A program made the translations under genes and the position numbers. From NCBI GenBank assembly GCA_024401165.1, contig JAKSLN010000002.1, positions 1-62,803 on the forward strand: a DNA stretch of 62,803 bases, written 5' to 3'. Source of the DNA: Bacteroidaceae bacterium. Lineage in GTDB: Bacteria; Bacteroidota; Bacteroidia; Bacteroidales; Bacteroidaceae. This document shows, in pieces, positions 1 to 62,803 of this stretch. The notes beneath the pieces are model-generated. The model was not told the DNA's origin and ran no database searches. It saw only the letters and a program-made list of their open reading frames with translations. Within the stretch, counting starts at the first letter, position 1. Every line of letters starts with the position of its first letter.

Positions 1-275
1 GCGACAGCAAGCTCGTCAGCTACATCGCTCAGGGTGAGTTCCTGGATGTAGATCCCTGCTCATTCGGTGGTATCGGTATCCACGCTATCCCCGGTTTCGC
101 ACGCTTCTATCGTCACGTCCTCGTTGGCAAGCGTTTCCCCCACCACGGTGCATACGCATTCGAGCACTGCGGCAAGGTACTCTTCGAGGCTCTCAAGATG
201 CTTGGCGTTGAGGACATCAACACTCCTCTCCCCGCTGGTCAGCTCTATCCCGGCGAGAACCCCTTCGCTATCTAA
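1..275 (+). CDS. fucI: L-fucose isomerase-like protein, C-terminal end (partial)
   Basis: The reading frame is open from the left edge and stops at 273-275, so only about 90 C-terminal residues are present. The translation contains FYRHVLVGKRFPHHGAYAFE and ends GQLYPGENPFAI. This resembles my recollection of the C-terminus of the L-fucose isomerase-like proteins of Bacteroidales, which interconvert L-fucose and L-fuculose in the cytoplasm. Codon use is strongly biased (CCC, GTT, CGT, AAG), as in highly expressed genes of this window. A rho-independent terminator follows at once. The catalytic metal site lies outside the window, so a related aldose isomerase is possible. Confidence 0.65.
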   Translation, partial: DSKLVSYIAQGEFLDVDPCSFGGIGIHAIPGFARFYRHVLVGKRFPHHGAYAFEHCGKVLFEALKMLGVEDINTPLPAGQLYPGENPFAI

Positions 276-297
276 TTATAAGATTGCTCTTAATACA

Positions 298-331
298 TAT
301 GCCCTCGCAGATTTCTGCGGGGGCATTTCTT
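298..331 (+). terminator. Rho-independent terminator of the fucI-like gene
   Basis: A 10-bp stem (301-310 with 315-324, one G-U pair) closes an ATTT loop and is followed by a T-rich tail. It begins 25 bp after the stop codon. Confidence 0.8.
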
Positions 332-344
332 TTCACAATGAAAC

Positions 345-438
345 AAAAAAATGTGCCAAGCAACCACAAGGATTGCACTGGCACATCATCACATATATTA
401 AACAATTAGGTTTAGTATCTTTCCACTGTGCAAATTTA
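345..438 (-). ncRNA. Candidate small RNA unit (promoter box plus terminator) on the minus strand
   Basis: The 304-bp gap between fucI and the AraC gene holds no gene. On the minus strand it has a TAAATTTG box (431-438). About 45 bp further on comes a hairpin (351-358 with 379-386, extended by GCAA/TTGC) followed by seven U residues (351-345). Together these could make an ~80-nt transcript. No minus-strand gene lies upstream that would need this terminator. No -33 element is seen at the usual 20-bp spacing, so the promoter is weak evidence. The hairpin may only insulate fucI from antisense transcription. Confidence 0.3.
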
Positions 439-543
439 CGAAAAATACGACAAACAATCGACGTCAATTCTTAGACAATAATGGTAAATTTAAGAGGCAA
501 CTCACACAAAGAGAGAACGAAACTCCTTTTTTTACCATCAGTC

Positions 544-575
544 TTTGCGTCATTTCAGTAATTTTTGTAACTTTG
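544..575 (+). promoter_or_regulatory. Bacteroidetes-type promoter of the AraC gene
   Basis: TTTG (544-547) lies exactly 20 bp before TAACTTTG (568-575). The predicted transcription start falls at or next to the ATG at 580, which would leave almost no leader. Confidence 0.7.
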
Positions 576-579
576 CATT

Positions 580-1479
580 ATGAAAGAATTCATAAAACAT
601 AATCTTTTATTCGATGTTGCCTCAACCGGAGGGTTCGAAATTGACACATTGGAAAATTTTTACGCTCGACAGATTGACAATGGCGAGCGTAAGATGCACA
701 CGCATGACTTTTACTTGATCATCTGGTTTCAAGAAGACGGGGGAACTCACACTGTTGACTTTGTTGAGTATCCAGTCAAAAAGAATACTTTCTTTTTTAT
801 CACACCCGGCCAGTTGCACTGCTATGACAACACTTACACCAAAGGCGTCGCAATGAAATTCGTCCCAGAATTTCTCAACGATGAATATACAACTGAAGAC
901 ATTTATCTTAAATACAGCATCTTCAACGCGTTCGACTCTTACCCTTACCTTGTCATCAACAACCCAGATCTTATACGCTCCATTCAGCACATCCTAAATG
1001 GTATTAGACATGAAATGCCTAAGTCTGGTGCCTTCGGTCACCACACCTTTATGCAGTCACTCGTTCGCGTTTTGCTGATTGTATTTCAACGCTACGACGG
1101 AACCACCGACAAACTCTGCACAGAGGAATGTCCTGAACATAACCAGTTAAATATCACCAATAATATACATAGTCACTTTCTGCGCTTCCGCCAAGCATTG
1201 GAGAAAGAATACAAACGTCTGCACAATGTCAAGGACTATGCATCACTTCTGAACGTAGGAACCAAATATCTAACCACCATCGTCAAGGAGTGTTCTCATC
1301 GCACCCCACTACAACTCATAAACGAACGCATTCTCCTTGAAGCCAAGCGCCAATTGCGCTATAGCAACAAAATGGTGAAGGAGATTGCCTTCGACCTGGG
1401 GTATGAAGACCCCTCTTATTTTGTCAAGCAATTCAAGCGTCAGACAGGACTTCTGCCAACCGAATTTCGTGAGATGTAA
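580..1479 (+). CDS. AraC-family transcriptional regulator with cupin sensor domain
   Basis: The protein has 299 residues. The N-terminal half is a cupin-type effector domain (MHTHDFYLIIW near residues 39-49, then a GQLHCYD strand). The C-terminal 100 residues are a typical AraC double helix-turn-helix, ending with EIAFDLGYEDPSYFVKQFKR. Such proteins bind a sugar or small ligand and activate nearby catabolic genes. It lies 156 bp before the GH115 gene on the same strand, so it may control that gene or the fucose/xylan region. The ATG at 580 was kept because the N-terminal residues before the cupin look family-typical and the next ATG would cut into the sensor domain. The promoter lies only 5 bp upstream, so the mRNA may be leaderless. 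The ligand is unknown. Confidence 0.9.
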   Translation: MKEFIKHNLLFDVASTGGFEIDTLENFYARQIDNGERKMHTHDFYLIIWFQEDGGTHTVDFVEYPVKKNTFFFITPGQLHCYDNTYTKGVAMKFVPEFLNDEYTTEDIYLKYSIFNAFDSYPYLVINNPDLIRSIQHILNGIRHEMPKSGAFGHHTFMQSLVRVLLIVFQRYDGTTDKLCTEECPEHNQLNITNNIHSHFLRFRQALEKEYKRLHNVKDYASLLNVGTKYLTTIVKECSHRTPLQLINERILLEAKRQLRYSNKMVKEIAFDLGYEDPSYFVKQFKRQTGLLPTEFREM

Positions 1480-1588
1480 CATCTTGTCGAAACAACACTT
1501 TTCTGTGTGATTTGTTTCATAATGAACATTTCATGTTGCAGAAAAGCATTTTCATGATACATTCTATGTGAAATAGGATTATTTTTAC

Positions 1589-1596
1589 TATTTTTG
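1589..1596 (+). promoter_or_regulatory. -7 box of the GH115/HTCS promoter
   Basis: TATTTTTG matches TAnnTTTG about 40 bp before the GH115 start. The -33 element is poor. An inverted pair, CTTTTCTG (about 1499) and CAGAAAAG (about 1540), upstream could be a regulator site. Confidence 0.5.
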
Positions 1597-1635
1597 TAAC
1601 ACCAAACTATAAAGAAAAACTAACTAACGACAAAT

Positions 1636-4227
1636 ATGAAAATCAAAACTTTGCTTGCCGCCTTGTTTCTGGGAGCAAGTCTTCAGACTTTTGCGCTCGA
1701 CCATCCGGGCCTGACGACCAACACCATTAGTATCGATCGCTTCACCCTCATGCAGGGAAAGCAAGCAACTCCCATCCTCCTCTCCAGCAACGAGGAAGCG
1801 GGCATCCTGCGCGCAGCACGAAATCTGCAAGCAGACTTTGGCCGCGTTGGCGGCACCCAAGCGCTCGTCCTCCTCAACACGTCTGAGAAGGAGAAACTGC
1901 AGCCTCGCGCGCGATATATTATAATAGGTAGTCTTCATAGCGAAGTCATCAAGCCTCTCATTAAGCAGAAACTCATCGACGAAAAGGCTCTGAAGGGCAA
2001 AGTCGAGAAATATATAATGCAAACCGTGCAGAATCCCATGCCAGATGTAGACGAAGCACTGGTCGTTGTTGGTAGCGACAAGCGTGGAACTATCTACGGC
2101 ATCTACGAGTTGTCAGAACAAATTGGCGTTTCTCCCTGGTATGACTGGGCAGACGTTCCTGTTAAGAAGCAAGCCAACCTCAGCATCCAACGCGGTTCCT
2201 ACACCGCTGGAGAACCAGCAGTACGCTATCGAGGCATTTTCCTCAACGACGAGGCACCCTGCCTTACCACTTGGGTAAAGAACACCTTCGGCACCGACTT
2301 CGGCGGCCATGCATTCTACGAAAAAGTATTTGAACTTCTGCTTCGTCTGCGTGCCAACTTCATGTGGCCTGCCATGTGGGGGTGGGCATTCTATGCTGAT
2401 GATGACAAAAACAGTGCTTTAGCCCACGAGATGGGTATCATCATGGGCACAAGTCACCACGAACCAATGGCACGTAACCATCAGGAATGGGCTCGTCATC
2501 GTGGCGAATTCGGAGAATGGGACTACGTTAAAAACCAGGAAGTTATTGATAAGTTCTTCCGCGAAGGCATACGCCGTTCGAAGGATAACGAGGACCTCAT
2601 AACCATTGGCATGCGAGGTGATGGTGACACAGCTATGGGTGCCAAGGAAGGTCACGATGATGAGTTTGTAGATAACGATCAAGAGACCATCAAGTTGCTT
2701 GAGAAAATTGTCCAGAATCAACGCAAGATTATTGCAGAGGAAACGGGCCGTCCAGCCAAGGAGCGTCAGCAAGTATGGGCACTTTACAAGGAAGTTCAGC
2801 GTTACTACGACAAGGGACTTAAAGTACCCGACGACGCAATTATCCTCTTCTCTGATGACAACTGGGGCGATATACGCCGTTTGCCCTCGCAGGCAGAGTT
2901 GAAGCACAAAGGTGGTTTTGGCATGTACTATCATGTAGACTACGTAGGTGCCCCCCGTAACAGCAAGTGGTTGAATGTCACACCCGTACAGCATCTTTGG
3001 GACCAGATGAGCCTTACCTATCAGTATGGTGTTGACAAACTATGGGTACTCAACGTCGGCGATCTCAAGCCCATGGAATACCCCATCACCCTATTCCTTG
3101 ACATGGCATGGAACCCGACTCGTTACAATGCGTCCAACCTCCTCGACCACCCTCGTAAGTTCTGTGCAGAACAGTTTGGGGCCGACCAAGCAGACGAGGC
3201 AGCCCGCATCTTGAACCTCTACAGTCAGTATGCAGGTCGCATTACTGCAGAAATGCTGGATGCCCGCACCTACAATGTCGAGACGGGTGAATGGAAGCGC
3301 GTAGCAGATGAGTTCATGCGCCTTGAAACTGAAGCACTTCGCCAGTTTGCCACCCTGCCCGCAGGCACACGCGATGCTTATCGTCAGATCATCCTGTTCC
3401 CCGTCCAGGCATTGGGCAACGTCTACCAAATGTACTATGCACAAGCCATGAACCAGAAGCTCTTCAATGAAGGAAACCCAGAAGCCAACGTTTGGGCAGA
3501 CCGCGTAGAGCAAGCATTTGCGCGCGACGCCGAATTATGTCGTTACTACAACAAGGAAATGGCAGGTGGCAAATGGGACGGAATGATGATCCAGAAGCAC
3601 ATTGGCTACCGTTCTTGGAATGACAACTTCCGCGAAGACACCTGTCCCCGTGTTTCTCGCATTGAAAATGTAAACGAAGCACAAGGAGGCTATACCTTCC
3701 AAGCTCAGAACGGTTGCATCGTCATGGATGCCGAGCACTATTATAGTCTCCAGAATCCCGCTGAAGCCCAGTGGACCGTCATCCCCTACATGGGCCGAAC
3801 CCGAAGTGGTATGTCAATCCAGCCCTACAATGCCTCTGCACAAGGCAGCAGCATCACCTACAGCATGGATATCCCCGAAGGAAATGCAGAAGTTAGCGTA
3901 CATGTGATCACCGCCTGCACCTTAGCATTCCAACGCAGCGAGGGCCATCGCTATACCGTTGGTTTTGAGGGAGAAGAGGCCGTTGAGGTCAACTTCAATG
4001 GAGATCTGAATGAGGAACCAGAGAACGTCTACCGCGTTATGTATCCTGCTGCGGCCAGTCGTATCATCGAAAAGACCGTTAAGATCAAGACAGGATCAGC
4101 AGGCACGAAGAAATTGACCATCAAGCCGTTGGATCCCGGAGTAGTACTTGAAAAGATTATTGTAGACCTCGGCGGATACAAGCGTCAATTCCTCTTTGGC
4201 GAAGAATCACCCTGCAAACGGAAATAA
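1636..4227 (+). CDS. GH115 xylan alpha-1,2-glucuronidase
   Basis: This 863-residue secreted enzyme begins with a signal peptide (cleavage near residue 20, SLQTFA). The central region shows the GH115 signature block: RGIFLNDEAPCLTTW, then LRANFMWPAMWGWAF, then MGTSHHEPMARNHQEW. A beta-sandwich C-terminal domain (about 680-863) is typical of the family. GH115 enzymes remove (4-O-methyl)glucuronic acid from internal and terminal xylose of glucuronoxylan. The size fits the 800-1000 residues usual for the family. It is followed after only 3 bp by a hybrid sensor/regulator, so enzyme and sensor are probably made from one message. It complements the debranching enzymes of the minus-strand xylan operon. 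Confidence 0.93.
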   Translation: MKIKTLLAALFLGASLQTFALDHPGLTTNTISIDRFTLMQGKQATPILLSSNEEAGILRAARNLQADFGRVGGTQALVLLNTSEKEKLQPRARYIIIGSLHSEVIKPLIKQKLIDEKALKGKVEKYIMQTVQNPMPDVDEALVVVGSDKRGTIYGIYELSEQIGVSPWYDWADVPVKKQANLSIQRGSYTAGEPAVRYRGIFLNDEAPCLTTWVKNTFGTDFGGHAFYEKVFELLLRLRANFMWPAMWGWAFYADDDKNSALAHEMGIIMGTSHHEPMARNHQEWARHRGEFGEWDYVKNQEVIDKFFREGIRRSKDNEDLITIGMRGDGDTAMGAKEGHDDEFVDNDQETIKLLEKIVQNQRKIIAEETGRPAKERQQVWALYKEVQRYYDKGLKVPDDAIILFSDDNWGDIRRLPSQAELKHKGGFGMYYHVDYVGAPRNSKWLNVTPVQHLWDQMSLTYQYGVDKLWVLNVGDLKPMEYPITLFLDMAWNPTRYNASNLLDHPRKFCAEQFGADQADEAARILNLYSQYAGRITAEMLDARTYNVETGEWKRVADEFMRLETEALRQFATLPAGTRDAYRQIILFPVQALGNVYQMYYAQAMNQKLFNEGNPEANVWADRVEQAFARDAELCRYYNKEMAGGKWDGMMIQKHIGYRSWNDNFREDTCPRVSRIENVNEAQGGYTFQAQNGCIVMDAEHYYSLQNPAEAQWTVIPYMGRTRSGMSIQPYNASAQGSSITYSMDIPEGNAEVSVHVITACTLAFQRSEGHRYTVGFEGEEAVEVNFNGDLNEEPENVYRVMYPAAASRIIEKTVKIKTGSAGTKKLTIKPLDPGVVLEKIIVDLGGYKRQFLFGEESPCKRK

Positions 4228-4230
4228 AGC

Positions 4231-7200
4231 ATGAATCGCCTGTTCCTTTTCCTCCTTCTCTTTCCGCTGCTGGCTTTTGGACAGAATAACCGTCTATACA
4301 CCACCCAACACGGACTGAAGACGACCAACATACACTCGTTTACGATTGACAAGCGCGGCATCCTATGGATTGGAAGCAGTGCCAACCTGGCCTTCTTCGA
4401 CGGCACAGGTTTCCACTACATGCCTAATTTCAATCCAACAAATGGACTAACCTACTACTCCATCGTAAACCGTGTCTGCGAGGACAAGGACGACTGCTAC
4501 TGGGTACTCACCAATGCCGGACTCTATTACTTTGACTCCAAGAGACTCAGTTACAAGCGAATACGTTTCAACGAAAACGAGAACGAAGCCTACGGTTACA
4601 CCCCAACCCAGATGCTCGACTATCCCGGTCATCCGGATAAAAAGATTGTTATCACATCAGGTTATGGAATCTTCGTTATCGACGTAGAAAAGAAGGAAGT
4701 CAACACTCGACTCACCACCAGCCTTCAGGACAAGGTCAAGGCGCACTTTCTCATCAGCGCCGAGATAGACCACCACAACCGTCTATGGCTCAGCACAATC
4801 CATCACGAAGTCATCTGCTACGACCTGCAGAACGATCGACCTGTGCAGCTGCGTACTACCGAGGCGGCCGCCACCAAAATACAAACTGCACTGGTCAACA
4901 GCATTCTTGAAGTACAGCCACACAATGCCGTCTACCTCGCAACCGATGACGGCGTGCTTCGCTTCAACGAGAAAACAGAGACCATCGAATGTATCGATCA
5001 GACCAACGGACGCCCCTGCAACACGCTTCTATATACCCAGAACGGTCAGCTTCTCTTAGGAACCGACAGTTACGGAGTGCTGGAGCTCGAACCCAACGGA
5101 AGTGTCAGTGAATTCGAGCTTGTTCACCCTGTCTATGACCTCTCCACCGGCAAGGTACGAGACATGCTGCAGGATCCTGACGGCAATCTTATCATCGCTC
5201 TCTATCAGAAGGGAATCCTCATCATCCCGCACGAGGATACAGCCTTCCGCTACCATTGCATCTCCAGGAAAGGAGACTGGCGCAACTCCTCATGTATCAC
5301 CAGCATCCACGCCGACCGCCAAGGCAACTACTGGGTTGGAACCGACGGAGCCGGCATCTTCCGTGCTGACGGGAATGACCTTGGAACTGCACGTCCTATT
5401 GACGACGGACTCCGCTCCCACCTTGTTCAGTCCATAGAGACCGACCACGAAGGCAACATCTGGATAGCCACCTACGGAGGTGGAGTCCAGAAATACGATG
5501 CGTCAAACCACCGCTTCGTCACCCCCGATTGGTTGCTATCCTTCAAGGATGCACGTGTACTTTCTCTCGCCATCGACCGCACCAATGCTCTCCTATACAT
5601 CGGTACCAGTGGCGACGGAGTCTACACCGCCAACCTACGTACACAAACTGTCGAGAAGACACCATGTGCAGAAACACAAGGCGAGTGGGTTACCAACATC
5701 TACGTCGATCCCGACCATACTTTGTGGGTTGCCGAGCTTGGAGGAGTCGGCTATCGTAACCCCATCACTGGCAAGCAAGGACTGCTTGCCCCCGAGATGC
5801 TAACCTACGATACTCAGTGCATCTGCAGCTACGGACAGAGTTCCGAAAAACGTATCCTCCTTGGTTCTGGCAACGGACTCGGCATCTACGACCCTTCACG
5901 TGGCACCATGCAGCACATCCTCGCCGGCATACCCGTCCTCAGCATCAACCCAACAGAGAATACCATCTGGATTGGTTCTACCAACTGCATCTATGCTGTC
6001 GACAAAAAGTCCCTTGCCGTCACCACCTACAGTTCCTTGGGAGGCTACTACATCGGCGAGTTCCACCGTGCAGCCACCTACAGCGACGAAAGCGGGCACA
6101 TTTACTTTGGCAGCGACAACGGTATCATCAGCTTCTTCCCCGATGCCATGCGCAGCGACCGTAAGATTCGCAACGAGATTCTCTTTACCTCCATTAAAGC
6201 CGGCGGAGAAGAACTGCACTACTCTGACAGCACCGACTATATGGACGCTGACATCATGTACGCCCAACACATCCGACTCAGCCATAAGCAGAACACGTTT
6301 TCCATCAGTTTCAACGTTCCGAGTTACAGCCTCGCCCACCAGATACATTACGAATATAAACTTGAGGGCTATGAGGATAAATGGAACAACTGTACAGACG
6401 TAGCCTCGCAAAAGGCCACCTACTCTTATCTATCCCCCGGCACCTACAAACTCCACGTACGTGCCACACTTGAGGGAGCACCTGAGAGCACCATCCAGAA
6501 GACACTCACCATCCATATTGCCCACCCCTGGTACAACAGCATCTACGCAAACCTCTTCTACCTTATACTCATCGGTCTCGTCGGCTACGCCATCTATCAC
6601 TTCTGGCAAGTGCGTCGCCGCCAGCGCATCGCCTTGCGAGAAGCGCTTCACAATGAAGAGATTAAGGAAGCTAAACTGCGCATGTTCACCAGCATTACCC
6701 ATGAACTACGCACCCCCCTTACCATGATCGTCTCCCCACTGCGCCAGCTCATGACTAAGCCACAGGATGCACAGACCATGAACGATCTAAACACGATGCG
6801 CCACAACTGTAACCGCCTGCTTGATATTGTGAAGCAAATCACCGATATCCGCAAAATCGATGCCGGGCAGTTTGAGTTGCATTTCGAACAGATTGATCTC
6901 TGCAGCTACACTTCCAACATAGCACAGTCCTTCAGCGGAGCAGCCAGCGACAAACACATACAGTTTACCCTCGAAAACCAGTCTGAGCCCATCGATGTCT
7001 GGATCGACCCCATCCACTTCGAGAAGGTCATTGTCAACATCCTCTCCAACTCCTTCAAGTTTACACCCGACGGAGGCAGCATAACGCTCCGCAACGAGAT
7101 TGTTGACGACAATATCCATCTCACCATCCACAACACAGGACCACACATCAGCGAGCTTGACATCGACCACATATTCGAGCGCTTCTACCAGAGCGCCGAA

Positions 7201-8301
7201 GGACAAAAACACATCGGTTCAGGCATCGGTCTTAACCTTGCCTACGAGCTTGTCACCCTCCATCACGCCACCATCCACGCTACCAACGAACAACCCGCGG
7301 GTGTCGCTTTCCACATTGTCATCCCCTGTGGCAATGCCCATCTTTCTGCCAGCGAACTTGAGCCTCGCCCCATCGAGGAAAGCATACACGTCATGCAGAC
7401 GGAAATGAAGAATGCACGCGAAACTGTAACAACACACATCGAGGCAATCCACACAGAGGCAACCACTAATGAAGGTAAACAGGACGAGGACAAACGCCGT
7501 TCCCTGCCCAACATCCTCATCGTTGATGACAGCAAGGACCTCTGCGAATACCTCAGCGAACAACTCTCTAACGACTATAACATCACGCTTGCCTTCAGCG
7601 GGAACAGCGCCTGGAACATCATCCTGCAGTCACGCCCCGACCTCATCATCACTGACATGAAGATGCCCGACGGCAATGGTCTTGAGCTAATTCAACACGT
7701 ACGCGAAAACGGAGAACTCGACAGCACACCCATCATCATGCTCACGGGCGAAGGTGATGACAACCTGCAGCTCGAGGCCTTCAACCTGCGTGTTGACCAC
7801 TTCATCCAAAAGCCCTTCAACCTCACCATACTCGAAGGTGCAATCCGCCAAACCCTCGGACTGCGCGAGAACATACGCCGCCACGTCGAGCGAAAGGAGA
7901 TTCTCACCAACGTGGAAAACGTAGAACTTGCTTCCGCCGAAGACAACCTCTTCGAACGCATCAACATGTGCGTGCTTGAACACCTCGACGACGAAGAGTT
8001 TGGTGTCCAGGAACTTGCCAACGAAGTTGGTATCAGCCGAGTACACCTCAACCGTAAGATGAAGGAAAAGTACGGTCTCTCACCCAACGTGTACATCAAG
8101 ACCTACCGTCTCAAGCAGGCAGCTTACCTCCTTATACACAAGAAGGTCAATGTCAGTGAAGTTGCCTACCGTGTGGGATTCTCCACCCACAGTTACTTCA
8201 GCAGCAGTTTCCGCGACTTCTTCGGCATGCCTCCCAAGGACTTCGTTGCCTACTACACCGATCCCGCCAATGCAGATAAGCTTGAAAAGCTCCTTGGCTA
8301 A
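4231..8301 (+). CDS. Hybrid two-component system sensor/regulator (HTCS) for xylan utilisation
   Basis: The protein has 1356 residues and fuses a whole two-component pathway. After a signal peptide, residues about 20-680 form repeated two-component propeller motifs (such as TIDKRGILWIGSS), the periplasmic sensor. A Y_Y_Y domain follows (about 690-765), then one transmembrane segment (IYANLFYLILIGLVGYAIY), a histidine kinase with the phosphorylated His at about 824 (THELRTPLT) and an ATPase domain (NSFKFTPDGG, GSGIGLNLA). A receiver domain has the acceptor Asp at about 1142 (ITDMKMPDG), and the last 100 residues are an AraC DNA-binding domain. HTCS proteins bind oligosaccharides in the periplasm and activate the matching polysaccharide locus. 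Here the neighbouring GH115 suggests a xylan-derived ligand, which is inference. Start is 3 bp after the GH115 stop. Confidence 0.95.
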   Translation: MNRLFLFLLLFPLLAFGQNNRLYTTQHGLKTTNIHSFTIDKRGILWIGSSANLAFFDGTGFHYMPNFNPTNGLTYYSIVNRVCEDKDDCYWVLTNAGLYYFDSKRLSYKRIRFNENENEAYGYTPTQMLDYPGHPDKKIVITSGYGIFVIDVEKKEVNTRLTTSLQDKVKAHFLISAEIDHHNRLWLSTIHHEVICYDLQNDRPVQLRTTEAAATKIQTALVNSILEVQPHNAVYLATDDGVLRFNEKTETIECIDQTNGRPCNTLLYTQNGQLLLGTDSYGVLELEPNGSVSEFELVHPVYDLSTGKVRDMLQDPDGNLIIALYQKGILIIPHEDTAFRYHCISRKGDWRNSSCITSIHADRQGNYWVGTDGAGIFRADGNDLGTARPIDDGLRSHLVQSIETDHEGNIWIATYGGGVQKYDASNHRFVTPDWLLSFKDARVLSLAIDRTNALLYIGTSGDGVYTANLRTQTVEKTPCAETQGEWVTNIYVDPDHTLWVAELGGVGYRNPITGKQGLLAPEMLTYDTQCICSYGQSSEKRILLGSGNGLGIYDPSRGTMQHILAGIPVLSINPTENTIWIGSTNCIYAVDKKSLAVTTYSSLGGYYIGEFHRAATYSDESGHIYFGSDNGIISFFPDAMRSDRKIRNEILFTSIKAGGEELHYSDSTDYMDADIMYAQHIRLSHKQNTFSISFNVPSYSLAHQIHYEYKLEGYEDKWNNCTDVASQKATYSYLSPGTYKLHVRATLEGAPESTIQKTLTIHIAHPWYNSIYANLFYLILIGLVGYAIYHFWQVRRRQRIALREALHNEEIKEAKLRMFTSITHELRTPLTMIVSPLRQLMTKPQDAQTMNDLNTMRHNCNRLLDIVKQITDIRKIDAGQFELHFEQIDLCSYTSNIAQSFSGAASDKHIQFTLENQSEPIDVWIDPIHFEKVIVNILSNSFKFTPDGGSITLRNEIVDDNIHLTIHNTGPHISELDIDHIFERFYQSAEGQKHIGSGIGLNLAYELVTLHHATIHATNEQPAGVAFHIVIPCGNAHLSASELEPRPIEESIHVMQTEMKNARETVTTHIEAIHTEATTNEGKQDEDKRRSLPNILIVDDSKDLCEYLSEQLSNDYNITLAFSGNSAWNIILQSRPDLIITDMKMPDGNGLELIQHVRENGELDSTPIIMLTGEGDDNLQLEAFNLRVDHFIQKPFNLTILEGAIRQTLGLRENIRRHVERKEILTNVENVELASAEDNLFERINMCVLEHLDDEEFGVQELANEVGISRVHLNRKMKEKYGLSPNVYIKTYRLKQAAYLLIHKKVNVSEVAYRVGFSTHSYFSSSFRDFFGMPPKDFVAYYTDPANADKLEKLLG

Positions 8302-8351
8302 GATAATAAGCGGTTATTTTATCTAAATCTTCTATATGTGTTGATTATCCC

Positions 8352-8621
8352 ATGGATGCCGACCTCATCTTTACCCCCTTTCGTTCCGACGTCGACGACC
8401 GTCTGAAAGACAAGTGCTTACAGGCTGCCATTGACAAGTTACAGACTCTCTATCCCGGCAAAATCATAACGACTTATGGAGACTGCACACTGGGCATCCC
8501 AACCGACAGTCTCTACAGCGAAAACGGATACGACACCTATCAACTAGGTCTTGTAGACAACGAAATCCCCGCCATGCGCAACACACGCGACGAGGAAGTT
8601 CTGACATTCAGGATAGACTGA
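8352..8621 (+). CDS. Small hypothetical protein (89 residues)
   Basis: An acidic 89-residue protein beginning MDADLIFTPFRSD. It has no signal peptide, membrane segment or motif that I recognise. It follows the HTCS gene by 50 bp on the same strand with no clear promoter box between them, so it is probably cotranscribed. It converges with fluC, whose stop lies 6 bp away. Composition resembles a real soluble protein, but function is unknown. Confidence 0.5.
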   Translation: MDADLIFTPFRSDVDDRLKDKCLQAAIDKLQTLYPGKIITTYGDCTLGIPTDSLYSENGYDTYQLGLVDNEIPAMRNTRDEEVLTFRID

Positions 8622-8627
8622 CTAAGT

Positions 8628-8972
8628 TCAAAAAAGCTTGTACGCTGCGGCACATGCAAGCAGTCCTCCAACCAGACTGATCACCATGTAGACGATAGGC
8701 ATAAGCAACTGTCCGGTGCGTAACATCAACACATTCTCGTTGATGAACGTAGAAAAAGTTGTGAATCCGCCACAAAGACCCGTCATCAATAAGAGACGAG
8801 TCGACTCACTACCAGGGGCAAACTTTGTCAATGCACCCAGCACAAAACAGCCAAACACATTCACTGCAAGCGTTCCTATGGGATGTACACCATTAAGCCA
8901 ACCGCTCAACAGCCAGCGAAGAACGCCTCCCAGTCCAGAACCAAGGAAAACACAAAAGAAAGATTGCATACT
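8628..8972 (-). CDS. crcB: Fluoride ion channel FluC (CrcB)
   Basis: About 114 residues starting at the ATG at 8972 (MQSFFCVFLGSGLGG); a TTG seven codons upstream is less likely. Four hydrophobic helices are visible, with the family hallmarks GGVLRW, NVFGCFVLG and GLCGGFTTFSTF. FluC/CrcB proteins form dual-topology dimers that export fluoride and prevent poisoning of enolase and pyrophosphatase. No fluoride riboswitch is apparent upstream. The gene starts 14 bp after a small peptide gene and may be the last member of a short operon. Confidence 0.93.
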   Translation of the reverse strand, partial: SMQSFFCVFLGSGLGGVLRWLLSGWLNGVHPIGTLAVNVFGCFVLGALTKFAPGSESTRLLLMTGLCGGFTTFSTFINENVLMLRTGQLLMPIVYMVISLVGGLLACAAAYKLF

Positions 8973-8986
8973 TTGGGAAGTGAGAC

Positions 8987-9169
8987 TTACCAATTAAAGT
9001 CATCGTAAGACTGATCACCGAGAAAATCTGCACCTCGGATGAATGAGATGTCCATATCGTTGAAGTCATCACCCAAGAATTGTCCTTCCATATCGGAAGA
9101 CCCCGCCAGCATCATGCTGGCTTCCAGTTTAATACATTTTGTTTCTGGTATGATATATTCTCTTTTCAT
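8987..9169 (-). CDS. Small YIxPE-type acidic protein of unknown function
   Basis: A 60-residue product that begins MKREYIIPETKCIKLEAS and then becomes very rich in Asp, Gly and Phe. The pattern MK-x-x-YIxPE followed by Ala/Leu/Ser and a Gly-rich variable tail resembles a class of short proteins I recall as common in Prevotella, often beside secreted-protein genes; their function is unknown. The gene lies 15 bp after the 389-residue secreted protein and 14 bp before crcB on the same strand. It could be a secreted peptide or a regulator, but nothing in the sequence decides this. It is close in size to a spurious ORF; the recognisable N-terminus and tight spacing argue that it is real. Confidence 0.6.
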   Translation of the reverse strand: MKREYIIPETKCIKLEASMMLAGSSDMEGQFLGDDFNDMDISFIRGADFLGDQSYDDFNW

Positions 9170-9184
9170 GGTTTGCGTTCTTAC

Positions 9185-10354
9185 TTATTTGGACATGTAC
9201 TTTCTACCGTTCACTACAACAATCCCCTTATATGAAGGGTTTACAATCTGACCATTCAGATTATACATCCTGCCCTCTGCGGGATTCTTGCGAACGTCCT
9301 TAATCAAGGTTTCCTGATCATTGGACCATAGCATCTGTTCCTTGGCAAGCGACATTCCACCAGAAACAGCCAGGTAAGCTCGATTTGCCGTATTGTAGTC
9401 GAAAGCAGCACCACTTGCCGCGCCCCACCAGAAGCCAAGCTCAGATCCGTTATGCATGGTGAGTCGATAGAACTTGCACCCAGCATCGCTTGAGGACATT
9501 TCAGATGACGTGATGCCAGAACCCGTAGGACGAAGACAATTGTTCACACCATCAGGATGATTCCCCGATTCAGAAGAGAGGGAAATGACATAATCACCAC
9601 CAGCAGAGGCGGTTATCAAAACTCCTGTATTAGCAGGAACTACATCACCAGTAGCATAATCGACAACATGCAGTTTGCCATCTACAACCTCTACTTCGCT
9701 TACAGTCAGATTGGCAGGAACTCTCCAGGAATGTGCGTTGCTGTAGGTTCCAAAATAATGATTCCCATTTGTGCAGGCAGAGGAAACAGAAATAGTCTCG
9801 CTTGAATAGAAATCTGCCCCCGTAAACTTGATTGATTTATTCGTAGACGACGAAGTGTTAGTCACATTAAAGACAATCTTATAGTAAGAGTTTGCTGGCC
9901 ATGCTGTTAGAGGAGATGTGGGTTCGAAAACGAGAGTTCCATTCGTATTATAGGAGAGCGAAGGTTGCTCTATCGTGACATCTGGTGTCGAGGAGAAAGT
10001 GCTAGTCGAGGAGACAAACAACTTCACAGAATTCACCTTTATAGGAGTTTGTTCTTCGCTATATCCATTGTGATGAATTACAATACGTTCAATGGGAACA
10101 GGGAAGGCAGTCTTTCCAAGAAAAACCCTGTCAATGCCAGAGAGACTTTTGCCTCCAACACGCCAATAAGTGTCGGAGTTCATGGTGGCATCAATAGACC
10201 AACTCATACCTTCTACTGTAACAGAGTGAGTTTCGAACCCCGAATAATTCAGATTTGAAACTTTTAAAGTATAATAAGGAGTCCTATCTTGCGCCCAGGT
10301 GTTTATGCAAAGAGAGAAGAAAAGAAAACAAAGAAGGAATGATTTGCTTTTCAT
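9185..10354 (-). CDS. Secreted protein with type IX-like C-terminal sorting tail
   Basis: A 389-residue protein with an N-terminal signal peptide (SFLLCFLFFSLCINTWAQ). The body is rich in Ser, Thr and Asn, and I do not recognise a catalytic family. It may be beta-sandwich modules. The C-terminus (RMYNLNGQIVNPSYKGIVVV followed by NGRKYMSK) matches the short sorting domain used by the type IX secretion system in Prevotella, so the protein is probably surface-attached or released. It has its own strong promoter and heads a small group with the 60-residue peptide gene and crcB. Confidence 0.7.
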   Translation of the reverse strand: MKSKSFLLCFLFFSLCINTWAQDRTPYYTLKVSNLNYSGFETHSVTVEGMSWSIDATMNSDTYWRVGGKSLSGIDRVFLGKTAFPVPIERIVIHHNGYSEEQTPIKVNSVKLFVSSTSTFSSTPDVTIEQPSLSYNTNGTLVFEPTSPLTAWPANSYYKIVFNVTNTSSSTNKSIKFTGADFYSSETISVSSACTNGNHYFGTYSNAHSWRVPANLTVSEVEVVDGKLHVVDYATGDVVPANTGVLITASAGGDYVISLSSESGNHPDGVNNCLRPTGSGITSSEMSSSDAGCKFYRLTMHNGSELGFWWGAASGAAFDYNTANRAYLAVSGGMSLAKEQMLWSNDQETLIKDVRKNPAEGRMYNLNGQIVNPSYKGIVVVNGRKYMSK

Positions 10355-10379
10355 GGATAATAATTTTTATTAAACTAAA

Positions 10380-10411
10380 CAAAATTATGAATAATTCTAT
10401 TCATGACCAAA
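10380..10411 (-). promoter_or_regulatory. Promoter of the 389-residue secreted protein gene
   Basis: On the minus strand, TTTG (10411-10408) lies 20 bp before TAATTTTG (10387-10380). The start codon follows about 25 bp downstream. Confidence 0.75.
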
Positions 10412-10735
10412 TTTTGGTGACAAAATATAACAAAAACTGCAGAAATACGTCTATTTGTCTCTCAAAGCATTCAAAGTAATAGATAAAACGCACATCAACG
10501 TAACTACTCAGATATCAAAAGCGGTGTGTTTAAATTAAAGCAAAAACGGGCAAAAACGAACAAAAAACTTTCTCTCTTACGTCAGTAGAGTTATAAAAGT
10601 AAAGTGTTTTTGCAAGTTTTCGCAAGTTTTTGGTTAATAACCTAGCATACCAGAGTAGTAATACGTCAACTGCTATAACGTTACCATTTTTGAGAAACCA
10701 GGAAAAAGGACATGTAGCAGTATGAAAAAAGACAT
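10412..10735. other. Non-coding gap, A/T-rich, no gene seen
   Basis: No credible gene was found. The stretch has CAAAAACGGGCAAAAACG-type runs (about 10540-10567) and, further on, GTTTTTGCAAGTTTTCGC-type runs (about 10607-10631). Together they form an imperfect inverted pair. The remainder shows nothing I can name. Confidence 0.5.
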
Positions 10736-10854
10736 GCTGCGGGAGGTAAAAAATACCGCTGCGGAAATTTAAAAATACCGCTGCGGTAATTAACCGGCTG
10801 ACCTAGGGCAGCCGGTCGGTTCGCGCTGCGCCTCTTATTTGAGCTCCGATTGGA
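10736..10854 (+). repeat. Dispersed palindromic intergenic element, copy A
   Basis: Two direct copies of ATACCGCTGCGG (10753-10764, 10775-10786) precede a stem ACCGGCTG/CAGCCGGT (10793-10800 with 10809-10816) and a CGCTGCGCC segment, then TCCGATTGGAC. The same order of parts, in inverted orientation, occurs at 45030-45140. The outer stem is decayed here but perfect in the other copy. Confidence 0.7.
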
Positions 10855-10919
10855 CATTTGAAAAAGACGCTAGGAGAATTTATGAAACTCGTGTGGACTG
10901 CAGATAAACTGCTATGACT

Positions 10920-10953
10920 AAAAACAAACGCCACCTTCATTTCGAAAGTGGCG
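10920..10953 (-). terminator. Terminator of the wza-wzz pair
   Basis: On the minus strand a 10-bp stem (10953-10944 with 10938-10929, one G-U pair) is followed by a T-rich run. It lies about 30 bp after the wzz stop. Confidence 0.75.
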
Positions 10954-10985
10954 CCTGTGTATCGCGTGAATAAAACAATAGCAGT

Positions 10986-12161
10986 TTATGCTTCTACCTC
11001 CTGAGACTTTTCTTCGGTAGATTCTGCCATCTTCTCCTTGAACTGTGACTTGTACTTCTTGTAGAAGTCCTCACCATAGAGTTTCCAGGCAGCGCTAAGG
11101 AAAATACCAAGGAAAGCATAGATGATTGCAGTCTTGGCACGGCTCTGGTTGGGCTTGAGAGGAATGGTTGCAGGCTGTACGACAACGAAGACGGGCTTCA
11201 TCTCCTGATACTTTGCTTTTGCCATCTCCACCTGCTGCTGCATCTGGGTGTAGACCTGCTGTGCAAGGCTCAGCTCCTGCTGGAGACGCTGCTGCTCACT
11301 GGCTGCACTCTGGAGAATGATGCTACGGTTGTAGTCGACGCTCACAGCATAATCGGCCTGTGCCTTGATCATCTTGGCTTTAGCCTCCTCTGCAAGTTTT
11401 GTGTAGTACTCCAAATTCTGGGCAGCCTTGGCCGTACGGTAGTTGAAGATCTCACGCTGAAGGCGAGTGCACACGGTGTCTGCCAGTTCACATGCCAATT
11501 TTGGATCGTCGATGGTGACGTTGATAGTTGTCACACCCGTCTTCTTATCGACATCAGCATTGATGCACTTGGAAAGAATCTGAGTAGCGATATCCTGTTC
11601 ACGAGTAAGCTCTTTATTGTCAACAGGGACATTCTCGGGTTCAGGATCAGGGGCGCCGAAAATGCTCTCCTTGAGATTGGCAAACCAACCTTTTGGTTCG
11701 TCCTTCTTAAGAATCCAACGATAAAGAGTCGTACTCTTCTTGGGTTTCTTGCCTTCCTTGCGTGCCTTGGGCGAAAGGTAAGGATTGACGGGAACCTCAA
11801 AGAGATCTGTGAGGAAAGGAGTACTCTTCGCCATGTCGGGGAACAGAGTGATGTTCAGCGCGTCAGCACCATTGCCACCCATGTTCATACCACCAAGTCC
11901 CATCATGCTGGCAATACTGCTGAGTGATGATCCTGACTTAGCCCCTTCAGGAACCTCGGGAGCAAGAGTAACAGTTGCTGTCCAAGTGCGCTTAAGATTG
12001 AGCGCCATGAAGACACCCAGAACGCAGAAGAGGAAGGTGACGATGATGACGAACCACTTGCCCTTCCAGAGCTTGACAGCAAGCTCCATGAAGTCGATGC
12101 TTGACTCCTCTTCAACCAGAGGTTGCTGGCCCTGAGGATTTGTATAGTTTGTTTCTGCCAT
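10986..12161 (-). CDS. Wzz/GumC-type polysaccharide chain-length determinant
   Basis: A 391-residue inner-membrane protein. Two transmembrane segments (WFVIIVTFLFCVLGVFMAL near residue 40, and IIYAFLGIFLSAAW near 350) flank a large periplasmic domain with long alpha-helical coiled-coil stretches (QQRLQQELSLAQQVYTQMQQ). The proline-rich segment PATIPLKPNQSRAK before the second helix is the GNVR/Wzz signature. There is no C-terminal tyrosine kinase domain, unlike Wzc. These proteins set polymer length and couple synthesis to the outer-membrane exporter. It follows the wza-like gene by 14 bp. No glycosyltransferases are adjacent. Confidence 0.88.
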   Translation of the reverse strand: MAETNYTNPQGQQPLVEEESSIDFMELAVKLWKGKWFVIIVTFLFCVLGVFMALNLKRTWTATVTLAPEVPEGAKSGSSLSSIASMMGLGGMNMGGNGADALNITLFPDMAKSTPFLTDLFEVPVNPYLSPKARKEGKKPKKSTTLYRWILKKDEPKGWFANLKESIFGAPDPEPENVPVDNKELTREQDIATQILSKCINADVDKKTGVTTINVTIDDPKLACELADTVCTRLQREIFNYRTAKAAQNLEYYTKLAEEAKAKMIKAQADYAVSVDYNRSIILQSAASEQQRLQQELSLAQQVYTQMQQQVEMAKAKYQEMKPVFVVVQPATIPLKPNQSRAKTAIIYAFLGIFLSAAWKLYGEDFYKKYKSQFKEKMAESTEEKSQEVEA

Positions 12162-12175
12162 AACGTTACACGAAA

Positions 12176-14569
12176 TTACTTGATAATGTTGTAGAGGGTA
12201 CCGAGCATGGTGGCAACAGAGGCTGTAGTTGAAGCTACACCGAGTATGTTAGCCAGGTTGGTTTGCTTCTTTGCCTTGGTAGGAACAATAATCTCGGAAC
12301 CAGGATTGATAGAAGAACCCTTCTTTATCTTGCGGATATGACCGTTCATCTCGATGGCAAAGAGTCGACTCTTACGAGCACGGTCGTTGAAACCACCGGC
12401 ATTTTCAATATAATACTTAGCCTTTTTGGTGGGATTGTAGGTAACCGAGTTGGCAGACATGACAGCACCATTGACGCGAACAGTATTGTCAAAGACTGGT
12501 ACATTGAGGATATCACCTACGCGAAGTACAAGGTCGTCCTTACTACCTGGATTGGCAAGAGCCTTATCGAGGTCGATGGCTACATAGTAGGTATTGCCCA
12601 CGTCTATACCAGTCCAGTTGATAGAGTCTTTCTCATTGTTGGCACGCATAGCACGGAGGACGTCTTTGAGAAGTTCACGCTCGCGAACTGTCATCTGACG
12701 TTCCAGTCGAGCACCCTCAAGGTATGCAGAAATAGTGGGACCTCCAGCCAGTTCAACGAGCTGAGAGAGGCGCATCTCTTTGTTAACCATGGGGAAAGAA
12801 CCGGTGAAATTGGTTTCACCAGTGACGCTTACAAACTGTTGCTCATGATAACCAGGTGAACGACGAACGGTAACCATATCGTAAGGCTGGAGATGGAAGC
12901 CTTCGGTACCATCGATGACGAAACCCGACTTCATAGAGAAAGAGAACACCTCGGAAAGTTTGTCGCCTGCCACCTTTGAATCGGCATCCTTGAGTCGACG
13001 AACAACATCGACGCGGGCAAGACTGGCAGCATTGGTAAGACCACCTGCCATGAGGACGAGGTCCTCAATAGTCATGTTGTCGGCATAGGCAAAAGTTCCA
13101 GGAGCGATAACCTCACCATTAATGGTTACATTACCGAGGTCCTGCAAATCGTAGATGCTTGGCACGAAAAGCACGTCATTATTGTGGAGTGCGATGTCGG
13201 GAGCAGTTCCTTCGAGGATGCCCTTAAGGTCAACACTAACAATCTCGAGACTGCGGTCGGGACGCTCGCGGTGCATGACAGCGCGGTTGAGGAATGCTTC
13301 GGGAAGCACGCCATCAGCCTTCTCAACCAGTCCCTTAACAGTTGTAACATTTCCCAACTGATAAAGACCTTCCTTGTAGACAGCACCTTCGATGCGTACA
13401 CGATTCTCAAAACGAGAGAGGAGCTCGCCTACTTCAATCTCATCACCATCCTTAAGCTGGAAGTTGGCAAACTGGAACTCGTCGACCGTGCAAACCTCAT
13501 ACTGGCGGCCCGTCTGGCGAATTACTGTGATTGAAGAAGTATAGGCACCCTTGGCAAAGCCACCAGCATAGTTAAGCAAGGTCTTGAGGGTCTCGCCCTC
13601 CTTCATCTCGAAGTACATAGGACGCTTGACATTACCTTTAAGATTAACTACGGCGGTGTAAGGCTTGACGAGGATGACATCTCCTTCCTGAAGACGGATG
13701 TCACCCTTGCGAGATCCATTTACAAGAAAGTCATAAACGTCACACTCTGCTACGATGCGGTTGTTGCGGTTAACCTGGATGGCGCGCAAGGTACCTGTTC
13801 CGACAATACCACCCGCACGGTAGAGAGCGTGGAAGACGGTCGAAAGCGATGAAAGCACGTAGGTACCAGGATTGGCAACCTCTCCCAGAATGTTTACCTG
13901 AATAGTACGAATCTGACCAAGTGAAAGGCGAATGTCGGAGGTTCCCTTCTTGTTCAGACCTGCGTAGATAGCAGACAGGCGCTTCTTAAGGTACGAATTT
14001 GCGCTCTCAATGGTCATTCCATTAAGATAGAGGGGACCGAGGACATCAACATTGATGCTTCCCTCGGGACTGATTGTCTGGCGAAGTGTAGTCTGGTTAG
14101 CACCGAAAATGTCGATGATAACTTCATCACCAGGACCCAGCGTGTAGTTGAGAGGAGTTGCAAGGTTCTCGCTAGGAGCAAAGTTGAGGGCGTGGTTGTT
14201 GAAAATATTACGGCCAAAAATGGCGGTGCTTTCTGAGACTGCTTTCTCTTCGCCCAGAGTCTCTGCCACAAGAGCATCGTCCTCTTCGGCATCGGTAGAG
14301 ATGTGTGTGCGGCTCTTTGTATCAGCAGCAGACCTCTGGATGTTTTCGCCCTGCTGTGACTCATAGAGTTTCTTAACACGCTCAGCCTGCTCGCGGGTGA
14401 CACCCTTGGCCATAAGTTCGCGCCCGATGGTCTTGACATCCTTGCCGGCTGCCATACCCTGCTTACCATAATCAATAACCTGCTGGTCGGTCATGGTGGA
14501 TTGCGCCATAGCACTCACACCTGAGAACAGCGCAAATGCTACCGTTAGAATGGTTTTTGAAATCTGCAT
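12176..14569 (-). CDS. Wza-like polysaccharide export protein with multiple SLBB domains
   Basis: A 797-residue exported protein with a cleavable signal peptide (no lipobox Cys, unlike E. coli Wza). A helical region (about 25-110) is followed by a Poly_export domain (YTLGPGDEVIIDIFG, about residue 140). At least six SLBB-type beta-grasp repeats follow, recognisable by cores such as VNILGEVANPGTYVL, VNLKGNVKRP, VRIEGAVYKEGLYQL, VTINGEVIAPGTF and VRVNGAVMSA. SLBB repeats build the periplasmic barrel through which capsule or exopolysaccharide is exported. It forms an operon with the Wzz-like gene, with its own promoter. The polymer is unknown. Confidence 0.9.
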   Translation of the reverse strand: MQISKTILTVAFALFSGVSAMAQSTMTDQQVIDYGKQGMAAGKDVKTIGRELMAKGVTREQAERVKKLYESQQGENIQRSAADTKSRTHISTDAEEDDALVAETLGEEKAVSESTAIFGRNIFNNHALNFAPSENLATPLNYTLGPGDEVIIDIFGANQTTLRQTISPEGSINVDVLGPLYLNGMTIESANSYLKKRLSAIYAGLNKKGTSDIRLSLGQIRTIQVNILGEVANPGTYVLSSLSTVFHALYRAGGIVGTGTLRAIQVNRNNRIVAECDVYDFLVNGSRKGDIRLQEGDVILVKPYTAVVNLKGNVKRPMYFEMKEGETLKTLLNYAGGFAKGAYTSSITVIRQTGRQYEVCTVDEFQFANFQLKDGDEIEVGELLSRFENRVRIEGAVYKEGLYQLGNVTTVKGLVEKADGVLPEAFLNRAVMHRERPDRSLEIVSVDLKGILEGTAPDIALHNNDVLFVPSIYDLQDLGNVTINGEVIAPGTFAYADNMTIEDLVLMAGGLTNAASLARVDVVRRLKDADSKVAGDKLSEVFSFSMKSGFVIDGTEGFHLQPYDMVTVRRSPGYHEQQFVSVTGETNFTGSFPMVNKEMRLSQLVELAGGPTISAYLEGARLERQMTVRERELLKDVLRAMRANNEKDSINWTGIDVGNTYYVAIDLDKALANPGSKDDLVLRVGDILNVPVFDNTVRVNGAVMSANSVTYNPTKKAKYYIENAGGFNDRARKSRLFAIEMNGHIRKIKKGSSINPGSEIIVPTKAKKQTNLANILGVASTTASVATMLGTLYNIIK

Positions 14570-14608
14570 ATCGTTCGTTATTGAATTAATTCAACTGTAT
14601 TTAACGCG

Positions 14609-14639
14609 CAAAAGTACTATTTTTTGGGGAAACGAACAA
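14609..14639 (-). promoter_or_regulatory. Promoter of the wza-wzz operon
   Basis: TTG (14639-14637) and TACTTTTG (14616-14609) are separated by 20 bp on the minus strand. The start codon lies 40 bp downstream. Confidence 0.7.
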
Positions 14640-14734
14640 GAAAAAGAAGTTTTAATTACGAAATACGAAAAAGGAAACACGAAATCCGAGACGATATCAG
14701 CGAAAAATTTCGCTTTGTTTGATCGGATTTTAAC

Positions 14735-14765
14735 AAAAAATGCCCCCGTTTTTTCAACGGAGGCA
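14735..14765 (-). terminator. Terminator of the xylan operon
   Basis: On the minus strand a 10-bp stem (14765-14756 with 14750-14741, one mismatch) is followed by six T residues. It lies 30 bp after the last gene of the operon, the GH43. Confidence 0.8.
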
Positions 14766-14795
14766 CGTAATAATATAGGGTAAGTGATCAGTCCA

Positions 14796-16874
14796 TTAAT
14801 TGATGAGATAAATCTTCTCTACACCCTTGTAGGTAGCGGTGACAACGGCGCGACCGGCAGAGATGGGGCTAACCTTGAAGGTAACGGTGGGATCGCTTGA
14901 GGTAGCCTTGATGACTGAATTGGGATTCAGACGACCATAGATCTGATAGCGATTGACATCACAGTAACCATTTTGGTTAGTTGAGAAGATGGGAGTATTG
15001 CTCATAGCGAGGTTCTGACCATCGACAGCAATCTGGACGCTGGGGATGGCGGGAGCCTGAAGAGCCTGACCGTTCTTGCTGAAGCCGATTCCGTGAATGT
15101 CGACAAGACCACGGGGACGCTGGGGCTGCTGGGGCTGACGACCACCGAAACGCTGTTGCTGTTGAGGTTCCTGTACAGCAGGACCTTCGACAACGAGGTA
15201 GATGGCATGCTTTCCTGTGAGACCCTCGACTGCAGGGACTGCTGCTGACAGCATAACAGGCTTAGCCTGTGCACCACCAAAGCCACCCCAACCACCACGC
15301 TGGGGTTGCTGGGCTGCGGGAACGTCGATAACGGCAATCTCCTTGCCATTCCAGGTGCTGTTAGCATAGGGACCATCGAGCATGACATGAATCTTGCAAG
15401 CCTGAGCGCTGGGAGTAACATTGATGTTAATGGTTGCCTTGTCACCAGCCTTAGTTCCTTCGAAGGGCTTGCATCCCTTGCTCTCCTGAGCCAAACCGCC
15501 GAAGCCGAAATATTTCCAACCAACGATAGCACCATTCTTCAGACCACAAACATCCTGTGAGTTGTTCCAAACATCCCAGGTATCCTGCATGGCATTGTTG
15601 TCGTTGATGTAGCAAGCGATACCAGCAGAATAGTAAGCATAGGGATTAAGACCATAGATCTGGAAACCCTCAGAGGTAACCTCAGCACCGGTATAGTGGT
15701 CGCCGTTGCTGGCCTTCGCGCTCCATTCGTTACCCTTCACATAGGGATCGTAACCGATGATGCGCACCTGACCACCCTTGGCAACAGGCTTCTTGTCCCA
15801 CTCAATCTTGACAGGAGCAACCATAGCCTGACGGGCATTACCGAAGCCACGGGGAGGCCGATGATAGAAGACGTACCACTGGCCGTTGATCTCCTGCAGA
15901 GAACCATGGGTGTTGTGAGCAAAGTTGGTGGTTGTCAGCTTAGAGCCATCCTCGTTGAGAACGACACCACGTGAGTCAACGAGCACACCACCCGAACGCC
16001 AGGGACCCAGAGGTGAGTCGCCATAAGCATAGCGCAAAGCAGAGTTGGTAGAACCGAGGCCGTAGTCGGGACCTGAGTAACCAGAGAATACCATGACGTA
16101 CTTGTTGCCTACCTGACGGATAGACGAAGCCTCAAAGAAGTTGAACTCGCCAGGGTTTTGGCCCTTGTAAAGTGCTGGATACTCAGTGCCCTGAGGGTCG
16201 CGAACCTCACCATAGCGTGAAGAGGCAGGAATGAAGTAGTCATGAATCTGGGTGCCAGGGCGTACACTGTACATAGTATTCTGATCCAGCTCGGCAGCTG
16301 TAGAGTGCTGGAAACCATAGAATACATAGGCACGGAAGCCCTTATCGTAGTCCTTATCTTTCTTATCAGTAATCTTCTCAATAAAGACAGAGGGATCGAA
16401 GTCAATCATAGAACCTGGCAAGCAACGCTGACCGTCCTCGGTAGCATTGATGGGTACGAAGGGACCATTGGGACGATCGCTCTTGGCAACCATGGGAGTA
16501 CGACCACCACCACGTGAATGAGGATAGAGATAGTAGACCTTCTTGCCATTCTCGATTACTTCAACGAGGTCGGGAGCGTACATGGTATCCCACTGACCAT
16601 TGATGTAGTACTTGAAGAGGCTACCCTCGTTGCGCCACTGGCTGAGGTCCTCAACGGGTGCAGACCACATGCGGATGTCGGGACCGCAATAGGCAGTGTT
16701 GGTGACATCGTGAGAACCAATAATATAGGCGCGATACTTGCCTGGATTGTCGGGATCCTCGAACATACGAGGTTCACCATCGGGTACATGCTCCCAAAGG
16801 GGGAGATATGGGTTTTGTGCATTGGCAGCCAATGCCATGGAGCCAAATGCAAATAAGGTTAGAAGTTTTTTCAT
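14796..16874 (-). CDS. GH43-type secreted glycosidase with Gln/Gly-rich linkers
   Basis: A 692-residue enzyme with a signal peptide (ALAANAQ). The N-terminal half shows a five-bladed propeller typical of GH43: FEDPDNPGKYRAYIIGSHD, MYAPDLVEV and YPALY/EASSIRQVGNKYVM. GH43 enzymes remove arabinofuranose or xylose from arabinoxylan. A C-terminal jelly-roll region (about 420-692) looks carbohydrate-binding. Two low-complexity tracts interrupt it: QQPQRGGWGGFGGAQA (about 15263-15310) and a longer Gln/Pro/Arg-rich one (about 15105-15170). It is the last gene of the xylan operon, 153 bp after the xylanase-esterase gene, with a long inverted repeat between them. Exact substrate cannot be read from sequence. 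Confidence 0.8.
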   Translation of the reverse strand: MKKLLTLFAFGSMALAANAQNPYLPLWEHVPDGEPRMFEDPDNPGKYRAYIIGSHDVTNTAYCGPDIRMWSAPVEDLSQWRNEGSLFKYYINGQWDTMYAPDLVEVIENGKKVYYLYPHSRGGGRTPMVAKSDRPNGPFVPINATEDGQRCLPGSMIDFDPSVFIEKITDKKDKDYDKGFRAYVFYGFQHSTAAELDQNTMYSVRPGTQIHDYFIPASSRYGEVRDPQGTEYPALYKGQNPGEFNFFEASSIRQVGNKYVMVFSGYSGPDYGLGSTNSALRYAYGDSPLGPWRSGGVLVDSRGVVLNEDGSKLTTTNFAHNTHGSLQEINGQWYVFYHRPPRGFGNARQAMVAPVKIEWDKKPVAKGGQVRIIGYDPYVKGNEWSAKASNGDHYTGAEVTSEGFQIYGLNPYAYYSAGIACYINDNNAMQDTWDVWNNSQDVCGLKNGAIVGWKYFGFGGLAQESKGCKPFEGTKAGDKATININVTPSAQACKIHVMLDGPYANSTWNGKEIAVIDVPAAQQPQRGGWGGFGGAQAKPVMLSAAVPAVEGLTGKHAIYLVVEGPAVQEPQQQQRFGGRQPQQPQRPRGLVDIHGIGFSKNGQALQAPAIPSVQIAVDGQNLAMSNTPIFSTNQNGYCDVNRYQIYGRLNPNSVIKATSSDPTVTFKVSPISAGRAVVTATYKGVEKIYLIN

Positions 16875-16898
16875 TGTAGTCTAAATAATATACAAAAT

Positions 16899-17016
16899 AG
16901 TTATAGGTTATTGGATATTGCTTCTGGACATTTACGTTTGTTAGTTACCATAAAGTAATGGAGAACAATTATCAAACTTTGAAAATCTACAAGCAATACC
17001 CTATAACCTATAACCT
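16899..17016. repeat. Long intercistronic inverted repeat
   Basis: A 25-base arm at 16899-16923 and a 26-base arm at 16991-17016 are near-perfect inverted copies (two mismatches and one extra base), about 67 bp apart. In the operon mRNA they would fold into a long hairpin between the GH10-CE1 and GH43 cistrons. Confidence 0.75.
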
Positions 17017-17027
17017 TTCAATCAATT

Positions 17028-19472
<2,445 letters not shown>

Positions 19473-19528
19473 TTATTGGTTTTAAAAAATATCTTCAATT
19501 TTAGATGAAACATTTTCGAAACAAATTA

Positions 19529-21307
19529 TTACTTGATTACAAGCACAAACCCTCCACGAGGCTGGCAGTCAATGCTGTAGTGCTGCTGTGCGGGGGCGGT
19601 GGTAATCTTCCAGGGTTGCTGGCTGTCGCCACTATCCTCAAAGGAGAGGACCTGCTTACCCATTTTCTTCATGCGCTTGGTACTAAAGGATATTTCCTGA
19701 GGTTCATCCTTGCCATTGATGCCGGCAATATACCAGACGCTGCCGCTACGGCGAGCCATGACAGCATTCTCGCCAGGATAACCAGCAAGCAGCAAGGTCT
19801 CATCCCATGCCGTAGGTAACTGACCCAGATACTCTTTCACCTCTTGAGGCTGTGCCAGGAAACTCTCGGGACGGTCGGCAAGGTGTTGGATACCACTTTC
19901 AAAGAGGGCGGTGAGCGCCAACTCGTGAGCATGACTTGTTATGTGAGGATGCTGTGAGTCGCTGAAAGCACATGGTGTATAGTCCATCGAACCGATCACA
20001 TTGCGGGTAAAAGGCAAAGTGGCATTGTGAGCAGCAGCACGCTTGGTAAAGGTAGGAACGTTGTTATACCACTCTGCACCATATACACCCTCGGTGCTGA
20101 CAAGGTTGGGATAGGTGCGCATCCATCCGCGTGGCACGGTGGCACCATGGAAATTAACGGCGAGATGATGCTTGGCTGCACACTCGAGCAAGTCGATGCA
20201 ATAAGCCATGTTCATATTGTTCTCACCACTGAAAAAGTCAATCTTGACACCAGCAACGCCGATGCTTTCACACCAGGCAAACTCCTTCTCGCGATCCTCG
20301 GGTTTGTTAAGACGGAACTTAGGACCGGGAGCACCATTGATCCATCCCACAGAAGAGTTATACCAAATCATAGGCTTGATGCCACGCTGCTTGGCATAGT
20401 TGACAGCATCGACCACGGTCTTGCCGTTCTTCATTTCGTCCCATTCGGCATCAATTAGCACGTAGGGAAGACGAAGTTCAACCGCCATGTCGGTGTACTT
20501 CTTGATAATGTCGTAGTCGTTTGACCCATGGTTGTAAGCCCAGTAAACCCACGAGGCAACGCCAGGCTGAATCCACGACGTGTCTGCCAACATACAGGGA
20601 GTACTGACGTCTGTAACTAAAGTAGATTCCACTACATCACTAAGAGAACCTATCAGCATAACCTTCCAAGTAGAAGCCTCTGCCACCTGGTCGTTCTTAT
20701 CGGTCACAATCCGGAACTCCCCTGTCTTAGCCGTGCTATAGAGACTACATGCTGCATTGTCGTGATGAACATCTGCTTCATGGAGCAGACCAAAGACACC
20801 ATTGGGGAATTCGAACAATGCGGGAATACTCCAGCGGTCACCTTGTTTTGTGGTCTGATTCTTGGGGAAGAAGCCCTCGGATCCGTCGCTCCACTTCATC
20901 AACCACGTATTTGTAGCAGCAGAGAGGTCGATGGTTGTCTCTTCCTCACCGTTGTAACCCATGGACTTGCGGCTAACCTTCTGAAAAGCCACACCATCAT
21001 CGTATACACGAACCTTGAGGATGCCCCCACTCTGCAGGGCGTGAGAAGATTCACGAGCCTTCTTCTTGACATGTAGGCGCTTACCCGTCAACATATCATA
21101 CTCCGTAACAATCTTGTATTCTGATCCGCCCTGAATGCCTGGGATAACAGCTGTATAAACAGTCTGCCATCCAGCCTTTCCCTTATAACTAACTACAAGG
21201 GTGTTCTGAGTTGCTTCTGCCTTAATCTTTCCATTAGGTGACTTCTGCGCATAAAGCCCCAAACCTGCCATAATGGCAAGGGCAATAGTCAAAATTCGTC
21301 TAAACAT
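19529..21307 (-). CDS. GH97 glycosidase, retaining type (alpha-galactosidase-like)
   Basis: A 592-residue enzyme with a signal peptide. After an N-terminal beta-sandwich (about 25-240) comes a TIM barrel with SWVYWAYNHGSND, LPYVLIDAEWDE, GIKPMIWYNSSVGW, GVKIDFFSG and NFHGATVPRGWMRTYPN. GH97 contains inverting alpha-glucosidases (SusB) and retaining alpha-galactosidases. Here an Asp (357, in VKIDFF) sits where the retaining subgroup has its nucleophile, and Glu 406 (STEG) is a candidate acid/base, so the retaining mechanism is inferred. The substrate could be an alpha-linked galactose or other cap on xylan side chains. It is cotranscribed between GH31 and GH10-CE1. Confidence 0.88.
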   Translation of the reverse strand: MFRRILTIALAIMAGLGLYAQKSPNGKIKAEATQNTLVVSYKGKAGWQTVYTAVIPGIQGGSEYKIVTEYDMLTGKRLHVKKKARESSHALQSGGILKVRVYDDGVAFQKVSRKSMGYNGEEETTIDLSAATNTWLMKWSDGSEGFFPKNQTTKQGDRWSIPALFEFPNGVFGLLHEADVHHDNAACSLYSTAKTGEFRIVTDKNDQVAEASTWKVMLIGSLSDVVESTLVTDVSTPCMLADTSWIQPGVASWVYWAYNHGSNDYDIIKKYTDMAVELRLPYVLIDAEWDEMKNGKTVVDAVNYAKQRGIKPMIWYNSSVGWINGAPGPKFRLNKPEDREKEFAWCESIGVAGVKIDFFSGENNMNMAYCIDLLECAAKHHLAVNFHGATVPRGWMRTYPNLVSTEGVYGAEWYNNVPTFTKRAAAHNATLPFTRNVIGSMDYTPCAFSDSQHPHITSHAHELALTALFESGIQHLADRPESFLAQPQEVKEYLGQLPTAWDETLLLAGYPGENAVMARRSGSVWYIAGINGKDEPQEISFSTKRMKKMGKQVLSFEDSGDSQQPWKITTAPAQQHYSIDCQPRGGFVLVIK

Positions 21308-21339
21308 TTGCTATTTAGGTTTCGTTTGGGAGTCCCACA

Positions 21340-21376
21340 AGAGACATAGTACTATGACTCTATGACACTCGAGTGT
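21340..21376. repeat. Tandem palindromes between GH31 and GH97
   Basis: A 22-bp near-palindrome (21340-21361, arms AGAGACATAGT and ACTATGACTCT) is followed 3 bp later by the perfect 12-bp palindrome ACACTCGAGTGT (21365-21376). Both fill the 78-bp gap between two operon genes. They could be mRNA processing hairpins or protein-binding sites. Confidence 0.6.
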
Positions 21377-21385
21377 GAATAAAGT

Positions 21386-23881
21386 TTAAAAAGTAACCGA
21401 AATTTTCTTGCCAGTATAGGTTACCGTCTTTTCCGCGCGCTTGCCATCGATGACCACATCGAGCTTCATCTGGCGATTCTGGTTCATACCATTGAACTTA
21501 CCCTGACGCTTGTCGATGGTTAGGGTACGTGTGGCTTCGTCCCACTTGAGAGGAATGATAGCGTACTGTCCCTTCTCGTAGTTGTAGTTGTCGCCCTCGT
21601 CTTCGTAGAGGTCAAAGGAAGCATCACAACCAGGCGTAACGGTGATCGTTAGAGGCTTATCCAACTGTTGATCGGTATACTCAGCCTTCTCTGCAAAAGG
21701 TACGATGCTGCCTGATTTGACAAAGAGAGGGAAGGTCATGATGGCGGGAACACCGTTGGGCAGTTTAGCGTCAATCCACTGGCCCCCATCGAAAGTATCG
21801 CCAGTAAAGACATTAGTCCAACGGCTACCCTTAGGCAAATAAACCTTACGACCTGAAGCCTTGGCCTCTGTGATGGGGCATACCAGGAACGATGGACCAT
21901 ACATGAACTCATCCTTAATGTCGAGTACCTCTGGATCGTCGGCATAGTCGAAGGCCAGCATACGTGTCATGGTGTACTGCTCACGCGTGGTCTTGGCAAA
22001 AAGTGAATAGGTATAGGGTGTCAGTTGGTAGCGCAAGTCAATCATGGCACGAATAGCGTCGTAGTACTGGTCGCCGGGCTCGCCAAACTGCCAGGGCTCG
22101 CGAGGCGTGTCGCTACCATGACTACGTTGCAGAGGCAAGAAGGTTGCAAACTGTAACATACGGGTGTAGAACTCGCGGTAGTTCTCATCCTTGACACCCT
22201 GGGGGAACTCGCCCTTGTAGAACCAGCGTCCATCACCACGAGTGAAGAAACAACCTGCATCCACCGTCCAATAGGGACAACCCGTGGCCATGTAATTCAG
22301 ACCAGCGGGAATCTGACGCTTGAAGCTTTCCCATGAGGCGTATGTATCGCCATTCCAGTTAATTGTCGAGAAACGTTGCTGACCAGCATATGCCGAGCGA
22401 GTCAAGTTGACGACACGCTTAGCATCCGAGGTGGCACGCTGGTTTTCATAGATACCCATCGAGTGATAAAGTGAATAGATGCTTGCACGCTCTGCACCAC
22501 AGGCTTCGCTCAGGATGCCCAGGTTCAGCTGCCAGCGTTCCTCATGGTTGTTCCATCCATAGTCTTTACGCATGAACTTCCAATCGCCATCAAGAGGCTC
22601 CGAGCAGTCGCACCACCATGCATCGAAGTCCTTGCTGAAGAATTCGTTGTTGGCATACGACCAATAGTGTTTGCGGGCATCAGCGTTGAAGGCATCGTAG
22701 ACGGAATGCTCCAGCATCCAGCCTTTCGACTTGAAGTCTTCTGCCTCAGGGCAATACTGGGGATTTGGCCAGATACTGACCATCAGCTTTGCGTTCATGG
22801 CGTGAACAGAGTCTGCCAGGTTCTTGGCGCTGGGATAGCGCTTCTCATCCAGTTTCATGTAGCCCCAACCTTCTGGCCAATAGTGCCAGTCCTGCACGAT
22901 GAGGTCGATGGGGATATGACGCTTACGGAATTCAGTTAGCGTCTTGAGGAGGTCAGTTGAACTGACGTAGCGTTCCTTACTCTGAATGTAACCCGTCAGG
23001 TAGCGAGGCAGCATGGGCACGTCGCCAGTCAACCAACGGTAGTTAGCAATGACAGCATCAAGGTTCTGACCTTTCATGAAGTAGTAATCGAGTTCCTTAG
23101 CAGCCTCAAGCTCCATATAGGCCGAGCTCTGGTCATTGGCACCATTTGGAGAATCCACAAACTTCATACCGCAACCCGCATCAAAGAGCAATCCATAACC
23201 GGCCGTCGAGTTCAGCACGGGCACCATAGCCTTAAGGTTATGCTGACAAAGGTACATCGTCTTGCCACGGAGATTCATGTAATCCTCCATGTGAGCACCC
23301 AGTCCGTAGAGCGCCTCACCCTTGGCAAAGTGCAGATTGAGCTGATAGCGCTCGCTGTAGCCTACCGTGTCACGACTGATGACATCCTTCTCGGTGATGT
23401 CACCGTTTGCAGTCCTTACGGTTCGAGCCGTCTTCTCGTCATAGGTCACCTTTTCAAGAGGAATACGCTCGCCAGTGCGAGGATGTCGGAGGTCTTCGCT
23501 GAGAAGCAGCTTATGGGTCTTTGCTTCAAAGTATTGAATGCTTCCCGTCTGCTTGTCAATCACCAGTTCAAGGCTGTCAGAGCTGAGAACATAAGGCCCT
23601 TTGTCAGAAGACAAACCAGGCGTCTGCTCAGACAGTTTTACACGAAACTTCTGGGGTACTCGTTCTATACAAACTGCCGTCCCGTTGCTCTCCAGCTTGT
23701 CACCTAATTTATATTGCACGCGCGCGATACTGGGTGTTACAAACTCCACACCTAGTCTGCCATCGCCTACCTGTAGTTCATACCCCACTACATTCTTGCC
23801 TCGCTTAATGGGCTGCTGAGCAAATAGAAGCGAACCACATCCGAGCATTATGCCGATTAAAAATGTCTTTTTCATATACAT
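21386..23881 (-). CDS. GH31 alpha-xylosidase/alpha-glucosidase family enzyme
   Basis: An 831-residue secreted enzyme with a signal peptide ending at SLLFAQ; the second Met (23875) is an equally good start. Family GH31 is shown by the galactose-mutarotase-like N-domain, LIVQDWHYWPEGWGYMKLD, and the nucleophile Asp 425 in DAWWCDCSEP. C-terminal sheets include FMYGPSFLVCPI and PLFVKSGSIVPF. Family members in xylan or xyloglucan loci are often alpha-xylosidases, but alpha-glucosidases share the fold, so the substrate is inferred from context. It starts 4 bp after the GH5-GH43 stop, implying translational coupling. Confidence 0.9.
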   Translation of the reverse strand: MYMKKTFLIGIMLGCGSLLFAQQPIKRGKNVVGYELQVGDGRLGVEFVTPSIARVQYKLGDKLESNGTAVCIERVPQKFRVKLSEQTPGLSSDKGPYVLSSDSLELVIDKQTGSIQYFEAKTHKLLLSEDLRHPRTGERIPLEKVTYDEKTARTVRTANGDITEKDVISRDTVGYSERYQLNLHFAKGEALYGLGAHMEDYMNLRGKTMYLCQHNLKAMVPVLNSTAGYGLLFDAGCGMKFVDSPNGANDQSSAYMELEAAKELDYYFMKGQNLDAVIANYRWLTGDVPMLPRYLTGYIQSKERYVSSTDLLKTLTEFRKRHIPIDLIVQDWHYWPEGWGYMKLDEKRYPSAKNLADSVHAMNAKLMVSIWPNPQYCPEAEDFKSKGWMLEHSVYDAFNADARKHYWSYANNEFFSKDFDAWWCDCSEPLDGDWKFMRKDYGWNNHEERWQLNLGILSEACGAERASIYSLYHSMGIYENQRATSDAKRVVNLTRSAYAGQQRFSTINWNGDTYASWESFKRQIPAGLNYMATGCPYWTVDAGCFFTRGDGRWFYKGEFPQGVKDENYREFYTRMLQFATFLPLQRSHGSDTPREPWQFGEPGDQYYDAIRAMIDLRYQLTPYTYSLFAKTTREQYTMTRMLAFDYADDPEVLDIKDEFMYGPSFLVCPITEAKASGRKVYLPKGSRWTNVFTGDTFDGGQWIDAKLPNGVPAIMTFPLFVKSGSIVPFAEKAEYTDQQLDKPLTITVTPGCDASFDLYEDEGDNYNYEKGQYAIIPLKWDEATRTLTIDKRQGKFNGMNQNRQMKLDVVIDGKRAEKTVTYTGKKISVTF

Positions 23882-23885
23882 TATT

Positions 23886-26800
23886 TTATTTAATAACCTT
23901 TACGCTCTCTACACGGCCATCACTATAGGTGCGGCGAACAATGTTGGCACCATGTTGTAGAGCGCTATGTTGACGTCCGTCAAGCGTAAAGTATTCCGTC
24001 TTAACCAATTGACTGCACATAGTATCCTCTTCCAGACTTTCGATTGCTGTTGGCGTCTCACCATCATCACTCAGGAACATTTCGCGGATGTTGATTGCGC
24101 TTGCTACACTATTCTTGGACGTGAACACCACGTAATAAATACGACTAAGGTCGATGACCTTAGATGCCTCTTCGAGATCGAGGGTGGCTTCTTTCAAACC
24201 TGTAAGGTCGAGTTCGTAGAAGGATTCTGCCTTGGGATCGTTCTGGTCAATAAGAAGCAGCGAGGGCTTGGCAAGAGAAGACGCATTGAGTTTAACAACT
24301 AAATACTTTGCCTTATCCTTTAGGTTGATGCCGTTCTGATAATGCCAACCTCCCATACCTCTGGCACCTGGTTTCAGAACACCGATTCCGTTAGCCAGTT
24401 TAAAGGTTCCCTTACCTTGAATAGAGGGATCGATTGCTTCGGTCGAAAGCGGGAAATAACTACAATGAACAATGAAGGTTGTGGTAACCTTTCCACCGGT
24501 GAGGTCGGTATAAGTCACTGTAACCTCGGTGTCACCAACTCCTACACCCACGACTTTATTTCCTTGGATAATAGCAACACCAGGACAACTTGTCTCGTAA
24601 GTACATGCATTAGTTACATTTGCAACCATACCGCTCTTCATAGTACATGTTATGTTGAAGGCAGCCTTATTCTCTGGCATCAGATAAAACTCATTCTGAC
24701 TGATCTTCAAATCAGTTGCGGTGGCATCTTCTATGGTGTAGTTATGGAGCACACCTTCGCCGTAGAACATCTCCTCACTGTACTCAGGTTCTGTACTAAA
24801 CCAATCGATATCGACAAACCCGCCCAAATCCTTGGTCGCATAGTTGAAGAGATAGAATCGCTGACCACTGAATATTTTGAGAGTGAAGCGCATGTTCATG
24901 CCTTTACCAAACTCCTTATATTTTACGTTGTCATAGCTATAGTAGAACTTGCAGCTGTTGTCCAGGAAACTGCAGATAGCACGCAGGAAGATCACATCGT
25001 TCTCTATCGTAGGACCTACCTCCTCTGTTGCGGAAGTCTGGTCAAACTCACTGCGATAGTACACAAGTTTCTTCTCACCATTGACCATCTTAACGCCAAT
25101 GTATCCGTAAGGATCCTGGAATACACCCAAACCTGCCACATCACCTTCTGCCATGTTGGTCACGTCAATCTTGATGGTACCATACGAAGGCAGGTACTTC
25201 TTCTGCCCGGCAGTCGTGTTACTTGTTGGCCAGCCTTCGGGATTATAACCCAAAATACGCTGTGTGAGCGAGTTACGAGCCTGGTCCATACGGTCGGTTA
25301 CACAGGCTGTATGCAGACGAAGACTACCTGGTTTTTCAAGAAGCGACCAAGCGGTATTGTCTGGATTATGATTCCACCCCCACTGAAGGCCCAGCGTCAA
25401 ATCTGTAAAGGTGTCGTTGGTCGGCAGATAAGTAATGGGATAGGTTGCACCTACATCAGGTTTCTCCCACAACTTGGCGCCCTTACTTACCTCGGCACCC
25501 TTCTTGCCTATGATTGGCCAGCCATCTTTCCACTCAACAGGTTCCAAGTAGGGAGCACGACCAATGCTGCCCGCATCCTTGAACAAGATGGTCCACCACT
25601 GGCCCGTCTGCGTCTCAACGAGCGCACCCTGATGAACAGCTGCGCCAGAGAAAGCGTTTCCGGCTCTTACATCGCCGTAATTGTTCAGGTTGGGCATCTC
25701 CTCATAGGGTCCCATAGGATTCTTACTGCGATAGATAGTCTGTCCACGCCAGTAGCCGCCAGTGGTAAGATAGAGATAGTAGAAGTCGCCAATGTGATAC
25801 ATATGGCTACCCTCAAGGCCATCCCGGGCGCTAATCACCTTCGTGCTCGAAAGCTTCTTAAGTGTCTTGCCATCCAGTTTGTTCACCCAGATATCGCCAA
25901 TACCACAGGCAACGTAGACATGCCCGTCGCCATTCGGACCATCATCGAAGAGCCAACCGCTATCGTAGTAGTGCTCTGGCCAGTATTGCATATCCCACTG
26001 GCCCTCAGGATTGGTGGTGGTAAGCATGATGTTCTTGCCCTCCGAGTTCTCCTTGCCATAGCTGATAAAGTAGATGTAGAACTTACCTGCATGATAGCTC
26101 AGACTTGCAGCCCACATGCCTTGTGCATAGTGATTCTTGCCATTAAGGAGGTTGTAATGATCGTCATCGTTGATCTGCTGCAAGGGGTTTGCACAATACT
26201 CCCAGTTAACGAGGTCCTTACTCTTGAGCAGCGTACAGCCCGGGAAGGTTGTAAAAGTGGTAGATACCATATAATACGTGTCATCTACACGAATAACGTC
26301 GGGATCGGGGAAGTCACCATTCAAGATTGGGTTGACGAAATATCCATAGCCTTGGTCAGCACTCCACTGACGCTTATAGGCAGCATGGGGATAGTCAACT
26401 TTGGCGTACTCCTCATACCACTGGAAACATGCTACGCCGCTAGCGTCATAGGGATTCTTTCCATCGGCAGTGAGGGCATCCTTAAAGGCTGGATAAGAAT
26501 GCCCCGTCGAATTACTCTTGTTCCAGTCCAGATAGCAGTCAGACGATGACAGCGTCATACTGATATTGCCGAAATGATCCAAGATAGCCTTGTAACCCAC
26601 ACCCCATTTCGAGGTGGTTCCAGTAGCCCAAGTTCCATAGTTGCTCTCTACCCAGTTTCCATGTTCGTTATAGTGGCCCGTACCTGGTTTTGTCGGACTC
26701 CAGTCCACCTCGGTGATAATGATCGGGTTGGTAGTAACCACTGGTACTTGTTTCTTAAACTGATTAATACAATTGTTCTTGTAGGTCGTCTTGTTAGCAG

Positions 26801-27731
26801 TTCTGTCATAAGCGCCATCGTCGTTGCCATACCATCCTGTGTAGTTGTGAACGGCATAACCAATGTTGGGCCCCTCAATGGGATAGGTAGCATAGTCTTC
26901 GTAACTGGCCTGCCAACCTGTACCGGGCACCCAGATGATGCCATCATAACCGTTCTGGCGTATCTTGTCAACAATAGGCTGGAAGAAGTCATGCTTTGCC
27001 TTGACATCCTCTTTGCCTCCCTTTGCACGCAAAGTGACAGGTTCGTTAGCCAACTCGATACTGATCTGGCCACTGTACTTGCGTATCGAATCATTTTTTG
27101 AAAACTCATCCCAGATGTACATCAAGTAGTCGTTATAGTAGTCTCCGACCTCAATATACCCAGGGCAGACGCCACAAGGACGAACAACAACGTACAAACC
27201 AGACTTCAGCGCCTCAAGGGCAAGTTTTACATACACACTCTTTAGGTATGTTTGGAATGCCTTCTTGCTAAAGTCGTAGATATTAGCTTCTCCGCCAACT
27301 TCTTTTCCGTGAGGATCATAGCGTTTGCCGTCTTTTAAGGTAAAACCAGCACGGAAGTCATCGCCTGTTCCATGGTACCCACTGCCATTCTGGTTCGTCC
27401 AGGCCGGATCCATGTGCAGACGAAAAACGTTGCAAAAGGCGCCGTCTTCATGTTTGGTTAGGAACTTATACAGCCTCTTGAAGTAGTTGATACAGTTGGT
27501 AGCACCGGTAGAATTGTAACCACCTGTCCAGCGGTTGCTGTTAAACCACATGCTGGGAGTGTCCATGACACCATGCAGTACCACTTTGTTTCCATTCACG
27601 TCCTTCAGCACATTGCCCTCCACATGTAATGGGGGCAGGTTGCCATAAGCTTCTCGGGGCTGATAACTCTTCTGTGTCTGCGCCATAATCATAGTGGGCA
27701 GCATCAGAAGAAGAAATAACAGTTTTTTCAT
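23886..27731 (-). CDS. Modular GH5-GH43 xylan-degrading enzyme with type IX-like tail
   Basis: A 1281-residue protein combining two catalytic domains. After the signal peptide, a GH5 TIM barrel (about 35-455) has the acid/base Glu 230 in IELANEP and the nucleophile Glu 341 in IIITEVDW. A GH43 propeller follows (about 466-790), starting NGDFPDPDVIRVDDTYYMV, with a concanavalin-like C-terminal sandwich (about 800-1010). An Ig-like (Big_2-type) domain is at about 1025-1110 and a further sandwich at about 1115-1225. The tail (EYFTLDGRQHSALQ, ending ESVKVIK) resembles type IX sorting signals. GH5 would cut a backbone and GH43 would remove arabinose or xylose. It lies 32 bp after the tandem GH43 gene and 4 bp before GH31. 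Confidence 0.9.
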   Translation of the reverse strand: MKKLLFLLLMLPTMIMAQTQKSYQPREAYGNLPPLHVEGNVLKDVNGNKVVLHGVMDTPSMWFNSNRWTGGYNSTGATNCINYFKRLYKFLTKHEDGAFCNVFRLHMDPAWTNQNGSGYHGTGDDFRAGFTLKDGKRYDPHGKEVGGEANIYDFSKKAFQTYLKSVYVKLALEALKSGLYVVVRPCGVCPGYIEVGDYYNDYLMYIWDEFSKNDSIRKYSGQISIELANEPVTLRAKGGKEDVKAKHDFFQPIVDKIRQNGYDGIIWVPGTGWQASYEDYATYPIEGPNIGYAVHNYTGWYGNDDGAYDRTANKTTYKNNCINQFKKQVPVVTTNPIIITEVDWSPTKPGTGHYNEHGNWVESNYGTWATGTTSKWGVGYKAILDHFGNISMTLSSSDCYLDWNKSNSTGHSYPAFKDALTADGKNPYDASGVACFQWYEEYAKVDYPHAAYKRQWSADQGYGYFVNPILNGDFPDPDVIRVDDTYYMVSTTFTTFPGCTLLKSKDLVNWEYCANPLQQINDDDHYNLLNGKNHYAQGMWAASLSYHAGKFYIYFISYGKENSEGKNIMLTTTNPEGQWDMQYWPEHYYDSGWLFDDGPNGDGHVYVACGIGDIWVNKLDGKTLKKLSSTKVISARDGLEGSHMYHIGDFYYLYLTTGGYWRGQTIYRSKNPMGPYEEMPNLNNYGDVRAGNAFSGAAVHQGALVETQTGQWWTILFKDAGSIGRAPYLEPVEWKDGWPIIGKKGAEVSKGAKLWEKPDVGATYPITYLPTNDTFTDLTLGLQWGWNHNPDNTAWSLLEKPGSLRLHTACVTDRMDQARNSLTQRILGYNPEGWPTSNTTAGQKKYLPSYGTIKIDVTNMAEGDVAGLGVFQDPYGYIGVKMVNGEKKLVYYRSEFDQTSATEEVGPTIENDVIFLRAICSFLDNSCKFYYSYDNVKYKEFGKGMNMRFTLKIFSGQRFYLFNYATKDLGGFVDIDWFSTEPEYSEEMFYGEGVLHNYTIEDATATDLKISQNEFYLMPENKAAFNITCTMKSGMVANVTNACTYETSCPGVAIIQGNKVVGVGVGDTEVTVTYTDLTGGKVTTTFIVHCSYFPLSTEAIDPSIQGKGTFKLANGIGVLKPGARGMGGWHYQNGINLKDKAKYLVVKLNASSLAKPSLLLIDQNDPKAESFYELDLTGLKEATLDLEEASKVIDLSRIYYVVFTSKNSVASAINIREMFLSDDGETPTAIESLEEDTMCSQLVKTEYFTLDGRQHSALQHGANIVRRTYSDGRVESVKVIK

Positions 27732-27763
27732 TGTCTGATTTATTATTCGTAATTACCTAACAT

Positions 27764-30631
27764 TTAGTTTTCCCAGTCGAAATTGAGCACCTTTACTTTG
27801 CCACCCTTAGCCTTTGTTGCATAGTTGAATACAGCAAAGCGTGTTCCGGTGAAGAAACGCTGATAGTCGAAGCGCATCTTGAAGTCACCACCCAATTGTT
27901 CAAAGTTCTTGCCATCGAAACTGTAGTAGAAGTTGGCAATGTCCTTGCCACGGTTGAAGTCGCCCGTTATCTTGAGCCAGATCTTCTTCTTGCCAGTGAT
28001 GTCGATGCGGGCTGTCTCGTTCACCTGGTTACCGGTCACCTTCTTCTGGCGGTCCAGCTGTACATGCTCGTCGGTCAGTACGAGGGCAGATGCGCTTCCA
28101 TCCTTGCAGATGGTCATGAGGCCAGCGTCGCCGTTCAGGGCGGAGAAGCCAGCGCGGTCGCCATCCTTCATGCCACTAATGTCAAGGCAGACGGCATCCT
28201 CGCAGGTAGGACCGAACATACGCCATGTCAAGGTGTTGCGAGCCATGAAGATATTCTCTGACAGCTGACCCGTGCGCAGCTCCAGCTCCTTCTTCTTGGC
28301 GTTATAGGTATAAGCCTTGTTATCGGGATTGTGGTTCCACTGGCGGTCGAGCGTCACGGTTGCTACTTCAACCGAGGGTGTCACGTGGCCTGCCTCGTCA
28401 CCAATCATAGGCCAGCCGTCTACCCAGCGAACGGGGCTCACGGTCAGGATGCGTCCTACGCCACCACGGTCCTGGAAGATGACGCCATGCCACTTGCCGT
28501 CGGGTCCGTCAACTACGGTACCCTGCCCCACGTTGCCAATCTGGTCGAAGTTGTCGAACAGGATGACCTTCTTCTCCCAACGACCACGATGCAGATCCTT
28601 GGTGCGGTATGCCAACTGCGAACGGCCCGTGCGTGGCCAAGAAATCATGCTCAGGTAGTAATAACCGTTGTGCTTGAAGACGCGGCTACCCTCCAGAAGT
28701 CCGTTGTCTTCCTCGTCTTGTACGGTAAGATGACGCTTGAAGCCACCCTCCTTCTCCTTGCTCAGGTCACCTTCCAGCTCGGTGATGTCCACACTTCCGC
28801 TTCCGCTGAAGATGTACACGCGATCGTCGTCGTCGAAGAAGAGCGAAGCATCATGGTAGAAACCCTTCAGGTGGCTATGCAGCTTCCAACCCTTGGTAGG
28901 ATCAGTAGTGCTGTATATCCAGCTACCCTCAACGCCGTTTGTCACGAACAAGGCATAGAAAGTGCCCTTGTGGTAGCGAAGAGAAGTAGCCCACTGGCCC
29001 TGTCCGTACTTGGTGCCTCCCTGCAGGTCGTAGGCAGGTGTGTCCTTCAGTTCGGGGAAGAGGTAGCTGATGGTCTCCCAATGGATGAGGTCCTTACTGC
29101 GCATGATGGGAGCGCCTGGCATGAAGAACATGGTGGTGGTCACCATATAATAATACTCACCCACACGGATGACGTCGGGATCGGGATAGTCAGCCCACAG
29201 CATGGGATTGCGAGCCGCATACTTGTCGTGATTGGGAGCCAACTGCCACCAGTCCAGATTCATCAGCTTACGACCCTTCATGCCGCTGAAGGTGATGAAC
29301 ACCTCGTGCTTGCCTGTAGGCAACTCGATAAGGTCGCTCGACAGTACCTGGAACTTCTCCCAGCCACCGGTTGCGCCAACCTCAAGCTTCGCAAACACCT
29401 TACCCTTCAATGAGTCGAGGCGCATCTCCATAATGCCACCTACCATACCGCTGCTCACACGAGCATGCAACTGCATATCGGTAGTGTTGAACATACGGTG
29501 CTTGGGGTCCTTGATGATGTCGAAGTCCACCTCACTCAGGCGAATCCAGTCGCCATGCTGAATGTCGCTCACGAAGACGCCATCAGCGTCGGTCCACTCA
29601 GAGCGCACACCATACGAGAAGGCCATCGTTTCACCTTCCACACGCTCGTAGGGGTTCAGCGTGCCGATGGGTTTCACGCCTTCGCGGGTAGGCTTTATCT
29701 CGGGAATGGTACCATCAGCATTATAGGTAAACTCCTCAACCGAAGCCGAGCGGGCAAAGCCACCGCCACCGGGCAGCCAACCCGTATGGTAGAAGAAATA
29801 GCTGTGCCCCTTGAAGTCGATGATACCGCTATGGTTGGTGAACGACTGCGTATCGTTCGTCTGCTTCATGATGGTGCCGCCATAGGTCCAGGGGCCGGTG
29901 GGAGTCTTGGCCATACTGTAGGCCATGTGCTCGGGCACGCCGCCAGCTGCGTACATCATGTAATACTTGCCGTTACGCTTGTAGCCCCAGGGACCCTCGG
30001 TATATCGGTCCTCCTTGGGAGTCTCCAGTACCTCTGGTTCACCGTCCAAGGTTATCATGTCTTCCTTCAGCTTTACGTGATAGAGCTTGGGGTTACCCCA
30101 GTAGAGGTGTGCCTGACCGTCGTCGTCGATGAAGACGGTAGGGTCGATGTGATCCCAGCTGCCATTCTCAAAAAGCGCATGTCCCAACGCATCCTTAAAG
30201 GGGCCATAGGGAGTATCGCCCACAGCCACACCGATGGCCATGCCGCCGCTCTTCGTCGAATGAACAGGAACATAGAGGTAGTACTTGCCATTGCGAGCTA
30301 TACACTGAGGAGCCCAGGCACGGTCGTCGGCCCAGTCAAAAGAGGCTAAACTCAGGGGACTACCATGGTCGGTCCAGTTCACCATGTCGCTAGTCGAGAA
30401 CACGCGCCAGTCGTACATCCAGAAGAAGTCGGCACCTGCCTCGTCATGCCCGGTGTAGACATACAAGCGGTCGCCATCTACCATTGGTGCAGGATCGGTT
30501 GAGTAACAAGTTTGAACAATTGGGTTGCGCTGGAACTGACTATCTTCTCCAGGCAGTTTCTTTGGCTTCTGCTGCGCCACGACACTCTGAGAGGCCACAA
30601 TTAGGGCAGCTACGGTTAGGATCTTTTTCAT
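27764..30631 (-). CDS. Tandem GH43 enzyme (GH43-CBM6-like-GH43)
   Basis: A 955-residue secreted protein and first gene of the xylan operon. The first GH43 propeller (about 30-325) starts with STDPAPMVDGDRLYVYTGHD and includes SWDHIDPTVFIDDDG and TEGPWGYKRNGKYYM. A CBM6-like beta-sandwich follows (about 330-470, ERVEGETMAFSYG, MNLDWWQL). The second GH43 (about 485-780) begins MLWADYPDPDVIRVGEYYYMV and is followed by a concanavalin-like C-terminal domain. As I recall, tandem GH43 proteins of this kind in Bacteroidetes act on arabinoxylan side chains and xylo-oligosaccharides. No sorting tail is visible, so a periplasmic location is possible. Confidence 0.9.
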   Translation of the reverse strand: MKKILTVAALIVASQSVVAQQKPKKLPGEDSQFQRNPIVQTCYSTDPAPMVDGDRLYVYTGHDEAGADFFWMYDWRVFSTSDMVNWTDHGSPLSLASFDWADDRAWAPQCIARNGKYYLYVPVHSTKSGGMAIGVAVGDTPYGPFKDALGHALFENGSWDHIDPTVFIDDDGQAHLYWGNPKLYHVKLKEDMITLDGEPEVLETPKEDRYTEGPWGYKRNGKYYMMYAAGGVPEHMAYSMAKTPTGPWTYGGTIMKQTNDTQSFTNHSGIIDFKGHSYFFYHTGWLPGGGGFARSASVEEFTYNADGTIPEIKPTREGVKPIGTLNPYERVEGETMAFSYGVRSEWTDADGVFVSDIQHGDWIRLSEVDFDIIKDPKHRMFNTTDMQLHARVSSGMVGGIMEMRLDSLKGKVFAKLEVGATGGWEKFQVLSSDLIELPTGKHEVFITFSGMKGRKLMNLDWWQLAPNHDKYAARNPMLWADYPDPDVIRVGEYYYMVTTTMFFMPGAPIMRSKDLIHWETISYLFPELKDTPAYDLQGGTKYGQGQWATSLRYHKGTFYALFVTNGVEGSWIYSTTDPTKGWKLHSHLKGFYHDASLFFDDDDRVYIFSGSGSVDITELEGDLSKEKEGGFKRHLTVQDEEDNGLLEGSRVFKHNGYYYLSMISWPRTGRSQLAYRTKDLHRGRWEKKVILFDNFDQIGNVGQGTVVDGPDGKWHGVIFQDRGGVGRILTVSPVRWVDGWPMIGDEAGHVTPSVEVATVTLDRQWNHNPDNKAYTYNAKKKELELRTGQLSENIFMARNTLTWRMFGPTCEDAVCLDISGMKDGDRAGFSALNGDAGLMTICKDGSASALVLTDEHVQLDRQKKVTGNQVNETARIDITGKKKIWLKITGDFNRGKDIANFYYSFDGKNFEQLGGDFKMRFDYQRFFTGTRFAVFNYATKAKGGKVKVLNFDWEN

Positions 30632-30664
30632 TGATATCGTTCGTTTGTATTAGTTATCGCATCC

Positions 30665-30680
30665 AACAACCGAAGTTGTT
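30665..30680 (-). other. UUCG tetraloop hairpin in the xylan-operon leader
   Basis: On the minus strand AACAAC-UUCG-GUUGUU forms a six-pair stem with the very stable cUUCGg loop. It lies about 9 bases downstream of the -7 box, so near the mRNA 5' end. It could protect the transcript. Confidence 0.5.
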
Positions 30681-30688
30681 CAATTTTG

Positions 30689-30696
30689 CAAATTTA
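30689..30696 (-). promoter_or_regulatory. -7 box of the xylan operon promoter
   Basis: TAAATTTG on the minus strand lies 57 bp before the start of the tandem GH43 gene. No good -33 element is seen, which would fit activator-dependent transcription by the HTCS. Confidence 0.55.
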
Positions 30697-30771
30697 ACAC
30701 AAAAAAACGACAATCCCTATATTTTTTTTGTTTTTCCTCTTAAAAATAGATTAAATTGCAAGAAACACGTC

Positions 30772-32427
30772 CTACTTGCGCTCTAATTCCTGCAAGTTCT
30801 CGAGTCGGCGGGTTTCAAGGAACTCATATACACCACACAAATGCTCACGGACTCGCTGGTTGCCAAACTCATAGACTTTTGTACAAAGCCCGTCCAGAAA
30901 GTCACGGTCGTGGGAAACACAGATGAGTGTGCCGTCGAAGTCCTGAAGTGCCTGCTTGAGCACATCCTTAGTCTTGATATCCAGGTGGTTGGTCGGCTCG
31001 TCAAGAATGAGCAGGTTGACTGGTTCGAGCAATAGTTTCAGGATGGCAAGTCGAGTCTTCTCTCCACCACTTAGCACTTTGACCTTCTTGGTCGATGCTT
31101 CACCACCGAACATGAATGCGCCAAGCAGATCGGTTATCTTCTTACGAATCTCTCCCTTGGCAATCTGGTCGATGGTTTCGAAAACGGAAAGTTCCTCGTC
31201 CAAGAGAGAGGCTTGGTTCTGAGCAAAATAAGCTATCTGTACGTTGTGACCAATCTGAATTTCGCCATCGTGCTCGAGTTCACCCATTATGCACTTGACA
31301 AGTGTAGACTTGCCTTCGCCGTTTCGTCCTACAAATGCCACCTTATCACCTCGTTCAATGGTGAGCGAACAATTCTTGAAGATAGTCTTATTGACTGACG
31401 GATCATGGCGAGAAGGAAAAGTCTTTCCTACCCCATCCATGATAACAGGATAATTGCCGCTACGTGGGGCTGGAGGGAATTTCAGACGCAAGCGTGAAGT
31501 GTCTTCCTCATCGACCTCGACAAGTTCCAGTTTTTCGAGCATCTTGACTTTGCTCTGCACCTGAAATGTCTTAGAATACGTTCCCTTGAACCGTTCAATG
31601 AAGTCCTTCGTCTCAGCAATCATTTTCTGCTGCTCTTCATACTGCTTCTGCTGCTGCGCTCTTCGCTCAGCACGCAATTCCAGATATTGTGAGTAGGGAA
31701 CCTTATAGTCGTAGATGCGCCCCATGGTAACCTCGATGGTGCGGGTTGTGATGTTGTCGACAAACTTCTTATCATGGGAGATAACAACGACGGCCTTGCC
31801 ATTCTGTACCAAGAATTCCTCGAGCCAGCCGATGGACTCGATGTCGAGGTGATTGGTCGGCTCGTCGAGGAGCAGTACGTCGGGGTTCTTTAGCAGCAGT
31901 TTAGCCAACTCGATGCGCATGCGCCACCCTCCGGAGAACTCACTCGTCTGGCGGTCGAAGTCGGTGCGCTCAAACCCGAGTCCAAGGAGGGTCTTCTCAA
32001 CGTCTTCCTCAAAATGGGTCATATCGATGGAATAGAACTTTTCGCTCATCGCCGCCACCTTGTCTATCAAGTCGAGGTACTCCTGGCTATCATAGTCGGT
32101 GCGCACAGTCAGTTGGTGGTTGATTGCGTCGATCTCTGCCTCCATCTCGCGCAAGTGGGCAAAGGCCTGGGACGTCTCTTCGAAAACGGTGCGTCCATCC
32201 TCTGTCATGAGGTGTTGGGGAAGGTAGGCAATGACGGTATCCTTTGGGGCAGAGATGCTACCGCGCGTGGGTTTCCTCACACCAGCCAGAATCTTCAGCA
32301 ACGTGCTTTTTCCTGCACCGTTCTTGCCCATTAAGGCAATTCGGTCACCCTCATTGATTACAAAACTAATGTTACTGAATAGCGTATCGCCGCCAAACTC
32401 GACTGCCAGACCGTCTACGGATACCAT
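30772..32427 (-). CDS. ABC-F family ATPase (ribosome-associated type)
   Basis: A 551-residue cytoplasmic protein with two ABC cassettes and no membrane segments. Walker A motifs are GKNGAGKSTLLK and GRNGEGKSTLVK; signatures are FSGGWRMRIELAK and LSGGEKTRLAILK; Walker B regions are LLLDEPTNHLDIES and LILDEPTNHLDIKT. A charged helical linker of about 80 residues, typical of ABC-F, joins them. Such proteins act on stalled or antibiotic-bound ribosomes or on translation start. No antibiotic-specific long linker is apparent, so a housekeeping role is more likely. It is the last gene of the spoT-GH31 group, 39 bp after the membrane protein gene. Confidence 0.92.
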   Translation of the reverse strand: MVSVDGLAVEFGGDTLFSNISFVINEGDRIALMGKNGAGKSTLLKILAGVRKPTRGSISAPKDTVIAYLPQHLMTEDGRTVFEETSQAFAHLREMEAEIDAINHQLTVRTDYDSQEYLDLIDKVAAMSEKFYSIDMTHFEEDVEKTLLGLGFERTDFDRQTSEFSGGWRMRIELAKLLLKNPDVLLLDEPTNHLDIESIGWLEEFLVQNGKAVVVISHDKKFVDNITTRTIEVTMGRIYDYKVPYSQYLELRAERRAQQQKQYEEQQKMIAETKDFIERFKGTYSKTFQVQSKVKMLEKLELVEVDEEDTSRLRLKFPPAPRSGNYPVIMDGVGKTFPSRHDPSVNKTIFKNCSLTIERGDKVAFVGRNGEGKSTLVKCIMGELEHDGEIQIGHNVQIAYFAQNQASLLDEELSVFETIDQIAKGEIRKKITDLLGAFMFGGEASTKKVKVLSGGEKTRLAILKLLLEPVNLLILDEPTNHLDIKTKDVLKQALQDFDGTLICVSHDRDFLDGLCTKVYEFGNQRVREHLCGVYEFLETRRLENLQELERK

Positions 32428-32466
32428 TTAGATAGAAAATTAAATTAAAGATTAAGAACTGGCCAC

Positions 32467-33159
32467 TTACTTCAAGCTGCTGACGTAGTTAATGAACGAC
32501 ATGGCCAGATGGAAGAACAGCAGGAACGTGGTGATGTTCACATAGGCTTGCAAGTTCTGGCCGCCCAAAAGGGTGATGAAGATGGCAGCGATGCCTGTGC
32601 AACCCAGTCCAAGAACACTACTGAAGATGAAACGTGAGAAACTCTGCACGTCAACCTCGGTCTCGCCAGCAACGATGTCGGACACTTGATGGTAGCGGCG
32701 GATGAAGGCTACAAAGATGCGCGAACATGATATCAGACACATGGCCCCTCCTAAGGTGAGTAAGATTTTGCTTGCCACGCCATAAGTAAAGAGGGCAGAA
32801 ACCCAAAGGCATACGGACGTAGCAACCCACAGGCAGAAGTGTGTCCACCTTACCTTGTTGTTGTCGTAGGACGAATCGAGCAAGGGGATGTAAACGAACG
32901 AGAAGAGGATGCCAACAAGGAAATAGGAGGTGATGTCGAGTGCTATGCCTACAGATGGTTGGTGGGCACGAAAACCGTACAGCATGTGCAGCGTCCCGTT
33001 GATGCCAAGGATGAGGAAGGCAAAGGCCAGATAGACACGCGAACGGCGGAGGTCACGATCTTCCTGGAATGCAACCGACCTAAAGCTGACCATCGTAAAA
33101 AATAGTGTGTAGAGCACCACGGTGAAGGACACAAGACTGACACTATAAAAGTCGAACAT
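32467..33159 (-). CDS. Multi-pass membrane protein of unknown function
   Basis: A 230-residue protein with about seven hydrophobic helices and a short charged cytosolic loop (SRVAFQEDRDLRRSR-like near residue 30). I recognise no transporter signature. The helix pattern recalls the membrane part of some Bacteroidales membrane-anchored regulators, but no DNA-binding or kinase domain is attached. It sits 41 bp after the GH31/PA14 gene and 39 bp before the ABC-F gene, so it is probably cotranscribed with both. Confidence 0.6.
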   Translation of the reverse strand: MFDFYSVSLVSFTVVLYTLFFTMVSFRSVAFQEDRDLRRSRVYLAFAFLILGINGTLHMLYGFRAHQPSVGIALDITSYFLVGILFSFVYIPLLDSSYDNNKVRWTHFCLWVATSVCLWVSALFTYGVASKILLTLGGAMCLISCSRIFVAFIRRYHQVSDIVAGETEVDVQSFSRFIFSSVLGLGCTGIAAIFITLLGGQNLQAYVNITTFLLFFHLAMSFINYVSSLK

Positions 33160-33200
33160 ATAAGAATAATGTATATGAAAAACTATGATAACTATTTTCT

Positions 33201-36200
33201 TTACAAACTTACAGAAACGGCCTTGCCGTTGTAGCGGACCTCCTTACCAGCAGCCTCGGGGTCGTATGCCTGTGCCTTATCCTTGCCACAAACAACAACC
33301 GTGAAAGTGCGTTCTTTCAGCATGCCAGGGAATTCACCCTTGCGCTCGCCAATGGTGAGCGTCTTGCTGGCGTCATCGAAGGTAATGGGGATATTAGCAT
33401 AGCGACCTGCCTCATAACCATAGTTTGTACCTTCATCTTCGTAGAGATTGAACTGTCCGTCAGCGCCCTCATAGACATAGAGACGTATGTTTTCGGCCTT
33501 TTGCTGCTGGGTGTACTCGATGGCAGGACCGAAGGGGATGATGCTTCCAGCACGAACATAGAGAGGAATGTGTTCATAGGGAGCGGGCACGGTCTTTGTC
33601 TCACCACCGACAGAAGCAACCTCGCCTGTGTAGAAGTCATACCAGACATTGTCCTTGGGGAAGTAAACCTCACGACTGCGGGTCTTGTAAGTATAAACGG
33701 GATTGACCATGATGGCAGGGCCGAACATAAACTGATAACCAATGTTACGAACCGCATGGTCGGCAGCAAAGTCCATGATGAGGGGACGCATGATGGTGTA
33801 GTCGTTAAAGTGTACATCGGCTGCTAAAGAGTAGATGTAGGGAAGGAGGCGATAGCGAAGCTCCAGACACGCCTTGATGACACTATAGGCAGGATGTCCT
33901 TCAGGAGCAATGTTCCAGGGCTCGCGGAAGGGGAACTGTCCATGCGTACGGTACATGGGAGCCCACATACCAAACTGATGCCATCGCACGTTGAGTTCGC
34001 GCCAATCCTTAAGGTCCGCATTCTCCACACCGGTTGCATCATAGAGGCGCTGCGCACCCTCGTAGCGCTTTTCAACCGAAAATCCACCGATATCCTGACT
34101 CCAATAAGGAACACCCGAGATAGAGAAATTCAGACCAGCAGTGATCTGAGCCTTCATGTCCTCCCAACGGGTACCGATATCACCCGACCAGGTTGCGGTT
34201 GAGTAGCGCTGCTCTGCGGCAAAACCATTGCGGGTAAGCAAGAATACACGCTTGTTGTTGGGAGAGAACTGATTGCCAAAACCGCGATCATCCCACTTGG
34301 AATTCGCCTGCAGCCACTCGGGAGTGGGGACTTCGATTTCCTTGTTATTACTTTTTGCGCTCTCATTCTCAATGGCAGTTTCATAACCACGCTGCCCGTC
34401 GTAGATAGCCTCTGCATTGACAATGCTGTAGGCGTTAAAGAACTCGTCAGACGAACCATACTCGGTGGGACCGCAAAGCATCTTACGATACTCCATGTCC
34501 GTACAGTCGCGCACATTGGGTTCAGAGGCATCCATCCACCAAGCATCCATGCCGATGGTGCCCAGTTTCTCATAGAGCTGGCGCCAGAAGATCTTGCGAG
34601 CCTCTGGTGCATAAGCATCATAGAAGGCATATTTGAAACCGAGCCAGTCGTACATCGAGTCCTTGACTGTCTGCTGATAGATGTAGCCCTTATCGAGCAA
34701 CTCCTTGTAGTTATCTACCGTAAGGTAATACTTGGGCCAGCACGAAATCATGATCTTAGCATGATTCTGATGTATCGTGTCAATCATGCCCTTGGGGTCG
34801 CAGAAACGCGTGGGGTCGAACTCAAAAGCACCCCACGAGTCAGGAGTCCAGTAGTTCCAGTCCATCACGATATTGTCGATGGGCAGATGACGTTCACGGA
34901 AACCAGACAGTGCATCCAGAATTTCAGATTGTGTCTTGTATCGCTCACGCGACTGCCAATAGCCCAGCAGCCAGTCGGGCATAATCTGTGCCTTGCCCGT
35001 GAGCGTACGGTAACCCGAGATCACCTCGTCGGCATTGTCGCCTGCCATAAAGTAATAGTCAAGTTGCTGCGTCATCTCGCTCCAGAAAGAGAGTTTCTGC
35101 TGTTCTTCGTCTGCAACCGGAGCGTAGGCACGCAGTCCACAATAAGCTTCACCACCATCGGGCGTCCATTCGAGGCGGAACGAATACTGCTTACCCTTTT
35201 CGAGGTTGACGGCAAACTTGCGTGCATTGGGGTTCCAGGCAGTACGCCAGATAGTCTGGTCGTTGCTACCGACTCCTGCAACATCTTCCGTATAAACAGA
35301 TTTTCCATCGATGAAGATGCGCTGGTAGCCAGAGTAATAATGTGAGAAACGGTATTCACCCGTCTCCAGGGGTTCAATCGTTCCTTCGTATACGACTGTG
35401 GCATTGTTGAGGTTGAATTTTGGGAGGTTCTTGGCCGACTTGAGGTTCTCAAAATAGAGCGAGTCCTCACGACGGACAAGCGTTTCCTGATCGGGAGCCG
35501 TATAGGTTCCCGTCAAAGCACCCTCCTTGCCATCCTTGTCGACGAGTTTGAATACTTTGTGCAACTGGCTATAGTCATTCGGGTTACCAAAACGGCAAAG
35601 CGAGTAACTATCAAGGAGGATGCCATAGTTATTGGACGACACGATGAACGGGATACTCACCTTAGTGTTGTACTGGAACAGTTCCTCGTTGCGACCTTTA
35701 TAGTTCCACTCGTCGGCCTGATGCTGACCAAGTCCATAGAACGCTTCGTCGGCAGGCGACTCAAATACCTGGCGGATAGACCAGCCTGTGTACGTCTCGT
35801 CCTGACCGTTGGCATGGGTCTGTGTACACTTGTAGGGAGTGAACTGCTTGCCGCCTCCATGCTGCTCATGGACAATGATGTTGTCCAGCGAATCGGCAAA
35901 CCAAACCTCACCCGTCGACGCCAGCACATGCGCTTTGATGGATTTGGTCGAAACGGTGATGGTGTCTCCCTGCTCCGTCACCTCGTATGGTGTCTTCTCT
36001 TTGGGATCAACAATGATAAGACTCTGCTTATCAGCAAACGCATCCTCTGCCGTGGCTGAAACGTGGATGATCTTCTCGCCCATCACCTGCAGACGAACTA
36101 ACTTAGGAGTCTCGTAACCAGCAGAGTCCGCATTGACCGAGTTCTTCACCGTGACGATGATGCCCTGATCCGTTTTCTTATAAACACTATTGCCACAAGA

Positions 36201-36257
36201 AGCAAACAAACCTGCAGCAAAAATCATTGCGATGGAATAAATGTTCTTCATCTTCAT
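33201..36257 (-). CDS. GH31 alpha-xylosidase with PA14 domain, lipoprotein
   Basis: A 1018-residue enzyme. The signal GLFASCGNS has a lipobox-like Cys at residue 21. No acidic patch follows the Cys, so surface export is not signalled and a periplasm-facing lipoprotein is likelier. A PA14 domain (about 250-380, TGEYRFSHYYSGYQRIFIDG) is inserted in the N-terminal region, an arrangement known from GH31 alpha-xylosidases that act on xyloglucan oligosaccharides. The catalytic barrel has NIVMDWNYWTPDSWGAFEFD and the nucleophile Asp 576 in DAWWMDASEP. It starts 20 bp after the spoT-like stop with no promoter box between, an unusual pairing. Substrate specificity is inferred. Confidence 0.9.
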   Translation of the reverse strand: MKMKNIYSIAMIFAAGLFASCGNSVYKKTDQGIIVTVKNSVNADSAGYETPKLVRLQVMGEKIIHVSATAEDAFADKQSLIIVDPKEKTPYEVTEQGDTITVSTKSIKAHVLASTGEVWFADSLDNIIVHEQHGGGKQFTPYKCTQTHANGQDETYTGWSIRQVFESPADEAFYGLGQHQADEWNYKGRNEELFQYNTKVSIPFIVSSNNYGILLDSYSLCRFGNPNDYSQLHKVFKLVDKDGKEGALTGTYTAPDQETLVRREDSLYFENLKSAKNLPKFNLNNATVVYEGTIEPLETGEYRFSHYYSGYQRIFIDGKSVYTEDVAGVGSNDQTIWRTAWNPNARKFAVNLEKGKQYSFRLEWTPDGGEAYCGLRAYAPVADEEQQKLSFWSEMTQQLDYYFMAGDNADEVISGYRTLTGKAQIMPDWLLGYWQSRERYKTQSEILDALSGFRERHLPIDNIVMDWNYWTPDSWGAFEFDPTRFCDPKGMIDTIHQNHAKIMISCWPKYYLTVDNYKELLDKGYIYQQTVKDSMYDWLGFKYAFYDAYAPEARKIFWRQLYEKLGTIGMDAWWMDASEPNVRDCTDMEYRKMLCGPTEYGSSDEFFNAYSIVNAEAIYDGQRGYETAIENESAKSNNKEIEVPTPEWLQANSKWDDRGFGNQFSPNNKRVFLLTRNGFAAEQRYSTATWSGDIGTRWEDMKAQITAGLNFSISGVPYWSQDIGGFSVEKRYEGAQRLYDATGVENADLKDWRELNVRWHQFGMWAPMYRTHGQFPFREPWNIAPEGHPAYSVIKACLELRYRLLPYIYSLAADVHFNDYTIMRPLIMDFAADHAVRNIGYQFMFGPAIMVNPVYTYKTRSREVYFPKDNVWYDFYTGEVASVGGETKTVPAPYEHIPLYVRAGSIIPFGPAIEYTQQQKAENIRLYVYEGADGQFNLYEDEGTNYGYEAGRYANIPITFDDASKTLTIGERKGEFPGMLKERTFTVVVCGKDKAQAYDPEAAGKEVRYNGKAVSVSL

Positions 36258-36277
36258 TATATATAAATAATGTAGGA

Positions 36278-38137
36278 CTATACTTGCCTTACTTCGTCAA
36301 CACCGGGAATCTCATAGATATGCTCCTTTGCCCTGATGAACTCGCTGACGGAATGAACGAAAAAGGTGATACGACAGTTGACAATGTCATCCACCGTCGT
36401 TGTCGTTAGTTGGTCAATGTTCAGGCCTAAGATATTTGTAATGTGATCAATAAGGTCAACCAGCAGATGATATCGGTCCACGGCCTCAATAGAGAGAGTT
36501 ATGGGGTACACCGTATTGCTATCCTCGGGAATATCTGCCGCAACCACATTGTCACCATATTTAGAGGCAAGGAGAATGGCATCAGGACAACTACGACGGT
36601 GTATCACGACGCAGTCCTTTTCGTCACGAATGCCAATGAGGTCGCCACCCGGCAAGGGTTGACAGATGGGGCATCGGCAGACGCTCGAACGCATCTGTTT
36701 GTCCAGCCATGCACCTACCTGCGACTTGGCGGCATAGGTATTGCAGAATTCCAACCAGTCGGGCCGCGGTTTAGCATCAGGTTCGATGAAGACCTCCACA
36801 CAGTCGCCAGGCTGCAAGCGCGTCTTGATGGACGATAGTTTGCCATTAATGCGAGCATAACGTGCATGCAAGGCCGCGTCATCATGCTGCTTGAAGGCAA
36901 AGTCGATGGCAGTACTTCCCTTGGGAAGAATGTAGCTCTGACCACTCGTCGAAAAGACGGTGACGTCATCGTAATAGAGCGATGAAGAAATCTTCTCCAA
37001 GAGCATATCTTCCTGCCCATGCTTGGCAATGTCACGCAACACACCGCGGAAACGCTTAATCCACTCACCAATGTTGTCGCCAATTTCGGCCATGCAACCA
37101 ACCTTGCTTGTCTCAACCATTCGGCGCGAACAAATCTGCACATCCTCCCAGATGCCACCCTGACTCAGGAGCATGACACGAAGGCAACGATAGGAATTCT
37201 CCTTAGCCTGGTCAATCAGATTCTGGAAAGAACCGGGACGCTCTTTGAAGTAATCGGTCAACGTCGAGTAGATTTTGACGCAAACAGACTTCTCTGACAT
37301 GGGTATGCGCGAACGAGTGTAGGTTACACGAACGTAATAGCGATTATCGACGTGACGGAAATCTACCTGCTGCTGGCACATTCGTCTGTACAGCGAATAG
37401 GGACGTCGGTAGTAGACTTCTGCCTTAGCTTCGATGCCTACATTATTTAATACGTATTCGATACGGTTGGTGAAAGCTTCCAGGCGAGAGGCATTCTCCT
37501 CGCGATCTGCCTCTATCCAACGCTCCAGGTCATCGTATTCCAAAGCACAACGATACTTGAAGGAGAGATTCTCCAAGTCGCTCTTCACATCGATCAGACC
37601 CAGGCGATTCGCCAACGGAGCATAGAACGAGTCCGTCTCTCCGGCTATCTTCATCTGCTTGTCGGGACGCATGCTCTGCAGCGTGCGCATATTGTGCAGA
37701 CGATCCGCAATCTTGACCATCAAGGCACGGATGTCATAGTGCAACGAGTTGAGCAGCTGACGATAGTTGTCCACCTGTTTGGTGGTGTCGTAATGCTCCT
37801 TCTTCTTCTTGGTCACCACGTCCAGGAGAAAGGCCACCTCGTCACCAAAACGCAGTCTGATATCCTCGAGCGTGTAATCCGTGTCCTCAACCACATCATG
37901 CACGAAAGCAGTGATGACGCAGTCGGCATCCAGCCGCATCTCCTCCGCAGCAATGAGTGCCACGGCAATAGGATGGACGATATAGGGTTCTCCACTCTTA
38001 CGGCGCTGGGGAGCATGAGCTAAGTTGGCAAGGTCGAAAGCATCGCGGATGCGCTGCATGTCCTTCTCGCTGCATCTAGACCGCATGGCCTCAAAGACAC
38101 GCTCAGCCCTTTCAAGAATGTCCGTTTGTTCTGTCAT
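36278..38137 (-). CDS. RelA/SpoT-family (p)ppGpp hydrolase with degenerate synthetase domain
   Basis: About 619 residues from the ATG at 38137; an upstream ATG (38158) would lie at the predicted transcription start. The HD hydrolase domain is intact: RKSGEPYIVHP, FVHDVVEDTDYT, KIADRLHNMRT. The synthetase region is degraded: where active enzymes have GRFKDYI, YQSLHT and EVQIRT it has GSFQNLI, YRCLRV and DVQICS. A TGS domain (SYILPKGSTAIDFAFKQHDD), a zinc-finger-like segment and a C-terminal ACT domain follow. It should degrade the alarmone (p)ppGpp but probably not make it. Its 3' neighbour, 20 bp away, is the GH31/PA14 gene. Confidence 0.88.
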   Translation of the reverse strand: MTEQTDILERAERVFEAMRSRCSEKDMQRIRDAFDLANLAHAPQRRKSGEPYIVHPIAVALIAAEEMRLDADCVITAFVHDVVEDTDYTLEDIRLRFGDEVAFLLDVVTKKKKEHYDTTKQVDNYRQLLNSLHYDIRALMVKIADRLHNMRTLQSMRPDKQMKIAGETDSFYAPLANRLGLIDVKSDLENLSFKYRCALEYDDLERWIEADREENASRLEAFTNRIEYVLNNVGIEAKAEVYYRRPYSLYRRMCQQQVDFRHVDNRYYVRVTYTRSRIPMSEKSVCVKIYSTLTDYFKERPGSFQNLIDQAKENSYRCLRVMLLSQGGIWEDVQICSRRMVETSKVGCMAEIGDNIGEWIKRFRGVLRDIAKHGQEDMLLEKISSSLYYDDVTVFSTSGQSYILPKGSTAIDFAFKQHDDAALHARYARINGKLSSIKTRLQPGDCVEVFIEPDAKPRPDWLEFCNTYAAKSQVGAWLDKQMRSSVCRCPICQPLPGGDLIGIRDEKDCVVIHRRSCPDAILLASKYGDNVVAADIPEDSNTVYPITLSIEAVDRYHLLVDLIDHITNILGLNIDQLTTTTVDDIVNCRITFFVHSVSEFIRAKEHIYEIPGVDEVRQV

Positions 38138-38163
38138 ACGCGTTATTTTTCTGAACATCTACG

Positions 38164-38171
38164 CAAAATTA
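38164..38171 (-). promoter_or_regulatory. -7 box of the spoT-like gene
   Basis: TAATTTTG on the minus strand. Its predicted start point is only a few bases from ATG 38158, which favours ATG 38137 as the true start. Confidence 0.55.
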
Positions 38172-38214
38172 ATAAAAATTAATGAAATGATAGGTCTATT
38201 TCATGTTTTTTTTC

Positions 38215-38222
38215 TATCTTTG
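38215..38222 (+). promoter_or_regulatory. -7 box of the clamp-motif protein gene
   Basis: TATCTTTG, about 50 bp before the ATG at 38273 and divergent from the spoT-like promoter. Confidence 0.6.
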
Positions 38223-38272
38223 CCCACAAATACAATTTATGTGCCATAAATAACACGCAATACACTCATATC

Positions 38273-38821
38273 ATGTCAAACTACAAGCAAAAGATATTCC
38301 ATCTCGAGATTGAGGGCGAGCACTACTACTTCGGTTCGCCAAAGGCAATGTTCGACAACATGGGCGAGGAACGCCTCCACATGAAATATGCCTCCTTCCA
38401 CAGCAATATATCTTTGAAGGTTGGAGATGTCTACGTCAATCGTCGCAACGGATGGATCGTTCGCGTTGGCGAATTAGGGCAAGCCAAGACCAACCGCGGC
38501 AACCGTTGGCACGACATCATCGAAGGCGGAATTGCCAGTGCGCTGGCTGCCCGTGGCATCAGCGAGGTCGAGCCTGTACAGACAGAACCCATTGCTAACG
38601 AAGTTGCAGAAAAGGCAGAGCAGCCTATCGTAGAAACAGCAGCAGAACAACCTGTTGTTGAGACTATTGTAGGGTCAGTCAGCGAACCCGTTGCCGAACC
38701 TGCACCAGTTGCAGCACCCGAACCTGCAGAGCAGACGCCCGCCGAGGAACCAGTCCGCCGTCCTGCACCTCGCTCAAAGAAGAAGAACAACGACATTCCC
38801 GAGCAACTTACGCTCTTCTAA
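38273..38821 (+). CDS. Uncharacterised protein with C-terminal sliding-clamp-binding motif
   Basis: A 182-residue cytoplasmic protein. Residues 1-100 form a compact, probably conserved domain (HLEIEGEHYYFGSPKAMFDN, VGDVYVNRRNGWIVRVGELG) that I cannot assign. Residues about 100-160 are a disordered linker rich in Glu, Pro, Ala and Val. A basic patch (RRPAPRSKKKNN) then leads to the last residues, IPEQLTLF. QLxLF at a disordered end is the classical motif that docks proteins on the beta sliding clamp (DnaN). The layout suggests a factor recruited to replication or repair sites, possibly DNA-binding through the basic patch. This is inference from the motif; no enzymatic residues are seen. Confidence 0.7.
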   Translation: MSNYKQKIFHLEIEGEHYYFGSPKAMFDNMGEERLHMKYASFHSNISLKVGDVYVNRRNGWIVRVGELGQAKTNRGNRWHDIIEGGIASALAARGISEVEPVQTEPIANEVAEKAEQPIVETAAEQPVVETIVGSVSEPVAEPAPVAAPEPAEQTPAEEPVRRPAPRSKKKNNDIPEQLTLF

Positions 38822-38865
38822 CTTTCAGGCACTCCCTTTCGCCAAAGAGCAAAGGCATATAATGC

Positions 38866-38898
38866 AAATCGTGTGAAGCTTTTTCACACGATTTTGTA
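38866..38898 (+). terminator. Terminator after the clamp-motif gene
   Basis: A 12-bp perfect stem (38866-38877 with 38883-38894) with a GCTTT loop and a T-rich tail lies between two convergent genes. Confidence 0.75.
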
Positions 38899-38949
38899 TA
38901 TTTTCCCTGGGGAAACATTAACAGCAAAATGGGAGGAGTAGGACGCGAA

Positions 38950-39417
38950 CTACTTTTCTTCCTTGAAGATGGCGTTGCCTTGATTGTCAAGGTAGATCAA
39001 GGCTGAATCATATCCCTGAGGAGAATAATAGAGTATGATGCCAGAAGGGTGCTGGTAGAGTGAGCCCTGAGGCGTTTCGACAGGCTCGCCATAGTGGGCA
39101 GCGAGAGAATCCTGCCAGGCCACTTCGTTGATATGCTTGGGGGTAACGAGAACGCGATAGACGGAGCGAGACTTACGAGTGTAGTTTGCCTGCACCAACG
39201 TAGTATGACCAAAGACGGTACCCTCATAGATGTTATAGTTTTCGCGTGGAACACGTTTCTTGAGACGGAAACGAGGTTGCATACGCTGGGTAAAATCATC
39301 TATTTCTCCTTCGATGGATATACCCAGGAAGTCAAGGTGCTTGGTGGGTTCTGCCTCCTGTGCCTGAGAGACAATGGAAAGGAAGGCTAAAAGGACTGCG
39401 CAAATAGTCTTTTTCAT
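38950..39417 (-). CDS. Small secreted protein of unknown function
   Basis: About 155 residues from the ATG at 39417 (MKKTICAVLLAFLSIVSQAQ, a clear signal peptide). The longer frame upstream would bury this signal and overlap the promoter. The mature part begins HLDFLGISIEGEIDDFTQRM and has mixed alpha/beta character with no known motif; similar short periplasmic proteins of unknown role are common in Prevotella, in my recollection. It is divergent from tcdA and monocistronic. Confidence 0.65.
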   Translation of the reverse strand: MKKTICAVLLAFLSIVSQAQEAEPTKHLDFLGISIEGEIDDFTQRMQPRFRLKKRVPRENYNIYEGTVFGHTTLVQANYTRKSRSVYRVLVTPKHINEVAWQDSLAAHYGEPVETPQGSLYQHPSGIILYYSPQGYDSALIYLDNQGNAIFKEEK

Positions 39418-39453
39418 ATGTCTGTGGTTTATCATTCTATGCGTTACGTGGGG

Positions 39454-39461
39454 CAAAGTTA
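39454..39461 (-). promoter_or_regulatory. -7 box of the small secreted protein gene
   Basis: TAACTTTG on the minus strand, 37 bp before the chosen ATG (39417). Confidence 0.65.
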
Positions 39462-39505
39462 TAAAGAATTTACGAAAAAGCGCATCATAATTCGGCAAAA
39501 AAGTG

Positions 39506-39513
39506 TAACTTTG
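39506..39513 (+). promoter_or_regulatory. -7 box of the tcdA gene
   Basis: TAACTTTG, 46 bp before the ATG at 39560, divergent from the previous promoter. Confidence 0.65.
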
Positions 39514-39559
39514 CCATCATTAGGGACCAAATGGTTCTATTTTGCATTAAAAAGGAACG

Positions 39560-40300
39560 ATGAACAAGGGAATTCTGGACAGATCGGAGCGGCTGCTGGG
39601 AAGCGAAGGCATGAAGAGACTCGGAGAGAAACGTGTCATCCTGTTTGGCGTGGGCGGTGTTGGTTCGTGGTGTGCCGAGTGCTTGATACGCAGCGGAATA
39701 CGCCATCTCACCATTGTAGACAACGACCTAGTATGCGCCACAAACTGTAACCGCCAGCTCATGGCAACCAGCCACACCATCGGGAAGGTAAAGGTAGACG
39801 CCATGAAGCATCGCCTGCTGGACATCAACCCTGAGGCTGACATCACGGCACTGAACGCCACCTACTCGGAAGAGACACGAAGCGACTTTGCCCTGGAGAC
39901 CTACGACTACATCATCGATGCCATCGATTCGCTGAAAGACAAGGCCGATCTGATACTATATGCATCCCAACTCTCACACGACAATCGTAACGTACACTTC
40001 TTCAGTTCGATGGGAGCTGCTCTTCGCATCGACCCGACACAAGTTCGCGTGGCCGAATTCTGGAAGATCAAGGGAGATGCGCTGGCACGTGCCTTACGCA
40101 ACACCTACAAGCGAAAGAAGGTCTTCCCTGCCAGCAAGGTAAAGTGCGTCTACAGCGAGGAGGCTCCCCTACCCAATCTGGGCGAAACGAACGAAACCAG
40201 CAGTTACAAAGCACAGATCAATGGCTCGATGTGCCCTGTGACTGGCATCTTCGGCATGACGCTGGCCGGACTGGTAATAAAGGATGCATACGCAGACTAA
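39560..40300 (+). CDS. tcdA: tRNA threonylcarbamoyladenosine dehydratase TcdA
   Basis: A 246-residue E1-like (ThiF/MoeB family) enzyme. The nucleotide-binding motif VILFGVGGVGSWCAECLIRSG and the following DNDLVCATNCNRQ are typical. The middle has IIDAIDSLKDKADLI, and the C-terminus SMCPVTGIFGMTLAGLVI matches TcdA (CsdL). The enzyme uses ATP to cyclise t6A to ct6A at position 37 of ANN-decoding tRNAs. Length is close to E. coli TcdA. It is convergent with the Nudix gene, with a 9-bp gap. Confidence 0.92.
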   Translation: MNKGILDRSERLLGSEGMKRLGEKRVILFGVGGVGSWCAECLIRSGIRHLTIVDNDLVCATNCNRQLMATSHTIGKVKVDAMKHRLLDINPEADITALNATYSEETRSDFALETYDYIIDAIDSLKDKADLILYASQLSHDNRNVHFFSSMGAALRIDPTQVRVAEFWKIKGDALARALRNTYKRKKVFPASKVKCVYSEEAPLPNLGETNETSSYKAQINGSMCPVTGIFGMTLAGLVIKDAYAD

Positions 40301-40309
40301 GCCCCGTCG

Positions 40310-40828
40310 CTATTCCTGACCAAGAAACAGCTTTGCATATTCACTCTCAAAGTTGGGAGTGAGGATGCCCTTACCCATCGCATCGGCCAGTTCCTGGGCA
40401 GACCAGAAACGTCCGCCATCTGTCTCGGCACTGGGTGTGATGGGATCGTCATACGTCAAGCGGAACGGATAGACGAGTTCACGCTCACGTTCACTCTCGA
40501 AGACGTAGGGCGCCAGGGCCTCCGCCGTCTCGAAGACGATGCCTAACTCCTCGCTAACCTCACGGTGCAGAGCCTGATCTACATTCTCCCCCAAATCGAT
40601 GTGTCCTCCCACGGCCGTGTCCCACCGACCGGGTTGGATGTCCTTCCACTCCGGACGCTTCTGCAGATAGATGTCTCCTGCCGAGTTGAAGACATGCAAG
40701 TGAACCACGGGATGCAGCTTCTTGCTGCCATTATGACATTCGGCACGGGTAGCAGCATCGATGATGTTGCCATCTTCATCTACGATGGGGAACATTTCTG
40801 CTCCATTGTCCTGCGAAGTTGCAATCAT
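40310..40828 (-). CDS. Nudix hydrolase (isopentenyl-diphosphate isomerase-like subgroup)
   Basis: A 172-residue cytoplasmic protein with a complete Nudix box, GHIDLGENVDQALHREVSEELGI (40-bp region near 40560-40620), which binds the divalent metal that cleaves X-linked diphosphates. Upstream strands HLHVFNSAGDIYLQKR and GRWDTAVGG resemble the IDI/YfcD group. The actual substrate cannot be told from sequence. Met 12 is an alternative start. Confidence 0.88.
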   Translation of the reverse strand: MIATSQDNGAEMFPIVDEDGNIIDAATRAECHNGSKKLHPVVHLHVFNSAGDIYLQKRPEWKDIQPGRWDTAVGGHIDLGENVDQALHREVSEELGIVFETAEALAPYVFESERERELVYPFRLTYDDPITPSAETDGGRFWSAQELADAMGKGILTPNFESEYAKLFLGQE

Positions 40829-40865
40829 TGCTTGAACGGTATTTGTGAGACCTTGATTTTCCGTG

Positions 40866-40873
40866 CAAAGATA
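40866..40873 (-). promoter_or_regulatory. -7 box of the Nudix gene
   Basis: TATCTTTG on the minus strand, 38 bp before the start codon. Confidence 0.65.
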
Positions 40874-40956
40874 CGAAAAACAATTGAAACTTCACCTTAT
40901 TTATATTAAATAGAGAGAAAAAGACGACAGAGTCGACGAGTATCCGCAACTTTTTG

Positions 40957-40964
40957 TAACTTTG
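40957..40964 (+). promoter_or_regulatory. -7 box of the cysteine desulfidase-like gene
   Basis: TAACTTTG, 44 bp before the ATG at 41008. Confidence 0.65.
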
Positions 40965-41007
40965 TAGCGAATTCAAAAACTGAATGCCATAAAAACAACA
41001 TCCAGAA

Positions 41008-42306
41008 ATGACAAAGGAAGACATCATTGCACTCATCAAACGTGAGGTTGTACCCGCCATGGGGTGCACCGAGCCTATGGCCGTCAGTCTATGCGTGGCC
41101 TATGCCACCGAGGACCTGGGTTGCGAACCCGAGGACATACAAGTGTTCCTAAGCGCAAACATACTGAAGAACGCCATGGGCGTGGGCATCCCCGGAACGG
41201 GCATGGTAGGCCTCCCAATAGCTATCGCCCTCGGTGCCCTGGCCGGCAAGAGCAAATACCAGCTCGAGGTCCTCCGCGACGTAACTCCCGAGGACGTTCG
41301 CCGCGGACAGGCTTTCATCGCGAAGGGTTGCATCCACATCCAGCTCAAGCAGGATATCGTTGCCGTCATGGGCTACGACGAGAAGCTCTACATCGAGGTC
41401 ATCTGCAAGGCTGGCAACCGCACCGCCACAGCCATTATAGCCCGCGAGCACACCCATCGCATCGACCCCAGCACCCTCGCTGCATCCGGAAGCGCAGCTT
41501 CGTCTGCCTGCGACGCGAATCGTCTCGACGGGCAGGCAGAAGCAGCCCTAACCCTCCGCGACGTCTACCGCTTCGCAACCGAAACTCCTCTCGAGGACCT
41601 GGAATTCATCAACGAGGCACGCCGCCTCAACGAGGCAGCAGCCGAAGAGGCACTCAAGGGCAACTACGGGCACTGTCTGGGCAAGACGCTCTCTCGTCCG
41701 CTGGGACGTGGCATCATGGGAGAAAGCATGTTCAGCCACATCCTCTCCAAGACAAGTGCGGCCTGCGATGCCCGTATGGCGGGCGCCAAAATACCAGTCA
41801 TGAGTAACTCCGGCAGTGGCAATCAGGGCATTGCTGCCACTCTGCCCGTCGTCGTCTTTGCGGAGGAAAACCACAATACCGAGGAGGAACTCACACGTGC
41901 GCTTACACTCAGCCACCTTACAGCCATCTACATCAAGCTAAGCCTCGGTCGCCTCAGCGCACTCTGCGGTTGTGTTGTTGCTTCCACGGGAAGCAGCTGC
42001 GGCATTACCTATCTCATGGGCGGCAACTACGAGCAGGTGGCATACAGTGTCAAGAATATGATTGCCAACCTCGCCGGCATGGTTTGTGACGGCGCCAAGC
42101 CCAGTTGTGCGCTCAAGGTAAGCAGCGGAGTAGCAACAGCCGTCCTTTCGGCCATGCTTGCCGTTCAGAACACCCACGTTTCCAGCGTGGAAGGACTCAT
42201 CGAAGACGATGTAGACCGTTGCATCCACAACCTTACTCGCCTCGGCTCCGACGGCATGAACGAGACCGACAAGATGGTTCTCGACATCATGACACACAAG
42301 CAGTAA
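41008..42306 (+). CDS. cyuA: L-cysteine desulfidase / serine dehydratase-alpha-like protein (CyuA/YhaM family)
   Basis: A 432-residue cytoplasmic protein of the UPF0597 family. It starts MTKEDIIALIKREVVPAMGC, with the conserved MGCTEP motif whose Cys is an iron-sulfur ligand. Glycine-rich blocks follow: GVGIPGTGMVGLPIAIALG, SNSGSGNQGI and VCDGAKPSCALKVSSG, the last with further cluster-ligand Cys. Family members convert L-cysteine to pyruvate, ammonia and sulfide using a [4Fe-4S] cluster. Related iron-sulfur serine dehydratases share the fold, so serine is possible. The GH3 gene follows by 75 bp without an obvious promoter. Confidence 0.88.
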   Translation: MTKEDIIALIKREVVPAMGCTEPMAVSLCVAYATEDLGCEPEDIQVFLSANILKNAMGVGIPGTGMVGLPIAIALGALAGKSKYQLEVLRDVTPEDVRRGQAFIAKGCIHIQLKQDIVAVMGYDEKLYIEVICKAGNRTATAIIAREHTHRIDPSTLAASGSAASSACDANRLDGQAEAALTLRDVYRFATETPLEDLEFINEARRLNEAAAEEALKGNYGHCLGKTLSRPLGRGIMGESMFSHILSKTSAACDARMAGAKIPVMSNSGSGNQGIAATLPVVVFAEENHNTEEELTRALTLSHLTAIYIKLSLGRLSALCGCVVASTGSSCGITYLMGGNYEQVAYSVKNMIANLAGMVCDGAKPSCALKVSSGVATAVLSAMLAVQNTHVSSVEGLIEDDVDRCIHNLTRLGSDGMNETDKMVLDIMTHKQ

Positions 42307-42381
42307 GGATTTACTCCCTGCGATTCTTTCACAAAGCCTCCTCGCCTCTCCACAATCTGTCAAACCTAAACAAAAAAGATA

Positions 42382-44994
42382 ATGAAAAAAGCACTATTGT
42401 ACTTTGTGGCATCCTGCTTCGCCCTGAGCGGACTGCATGCCCAGCAACTACCCTATCAGAACACCAACCTCTCGGCTCACGAACGCGCCGTAGATCTTTG
42501 CAGCCGACTCACGCTCGAGGAGAAATCCCTGTTAATGCTCGACGACTCTCCCGCCATTCCACGCCTCGGCATCAAGCACTGGCAGTGGTGGAGCGAGGCC
42601 TTGCATGGCTACGCCAACATGGGCAACGTGACCAACTTCCCCGAACCCATCGGCATGGCAGCCTCGTTCAACGACAAACTGGTACAGCAGTGCTTCGACG
42701 CTGTCAGCACCGAGGCGCGTGCCAAGTGGAACGTGCTGCAGAAAAACGGTGACGACGTTACTCGTTTTCATGCGCTCAGCGTATGGACACCCAACGTCAA
42801 CATCTTCCGTGACCCACGCTGGGGCCGTGGACAGGAGACATACGGCGAGGACCCCTTCCTCACAGGTTTGATGGGCAATGCCGTGGTGCGCGGTCTGCAA
42901 GGTCCCGAGGACAGCAAGTACCGCAAGTTGTGGGCATGTGCCAAGCACTATGCCGTACATAGCGGACCGGAATGGAGCCGTCACACCGCCGACATCAACA
43001 ACATCTCGCTCCGCGATCTCTACGAGACCTATCTGCCCGCCTTCAAGACGCTGGTGGAGGACGGAAAAGTGCGCGAGGTCATGTGTGCCTATCAGCGCTA
43101 CGACAACGAGCCATGCTGTTCGAGCACCCGCCTGTTACAGAACATCTTGCGCGAGGAGTGGGGATTCAAGTATCTGGTAGTCAGCGACTGTAGTGCCGTA
43201 TCAGATATCCACCAGACCCACAAGGTGGCCAGCGACGCCGTACACTCTGCTGCTCGTGCAGCATTGGCTGGAACTGACGTAGAATGCGGTTACGACTATG
43301 CCTATAAGAGCATCCCAGACGCCGTGAAGCGCGGTCTGATTAGCGAGGAAGAGGTTAACAAGCACATCATCCGCCTGCTCGAAGGTCGCTTCGACCTGGG
43401 TGAGATGGACGATCCCTCACTCGTTGAATGGAGCAGCATTCCGGCCTCGGTATGCGAGAGCAAGGAGCACCTCAACCTGGCCCTCGAGATGGCACGCCAG
43501 ACCCAGGTGCTGCTGCAGAACCGAAACAACGCCTTGCCCCTAAAGAAGGGTGAGAAGGTGGCGGTCATCGGTCCTAACGCTGCCAACCAGACCATGATGT
43601 GGGGTAACTACAACGGTACGCCTACCACAACCTTCACCGTGCTCGATGGCATCCGTCGCTACAATAGCAAAGTGAAGTACATGCAGGGATGCGATCTGAC
43701 GGACGAGAACATCGTGACCGACTTCTTCGACCAATGTTCTTTCGAGGGCAAAAAGGGATTTAAGGGCACCTTCTGGAACAACACCAAGCGTGAAGGAACA
43801 CCCGTTACCACAGCCTATTATACCCGCCCGTTCAGCAAAACGACAGCAGGAAACTACCAGTTTGCCACAGGCGTCAACCTGACTGGCTTCAGTGCACAGT
43901 ACGAGACCGTATTCCGCCCCAAGGAGTCGGGAGAGGTGGTCATCAATGTGGAGTCAGTTAGCCGTTTCGACGTCGTAGTAGACGGAAAAACGCTGACGCA
44001 GCACGCTACCTGGCGTGTCACTCCCACCCGTAACGTCATCCAGGTTGAAGCAGGCAAGGAATACAACATCGCCATCCACTTCAGCCACATGCCTACCTAT
44101 GCCGCCAGCATCAAGGTCAACATCGGCCGTGAGTCGCACATCGACTACCAGGCACTCATCGACCAGTTGAAGGGCATCGACAAGGTAATCTTTGTAGGCG
44201 GCATCGCACCCAGTCTTGAAGGCGAGGAGATGCCCGTACAAATTGATGGTTTCAAGGGAGGTGACCGTACGCACATCGAGTTGCCTATCGTTCAGCGCAA
44301 CTTCCTGAAAGCCTTAAAGGAAGCCGGCAAGCAAGTAGTATTCGTATGCTGCTCAGGATCTGCCATTGCATTGGCACCCGAAAGCCAATACTGCGATGCC
44401 ATCCTGCAGTCATGGTATGCTGGCCAAGAGGGCGGAAAGGCTATTGCGGAGGTTCTCTACGGACAGTACAATCCTAGTGGTAAGCTGCCCATCACGTTCT
44501 ATCGCGACAGCGAGCAGATCGGCGACTTCGAGGACTACAACATGGAGGGTCGCACCTACCGTTACATGCGCAACGACAAGCCTCTCTTCCCCTTCGGACA
44601 CGGACTCAGCTACACAACCTTCGAGATTGGCAAGGCACAACTCAGCCAGACATCCATCGACATCACACGTCCCAACGATGAGACCATCCAACTGACCATC
44701 CCCGTGACCAACACAGGCAAGATGGACGGAACGGAGATTGTGCAGCTCTACATCCGCAATCCGCAAGATCCCAACGGTCCCATCAAGCAGTTGCGTGGCT
44801 TCCAGCGCGTTGACGTGCAGGCTGGACGTACCTCCAACGCCACCTTGTCGCTCAATGCCAAGAGTTTCGAGTGGTTCGACGAGCAGACCGGCACCATACA
44901 CACCAAGGCTGGACAGTACGAACTTCTCTATGGCAACTCATCGGCTCCGGAGGCTTTGCAAAGTGTCGCGGTGAACATCATCGACCGCCGCTAG
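42382..44994 (+). CDS. GH3 beta-xylosidase with PA14 insertion
   Basis: An 870-residue secreted enzyme (signal peptide ending GLHAQQ). The N-terminal barrel contains WTPNVNIFRDPRWGRGQETY and the KHY motif (188-190), and the nucleophile is Asp 269 in VVSDCSAV. A PA14-type beta-barrel (about 450-590, FKGTFWNN to KVNIGRES) is inserted in the second domain, and an Fn3-like domain closes the protein (about 760-870, VTNTGKMDGTEIVQLYI). This architecture is typical of Bacteroidetes GH3 beta-xylosidases that release xylose from xylo-oligosaccharides, the last step after GH10. It lies outside the main xylan operon, downstream of cyuA. A palindromic element and a terminator follow. Confidence 0.9.
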   Translation: MKKALLYFVASCFALSGLHAQQLPYQNTNLSAHERAVDLCSRLTLEEKSLLMLDDSPAIPRLGIKHWQWWSEALHGYANMGNVTNFPEPIGMAASFNDKLVQQCFDAVSTEARAKWNVLQKNGDDVTRFHALSVWTPNVNIFRDPRWGRGQETYGEDPFLTGLMGNAVVRGLQGPEDSKYRKLWACAKHYAVHSGPEWSRHTADINNISLRDLYETYLPAFKTLVEDGKVREVMCAYQRYDNEPCCSSTRLLQNILREEWGFKYLVVSDCSAVSDIHQTHKVASDAVHSAARAALAGTDVECGYDYAYKSIPDAVKRGLISEEEVNKHIIRLLEGRFDLGEMDDPSLVEWSSIPASVCESKEHLNLALEMARQTQVLLQNRNNALPLKKGEKVAVIGPNAANQTMMWGNYNGTPTTTFTVLDGIRRYNSKVKYMQGCDLTDENIVTDFFDQCSFEGKKGFKGTFWNNTKREGTPVTTAYYTRPFSKTTAGNYQFATGVNLTGFSAQYETVFRPKESGEVVINVESVSRFDVVVDGKTLTQHATWRVTPTRNVIQVEAGKEYNIAIHFSHMPTYAASIKVNIGRESHIDYQALIDQLKGIDKVIFVGGIAPSLEGEEMPVQIDGFKGGDRTHIELPIVQRNFLKALKEAGKQVVFVCCSGSAIALAPESQYCDAILQSWYAGQEGGKAIAEVLYGQYNPSGKLPITFYRDSEQIGDFEDYNMEGRTYRYMRNDKPLFPFGHGLSYTTFEIGKAQLSQTSIDITRPNDETIQLTIPVTNTGKMDGTEIVQLYIRNPQDPNGPIKQLRGFQRVDVQAGRTSNATLSLNAKSFEWFDEQTGTIHTKAGQYELLYGNSSAPEALQSVAVNIIDRR

Positions 44995-45029
44995 GCGTTT
45001 AAAGAAGAACCCGAGCATCATTTTTTAAG

Positions 45030-45140
45030 TCCCGATCGGACAGTAAAAAAGTGGCGCTGCGGAAAGCGACCGGCTGCCCCGGGGCAGCCGGTCGCTTTCC
45101 GCAGCGCAATTTTTGAATTTCCGCAGCGCTATTTTCAGAA
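45030..45140 (-). repeat. Dispersed palindromic intergenic element, copy B, with perfect 54-bp palindrome
   Basis: The core at 45054-45107 is a perfect 27+27 palindrome centred on CCCCGGGG, containing ACCGGCTG and CGCTGCGG blocks. A further CCGCAGCGC (45122-45130 area) and TCCCGATCGGAC (45030-45041) flank it. Read on the minus strand, the order of parts matches copy A at 10736-10854. It lies between the GH3 stop and the bidirectional terminator. Confidence 0.8.
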
Positions 45141-45154
45141 AGGCGTACGGCAAA

Positions 45155-45185
45155 TAAAAAAAGACCCTTGCGGGTCTCTTTTTTT
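45155..45185. terminator. Bidirectional terminator between GH3 and folE
   Basis: The stem AGACCC/GGGTCT with loop TTGC (45162-45177) has A-runs on the left and T-runs on the right, so it can serve both convergent genes. Confidence 0.85.
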
Positions 45186-45202
45186 CTCTACCCTAACTTG
45201 CT

Positions 45203-45811
45203 TTACATCATCTCTGTCATCTTAAGAAACTCAAGGCGGAGCTGGCGGTTCTTCTTGAACTCGCCGGTATAGAGCGTGACGGCCATCTCGCCACGGTTGC
45301 GCACACCACGCATCGTCTTGCAAAGATGACGACCGCGAAGCAGGATGGCAAAACCGCGTGCTTTACCCTTTAGGGCATCGCTCAGCATCTGAATGATGTC
45401 CTCGGCAAGGCGTTCCTGCAACTGCAAACGGGCAGCACAGTAGCCTACCACTCGCGCCACTTTGCTGATGCCGAGAATACGACCATCTGGGTCGGGCAAA
45501 TAGGCAAAATAGTAGCGACCGAAGAAAGGCAGAATGTGGTGTTCGCACATCGAGTAGTACTCGCCCGTATCGAAAATCATCTCCTCCTCACGGTTTGTGT
45601 TGCGGAACGTGGTTATGGTAGGTTTCTTCTCGGCGTCATAGCCACGGAAGATCTCCTTCCACATGCGCATGATGCGGTCGGGAGTGCTGACAAGTCCTTC
45701 ACGATCAGGATCTTCGCCTATGGCAAGGAGGAGGGTGCGAAGTGCGTCTCGAACTTCTGCGTCGCTTACCTTACGTTGAGTATCTTGTGTGTTTGGAGTG
45801 AGAGTTTCCAT
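45203..45811 (-). CDS. folE: GTP cyclohydrolase I (FolE)
   Basis: A 202-residue enzyme that opens GTP to 7,8-dihydroneopterin triphosphate, the entry step for folate and queuosine. Visible motifs: TPDRIMRMWKEIFRGY, the zinc ligands in MCEHHILPFFG, GISKVARVV and the late Cys in RGRHLCKTMRGVRNR. Its start overlaps the end of queE by 46 bp. The order queD-queE-folE suggests it feeds dihydroneopterin triphosphate to QueD under the upstream riboswitch. Confidence 0.95.
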   Translation of the reverse strand: METLTPNTQDTQRKVSDAEVRDALRTLLLAIGEDPDREGLVSTPDRIMRMWKEIFRGYDAEKKPTITTFRNTNREEEMIFDTGEYYSMCEHHILPFFGRYYFAYLPDPDGRILGISKVARVVGYCAARLQLQERLAEDIIQMLSDALKGKARGFAILLRGRHLCKTMRGVRNRGEMAVTLYTGEFKKNRQLRLEFLKMTEMM

Positions 45812-46341
45812 TGTGGATTTTCTATAATGTAGTTAATTGTTTGGTTCGTAATCTCTTGGTTGCGGATAGCGTCACCCGTATCAAGCGGCTGCAGGCGATA
45901 TTCGTCCGCCGGTATCAGCAAGGCGGGAGACAGGTCTGTCTCCTGTCCCTTGAACAACATCTTGACTTCGTTGGCACGTTCCAGAATGACTTCGCCTCCT
46001 TCGCTGACCTTGGGCGAGCACGTTACCCAGTCAATGCCAGATGGGACAGGCAGGGTTCCGTTCGTTTCTATTTGAAGATAAAAACCCGCTGCATGAAGTG
46101 CATTTATCAGGCTATCTGTCAGTTGCAAGGTAGGTTCGCCGCCGGTAATGACAAGGTGTCGAGGGGTGAAGGCAGAAACAGCCGCCACAATCTCCGACTC
46201 AGACATCTCTGTGTAGGTCTGGTGAATGGTGTCGCAAAAAGGACAACTAAGGTTGCACCCTGACAAACGCAGGAAAACGGCAGCCGTACCGGTAAAATGG
46301 CCCTCGCCTTGCAACGACACGAAGATCTCATTGACTCGCAT
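45766..46341 (-). CDS. queE: 7-carboxy-7-deazaguanine synthase QueE
   Basis: About 191 residues from the ATG at 46341 (MRVNEIFVSLQGEGHFTG), which gives a 16-bp gap to queD and the normal family N-terminus; a longer frame would run into queD. The radical-SAM cluster motif is GCNLSCPFCDT (CxxxCxxC), with the SAM-binding ITGGEPTLQ. It converts 6-carboxy-tetrahydropterin to 7-carboxy-7-deazaguanine on the path to preQ0 and preQ1. No QueC or QueF gene lies in the window. Confidence 0.93.
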   Translation of the reverse strand: MRVNEIFVSLQGEGHFTGTAAVFLRLSGCNLSCPFCDTIHQTYTEMSESEIVAAVSAFTPRHLVITGGEPTLQLTDSLINALHAAGFYLQIETNGTLPVPSGIDWVTCSPKVSEGGEVILERANEVKMLFKGQETDLSPALLIPADEYRLQPLDTGDAIRNQEITNQTINYIIENPQWKLSLQTHKILNVR

Positions 46342-46357
46342 AGTGACAAGACGATGG

Positions 46358-46687
46358 TTATTTCTCGTAAATTGCTGTATTGCCAATACTCTCCTGAACT
46401 TCAACGCGATAGCAAGTAGGAATCTGATCGCAGATCCAACGGGCGATGTTCTCGGCGGTTGGGTTGAAGGGGAGCACCTCGTTGAGGTTCTGATGGTCGA
46501 GTTGACTGTGGATGCGCTCCTTCACCTCGGTAAAGTCCATCACCATGCCCTGGGCATTCAACTCCTGTGCCTTACAATAAATGGTGATGATCCAGTTGTG
46601 ACCGTGAAGGCGGCTGCATTTGCTTTCGTAAGGGAGATCGAGACTGTGGCAACCTGCAATCTCCATGCGTTTTGTAATGTAATACAT
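46358..46687 (-). CDS. queD: 6-carboxy-tetrahydropterin synthase QueD
   Basis: A 109-residue member of the 6-pyruvoyl-tetrahydropterin synthase family. The zinc-binding His residues are in GCHSLDL and RLHGHNW, and the catalytic region includes MVMDFTEVKERI and PTAENIARWI. It makes 6-carboxy-tetrahydropterin from dihydroneopterin triphosphate. It is the first gene of the queD-queE-folE operon. A preQ1-I-type aptamer ends 7 bases before its ATG, so translation is probably shut off by the pathway product. Confidence 0.94.
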   Translation of the reverse strand: MYYITKRMEIAGCHSLDLPYESKCSRLHGHNWIITIYCKAQELNAQGMVMDFTEVKERIHSQLDHQNLNEVLPFNPTAENIARWICDQIPTCYRVEVQESIGNTAIYEK

Positions 46688-46689
46688 GG

Positions 46690-46726
46690 GCGTAAGTTTT
46701 TTGAATAGGGTATTCTTCTACCTATG
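46690..46726 (-). promoter_or_regulatory. preQ1-I-type riboswitch upstream of queD
   Basis: On the minus strand: P1 AUAGG (46725-46721) pairs with CCUAU (46709-46705). U46720 and two bases follow, then AAG (46717-46715), AAUA and C46710, directly before the 3' strand of P1. The tail UC-AAAAAA-CUU (46704-46694) pairs AAG with CUU to form P2. The layout matches the B. subtilis class I aptamer, as I recall it: same tail spacing, same C before P1', and P2 changed compensatorily (UAG/CUA there). The tail lies 7 bases from the queD ATG, so a translational switch is likely. Confidence 0.75.
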
Positions 46727-46809
46727 TGACTTGTCTTGGATTCGGAGAAACAGGAGAGAAACTGACGTGCAGAGCTATCTTGTCCATAATGTCCGGTTCT
46801 TAGACGCGA

Positions 46810-46841
46810 CAAAGTTACGCACTTTTGTTGGGAAGAACAAA
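46810..46841 (-). promoter_or_regulatory. Promoter of queD-queE-folE
   Basis: TTTG (46841-46838) and TAACTTTG (46817-46810) are 20 bp apart on the minus strand. The leader is about 120 nt long and contains the riboswitch and a 21-codon upstream frame (46787-46722). Confidence 0.8.
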
Positions 46842-46859
46842 TATTTATGCAAGAAATCA

Positions 46860-46890
46860 TTGCTCGTGTCATGATATTTGTGTAATTTTG
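46860..46890 (+). promoter_or_regulatory. Promoter of the nucleoside-recognition membrane protein gene
   Basis: TTG (46860-46862) and TAATTTTG (46883-46890) are 20 bp apart, with the ATG 22 bp downstream. Confidence 0.75.
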
Positions 46891-46912
46891 CAGCAAGAAG
46901 ACAATCTGACCA

Positions 46913-48652
46913 ATGAAAAAGCCAAAGAAATGGATTCCGAGCGGTGTGACGTGCCTGCTGATCGTACTGCTGCTCTTCGGTTACATGGGTTCGGTGATGG
47001 GACTGACCAACATGCTGAATACCATCATGAAAACGGCTCATGACCTCCTACTCAACACCGTATTTTATTTAATGGGCATGTGCGTCATCACGGGGGCGCT
47101 GAGCAAGATTCTCATCGATTTTGGCGTAGTTGCTTTGTTACAAAAAATGCTCAAGCCCGTCATGCGTCCCATCTACAACATGCCTGGCGTGGCATCCTTG
47201 GGTGGCATCATGACGTTCCTGAGCGATAATCCCGTCATCATCACGCTGAGCAAGGACAAGGGATTTGCCCGATATTTCAAGAAGTACCAGTTCATCTCGA
47301 TGGCAAATTTCGGCACGGCGTTCGGCATGGGACTGCTGGTCATCGTGTTCATGCTAGGACAAGGATACTACACGGAACCGTTTGTGGGACTCTTCGGTGC
47401 TGCCATGGGCGGCATCGTTGCAACACGTCTGATGCAGCATTTTGTTTGCAAGGAACACCCCAATTATCGGGAAGAGAATGTTCTGACGGTCAAAGAGATA
47501 GAGGAACTGGAGAGACAGAAAGAGAAAGCAGAGAAAGAGAACGAGGACAAAAGGCAGGAGTCCTTCTTCGTCCGAGTATTGAACTGCTTGCTCGACGGCG
47601 GTAAAGACGGCGTAAGCATCGGTTTGGCCATCATCCCCGGCGTATTGATTATCAGTACGTTCGTCATGATGTTCACGTTTGGCGGAAGCGAAGAGGGAGT
47701 CGATGCCATGGGCAACACCGTGGAAGTCTATACGGGTGGAGCCTATGAGGGCACGGCCTTCCTGCCCTGGCTGGGAAGTCAGTTTAGTACTGTATTTGAT
47801 TGGTTGTTTGGCTTTTCGGCACCTGAGCTCATCTCCTTCCCCATCACGGCACTCGGCACCGTCGGGGCTGCCCTGAGCCTCATTCCCGAGTTCTCCTCAA
47901 AAGGAATCATCGACGGCAACGCCATCGCGGTTTTCACGGCAATGGGCATGTGCTGGAGCGGTTTCCTCTCAACCCACACCGCCATGCTCGACACTATGGG
48001 GTACCGCCACTTGCTGAGCAAGGACTTCATCAGCCAGATAACAGGCGGAGTGTTTGCCGGTTTCGTGGCCCACTGGGCATACGTTGCCATCATGGCCATT
48101 TCGTCAATCTTTACGCCCAAACCCGCCTGGACGACAGCCGTCGATGTCTATTTAGTGCAAGAACAGGCGAAGAGCATATCCATGCAGCTGACTGCTTATA
48201 GCGACAGTTCATTTGTCGTAAAGGACTGGTACGGCGAAAAAGGGTTAGACCTAAGCTTCGACGTAAACAAAGAAGATAGCACCATCACCATCAAAAACGC
48301 CTATGCAAATAAACGAAACGAATACTACTTCGTCCGTATTAGTAAAGAGGACCACAAGGGTGAACCCGCTTACGCTGCACTTTACCCGGGCAAAGGATAC
48401 AGCGAATTTGCCGGAAACAAAGAGAAGGGTTCGCTTTACGTGTTTGCCTTCATCTACGACGGCACAAAACGTTTGTTGACACGAGGTTATTATGAGATAG
48501 TCTGGGGAGGAAGTCCACGCCAGACCATCGAAGCCGAAGAGATGATTATGGAGGAACTGAAAGAAGAACGGATAAACGCCATTCATGAGGCCGACAGCAT
48601 CCAAAAGGCACAGTTAGTAGATAGTATACTTATGGTCAAACAAGCCAGATAA
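46913..48652 (+). CDS. Nucleoside-recognition (Gate) domain membrane protein with C-terminal soluble extension
   Basis: A 579-residue protein. Residues 1-400 contain about nine membrane helices with two Gate-like repeats (LNTIMKTAHDLLLNTVFYLM; LDGGKDGVSIGLAIIPGVLI), SDNPVIITLSKD and WSGFLSTHTAMLD, like the CD0519/CD1768 family. A charged coiled coil (about 180-215, EIEELERQKEKAEKENEDKR) separates the halves. The last ~175 residues are a soluble beta-rich domain (VKDWYGEKGLDLSFDV) plus a helical tail, which I do not recognise. The transported or sensed molecule is unknown. Monocistronic. Confidence 0.8.
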   Translation: MKKPKKWIPSGVTCLLIVLLLFGYMGSVMGLTNMLNTIMKTAHDLLLNTVFYLMGMCVITGALSKILIDFGVVALLQKMLKPVMRPIYNMPGVASLGGIMTFLSDNPVIITLSKDKGFARYFKKYQFISMANFGTAFGMGLLVIVFMLGQGYYTEPFVGLFGAAMGGIVATRLMQHFVCKEHPNYREENVLTVKEIEELERQKEKAEKENEDKRQESFFVRVLNCLLDGGKDGVSIGLAIIPGVLIISTFVMMFTFGGSEEGVDAMGNTVEVYTGGAYEGTAFLPWLGSQFSTVFDWLFGFSAPELISFPITALGTVGAALSLIPEFSSKGIIDGNAIAVFTAMGMCWSGFLSTHTAMLDTMGYRHLLSKDFISQITGGVFAGFVAHWAYVAIMAISSIFTPKPAWTTAVDVYLVQEQAKSISMQLTAYSDSSFVVKDWYGEKGLDLSFDVNKEDSTITIKNAYANKRNEYYFVRISKEDHKGEPAYAALYPGKGYSEFAGNKEKGSLYVFAFIYDGTKRLLTRGYYEIVWGGSPRQTIEAEEMIMEELKEERINAIHEADSIQKAQLVDSILMVKQAR

Positions 48653-48746
48653 ACGTCAGAGAGATCGCAGAACGTGTTAAATTGCGTTAAAAATCGCAGA
48701 AAACCGCACAAAAAACCAACGACTTTTCACTTTTTTTGTGATTTTC

Positions 48747-48777
48747 TTGGTCAAAATGTAGAAATATCGTACCTTTG
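48747..48777 (+). promoter_or_regulatory. Promoter of the OmpA-like gene
   Basis: TTG (48747-48749) and TACCTTTG (48770-48777) are 20 bp apart. An A/T-rich leader of about 30 nt precedes the ATG. Confidence 0.8.
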
Positions 48778-48812
48778 CACAAATTTATTTAACTATTTAA
48801 TTTTAATAAGGT

Positions 48813-49988
48813 ATGAAAATTGTTAAATCTATTTTGGCAACTGCCTTGTTAGCAATGGGTCTCAATGCTAACGCACAGGCAACCTACACTGAGGGTCAGA
48901 CCGAGTACACTTTCAAGCCCCACATGTTCCTGCAGCTGCAGGCTGGCGGCGCCTACACCTTGGGTGAGGCTAAGTTCACCGATCTTCTTTCTCCTACTGC
49001 TCAGATTGCTCTGGGTTATCAGTTCAGCCCCGTTTGGGCACTGCGTCTTGCTGCTGCTGGCTGGGAGAGCAAAGGCGGTTGGGGTGAGAACAGCGCAAAG
49101 CAGTATGGCTTCGCTGACAACACTTACAAGTGGAAGTACGTTGCTCCTTCATTGGACGTTAAGTTCAACATCATCAACGCAATCGCAGGCTGGAACCCCA
49201 AGCGCGTATTTGGTCTGAACTTGATCGCAGGTGTTGGCGCTAACATCGCTTTCGACCACGACGGTATTGCTTCTTTCTATCAGAAGAATCCTTTGCTGCT
49301 CTCTCACTACCCCGCAGTTGAGGGCACCAGCATCCGCCCCGTTGGTAAGTTCGGTATGGATCTGGACTTCAACGTTTCTAAGCGCGTAAGCATCAACGTT
49401 GAGGGTAACGCAAACCTGATCTCTGACCAGTACAACAGCAAGCACACCGACAACGCAGACTGGTACTTCAACGCACTGGCTGGTGTTAAGGTTGCTCTGG
49501 GCAAGACCTATGAGGAGAAGAACATCGCTCCCGTATATCAGACTGTTGTTGATACCGTATGGTACGACGAGACTGCTTACAAGGAGATCGAGGAGGATGG
49601 CAACATGAGCTGGACCGTATTCTACGAGATCCGCGAGTCTGACTTCACCGACCCCAACGCTCAGCTGACTGCTATCGGTAAGTTCCTCGCAGAGCACAAG
49701 GGTTGCAAGGTAACCGTTAAGTCTTATGCTGACCGTGGCACTGGTAATCCCAAGATCAACATGGGTTACTCACAGCAGCGTAGCGAGAAGGCTGTTGCTG
49801 CTCTGAAGCAGGCAGGTGTAAGCGAGTCAGTTATGACTGCTGAGTACTTCGGTGACACCGTTCAGCCCTTCGAGGAGAACGACAAGAATCGTTGCACCAT
49901 CATCACCGCAACTGGTTTGAAGCCCGGCAAGAAGCCCTACACTGTTAAGAAGTTCCGCACTAGCGAGCGTCAGGTTCGCGTGAACTAA
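48813..49988 (+). CDS. OmpA-family major outer-membrane protein
   Basis: A 391-residue protein with a signal peptide (AMGLNANAQA). Residues about 25-235 form an eight-stranded beta-barrel, with alternating strands such as KPHMFLQLQAGGAYTLG and FGLNLIAGVGANIAFD. The C-terminal ~120 residues are an OmpA-like peptidoglycan-binding domain (AIGKFLAEHKGCKVTVKSYA, GYSQQRSEKAVAALKQAGV). Codon use is extremely biased, as expected of an abundant envelope protein. It probably anchors the outer membrane to peptidoglycan. It is monocistronic, with a strong promoter and terminator. Confidence 0.9.
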   Translation: MKIVKSILATALLAMGLNANAQATYTEGQTEYTFKPHMFLQLQAGGAYTLGEAKFTDLLSPTAQIALGYQFSPVWALRLAAAGWESKGGWGENSAKQYGFADNTYKWKYVAPSLDVKFNIINAIAGWNPKRVFGLNLIAGVGANIAFDHDGIASFYQKNPLLLSHYPAVEGTSIRPVGKFGMDLDFNVSKRVSINVEGNANLISDQYNSKHTDNADWYFNALAGVKVALGKTYEEKNIAPVYQTVVDTVWYDETAYKEIEEDGNMSWTVFYEIRESDFTDPNAQLTAIGKFLAEHKGCKVTVKSYADRGTGNPKINMGYSQQRSEKAVAALKQAGVSESVMTAEYFGDTVQPFEENDKNRCTIITATGLKPGKKPYTVKKFRTSERQVRVN

Positions 49989-50016
49989 TCAGAACAGTTC
50001 AAAGCAAAATAACTCT

Positions 50017-50047
50017 AAGGGGTGTGTCGAAAGATGCACCCCTTATT
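50017..50047 (+). terminator. Terminator of the OmpA-like gene
   Basis: An 8-bp stem AAGGGGTG/CACCCCTT (50017-50024 with 50037-50044) with a T-containing tail. Confidence 0.7.
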
Positions 50048-50165
50048 CGTAGGCAATCACTTACGAAAAGAAACACTCCATATTTTCTGAACGTACTTGA
50101 TGAACATCAAATGGCAAAGAACAAAAAGACCTATTGCCATAAATAAATCTAAAGATATACCCAAC

Positions 50166-50693
50166 ATGACAAGAGAAGAAATCGTCCTAAACTATCTACA
50201 AGAACACAACATCCCCTACTCCTGCTACAACCACCCAGAAGGCAAGACCATAGAAGAGGCTAAGAGATGGTGGCATGACGACGGCTCTGTTCACTGTAAA
50301 AATTTATTCTTTCGCAACCACAAGGGAAACCGCCACTATTTGGTATGCTTCCACTGTGACTACGACCTCGACATACACGATTTGGAAGCTCGCCTAAAAG
50401 CATCATTAGTAGCGCAAGGACTCCCCTCCTGTGGCAAACTTTCATTTGCTTCACCCGAAAGAATGGAGCGCTATTTAGGACTTGAACCTGGCAGCGTATC
50501 ACCATTTGGGCTCATCAACGACACGGAGAACCACGTGCATCTCTTTCTCGATGAGAACATAAAAAATGCTTCCTCACTGTCCTTTCACCCAAACGATTGC
50601 AGGGGAACGGTGGTTATCAGCAAGGAAGCATTTCAGACCTACCTAACCGAGGTCGGTAACACGTACGAGTATATTAAACTGTACGAATCGTAA
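50166..50693 (+). CDS. YbaK/ProX-type aminoacyl-tRNA deacylase
   Basis: About 175 residues from the ATG at 50166 (MTREEIVLNYLQEHNIPYSC); the frame extends 23 codons upstream, but that part is not family-like. Motifs CKNLFFRNHKGNRHYLVC, GLINDTENHVHLFLD and FHPNDCRGTVVIS are diagnostic of the PrdX/ProX deacylases, which hydrolyse Ala-tRNAPro and similar mischarged tRNAs. It is convergent with the peptidase gene (8-bp gap). Confidence 0.9.
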   Translation: MTREEIVLNYLQEHNIPYSCYNHPEGKTIEEAKRWWHDDGSVHCKNLFFRNHKGNRHYLVCFHCDYDLDIHDLEARLKASLVAQGLPSCGKLSFASPERMERYLGLEPGSVSPFGLINDTENHVHLFLDENIKNASSLSFHPNDCRGTVVISKEAFQTYLTEVGNTYEYIKLYES

Positions 50694-50701
50694 GCAAAGC
50701 A

Positions 50702-51559
50702 TTACAACGAGGAATAACTGGGACTGAAGGAATCGCCATCGCGAATATCACCTCTTGTCAATCCCTTCTTCAACCAGCGCATTCGCTGAGCAGAGGTTCC
50801 ATGAGTGAAGGAGTCGGGCACGCTATGGCCACGAGCTTTCTCCTGTAAATAATTATCGCCAATAACTTCTGCGCAGCGGATGCCTTCTTCGATGTCACCA
50901 TCTTCGAGGCTGCCAAACATCTTATTGTCATGGTAAGCCCACAAACCTGCATAGAAGTCTGCCTGAAGTTCCAGGCGAACGCTGATCTGGTTTGACTCCT
51001 TCTCACTAAGACGAGCCATCTTCTCGTGAGCGTCATCCAGCACACCTAATAGGTACTGTACGTGGTGACCAACCTCATGCGCAATGACATAAGCATAAGC
51101 AAAGTCGCCATCGGCACCAAGTTGCTTTTTCATCTGCATAAAGAACGAGAGGTCAATGTATACACACTGGTCGCCCGAGCAGTAGAAGGGCCCCATACTG
51201 CTGCTACCATTGCCGCAAGCGGTCTTGACGGCACCGGTATAAAGCACCAACTTGGGAGCCACATAGGTTTTACCCATCTTCTTGAATTCTTCGGTCCAAA
51301 CGTCTTCCGTTCCTGCAAGAATCTGTTTAGAGAACTTTGCCAGCTCTTGTTCCTCAGGACTAAAGTCTTGCGTGGTTTGCTCAGTCATGCCCGACAAGTC
51401 AATGTTCTGCACAACCTGAGTGATGTCACCACCCTGCATAAAAGTCATTATTGCCGCAATGATGACGCCAACAATACCCATTCCACCACCGATGGCCAAA
51501 CCTCTCTTGCCACGGCGATCGTCTACATTTGTACTTTCTCTTCTTCCGTCAAGTTTCAT
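50702..51559 (-). CDS. YpfJ-family neutral zinc metallopeptidase
   Basis: A 285-residue protein with a basic N-terminus and one membrane segment (about 22-45, LAIGGGMGIVGVIIAAIMTF), so the catalytic part faces the periplasm. The zinc motif is AHEVGHHVQYLLG (HExxH). Upstream SSMGPFYCSGDQCVYIDLSF and downstream LELQADFYAGLWAY complete the YpfJ signature, with the second Glu a likely zinc ligand. The substrate is unknown. A 150-nt leader precedes the start. Confidence 0.9.
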   Translation of the reverse strand: MKLDGRRESTNVDDRRGKRGLAIGGGMGIVGVIIAAIMTFMQGGDITQVVQNIDLSGMTEQTTQDFSPEEQELAKFSKQILAGTEDVWTEEFKKMGKTYVAPKLVLYTGAVKTACGNGSSSMGPFYCSGDQCVYIDLSFFMQMKKQLGADGDFAYAYVIAHEVGHHVQYLLGVLDDAHEKMARLSEKESNQISVRLELQADFYAGLWAYHDNKMFGSLEDGDIEEGIRCAEVIGDNYLQEKARGHSVPDSFTHGTSAQRMRWLKKGLTRGDIRDGDSFSPSYSSL

Positions 51560-51710
51560 ATTAATTTAGATTAGGAGTTAACATACGGATTTGTTCTGCA
51601 TTCCATTCGGATTTCCTGGTTTATCTATCAGCCTCGTTATGCAATTCTGCAATTCATAATGAAATTAGGCGTCCCATTCATCTCATCCTGCACAGAACCT
51701 AACAATAGCA

Positions 51711-51742
51711 CAAAATTAAACAAAAAATTATAAGAAGGCAAA
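51711..51742 (-). promoter_or_regulatory. Promoter of the YpfJ-like gene
   Basis: TTTG (51742-51739) and TAATTTTG (51718-51711) are 20 bp apart on the minus strand. Confidence 0.75.
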
Positions 51743-51818
51743 GATTCACTTATTTTTTCCTCAAAAACAGCGAATTTTGGAGTCTCTAAGCGAATGGAAA
51801 GGAAAAAAACAAACTAAA

Positions 51819-51850
51819 TTTGGAAAGATTGATTATAATTGCTATCTTTG
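51819..51850 (+). promoter_or_regulatory. Promoter of the FNT-like gene
   Basis: TTTG (51819-51822) and TATCTTTG (51843-51850) are 20 bp apart, with the ATG 35 bp downstream. Confidence 0.8.
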
Positions 51851-51885
51851 CAAAAATAACAAAATAAAGCAGGGAAAAATCAAAA

Positions 51886-52491
51886 ATGGAAATCAAAGAC
51901 ATCGCACGCTCGTCCACCCTATCTGGAATCTGCATCGGAATTGCCGGTTTCGGCTACCTGGCAGAGAAAAGCATAATCGGAGCTGTACTTTTCTCCTTTG
52001 GACTACTAACGGTAGTACATTACGGACTAAAACTCTATACGGGAACAGCAGGTTTTATAAAGAAAGGTGAGGTCGGGCAACTCTTCCTCATATTGCTCTT
52101 CAACATTATCGGATGCGGATTGGTTGGACTTATGGCAAGATGCAGCCCAATGCCCCTGCAAGACACAGCACAAGGCATCCTGGAAGGAAGACTGTCCATC
52201 GGACCACTTCGAGGAGCTATACTCGCAATCGGATGCGGATTTATCATGACGACTGCTGTCACTTTTGCACGACAAGGCAAAAACTTGCCCCTTCTCTTTG
52301 GCGTTCCTTTATTCATCATGTGTGGATTTCCACACTGTGTAGCAGATGCTTTCTACTATCTTTGTGTCCCCCTTGAATTCATAAAGACCAACATTATGGA
52401 TATCCTCATTTTTTACATTAGCATCGTTTTTGGCAACTTCATTGGATGTAATTTATACCGCATTGTCATACCACAAGCACAAAAAAAGTGA
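51886..52491 (+). CDS. Formate/nitrite transporter (FNT) family channel, short form
   Basis: A 201-residue membrane protein with about six helices. The first (SGICIGIAGFGYLA), the second ending FSFGLLTVVHYGLKLYTG and the last (IVFGNFIGCNLYRI) match the FNT pattern: a Phe-containing gate after helix 2, and GNxxG in helix 6. FNT channels pass small anions such as formate, nitrite or hydrosulfide. It is shorter than the usual 260-280 residues because loops and ends are reduced. The ion is unknown; with fermentative metabolism, formate is a reasonable guess. Monocistronic. Confidence 0.7.
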   Translation: MEIKDIARSSTLSGICIGIAGFGYLAEKSIIGAVLFSFGLLTVVHYGLKLYTGTAGFIKKGEVGQLFLILLFNIIGCGLVGLMARCSPMPLQDTAQGILEGRLSIGPLRGAILAIGCGFIMTTAVTFARQGKNLPLLFGVPLFIMCGFPHCVADAFYYLCVPLEFIKTNIMDILIFYISIVFGNFIGCNLYRIVIPQAQKK

Positions 52492-52551
52492 AGAAATTGG
52501 GAAGAAATGCACATTTTATATATAAAAGAGTTGATTTTATTTAAAAAATTG

Positions 52552-52582
52552 TTGCCAGTTAACAAATAAATACATATCTTTG
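52552..52582 (+). promoter_or_regulatory. Promoter of the collagen-like lipoprotein gene
   Basis: TTG (52552-52554) and TATCTTTG (52575-52582) are 20 bp apart. An A/T-rich leader of ~60 nt follows. Confidence 0.8.
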
Positions 52583-52648
52583 CACATTAATTTACGCATT
52601 TAGTAGCGAATAAATAAACCAAATAAATAACATTAATTTCAAAACATT

Positions 52649-54880
52649 ATGAAATTTATTAGTAGTTTAAAGTTTGCAGGGCTCCTTCTTTTGGCTGCTC
52701 CTGTAGTGATTTCATCATGTAAGGATTACGATGATGACATCAATGAAGTTCGTATTAACAACCTGAACAAGTTGGCTGAACTCCAGGCAAAACTTGACGA
52801 ACTGGCTGGCAAGATCCAGAACGCAAAGGATGGCAAGGATGGTCAGACTCCTTACATCGGCACCAACGGCAACTGGTGGATCGGTACTACCGACACTGGC
52901 GTAAAGGCTGCAGGTAAGGACGGTATTAACGGCCAGGACGGCAAGGACGGTATTAACGGCCAGGACGGTAAGGACGGTATTAACGGCCAGGACGGTAAGG
53001 ACGGCGTTGACGGCAAGGATGGTCAGGACGGTAAGGATGGCCAGGACGGTAAGGACGGCAAGGACGGCGATAAGGTCGAAATTGGCGCTAACGGCAACTG
53101 GTTCATCAACGGCGTTGACACTGGCATTCCTGCTCAGGGCCAGAACGGCAAGGATGGCGTAAATGGCACCAACGGTAAGGATGGTGTTAACGGCACCAAC
53201 GGCAAGGATGGCCAGGACGGCAAGGATGGTAAGGACGGTAAGGACGGTAAGGACGGCGTTGACGGCAAGGATGGCCAGAACGGTCTCTCTGCATACGAGA
53301 TCGCTCAGAAGTACGGCTTCACCGGTACCGAGGAAGAGTGGTTGGCTTCACTCAAGGGCGCTAAGGGCGACAACGGTGCTGGCAGCGGTGACGCTATCAA
53401 GGAGATCGACTGCTACGGTAACGACGAGTTCGATCACCTTTGGATCAAGTTCGTAGGCGATCCCCACATCTACAAGACTTCAGACATCACCGGTGCTGAG
53501 CACGAGGCTTACAACAACGCAGTTAAGGTTGTTTACGAGATCACCAAGGCATTCGGATATCCCAACCAGATCCTGACCGATACCGAGCTCACTGAGTTTG
53601 GCGCAAAGGTTGCTAAGGCTATCGACGACATCGAGAAGGCTCTCAAGTACATCGACGCTCTGAAGGCACGTGCTACCAGCATCTCTATCGACGGTATCAA
53701 CAACAATATGTTCGGTATGCTGAAGACCAGCACTGGTATCAACACCAACATGCTGTTCGGCTTCTATGGTGAGATTACCAAGAAGACCCAGTTCCCCACT
53801 ACCAACGCTGCATTCTATGGTGACGCTTCAGTTCTCTTGGATAACACCTATGTAACTCTGAACACCGAGACCTTCATGCCCGATAACATCTACACCGAGG
53901 AGATGGGTACTATCTACTACTCTATCAACCCCGCTCAGATTGACTTCTCCGGCATCGACATCAACCTCGTTAACTCACAGAGCGCAACCACCGGCATTGA
54001 GCTGGCTCCTGTTGCTGCTTCTACCGAGGTTCTGCAGATGGGTCACACTCTGCCTATCACTCGTGCTGCTAACGGTTTCTACGAGTCAGTTGCTAAGGTT
54101 AAGGAATATGGTAGTGTACAGAAGATCAACCTCGACGCTCAAGAGATTTTGGATGGTCTGAAGAGCCTGAAGAACAAAGAGGACGGTATGAACTTCGTCA
54201 TCTCAACGCTCCAGAACACCATGGATGCATTCAAGACTGAGGCATACGCACTGAACATCGAGACTAGCGATGACCTTTCTACTGCAGATGGCAACAAGCA
54301 CATCATTAAGTCTGCACTTGATATCCAGGCAGCTCTCGTTCAGCCTGTTGGTTATGAGATTTGCGCTAAAATTCCTGCAAGTGTTCCCGGCTACGACAAG
54401 GCCGTTAGCCTGATTGAGGATGCACACCTGTCAGCAAGCGCAGAGAACAATGTTAAGAAGTTGCTCGACAAAGTGTATGACAAGATTGATCGCATTTATG
54501 ACAACATTCAGGCTCGCTTCGAGCTCGCTTTGATTGCTCAGGAAGGCAACACCTATCAGTTCCTTCGTCGTACCCAGTCTGTTCCCAGCTCAGTTGGTTC
54601 AAGCTTCACCGTTTACATGACCAACATGAACGCTGAGATGCTGGTTCCCGCATACAAGAAGCACTTGTGTGTAACCAATGCTTGGGGTGCTGCTGACGAG
54701 ACTGCCAAGAAGGCAGCTATCGACGCTGTTAACGCAGGCATCAACAAGGTATATGATGGCAACCAGAAGACTGCTACCATCAGCGGTCTGAAGAGTGGCA
54801 TCACTTATGAGATCTCTTACTCAGGTCTTGACTTTGCTGGTAAGCAGATGACTCGTAAGTTCTATGTAAAGTGCAAGTAA
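52649..54880 (+). CDS. Surface lipoprotein with collagen-like Gly-repeat region
   Basis: A 743-residue protein with a lipobox (VISSCKDYDDD). The acidic residues right after Cys match the lipoprotein export signal of Bacteroidetes, so surface exposure is likely. Residues about 60-215 are collagen-like Gly-x-y units dominated by GKDG/GQDG/GINGQDG, broken by two small NGNWWIGTTDTG- and NGNWFINGVDTG-type modules. The motif GFTGTEEEWLASLKG ends the repeat. The remaining ~480 residues are a non-repeated domain that I do not recognise. Codon bias is strong, suggesting abundant expression. It precedes the dockerin gene by ~166 bp with a hairpin between. Adhesion or stalk function is inferred. Confidence 0.85.
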   Translation: MKFISSLKFAGLLLLAAPVVISSCKDYDDDINEVRINNLNKLAELQAKLDELAGKIQNAKDGKDGQTPYIGTNGNWWIGTTDTGVKAAGKDGINGQDGKDGINGQDGKDGINGQDGKDGVDGKDGQDGKDGQDGKDGKDGDKVEIGANGNWFINGVDTGIPAQGQNGKDGVNGTNGKDGVNGTNGKDGQDGKDGKDGKDGKDGVDGKDGQNGLSAYEIAQKYGFTGTEEEWLASLKGAKGDNGAGSGDAIKEIDCYGNDEFDHLWIKFVGDPHIYKTSDITGAEHEAYNNAVKVVYEITKAFGYPNQILTDTELTEFGAKVAKAIDDIEKALKYIDALKARATSISIDGINNNMFGMLKTSTGINTNMLFGFYGEITKKTQFPTTNAAFYGDASVLLDNTYVTLNTETFMPDNIYTEEMGTIYYSINPAQIDFSGIDINLVNSQSATTGIELAPVAASTEVLQMGHTLPITRAANGFYESVAKVKEYGSVQKINLDAQEILDGLKSLKNKEDGMNFVISTLQNTMDAFKTEAYALNIETSDDLSTADGNKHIIKSALDIQAALVQPVGYEICAKIPASVPGYDKAVSLIEDAHLSASAENNVKKLLDKVYDKIDRIYDNIQARFELALIAQEGNTYQFLRRTQSVPSSVGSSFTVYMTNMNAEMLVPAYKKHLCVTNAWGAADETAKKAAIDAVNAGINKVYDGNQKTATISGLKSGITYEISYSGLDFAGKQMTRKFYVKCK
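52917..53290 (+). repeat. Collagen-like coding repeats
   Basis: Three nearly identical 27-bp units coding GINGQDGKD begin at 52922, 52949 and 52976, followed by 9- and 21-bp variations of GKDG, GQDG and GTNGKDGVN. The near-identity at DNA level allows slippage or recombination, so repeat number may vary between strains. Confidence 0.85.
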
Positions 54881-54940
54881 TCCTTGCGCGTACATATTAT
54901 AATATTATAGAAGAAAACATTCTTTTATAGAAAACTTTCT

Positions 54941-54966
54941 CCCGGATGCTAGTAGTAGCATCCGGG
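54941..54966 (+). other. Strong hairpin between the lipoprotein and dockerin genes
   Basis: A perfect 11-bp stem (54941-54951 with 54956-54966) and a 4-base loop, without a T-run. It may be an intrinsic terminator of weak type or an mRNA 3'-end stabiliser. No TAnnTTTG box was found between it and the dockerin gene. Confidence 0.6.
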
Positions 54967-55046
54967 TTGAAAGTTAAAAAAAGAATGCATAATTATAATG
55001 ATTATAGAAAGATTGAACCGAGTAACAATAAGTGTTGCAAAGTAAA

Positions 55047-56291
55047 ATGAAAAAAACAATCGTAATGGTAATGGCTGCTATGCTTTCGGGTATGGCAGCC
55101 TTTGCTCAAAAGACACTTGACGAAGGTTTCTACCGCGTTCAGAACAATGGCTCTGGAAGATACCTTTATGTAAGAGACTGTACGGGTGACGTGTCTACTT
55201 TGGGCGCAGATATGGGAGCTATTGAGCTATGGAATGGTTTAGAAAACGCTATTAGCGATCCTGGTTCTATCATCTATTTGGAAAAGCATGGTGGAGCCTA
55301 CGACCTTACTTCTCAGGGAACCGGTGTGTACCAGATCATGGGCATGTACATGAGTATCTTTTATGATGGAAAATTCTGCCAAGTATACGCATCTGGACAG
55401 TATCTTTATGAAACGGGAGATGATGATTTTGACCCCGAAAAAGGAATTATCGGAGCTGTGTCTAATATGCCAGGTAGGTCACAATATAAACTGTGGAAAA
55501 CGCCTCTCGTTGACAGCAATACCGACAACTATTTTGGCTTTACCCCCACAGTGTCTGCAGCAGGCAAGAACTACGCTCCGTTCTATGCAGACTTTGCTTA
55601 CACGCCAAAGAATGACGTTAAAACATGGTATGTAAGCAAAATAGACAAGGAGAACGCAGTTGCAATTGTCAAAGAAATCAAAGGGACCGTCGCCAGAAGC
55701 CAGGCAGTATTCATTGAATGCCCTTCTACCACCCCAGACGGGAATAAGATTGACTTGACCACAGCAGCAGGAGCAGCAGCATCAGGAAACCTGATGAAAG
55801 GCACGTACTTCGCAAACGGTGAGCGTAACTACAAAGACCATACCGGCATGAGTCCAGCATTTGTTGCTTTCGACAAAACAACGATGCGTGTTCTCAGCAC
55901 AAATGCAGCAGGAAAGCTCGCATTTGTAGACGATGAAAAGGCCTTAGTAGATGTTTACGCTAAAGTAAACAACAAGTGGCAGAACGTAAAGAGTATCCCA
56001 CACAACCAGTCTTACCTTGTTGTTGACTCTGACTGCCCTACCTCACTTGTTGTGATGACAGAAGCAGAATACGCCGCAGCCTTTGGTGGTGGTGGTTCTG
56101 GCGAAGAGAAAAAAGGTGATGTAAATGGCGATGGTAAGACAACTATTACTGACGCTACTTGCATTGTCAACTTTATCACGGGTGCAAACACTGCTGGTCT
56201 AGACAAGGAAGCTGCCGATGTAAACGGTGATGGAAAGATCACAATCACGGATGCCACTTTAATTATAAAGAAGATTATTAATAACAATTAA
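55047..56291 (+). CDS. Secreted protein with C-terminal dockerin type I domain
   Basis: About 414 residues from the ATG at 55047 (MKKTIVMVMAAMLSGMAAFA, signal peptide). The body (about 25-335) begins LDEGFYRVQNNGSGRYLYVR, reminiscent of a trefoil-like or ricin-type binding module, and is otherwise unrecognised. After a GGGGSGEEKK linker come two dockerin loops, DVNGDGKTTITD and DVNGDGKITITD, each followed by an F-helix (ATCIVNFITG, ATLIIKKII). Both carry all Ca2+-ligand positions of dockerin EF-hand loops. Dockerins plug into cohesins. The next gene, overlapping by one base, encodes a cohesin-like domain, so the two proteins probably bind each other. Confidence 0.85.
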   Translation: MKKTIVMVMAAMLSGMAAFAQKTLDEGFYRVQNNGSGRYLYVRDCTGDVSTLGADMGAIELWNGLENAISDPGSIIYLEKHGGAYDLTSQGTGVYQIMGMYMSIFYDGKFCQVYASGQYLYETGDDDFDPEKGIIGAVSNMPGRSQYKLWKTPLVDSNTDNYFGFTPTVSAAGKNYAPFYADFAYTPKNDVKTWYVSKIDKENAVAIVKEIKGTVARSQAVFIECPSTTPDGNKIDLTTAAGAAASGNLMKGTYFANGERNYKDHTGMSPAFVAFDKTTMRVLSTNAAGKLAFVDDEKALVDVYAKVNNKWQNVKSIPHNQSYLVVDSDCPTSLVVMTEAEYAAAFGGGGSGEEKKGDVNGDGKTTITDATCIVNFITGANTAGLDKEAADVNGDGKITITDATLIIKKIINNN

Positions 56292-59200
56292 TGTCGAAAA
56301 TGAAATCTATACATAAGGTATTATTCCTATTATTCGGTATTATGCTCTTTAGCACCATAAATGCTAAGGCAGACAACACGCTGACTATTGGAAACATAGA
56401 GGCAAAAGCAGGCGAAACCATTACCCTGCCCGTCAATATGACCAATTCTGAAGATATCATTGCCTTTCAGTTCTCTATCGCTCTGCCTGATGGAGTAACC
56501 ATCAAGAAAGAGATGAACGAGGATGATGAGCTCGAGTACTGCGTTAGTCTGACAGGACGTGCAAAAAGCAAACACAACATCTCTTGTGGCGATCCCGTAA
56601 ACGGTGTTTACACCATTGCATCTTTCTCGTCAACCAACCAGATATACCGAGAGAACGATGGAGCAATCTGTGAGATCAAACTGGCAGTTTCGTCCGACAT
56701 CAAAGGTGGAAAGTACGAGATCAAGCTCCAGAACATCGAGATGACGAACGCAGATAACGAGCCTATCAACCCAGCAGACTTCAAGGCAACCTTCACGGTT
56801 CCCTCTGATGTGACAGAAATTGGCAAAGCAAACATTGCCTCAAATATCGTTGTAGGTGCTCCCTACTCTGAATTAGGCAAAGACATCCCTGCTGCAGGCG
56901 GTAAGGACCGTGCTGCCAGCAAGGTCACCTATAGTGTCTTTACACGTACGTTTCTGAGCGACGGCACATACACCGATGGTGCTGCAACGAACGCTGATGC
57001 TGTCATCTATGGTGAATACACATCAGAGTTAGCAAGTCTTGGTGCAGCAGAGAAGGAGCGTACGAAGGTTGCCACAAGCACCCCAAGTGGCAAGCTGAGC
57101 GATGCCAATGGAACCACATTGAAGAGTGAAGGCACTGACTTCTCTAAACTCACGGACTGTAATGTTACCGCAACTGAAGGACTTGACATTTATCAGGAAG
57201 CTAATGAAAAAAGCGCCGGAGAAGTGTCACTGACAGTAAGCAAAGAAGTAGTCAACCTTAAGAGCCAAGGTGAGACATTCAACCTTGATGGACTAGCAAC
57301 AGCTAAGCAATCAATCAGTTATACCAGTGGAGCAACAGAAGAAGCAAAGGTTGTTCTCGGATACTCGGTAAAGACGGCAAAGGATGGTTTCTCTTTGGAC
57401 GGAAACAACGTAACTGTTACCAAGAACGAGACAGATGATGCACGCAATGGGTTTGTCATTACCGTAACAGCAACAGGTGAAGGTGGCAAGGTTGCGACAA
57501 AGGATGTCACTTTCAACCAGGTTCTTACGGAACTTGGCAAGGCAAACATTGCTACTGAGATTGTCATTGGCGAGGCTTATGCAGAATCAGGAAAGGACAT
57601 TCCTGCCGCTGGCGGTAAGGACCGTGCTGTAGCAAAGGTTACCTATAAATACGTTACCCGTACCTTCATGGAAAACGGCACGTATACCGACAGCGAACCT
57701 TCTGCACAATTGGAGGACCTAATCTATGGTGACTATACCGCAGAGCAACCCAACCTCGGCACAGAAGTAAAAGAAAGGACTTTGGTTGCTTCAAGCGCAC
57801 CTAAGGGTATGCTGAAGGACAAGGATGGCGTTGAATTGAAGGCTGATGCCACAGACTTCAGCGCACTTGTAAACTACGAGGCAACTGCAGATAAGGCTCT
57901 TGACATCTATCAAGAGGCCAACGAGAAAAATGCTGGTGAGGTTTCTTTGACGGTTAACAAGCAAGCAGTCAACCTTAAGAGCGAGGGTGAGACTTTCGAC
58001 CTCGACGGATTTGCAACTGCTAAGCAATCAATCAATTACACAAGCGGAGCAACAGAAGATGCAAAAGTATCTATTGCATACAGTGTTAAGACAGAACAAG
58101 ATGGTTTCTCTTTGGACGGAAACAACGTAATTGTAACAAAGAACGAGACTGCAGACTCACGCAATGGTTTCGTCATCACCGTAACCGCAACCGGTGAAGA
58201 CGGCAAAGTTGCCACAAAGGATATCACCTTTAACCAGGGTCTTACCGAAATTGGCACGGCTAACATTGCTATTGATGTTGTCGTCGCTGAAGCATACACC
58301 GAATCAGGTAAGGACATTCCCGCCGCCGGTGGCAAGGATCGTGCAGTAGCAAAGGTTACTTACAAGTACATCACCCGTACCTTCATGGACAATGGTACCT
58401 ATACAGACAGTGAACCTTCTGCACAACTGGATGCTTTGATCTATGGCGACTACACCGCACAGCAGCCCAGTCTCGGCACGGAAGAGAAAGAGAGAACTCT
58501 GGTTGCTTCAAGCACACCTAAGGGTACGCTGAAGGACAAGGATGGCGTAGAACTGAAGAAGGAAACAACCGACTTCAACGCACTTGTAAACTACGAGGCA
58601 ACTGCAGATAAGGCTCTTGACATCTACCAGGAAGCCAATGCAATCAAAGACTACTCAGAGGTTACTCTCTATCTGAGTGAGGCGTTTGTAAACCTCGATC
58701 CTATCGGTGAGACAAAGGACTTAGCACGCTATGTTAATGCTAATCAGACACTCACCTACACCAGTGGTGCTACGAAGGCCGGTCAGATTGGCATCACCTA
58801 CAAGGTAAAGACTGCCATGGATGGCTTCACGCTTTCAGGTAGCAACGTGACGGCAACCAAGAACGAAACCGCAATCGAGCGTTCTGGTTTTGTTGTAACA
58901 GTTACCGCTACAGGTGAGGGTGGCAAGTCTGCATCTTCAGACATCACTTTCAGTCAGTCAGATACAAAGCTTGGCGAGGCATTGATTGCCTTCGACATCA
59001 ACGTTTCTGCACCCTACTCTGAGTTGGGCAAGGACATCCCTGCTTCGGGTGGCAAGGATCGTGCTATCGCAAAGGTAACCTACAAGTATACGAAGCGTAC
59101 CTTCAAGACAGACGGTTCATATACAGATGGCGATGTTTATTCAAACGAAGTGCTCATCTATGGCGACTACACCGAGAATATTCCAAGTCTTGGTACAGAA

Positions 59201-59809
59201 GTAACAGAGAGAAAGAAAGTTGCAATAAGCATGCCCTACTCTAACCTGGCCGATGGTAGTGGAACACTGCTCCGTAAGGAAACCACAAACTTCAAAGAGC
59301 TTAGCGAAGTCTTCGTTGTAGCAGACAAACTTGAGATCTATCAGGAAGCAAACATCGTCACCGGCTATTCCGATGTTGACTTGAAGGTCAAGAGTGAAAC
59401 CATCGAGGTTGGTTGCGACGGCGAAACCATCAGTCTGGCAGATGCAGCAACCGCAAGCCAGAAGCTCACCTTCACCAGCGGTTCTACGAAGGAGAACGAA
59501 GTTGAGGTATCTTACTCTGTTAAGACCCAGAAGGATGGCTTCAAACTTGAGGGAAACATGGTTATCGTTGATGCTAACGAGGCCAATGTTGCAAGAGAAG
59601 GCTTCGTTGTAACAGCAACCGCTGCTGGCGAGGGCAATAAGACCGCAACCAAGGATATCACCTTCAATCAGGCACTTAACACCGCCATTGCCGCCGTTAT
59701 GCAGAACGCTAACGAAAAGGTTTACGATCTCAATGGTCGCCGCATCCAGGCAACAAAGTCGCAGAAGGGTATCTTTATCAAGAACAATCGCAAATACATC
59801 ATTAAGTAA
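56291..59809 (+). CDS. Cohesin-like surface protein with four large tandem repeats and sorting tail
   Basis: An 1172-residue protein. After the signal peptide (FSTINAKA), residues about 28-172 look like a cohesin fold: LTIGNIEAKAGETITLPVNM, IIAFQFSIALPDGVTI, GAICEIKLAVSS. Four repeats of 238-240 residues follow, beginning at 175, 413, 652 and 892. Each carries GKDIPA(A/S)GGKDRA, a TRTF/KRTF strand, IYGxYT, IYQEAN and a BACON-like half ending in (T/S)xDxTFxQ. The C-terminus (KVYDLNGRRIQAT, ending NNRKYIIK) resembles type IX sorting signals, so attachment at the surface is expected. The ATG overlaps the dockerin-gene stop (TAATG). The role as a receptor for the dockerin protein is inference. 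Confidence 0.85.
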   Translation: MSKMKSIHKVLFLLFGIMLFSTINAKADNTLTIGNIEAKAGETITLPVNMTNSEDIIAFQFSIALPDGVTIKKEMNEDDELEYCVSLTGRAKSKHNISCGDPVNGVYTIASFSSTNQIYRENDGAICEIKLAVSSDIKGGKYEIKLQNIEMTNADNEPINPADFKATFTVPSDVTEIGKANIASNIVVGAPYSELGKDIPAAGGKDRAASKVTYSVFTRTFLSDGTYTDGAATNADAVIYGEYTSELASLGAAEKERTKVATSTPSGKLSDANGTTLKSEGTDFSKLTDCNVTATEGLDIYQEANEKSAGEVSLTVSKEVVNLKSQGETFNLDGLATAKQSISYTSGATEEAKVVLGYSVKTAKDGFSLDGNNVTVTKNETDDARNGFVITVTATGEGGKVATKDVTFNQVLTELGKANIATEIVIGEAYAESGKDIPAAGGKDRAVAKVTYKYVTRTFMENGTYTDSEPSAQLEDLIYGDYTAEQPNLGTEVKERTLVASSAPKGMLKDKDGVELKADATDFSALVNYEATADKALDIYQEANEKNAGEVSLTVNKQAVNLKSEGETFDLDGFATAKQSINYTSGATEDAKVSIAYSVKTEQDGFSLDGNNVIVTKNETADSRNGFVITVTATGEDGKVATKDITFNQGLTEIGTANIAIDVVVAEAYTESGKDIPAAGGKDRAVAKVTYKYITRTFMDNGTYTDSEPSAQLDALIYGDYTAQQPSLGTEEKERTLVASSTPKGTLKDKDGVELKKETTDFNALVNYEATADKALDIYQEANAIKDYSEVTLYLSEAFVNLDPIGETKDLARYVNANQTLTYTSGATKAGQIGITYKVKTAMDGFTLSGSNVTATKNETAIERSGFVVTVTATGEGGKSASSDITFSQSDTKLGEALIAFDINVSAPYSELGKDIPASGGKDRAIAKVTYKYTKRTFKTDGSYTDGDVYSNEVLIYGDYTENIPSLGTEVTERKKVAISMPYSNLADGSGTLLRKETTNFKELSEVFVVADKLEIYQEANIVTGYSDVDLKVKSETIEVGCDGETISLADAATASQKLTFTSGSTKENEVEVSYSVKTQKDGFKLEGNMVIVDANEANVAREGFVVTATAAGEGNKTATKDITFNQALNTAIAAVMQNANEKVYDLNGRRIQATKSQKGIFIKNNRKYIIK
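56813..59676 (+). repeat. Four ~717-bp coding repeats
   Basis: Units start at about 56813, 57527, 58244 and 58964. Units 2 and 3 are closest in sequence. The fourth is the most diverged in its second half. Confidence 0.8.
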
Positions 59810-60850
59810 ATGAAAAAACTCCTCTATCTCCTGGCGTTCGCGCCTATTTCCGCTTTTTCACAAAGCACCATATTTAATAATGTAGAAAACTCCCAGGCGT
59901 TCCAACACATGGAGATAGGGGGAGTTTTAGGAACTACCGGCCTTAGCATTGACGTGGCCTTTCCGCTCAACAAGAATCTGAAGCTCAGAGCTGGCTTCTC
60001 AACGACACCAACCATATCCTTTGTCGATTCCTATTCGATGACGGCAGTTGGAGGTGATCAACTGTCCGAAGGAAGCGAACCTCTTGAGACAAAGACGGAA
60101 AGACTCTCAAAGTATCTAGGCGAACTGATTCACAATGAGGATGTTGACAACATTGTAGACATGGACCACAAATACCACAACTACAATGCAAAGCTCCTGA
60201 TTGACTGGTATCCGTTCAAAAAGAAGAATTGGCATTTCACCGGTGGTTTTTACGCGGGTTCTAAGAAGATAGGAAACGTTTGCAACACCATCCAAGAGTC
60301 TCCCACTACCCTGGCCATGCTCATGTACAACGACATGTACGACCAGATTCAGGGACTGGATGAATGGGAGTATCCCACGTTCAGCCTTGGCAGCTACAGT
60401 TTCTCCGTTGACCCATTCACAGGAATGCAACTCAAGGAACGATTCAACTACTACGGACGTGTCGCCGTTCAATTAGGGTCTTTCGACGATGGCAATGCTT
60501 TCTTCATCGACCCCGATGCCAACGGACTTCTCAAGGCTGAGGCATACGTCAATGCATTCAAACCCTATGTGGGATTTGGCTACAACACCCGCATTGGCAA
60601 GGATCATCGCTGGAACATTGGTTTCGACGCAGGCTTGATGTTCTGGGGAACTCCACACGTCTACTGCGACGGATACAAGTTCAAAGCAGATGAAACCGAA
60701 TATGCCGACCGTATAGAGCGCCAGGAAAGGGTTTGTCTAATCCACGATGTCCAAAAAGTGCGCGGCATTGTAGGAGACTACATGAACATTGTCAAGCATC
60801 TGCCTTTCCTTCCCGTCATCGAGGCAAAACTCGCCTACACCATCTTCTAA
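59810..60850 (+). CDS. Outer-membrane beta-barrel protein of the cohesin-dockerin operon
   Basis: A 346-residue protein with a signal peptide (LLYLLAFAPISAFSQ). Alternating amphipathic strands (MEIGGVLGTTGLSIDVAFPL, KNLKLRAGFS, NWHFTGGFYAGSK, WNIGFDAGLMFWG) and a C-terminal aromatic (AKLAYTIF) indicate a beta-barrel outer-membrane protein. Its ATG directly follows the stop of the cohesin gene (TAAATG), so translation is coupled. It may anchor or help export the partner proteins, but no family was recognised. The operon ends with a strong terminator. Confidence 0.75.
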   Translation: MKKLLYLLAFAPISAFSQSTIFNNVENSQAFQHMEIGGVLGTTGLSIDVAFPLNKNLKLRAGFSTTPTISFVDSYSMTAVGGDQLSEGSEPLETKTERLSKYLGELIHNEDVDNIVDMDHKYHNYNAKLLIDWYPFKKKNWHFTGGFYAGSKKIGNVCNTIQESPTTLAMLMYNDMYDQIQGLDEWEYPTFSLGSYSFSVDPFTGMQLKERFNYYGRVAVQLGSFDDGNAFFIDPDANGLLKAEAYVNAFKPYVGFGYNTRIGKDHRWNIGFDAGLMFWGTPHVYCDGYKFKADETEYADRIERQERVCLIHDVQKVRGIVGDYMNIVKHLPFLPVIEAKLAYTIF

Positions 60851-60886
60851 GTTCAAGGAAAGCGGGTACTCCCCTACCCTACCGAT

Positions 60887-60924
60887 ACAAATAGAGCGGC
60901 ACTTTGGCCGCTCTATTTGTTTTG
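60887..60924. terminator. Terminator between the barrel gene and the TonB-receptor gene
   Basis: A perfect 14-bp stem (60887-60900 with 60907-60920) with a 6-base loop and a T-rich tail. It serves convergent genes. Confidence 0.85.
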
Positions 60925-60942
60925 ACACATTGACATGGTAGT

Positions 60943-62803
60943 TTAGTTTATTCGTTCTTTAGCTTCTGCACCAGCACCATTTCCTTTATATTTACTGCGT
61001 GAAGCATTAAAACGATAATGAACGGAAAAATTTATGCTTTGTGAAAGACGATCGTTGTTTTGATAGATGATGAAGTTACCATAATCAACACGAACCTGCT
61101 CCTGCATGTGACGCAACAAGTCATTAGCAGAAAGGCGAAAAGTAAGATTGCCGTTTAGACACGACTTCTGAATGGCAGCATTCAGCGACCATATATCACG
61201 ACACATTTCGTCATTGTCATGGTTCATCCTGCTGCGATATTGCAGATTTAGTTCAAAACGCCAAGGGTTTTCATCATGCTTTTTCATCTGGAATGTATTG
61301 TTGGCATAAAACAGGAACATCGGCTTATTGAATGATTTTTGACGTATGCCTGTCACTTCTCTGTCATCCTGGAGGTCTAAAGCGAGGAACTGCTGCGTGA
61401 ATCCCGTTGTATAAACAGGCGACCAGTAGCCGAATGTAGGACTTGCCGTAGCATAAAGGCTTAGGGTTTGCACGGACTTTGCTATATTATCCGTTTTCAA
61501 AAGGATTGTTCCACTGTCATTATATGGCGAAGCCCATTCCTGTATCTTACCATTTGCATGAACATACTCCGAACCAAAGATTAACCATTTGTATCCCGCC
61601 TTTAGCGAAAGTAACTGATTGATTGTACTACGCAACAGAGGATTACCTGCTTCCATAACGTAACGGCTGTGATACATAGTTGCCTCACGCATTTGCCAGA
61701 AGTTCGGGCGGGAAGTCTTTATGCTATAGTTGGCAGATAGATTCCACTTACCAAACATCCTATTCCAGGATAGAGAGGGGAATACATTATCATATCTGCG
61801 TACTCTATTCTCATTGGCATTCAAGTAATTATGATAGTTCATATTCACATGCTCATAGCGCACTCCTGCCATCCAGTTGCCCCATGCCGTTGCTAAGGAA
61901 TATTCAGCAAAGAGAGCTAACGTAATTTCCTTAACCGAAGAGCGGGAATTAGGAGTCATGGAAGGAAACATTGAATATTGAGTAAGACTTTGCACATATG
62001 TTTCTTCTGTGCCAAACTTCAGCGAACCTTTTCCAAAAACCAGTTTTGAGGCAACCATATCATTCTTCGTAAATGTACTCGTGCTGAGTTGATAACTATT
62101 CAACAGACCAATTTCGTCTATATCCGACCGCTCACCAACCACTCGTTTAAGCAAGTCAATATTCCAATCAACAGTGAGTTTACACAACTGACCATTATAG
62201 AATATATTAAGCATAGTGCAGTCTTCAAGGTCTCGTTTCATCCTTTCATTCGAGAACACATGATCAATATGCTTTCCGTTGAACACGACATCTTCGTCCA
62301 TGACAACGCTGCTGCTGACGTATGGATTACCGAACCTTTGTAACATCATCCCTATGGTGTTGTGATCATTCATTTGCCAGTTAGCACCAATACTCGCCTT
62401 ATAGCCAAGCATCTTCATATTCACATCCAGAAGACCGTTCTGCTCATGCGTCATGGTTTTTGTGTATGTACCACCGCCAAAGTCACCATATTTGTAATAG
62501 TGATTCTGCCAGATGCTTGCCGTTCCGAATAAATCAAATCCCTTATGATGGTAATGAAGGTTAGAGTTAAAGTCAAGATTAGTGTCGCACCTTATTAGAC
62601 TCTGATTGACCGACGTATTTACATCAAACCCGAAACCCTCCCCTTGTGTTCTCACAGTTTTAATCTTAACAACAGCATTCACCGTAGCATCATATTCTGC
62701 ACCAGGACTGTTGACAACCTCAATACTCCTGATTTGCTCGGAACGAATCCGCTTAAGTTCATCTGCGTCTTCTATCTTCCTTCCATTGACATAATAAATA
62801 GGA
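60943..62803 (-). CDS. TonB-dependent receptor-like outer-membrane protein (5' end outside the window)
   Basis: The frame is open to the right edge, and the ~619 visible residues are the C-terminal part. The first visible residues (YYVNGRKIEDADELKRI, then IEVVNSPGAEYDATVNAV) are the end of a plug domain, followed by a large beta-barrel with many amphipathic strands. This is the OMP_b-brl_3 type of TonB-dependent receptor common in Bacteroidales. A GTG in the middle of the plug (62682) is not a start. The ligand is unknown. It is convergent with the barrel gene and separated from it by a terminator. Confidence 0.8.
   Translation of the reverse strand, partial: PIYYVNGRKIEDADELKRIRSEQIRSIEVVNSPGAEYDATVNAVVKIKTVRTQGEGFGFDVNTSVNQSLIRCDTNLDFNSNLHYHHKGFDLFGTASIWQNHYYKYGDFGGGTYTKTMTHEQNGLLDVNMKMLGYKASIGANWQMNDHNTIGMMLQRFGNPYVSSSVVMDEDVVFNGKHIDHVFSNERMKRDLEDCTMLNIFYNGQLCKLTVDWNIDLLKRVVGERSDIDEIGLLNSYQLSTSTFTKNDMVASKLVFGKGSLKFGTEETYVQSLTQYSMFPSMTPNSRSSVKEITLALFAEYSLATAWGNWMAGVRYEHVNMNYHNYLNANENRVRRYDNVFPSLSWNRMFGKWNLSANYSIKTSRPNFWQMREATMYHSRYVMEAGNPLLRSTINQLLSLKAGYKWLIFGSEYVHANGKIQEWASPYNDSGTILLKTDNIAKSVQTLSLYATASPTFGYWSPVYTTGFTQQFLALDLQDDREVTGIRQKSFNKPMFLFYANNTFQMKKHDENPWRFELNLQYRSRMNHDNDEMCRDIWSLNAAIQKSCLNGNLTFRLSANDLLRHMQEQVRVDYGNFIIYQNNDRLSQSINFSVHYRFNASRSKYKGNGAGAEAKERIN

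Follow-up and report, generated by a model that had tools for sequence, protein, structure and literature searches.

A dockerin in the place of a type IX-like tail, with a cohesin gene directly behind it: a candidate surface adaptor pair in a Bacteroidaceae bacterium

What does a dockerin do at the end of a protein whose relatives carry a type IX secretion (T9SS)-like tail there, when a cohesin gene lies directly behind it? The question is raised by three genes in the window (the whole analysed stretch, 62,803 bases of contig JAKSLN010000002.1 from a Bacteroidaceae bacterium). They lie on the plus strand and encode P0001 (55047-56291), P0002 (56291-59809) and P0003 (59810-60850), proteins of 414, 1172 and 346 residues. 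We found that a single base, 56291, belongs both to the P0001 stop codon and to the P0002 ATG, and that the P0003 start abuts the P0002 stop with zero gap, so the coordinates and the cistron coupling given by the original prediction were right. Its label 'Prevotella' lacks firm support; among named organisms, Candidatus Minthosoma equi was the closest relative found. The source genome, from an uncultured gut bacterium, is a MAG of 2.54 Mb in 153 contigs (80.7% complete), and the P0001-P0002-P0003 trio is known from this one incomplete MAG and one strain.

Upstream of the three genes and their cluster, the window carries the glycoside hydrolases GH97, GH43 with a GH5-like part, and GH3 (19529-44994). 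A 389-residue protein encoded at 9185-10354 has a short CTD-like C-terminal tail and matches no Pfam family at E 1e-5. The promoter pattern known for Bacteroidota matched the window six times, none of them upstream of P0001. By eye, a perfect 10-base inverted repeat lies at 54941-54966, between the lipoprotein gene described below and P0001; it has no T-run and was not called a terminator.

An older cluster around P0001 and P0003

Homologues of P0001 and P0003 neighbour each other in many genomes of the genus, among the matches listed. We read their surroundings in two overlapping sets whose counts are not additive. The genus set holds 60 regions hand-picked among the listed P0001 and P0003 matches, in which 55 P0001 homologues were read (one of 56 P0001-like ORFs was dropped as overlapping); it leaves out at least four listed P0001 matches (G042, G050, G093 and G119). 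The named set holds 80 loci from GTDB genomes, with 79 P0001 homologues read.

Directly upstream of the P0001 homologue and on the same strand, the genus set has an OmpA-family gene in 49/55 and a long lipoprotein gene in 50/55 cases; a barrel gene lies downstream on the same strand in 40/55, and all four genes share one strand in 37/55. The named set agrees upstream (OmpA-family gene 72/79, long lipoprotein 70/79), and there a barrel gene is next on the same strand in 14/79, with all four genes in 11/79. In 26 more of the named loci the closest barrel gene is on the opposite strand, at most 600 bases away, and in 39 no barrel gene was found at that distance, some loci being cut short.

In the window, the gene at 52649-54880 (plus strand) encodes a collagen-like surface lipoprotein with a match of 43-54% (BLASTP) to the cluster lipoprotein of Candidatus Minthosoma equi. 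It scores 55.9 bits against PF01391 (collagen), its counterpart is likewise collagen-like, and its N-terminus has, by eye, a lipobox-like SSC. The suspicion that this upstream lipoprotein belongs to the same block thus proved right, the gene being orthologous to the one that opens the older cluster. The OmpA gene is missing from its usual place. The sole match to the cluster OmpA in the source genome, an OmpA-family gene at 48813-49988 (plus strand, PF00691), is 38% identical to the OmpA of Candidatus Minthosoma equi (L133), against 52% between the OmpA proteins of L133 and L134, and is probably a paralogue.

The last gene of the older cluster is P0003, predicted to be a small outer-membrane barrel. 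Its structure model (mean pLDDT 87.9, from an alignment of 44 sequences) has CarO, OprF and OmpW as top structural matches, all of them 8-stranded barrels, and this backs the beta-barrel identity first proposed. No Pfam family was found for P0003 at E up to 1, and the CarO equivalog NF038067 scored below its cut-off. Since the barrel family predates the cohesin gene, P0003 offers no evidence for the cohesin-specific anchor or export partner that it had been taken for. It shares with the type B CTD systems the placing of a surface protein gene beside an outer-membrane barrel gene, and differs from the PorP/SprF-like barrels of those systems, as described in the accessible parts of PMC9143113 and PMC12618676, in its best structural matches and in having no Pfam match. 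A role as a PorP/SprF partner barrel, though conceivable, is not supported.

By sequence comparison, P0001, P0003 and the collagen-like lipoprotein are members of an older cluster of lipoprotein, OmpA-like, P0001-like and barrel genes, and only P0002 and the dockerin are new in this lineage. A conserved P0001-P0002-P0003 trio was not found in relatives: the synteny check, which the original prediction had itself named as a possible refutation, found a cohesin ORF in none of the 80 named loci, and a single one of the 60 genus regions (L092) has cohesins, about 6 kb from the P0003 homologue and with no P0001 homologue. The self-contained trio of the original prediction therefore does not hold as a conserved unit.

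Two proteins, one dockerin, one cohesin and one tail

P0001 consists of a signal peptide, a predicted beta-trefoil domain (residues 22-160; 55110-55526), a second beta domain, a Gly-rich linker and a C-terminal dockerin, and has no CTD. The predicted structure shows the beta-trefoil fold of ricin-type lectins, and the ricin-type profile PF14200 reached 13.1 bits, below its cut-off of 25.6. No enzyme domain was found in Pfam or NCBIfam scans of P0001, and its N-terminal region had no credible match among PDB sequences. P0001 may have lectin activity.

The dockerin (56112-56276; residues 356-410) is of type I and has two complete loops, each reading D-x-N-x-D-G-x5-D by eye. It scores 55.7 bits against PF00404 (cut-off 22.9) in the Pfam scan, with E 8.7e-16 in the genome search, in full agreement with the complete two-loop dockerin first described; its closest PDB sequence match is 6kg9 (E 3e-8). 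The source genome has two PF00404 matches, of which this is the only full dockerin and the other only a half, and two PF00963 cohesin matches. The P0001 dockerin reaches to four residues before the C-terminus, the position at which its homologues carry their CTD, and P0001 has no such tail.

CTD-like tails, called by our own rule plus reading by eye, are present on 70 of the 79 P0001 homologues in the named set (66 by rule, 4 by eye); of the remainder, six are cut by a contig end, two are masked at the end and one has no visible tail. No dockerin was found on any of the 79, eight of whose ends are not fully visible. In the genus set, 49 of 55 have a tail (48 by rule), two are cut, one is masked, one is without, and two have dockerin repeats. 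The two closest relatives of P0001, 59-61% identical to it, keep the CTD-like tail, and in the nearest relatives the tail starts about where P0001 turns into the Gly-rich linker and dockerin, so the replacement falls at a domain boundary. In this lineage the dockerin seems to have taken the place of the CTD-like tail on P0001, with a cohesin-plus-CTD gene directly behind it.

The two with dockerin repeats, L093 (G075:C10, 5402-6799) and L101 (G053:C52, 4587-5981), are P0001-type proteins outside the usual cluster that have these repeats at the end and no CTD. They are a second sign that a P0001-type protein can exchange its tail for dockerins.

P0002 comprises a signal peptide, one cohesin, four tandem repeats and a short CTD. 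The cohesin-like start was borne out by profile search: the domain (56378-56773) scores 39.4 bits against PF00963 in the genome search (E 1.0e-9) and 41.5 bits in isolation (E 1.9e-10; cut-off 24.1), and PF00963 was not among the matches of a full-length P0002 hmmscan. Its closest PDB sequence match is the cellulosome-anchoring protein 3ul4_A, at only E 0.0069. The four 239-residue repeats (56813-59677) are likewise present as originally described; the copies begin at 56813, 57527, 58244 and 58964 with a spacing of 238-240 residues, and copies 2-4 are 69, 58 and 53% identical to copy 1. They are perhaps Ig-like, PF13004 (BACON) giving 22.3 bits (below the cut-off of 25), and may serve as a spacer or stalk. 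The repeat unit was matched in the source genome alone, with no match in the other 398 of 399 family genomes searched; in a genus search with whole P0002, among the matches listed, alignments run mainly over the cohesin.

The short T9SS-like C-terminal signal of P0002 lies at 59705-59806. T9SS cargo of Prevotella intermedia carries short C-terminal signals of 40-55 residues, with a Tyr/Gly/basic motif followed by GxY or GxN and then Ile, according to the accessible part of PMC11969387. Of the motifs examined (B, D and E), motif B of P0002 fits this pattern and motif D is GxF, not GxY or GxN; with that exception the type IX-like tail of the original prediction fits. TIGR04183 and the other NCBIfam CTD models gave no match on P0002. 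The tails of the nearest P0001 homologues also fit the short-CTD pattern; among the named homologues, some carry tails that are longer or of another kind.

The genome has a full-length gene for the SprA translocon (contig C46; TIGR04189, 2645.7 bits), and SprA was matched in 127 other genomes of the genus (139 searched). TIGR04183 has eight matches elsewhere in the source genome, seven of them over the cut-off; among six proteins scanned it gave one weak match, on L213 (12 bits; cut-off 23). Genome G099, with a stated completeness of 100%, combines a short CTD-like tail with the absence of an SprA match; hence, the link between tail and SprA is not absolute.

The second cohesin gene of the source genome, on contig C123, encodes a 235-residue protein made up of signal peptide, cohesin and tail. 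The signal peptide and cohesin of P0002 are 70% identical to it, and the DNAs match at the cohesin and at the tail (30 tail bases, 86.7% match). Because of the N-terminal identity and the tail match, P0002 looks like a paralogue of this small adaptor-type gene, expanded by the four repeats. That the tail of P0001 itself had been relocated to P0002 was rejected, since the P0002 tail resembles that of the C123 gene. Hence, the function would have moved and the sequence did not. In the cohesin tree, the window cohesin is placed firmly only with this second cohesin of its own genome, and a comparison with viral contigs gave 600 pattern matches with no relative among them.

Dockerins and cohesins across the genus

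Of 139 genus genomes, 126 have dockerins and 63 have Pfam cohesins; in six places the cohesin matches counted are partial ones that lie within SprA genes (for G082, the sole listed match). The genus pattern was drawn from 20 loci selected for their cohesins, 40 selected for high-scoring dockerins and the window, using profiles grown from the window domains. The 40 were hand-picked among the matches listed, about one per genome, with already fetched cohesin loci left out. A direct dockerin-cohesin gene pair is present in 16 of the 20 cohesin-selected loci, a frequency biased upward because these were chosen for holding cohesins, and in 2 of the 40 dockerin-selected loci, a frequency biased downward by the exclusion of fetched cohesin loci.

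With the window included, a dockerin gene is followed directly by a cohesin gene in 24 cases; the cohesin protein has no dockerin in 17 and a CTD by rule in 14. Cohesin proteins without a dockerin end in a CTD in 15 of 18 cases (window included). Complete dockerin proteins end in the dockerin in 55 of 69 cases (window included), and 9 of the other 14 have a CTD by rule; since a CTD cannot fit behind a dockerin that counts as terminal (at most 45 residues from the end), the 55/69 is descriptive and not a test. Besides the window, a CTD-less dockerin gene lies directly before a cohesin-plus-CTD gene in 11 loci (L216-L219, L221-L223, L229, L231, L248 and L256).

In those 11 loci and in L214 (180-base gap), a protein ending in cohesin-dockerin precedes a cohesin-like protein of about 400 residues with a short CTD. 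With a cohesin immediately ahead of its dockerin, the first protein is reminiscent of the X-dockerin dyads of clostridia. The Pfam cohesin model gave no match on the three downstream proteins scanned; their cohesin-like domain was detected by profile iteration, with a profile-profile match probability of 99.2.

A close analogue of the window pair is L213 (2787-6655 of G014:C96) of an uncultured relative, where a 543-residue dockerin-ended protein is followed, after a 2-base gap, by a secreted protein of 744 residues that carries four cohesins, so that the pair resembles a small scaffoldin system. Outside the source genome, the window cohesin has its top BLAST scores with three of these cohesins, barely over L214 (35-40% identity). 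Across 17 pairs, dockerin and cohesin divergence correlate (r 0.61, 0/5000 permutations), a value confounded by relatedness and from which the window pair departs: the nearest dockerins to the window dockerin have downstream cohesins far from that of P0002.

In a small sample of six dockerin proteins scanned with Pfam, the accompanying domains were Ig-like, LRR or CotH where there were any, and none was a recognised cellulase. A peptidase carrying a dockerin was seen in L092. About a dozen proteins of 1231-1358 residues have dockerin ends of a second sequence class (L233-L236, L240, L242, L244, L245, L249, L251, L259 and L266), with no cohesin found near them in the fetched regions; L234, the only one scanned, has a CotH domain.

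A candidate adaptor and its ligand

Our preferred reading, to which we give a probability of about 0.68, is that P0002 acts as an adaptor sorted to the surface by the T9SS, with the neighbouring P0001 as the ligand that it carries or captures there. This reading is supported because dockerin and cohesin score over their Pfam cut-offs on overlapping neighbour genes. It is weakened because many dockerins of the genus have no visible partner (dockerins in 126 genomes, Pfam cohesins in 63; a direct pair in the downward-biased 2 of 40), because the nearest relatives of the window dockerin and cohesin are unmatched, and because the cohesin tree places the window cohesin firmly only with the second copy of its own genome. 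The original idea that a sorted cohesin protein displays the dockerin protein is strengthened, P0001 being without the tail that 70/79 homologues carry and P0002 having one; the notion of a conserved three-gene unit falls away.

Known cohesin-dockerin pairs bind in a calcium-dependent manner. We infer the cohesin-dockerin binding, the function of the CTD and the export route of both proteins as follows. In relatives, the P0001-type protein would presumably be exported and attached by the T9SS through its own CTD-like tail. In this lineage a dockerin has replaced that tail, and between P0001 and the barrel gene lies what looks like a duplicate of the small signal-cohesin-CTD gene, extended by the four repeats. 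P0002 would be exported and anchored by the T9SS through its CTD, its cohesin would bind the P0001 dockerin in a calcium-dependent manner, and the lectin-like P0001 would be held at the surface on the repeat stalk. The pair could form before export (a split substrate) or after; either way the dockerin would take the role of the lost tail. The stricter version, in which P0001, without an outer-membrane export signal of its own, crosses while bound by dockerin-cohesin contact to the CTD-bearing P0002, is a tentative proposal that we hold to be possible rather than likely.

Three other explanations were weighed. P0001 might reach the medium or surface otherwise, its dockerin mainly serving another cohesin such as the C123 adaptor, with P0002 a general receptor and the pair not dedicated. 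The two cohesins of the genome, about 70% identical, may share specificity, and the window dockerin and cohesin have no matched nearest relatives; however, P0002 lies directly behind P0001 with a shared base, and no other cohesin gene was found in the cluster, and we regard this explanation as unlikely.

We give still less credit to the view that the dockerin binds no partner and is a terminal module stabilised by calcium, which may be the case for many dockerins of Bacteroidota, and that the cohesin fold of P0002 binds something else. The excess of dockerins over cohesins in the genus fits such a module, as does L007 (1-1866), a large protein without CTD that ends in a dockerin-like stretch (by eye) and then a Pfam cohesin. 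Against it, dockerin-then-cohesin gene pairs recur in other genomes, and in this cluster the two domains occur together only here. Finally, an assembly or binning error that put a foreign cohesin gene into the cluster is very improbable: the MAG is in 153 contigs and has no second copy of the trio, but cluster members flank P0002 on both sides, start and stop codons interlock, the parts of P0002 have GC values (0.444-0.476) close to those of the N-terminal part of P0001 (0.453; the P0001 dockerin itself 0.39) and of P0003 (0.476), and the nearest paralogue is in the same genome.

A cellulosome was rejected for the window pair, P0002 having one cohesin match and the dockerin protein P0001 no enzyme. 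The nearer likeness of the adaptor reading is to single-cohesin surface anchoring proteins of cellulosomes (among them the protein of the 3ul4 cohesin), which like P0002 combine one cohesin with a surface-attachment signal; OlpA and ScaE are analogues of this kind. Such proteins attach by SLH or sortase, whereas here the signal is a Gram-negative T9SS-type CTD, the proposed ligand is lectin-like and not a recognised enzyme, and the genes are directly adjacent. With the short-CTD cargo of P. intermedia, as far as the accessible text of PMC11969387 describes it, P0002 shares the signal peptide and a putative short C-terminal signal with a Tyr/Gly/basic motif B; it differs by GxF in motif D and by the N-terminal cohesin, and here the signal would reside on a different polypeptide from the cargo.

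Dockerins and some cohesins have been reported in rumen Bacteroidota (accessible parts of PMC7480376 and PMC6071333); PMC6071333 describes six bins with tandem cohesins and elsewhere lists one of these bins (#136) as Bacteroidetes. Those parts treat the Bacteroidota dockerins as possible cellulosome components of unsettled role, and describe neither a dockerin gene beside a cohesin gene nor a link to a T9SS signal. A study of T9SS cellulases reports, in its accessible part, that neither cohesins nor dockerins were found in the genome it examined (PMC5831590). In the open-licence literature searched, we found no report linking cohesin-dockerin pairs to T9SS signals.

The locus offers a before-and-after case: the same cluster protein has its own sorting tail in relatives, and here a dockerin and a neighbour with cohesin and tail. 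This suggests what the dockerins of gut Bacteroidota, so far unexplained, may do: together with a cohesin they would replace a T9SS signal in a non-covalent and removable way. It also points to compact dockerin-cohesin pairs for surface display in Bacteroidota. If the pair does cross as a split substrate, the cohesin-CTD proteins of the genus would be general adaptors that give dockerin-tagged proteins access to the T9SS, and the Bacteroidota dockerins considered here would be exchangeable tags for secretion and display, not cellulosome parts.
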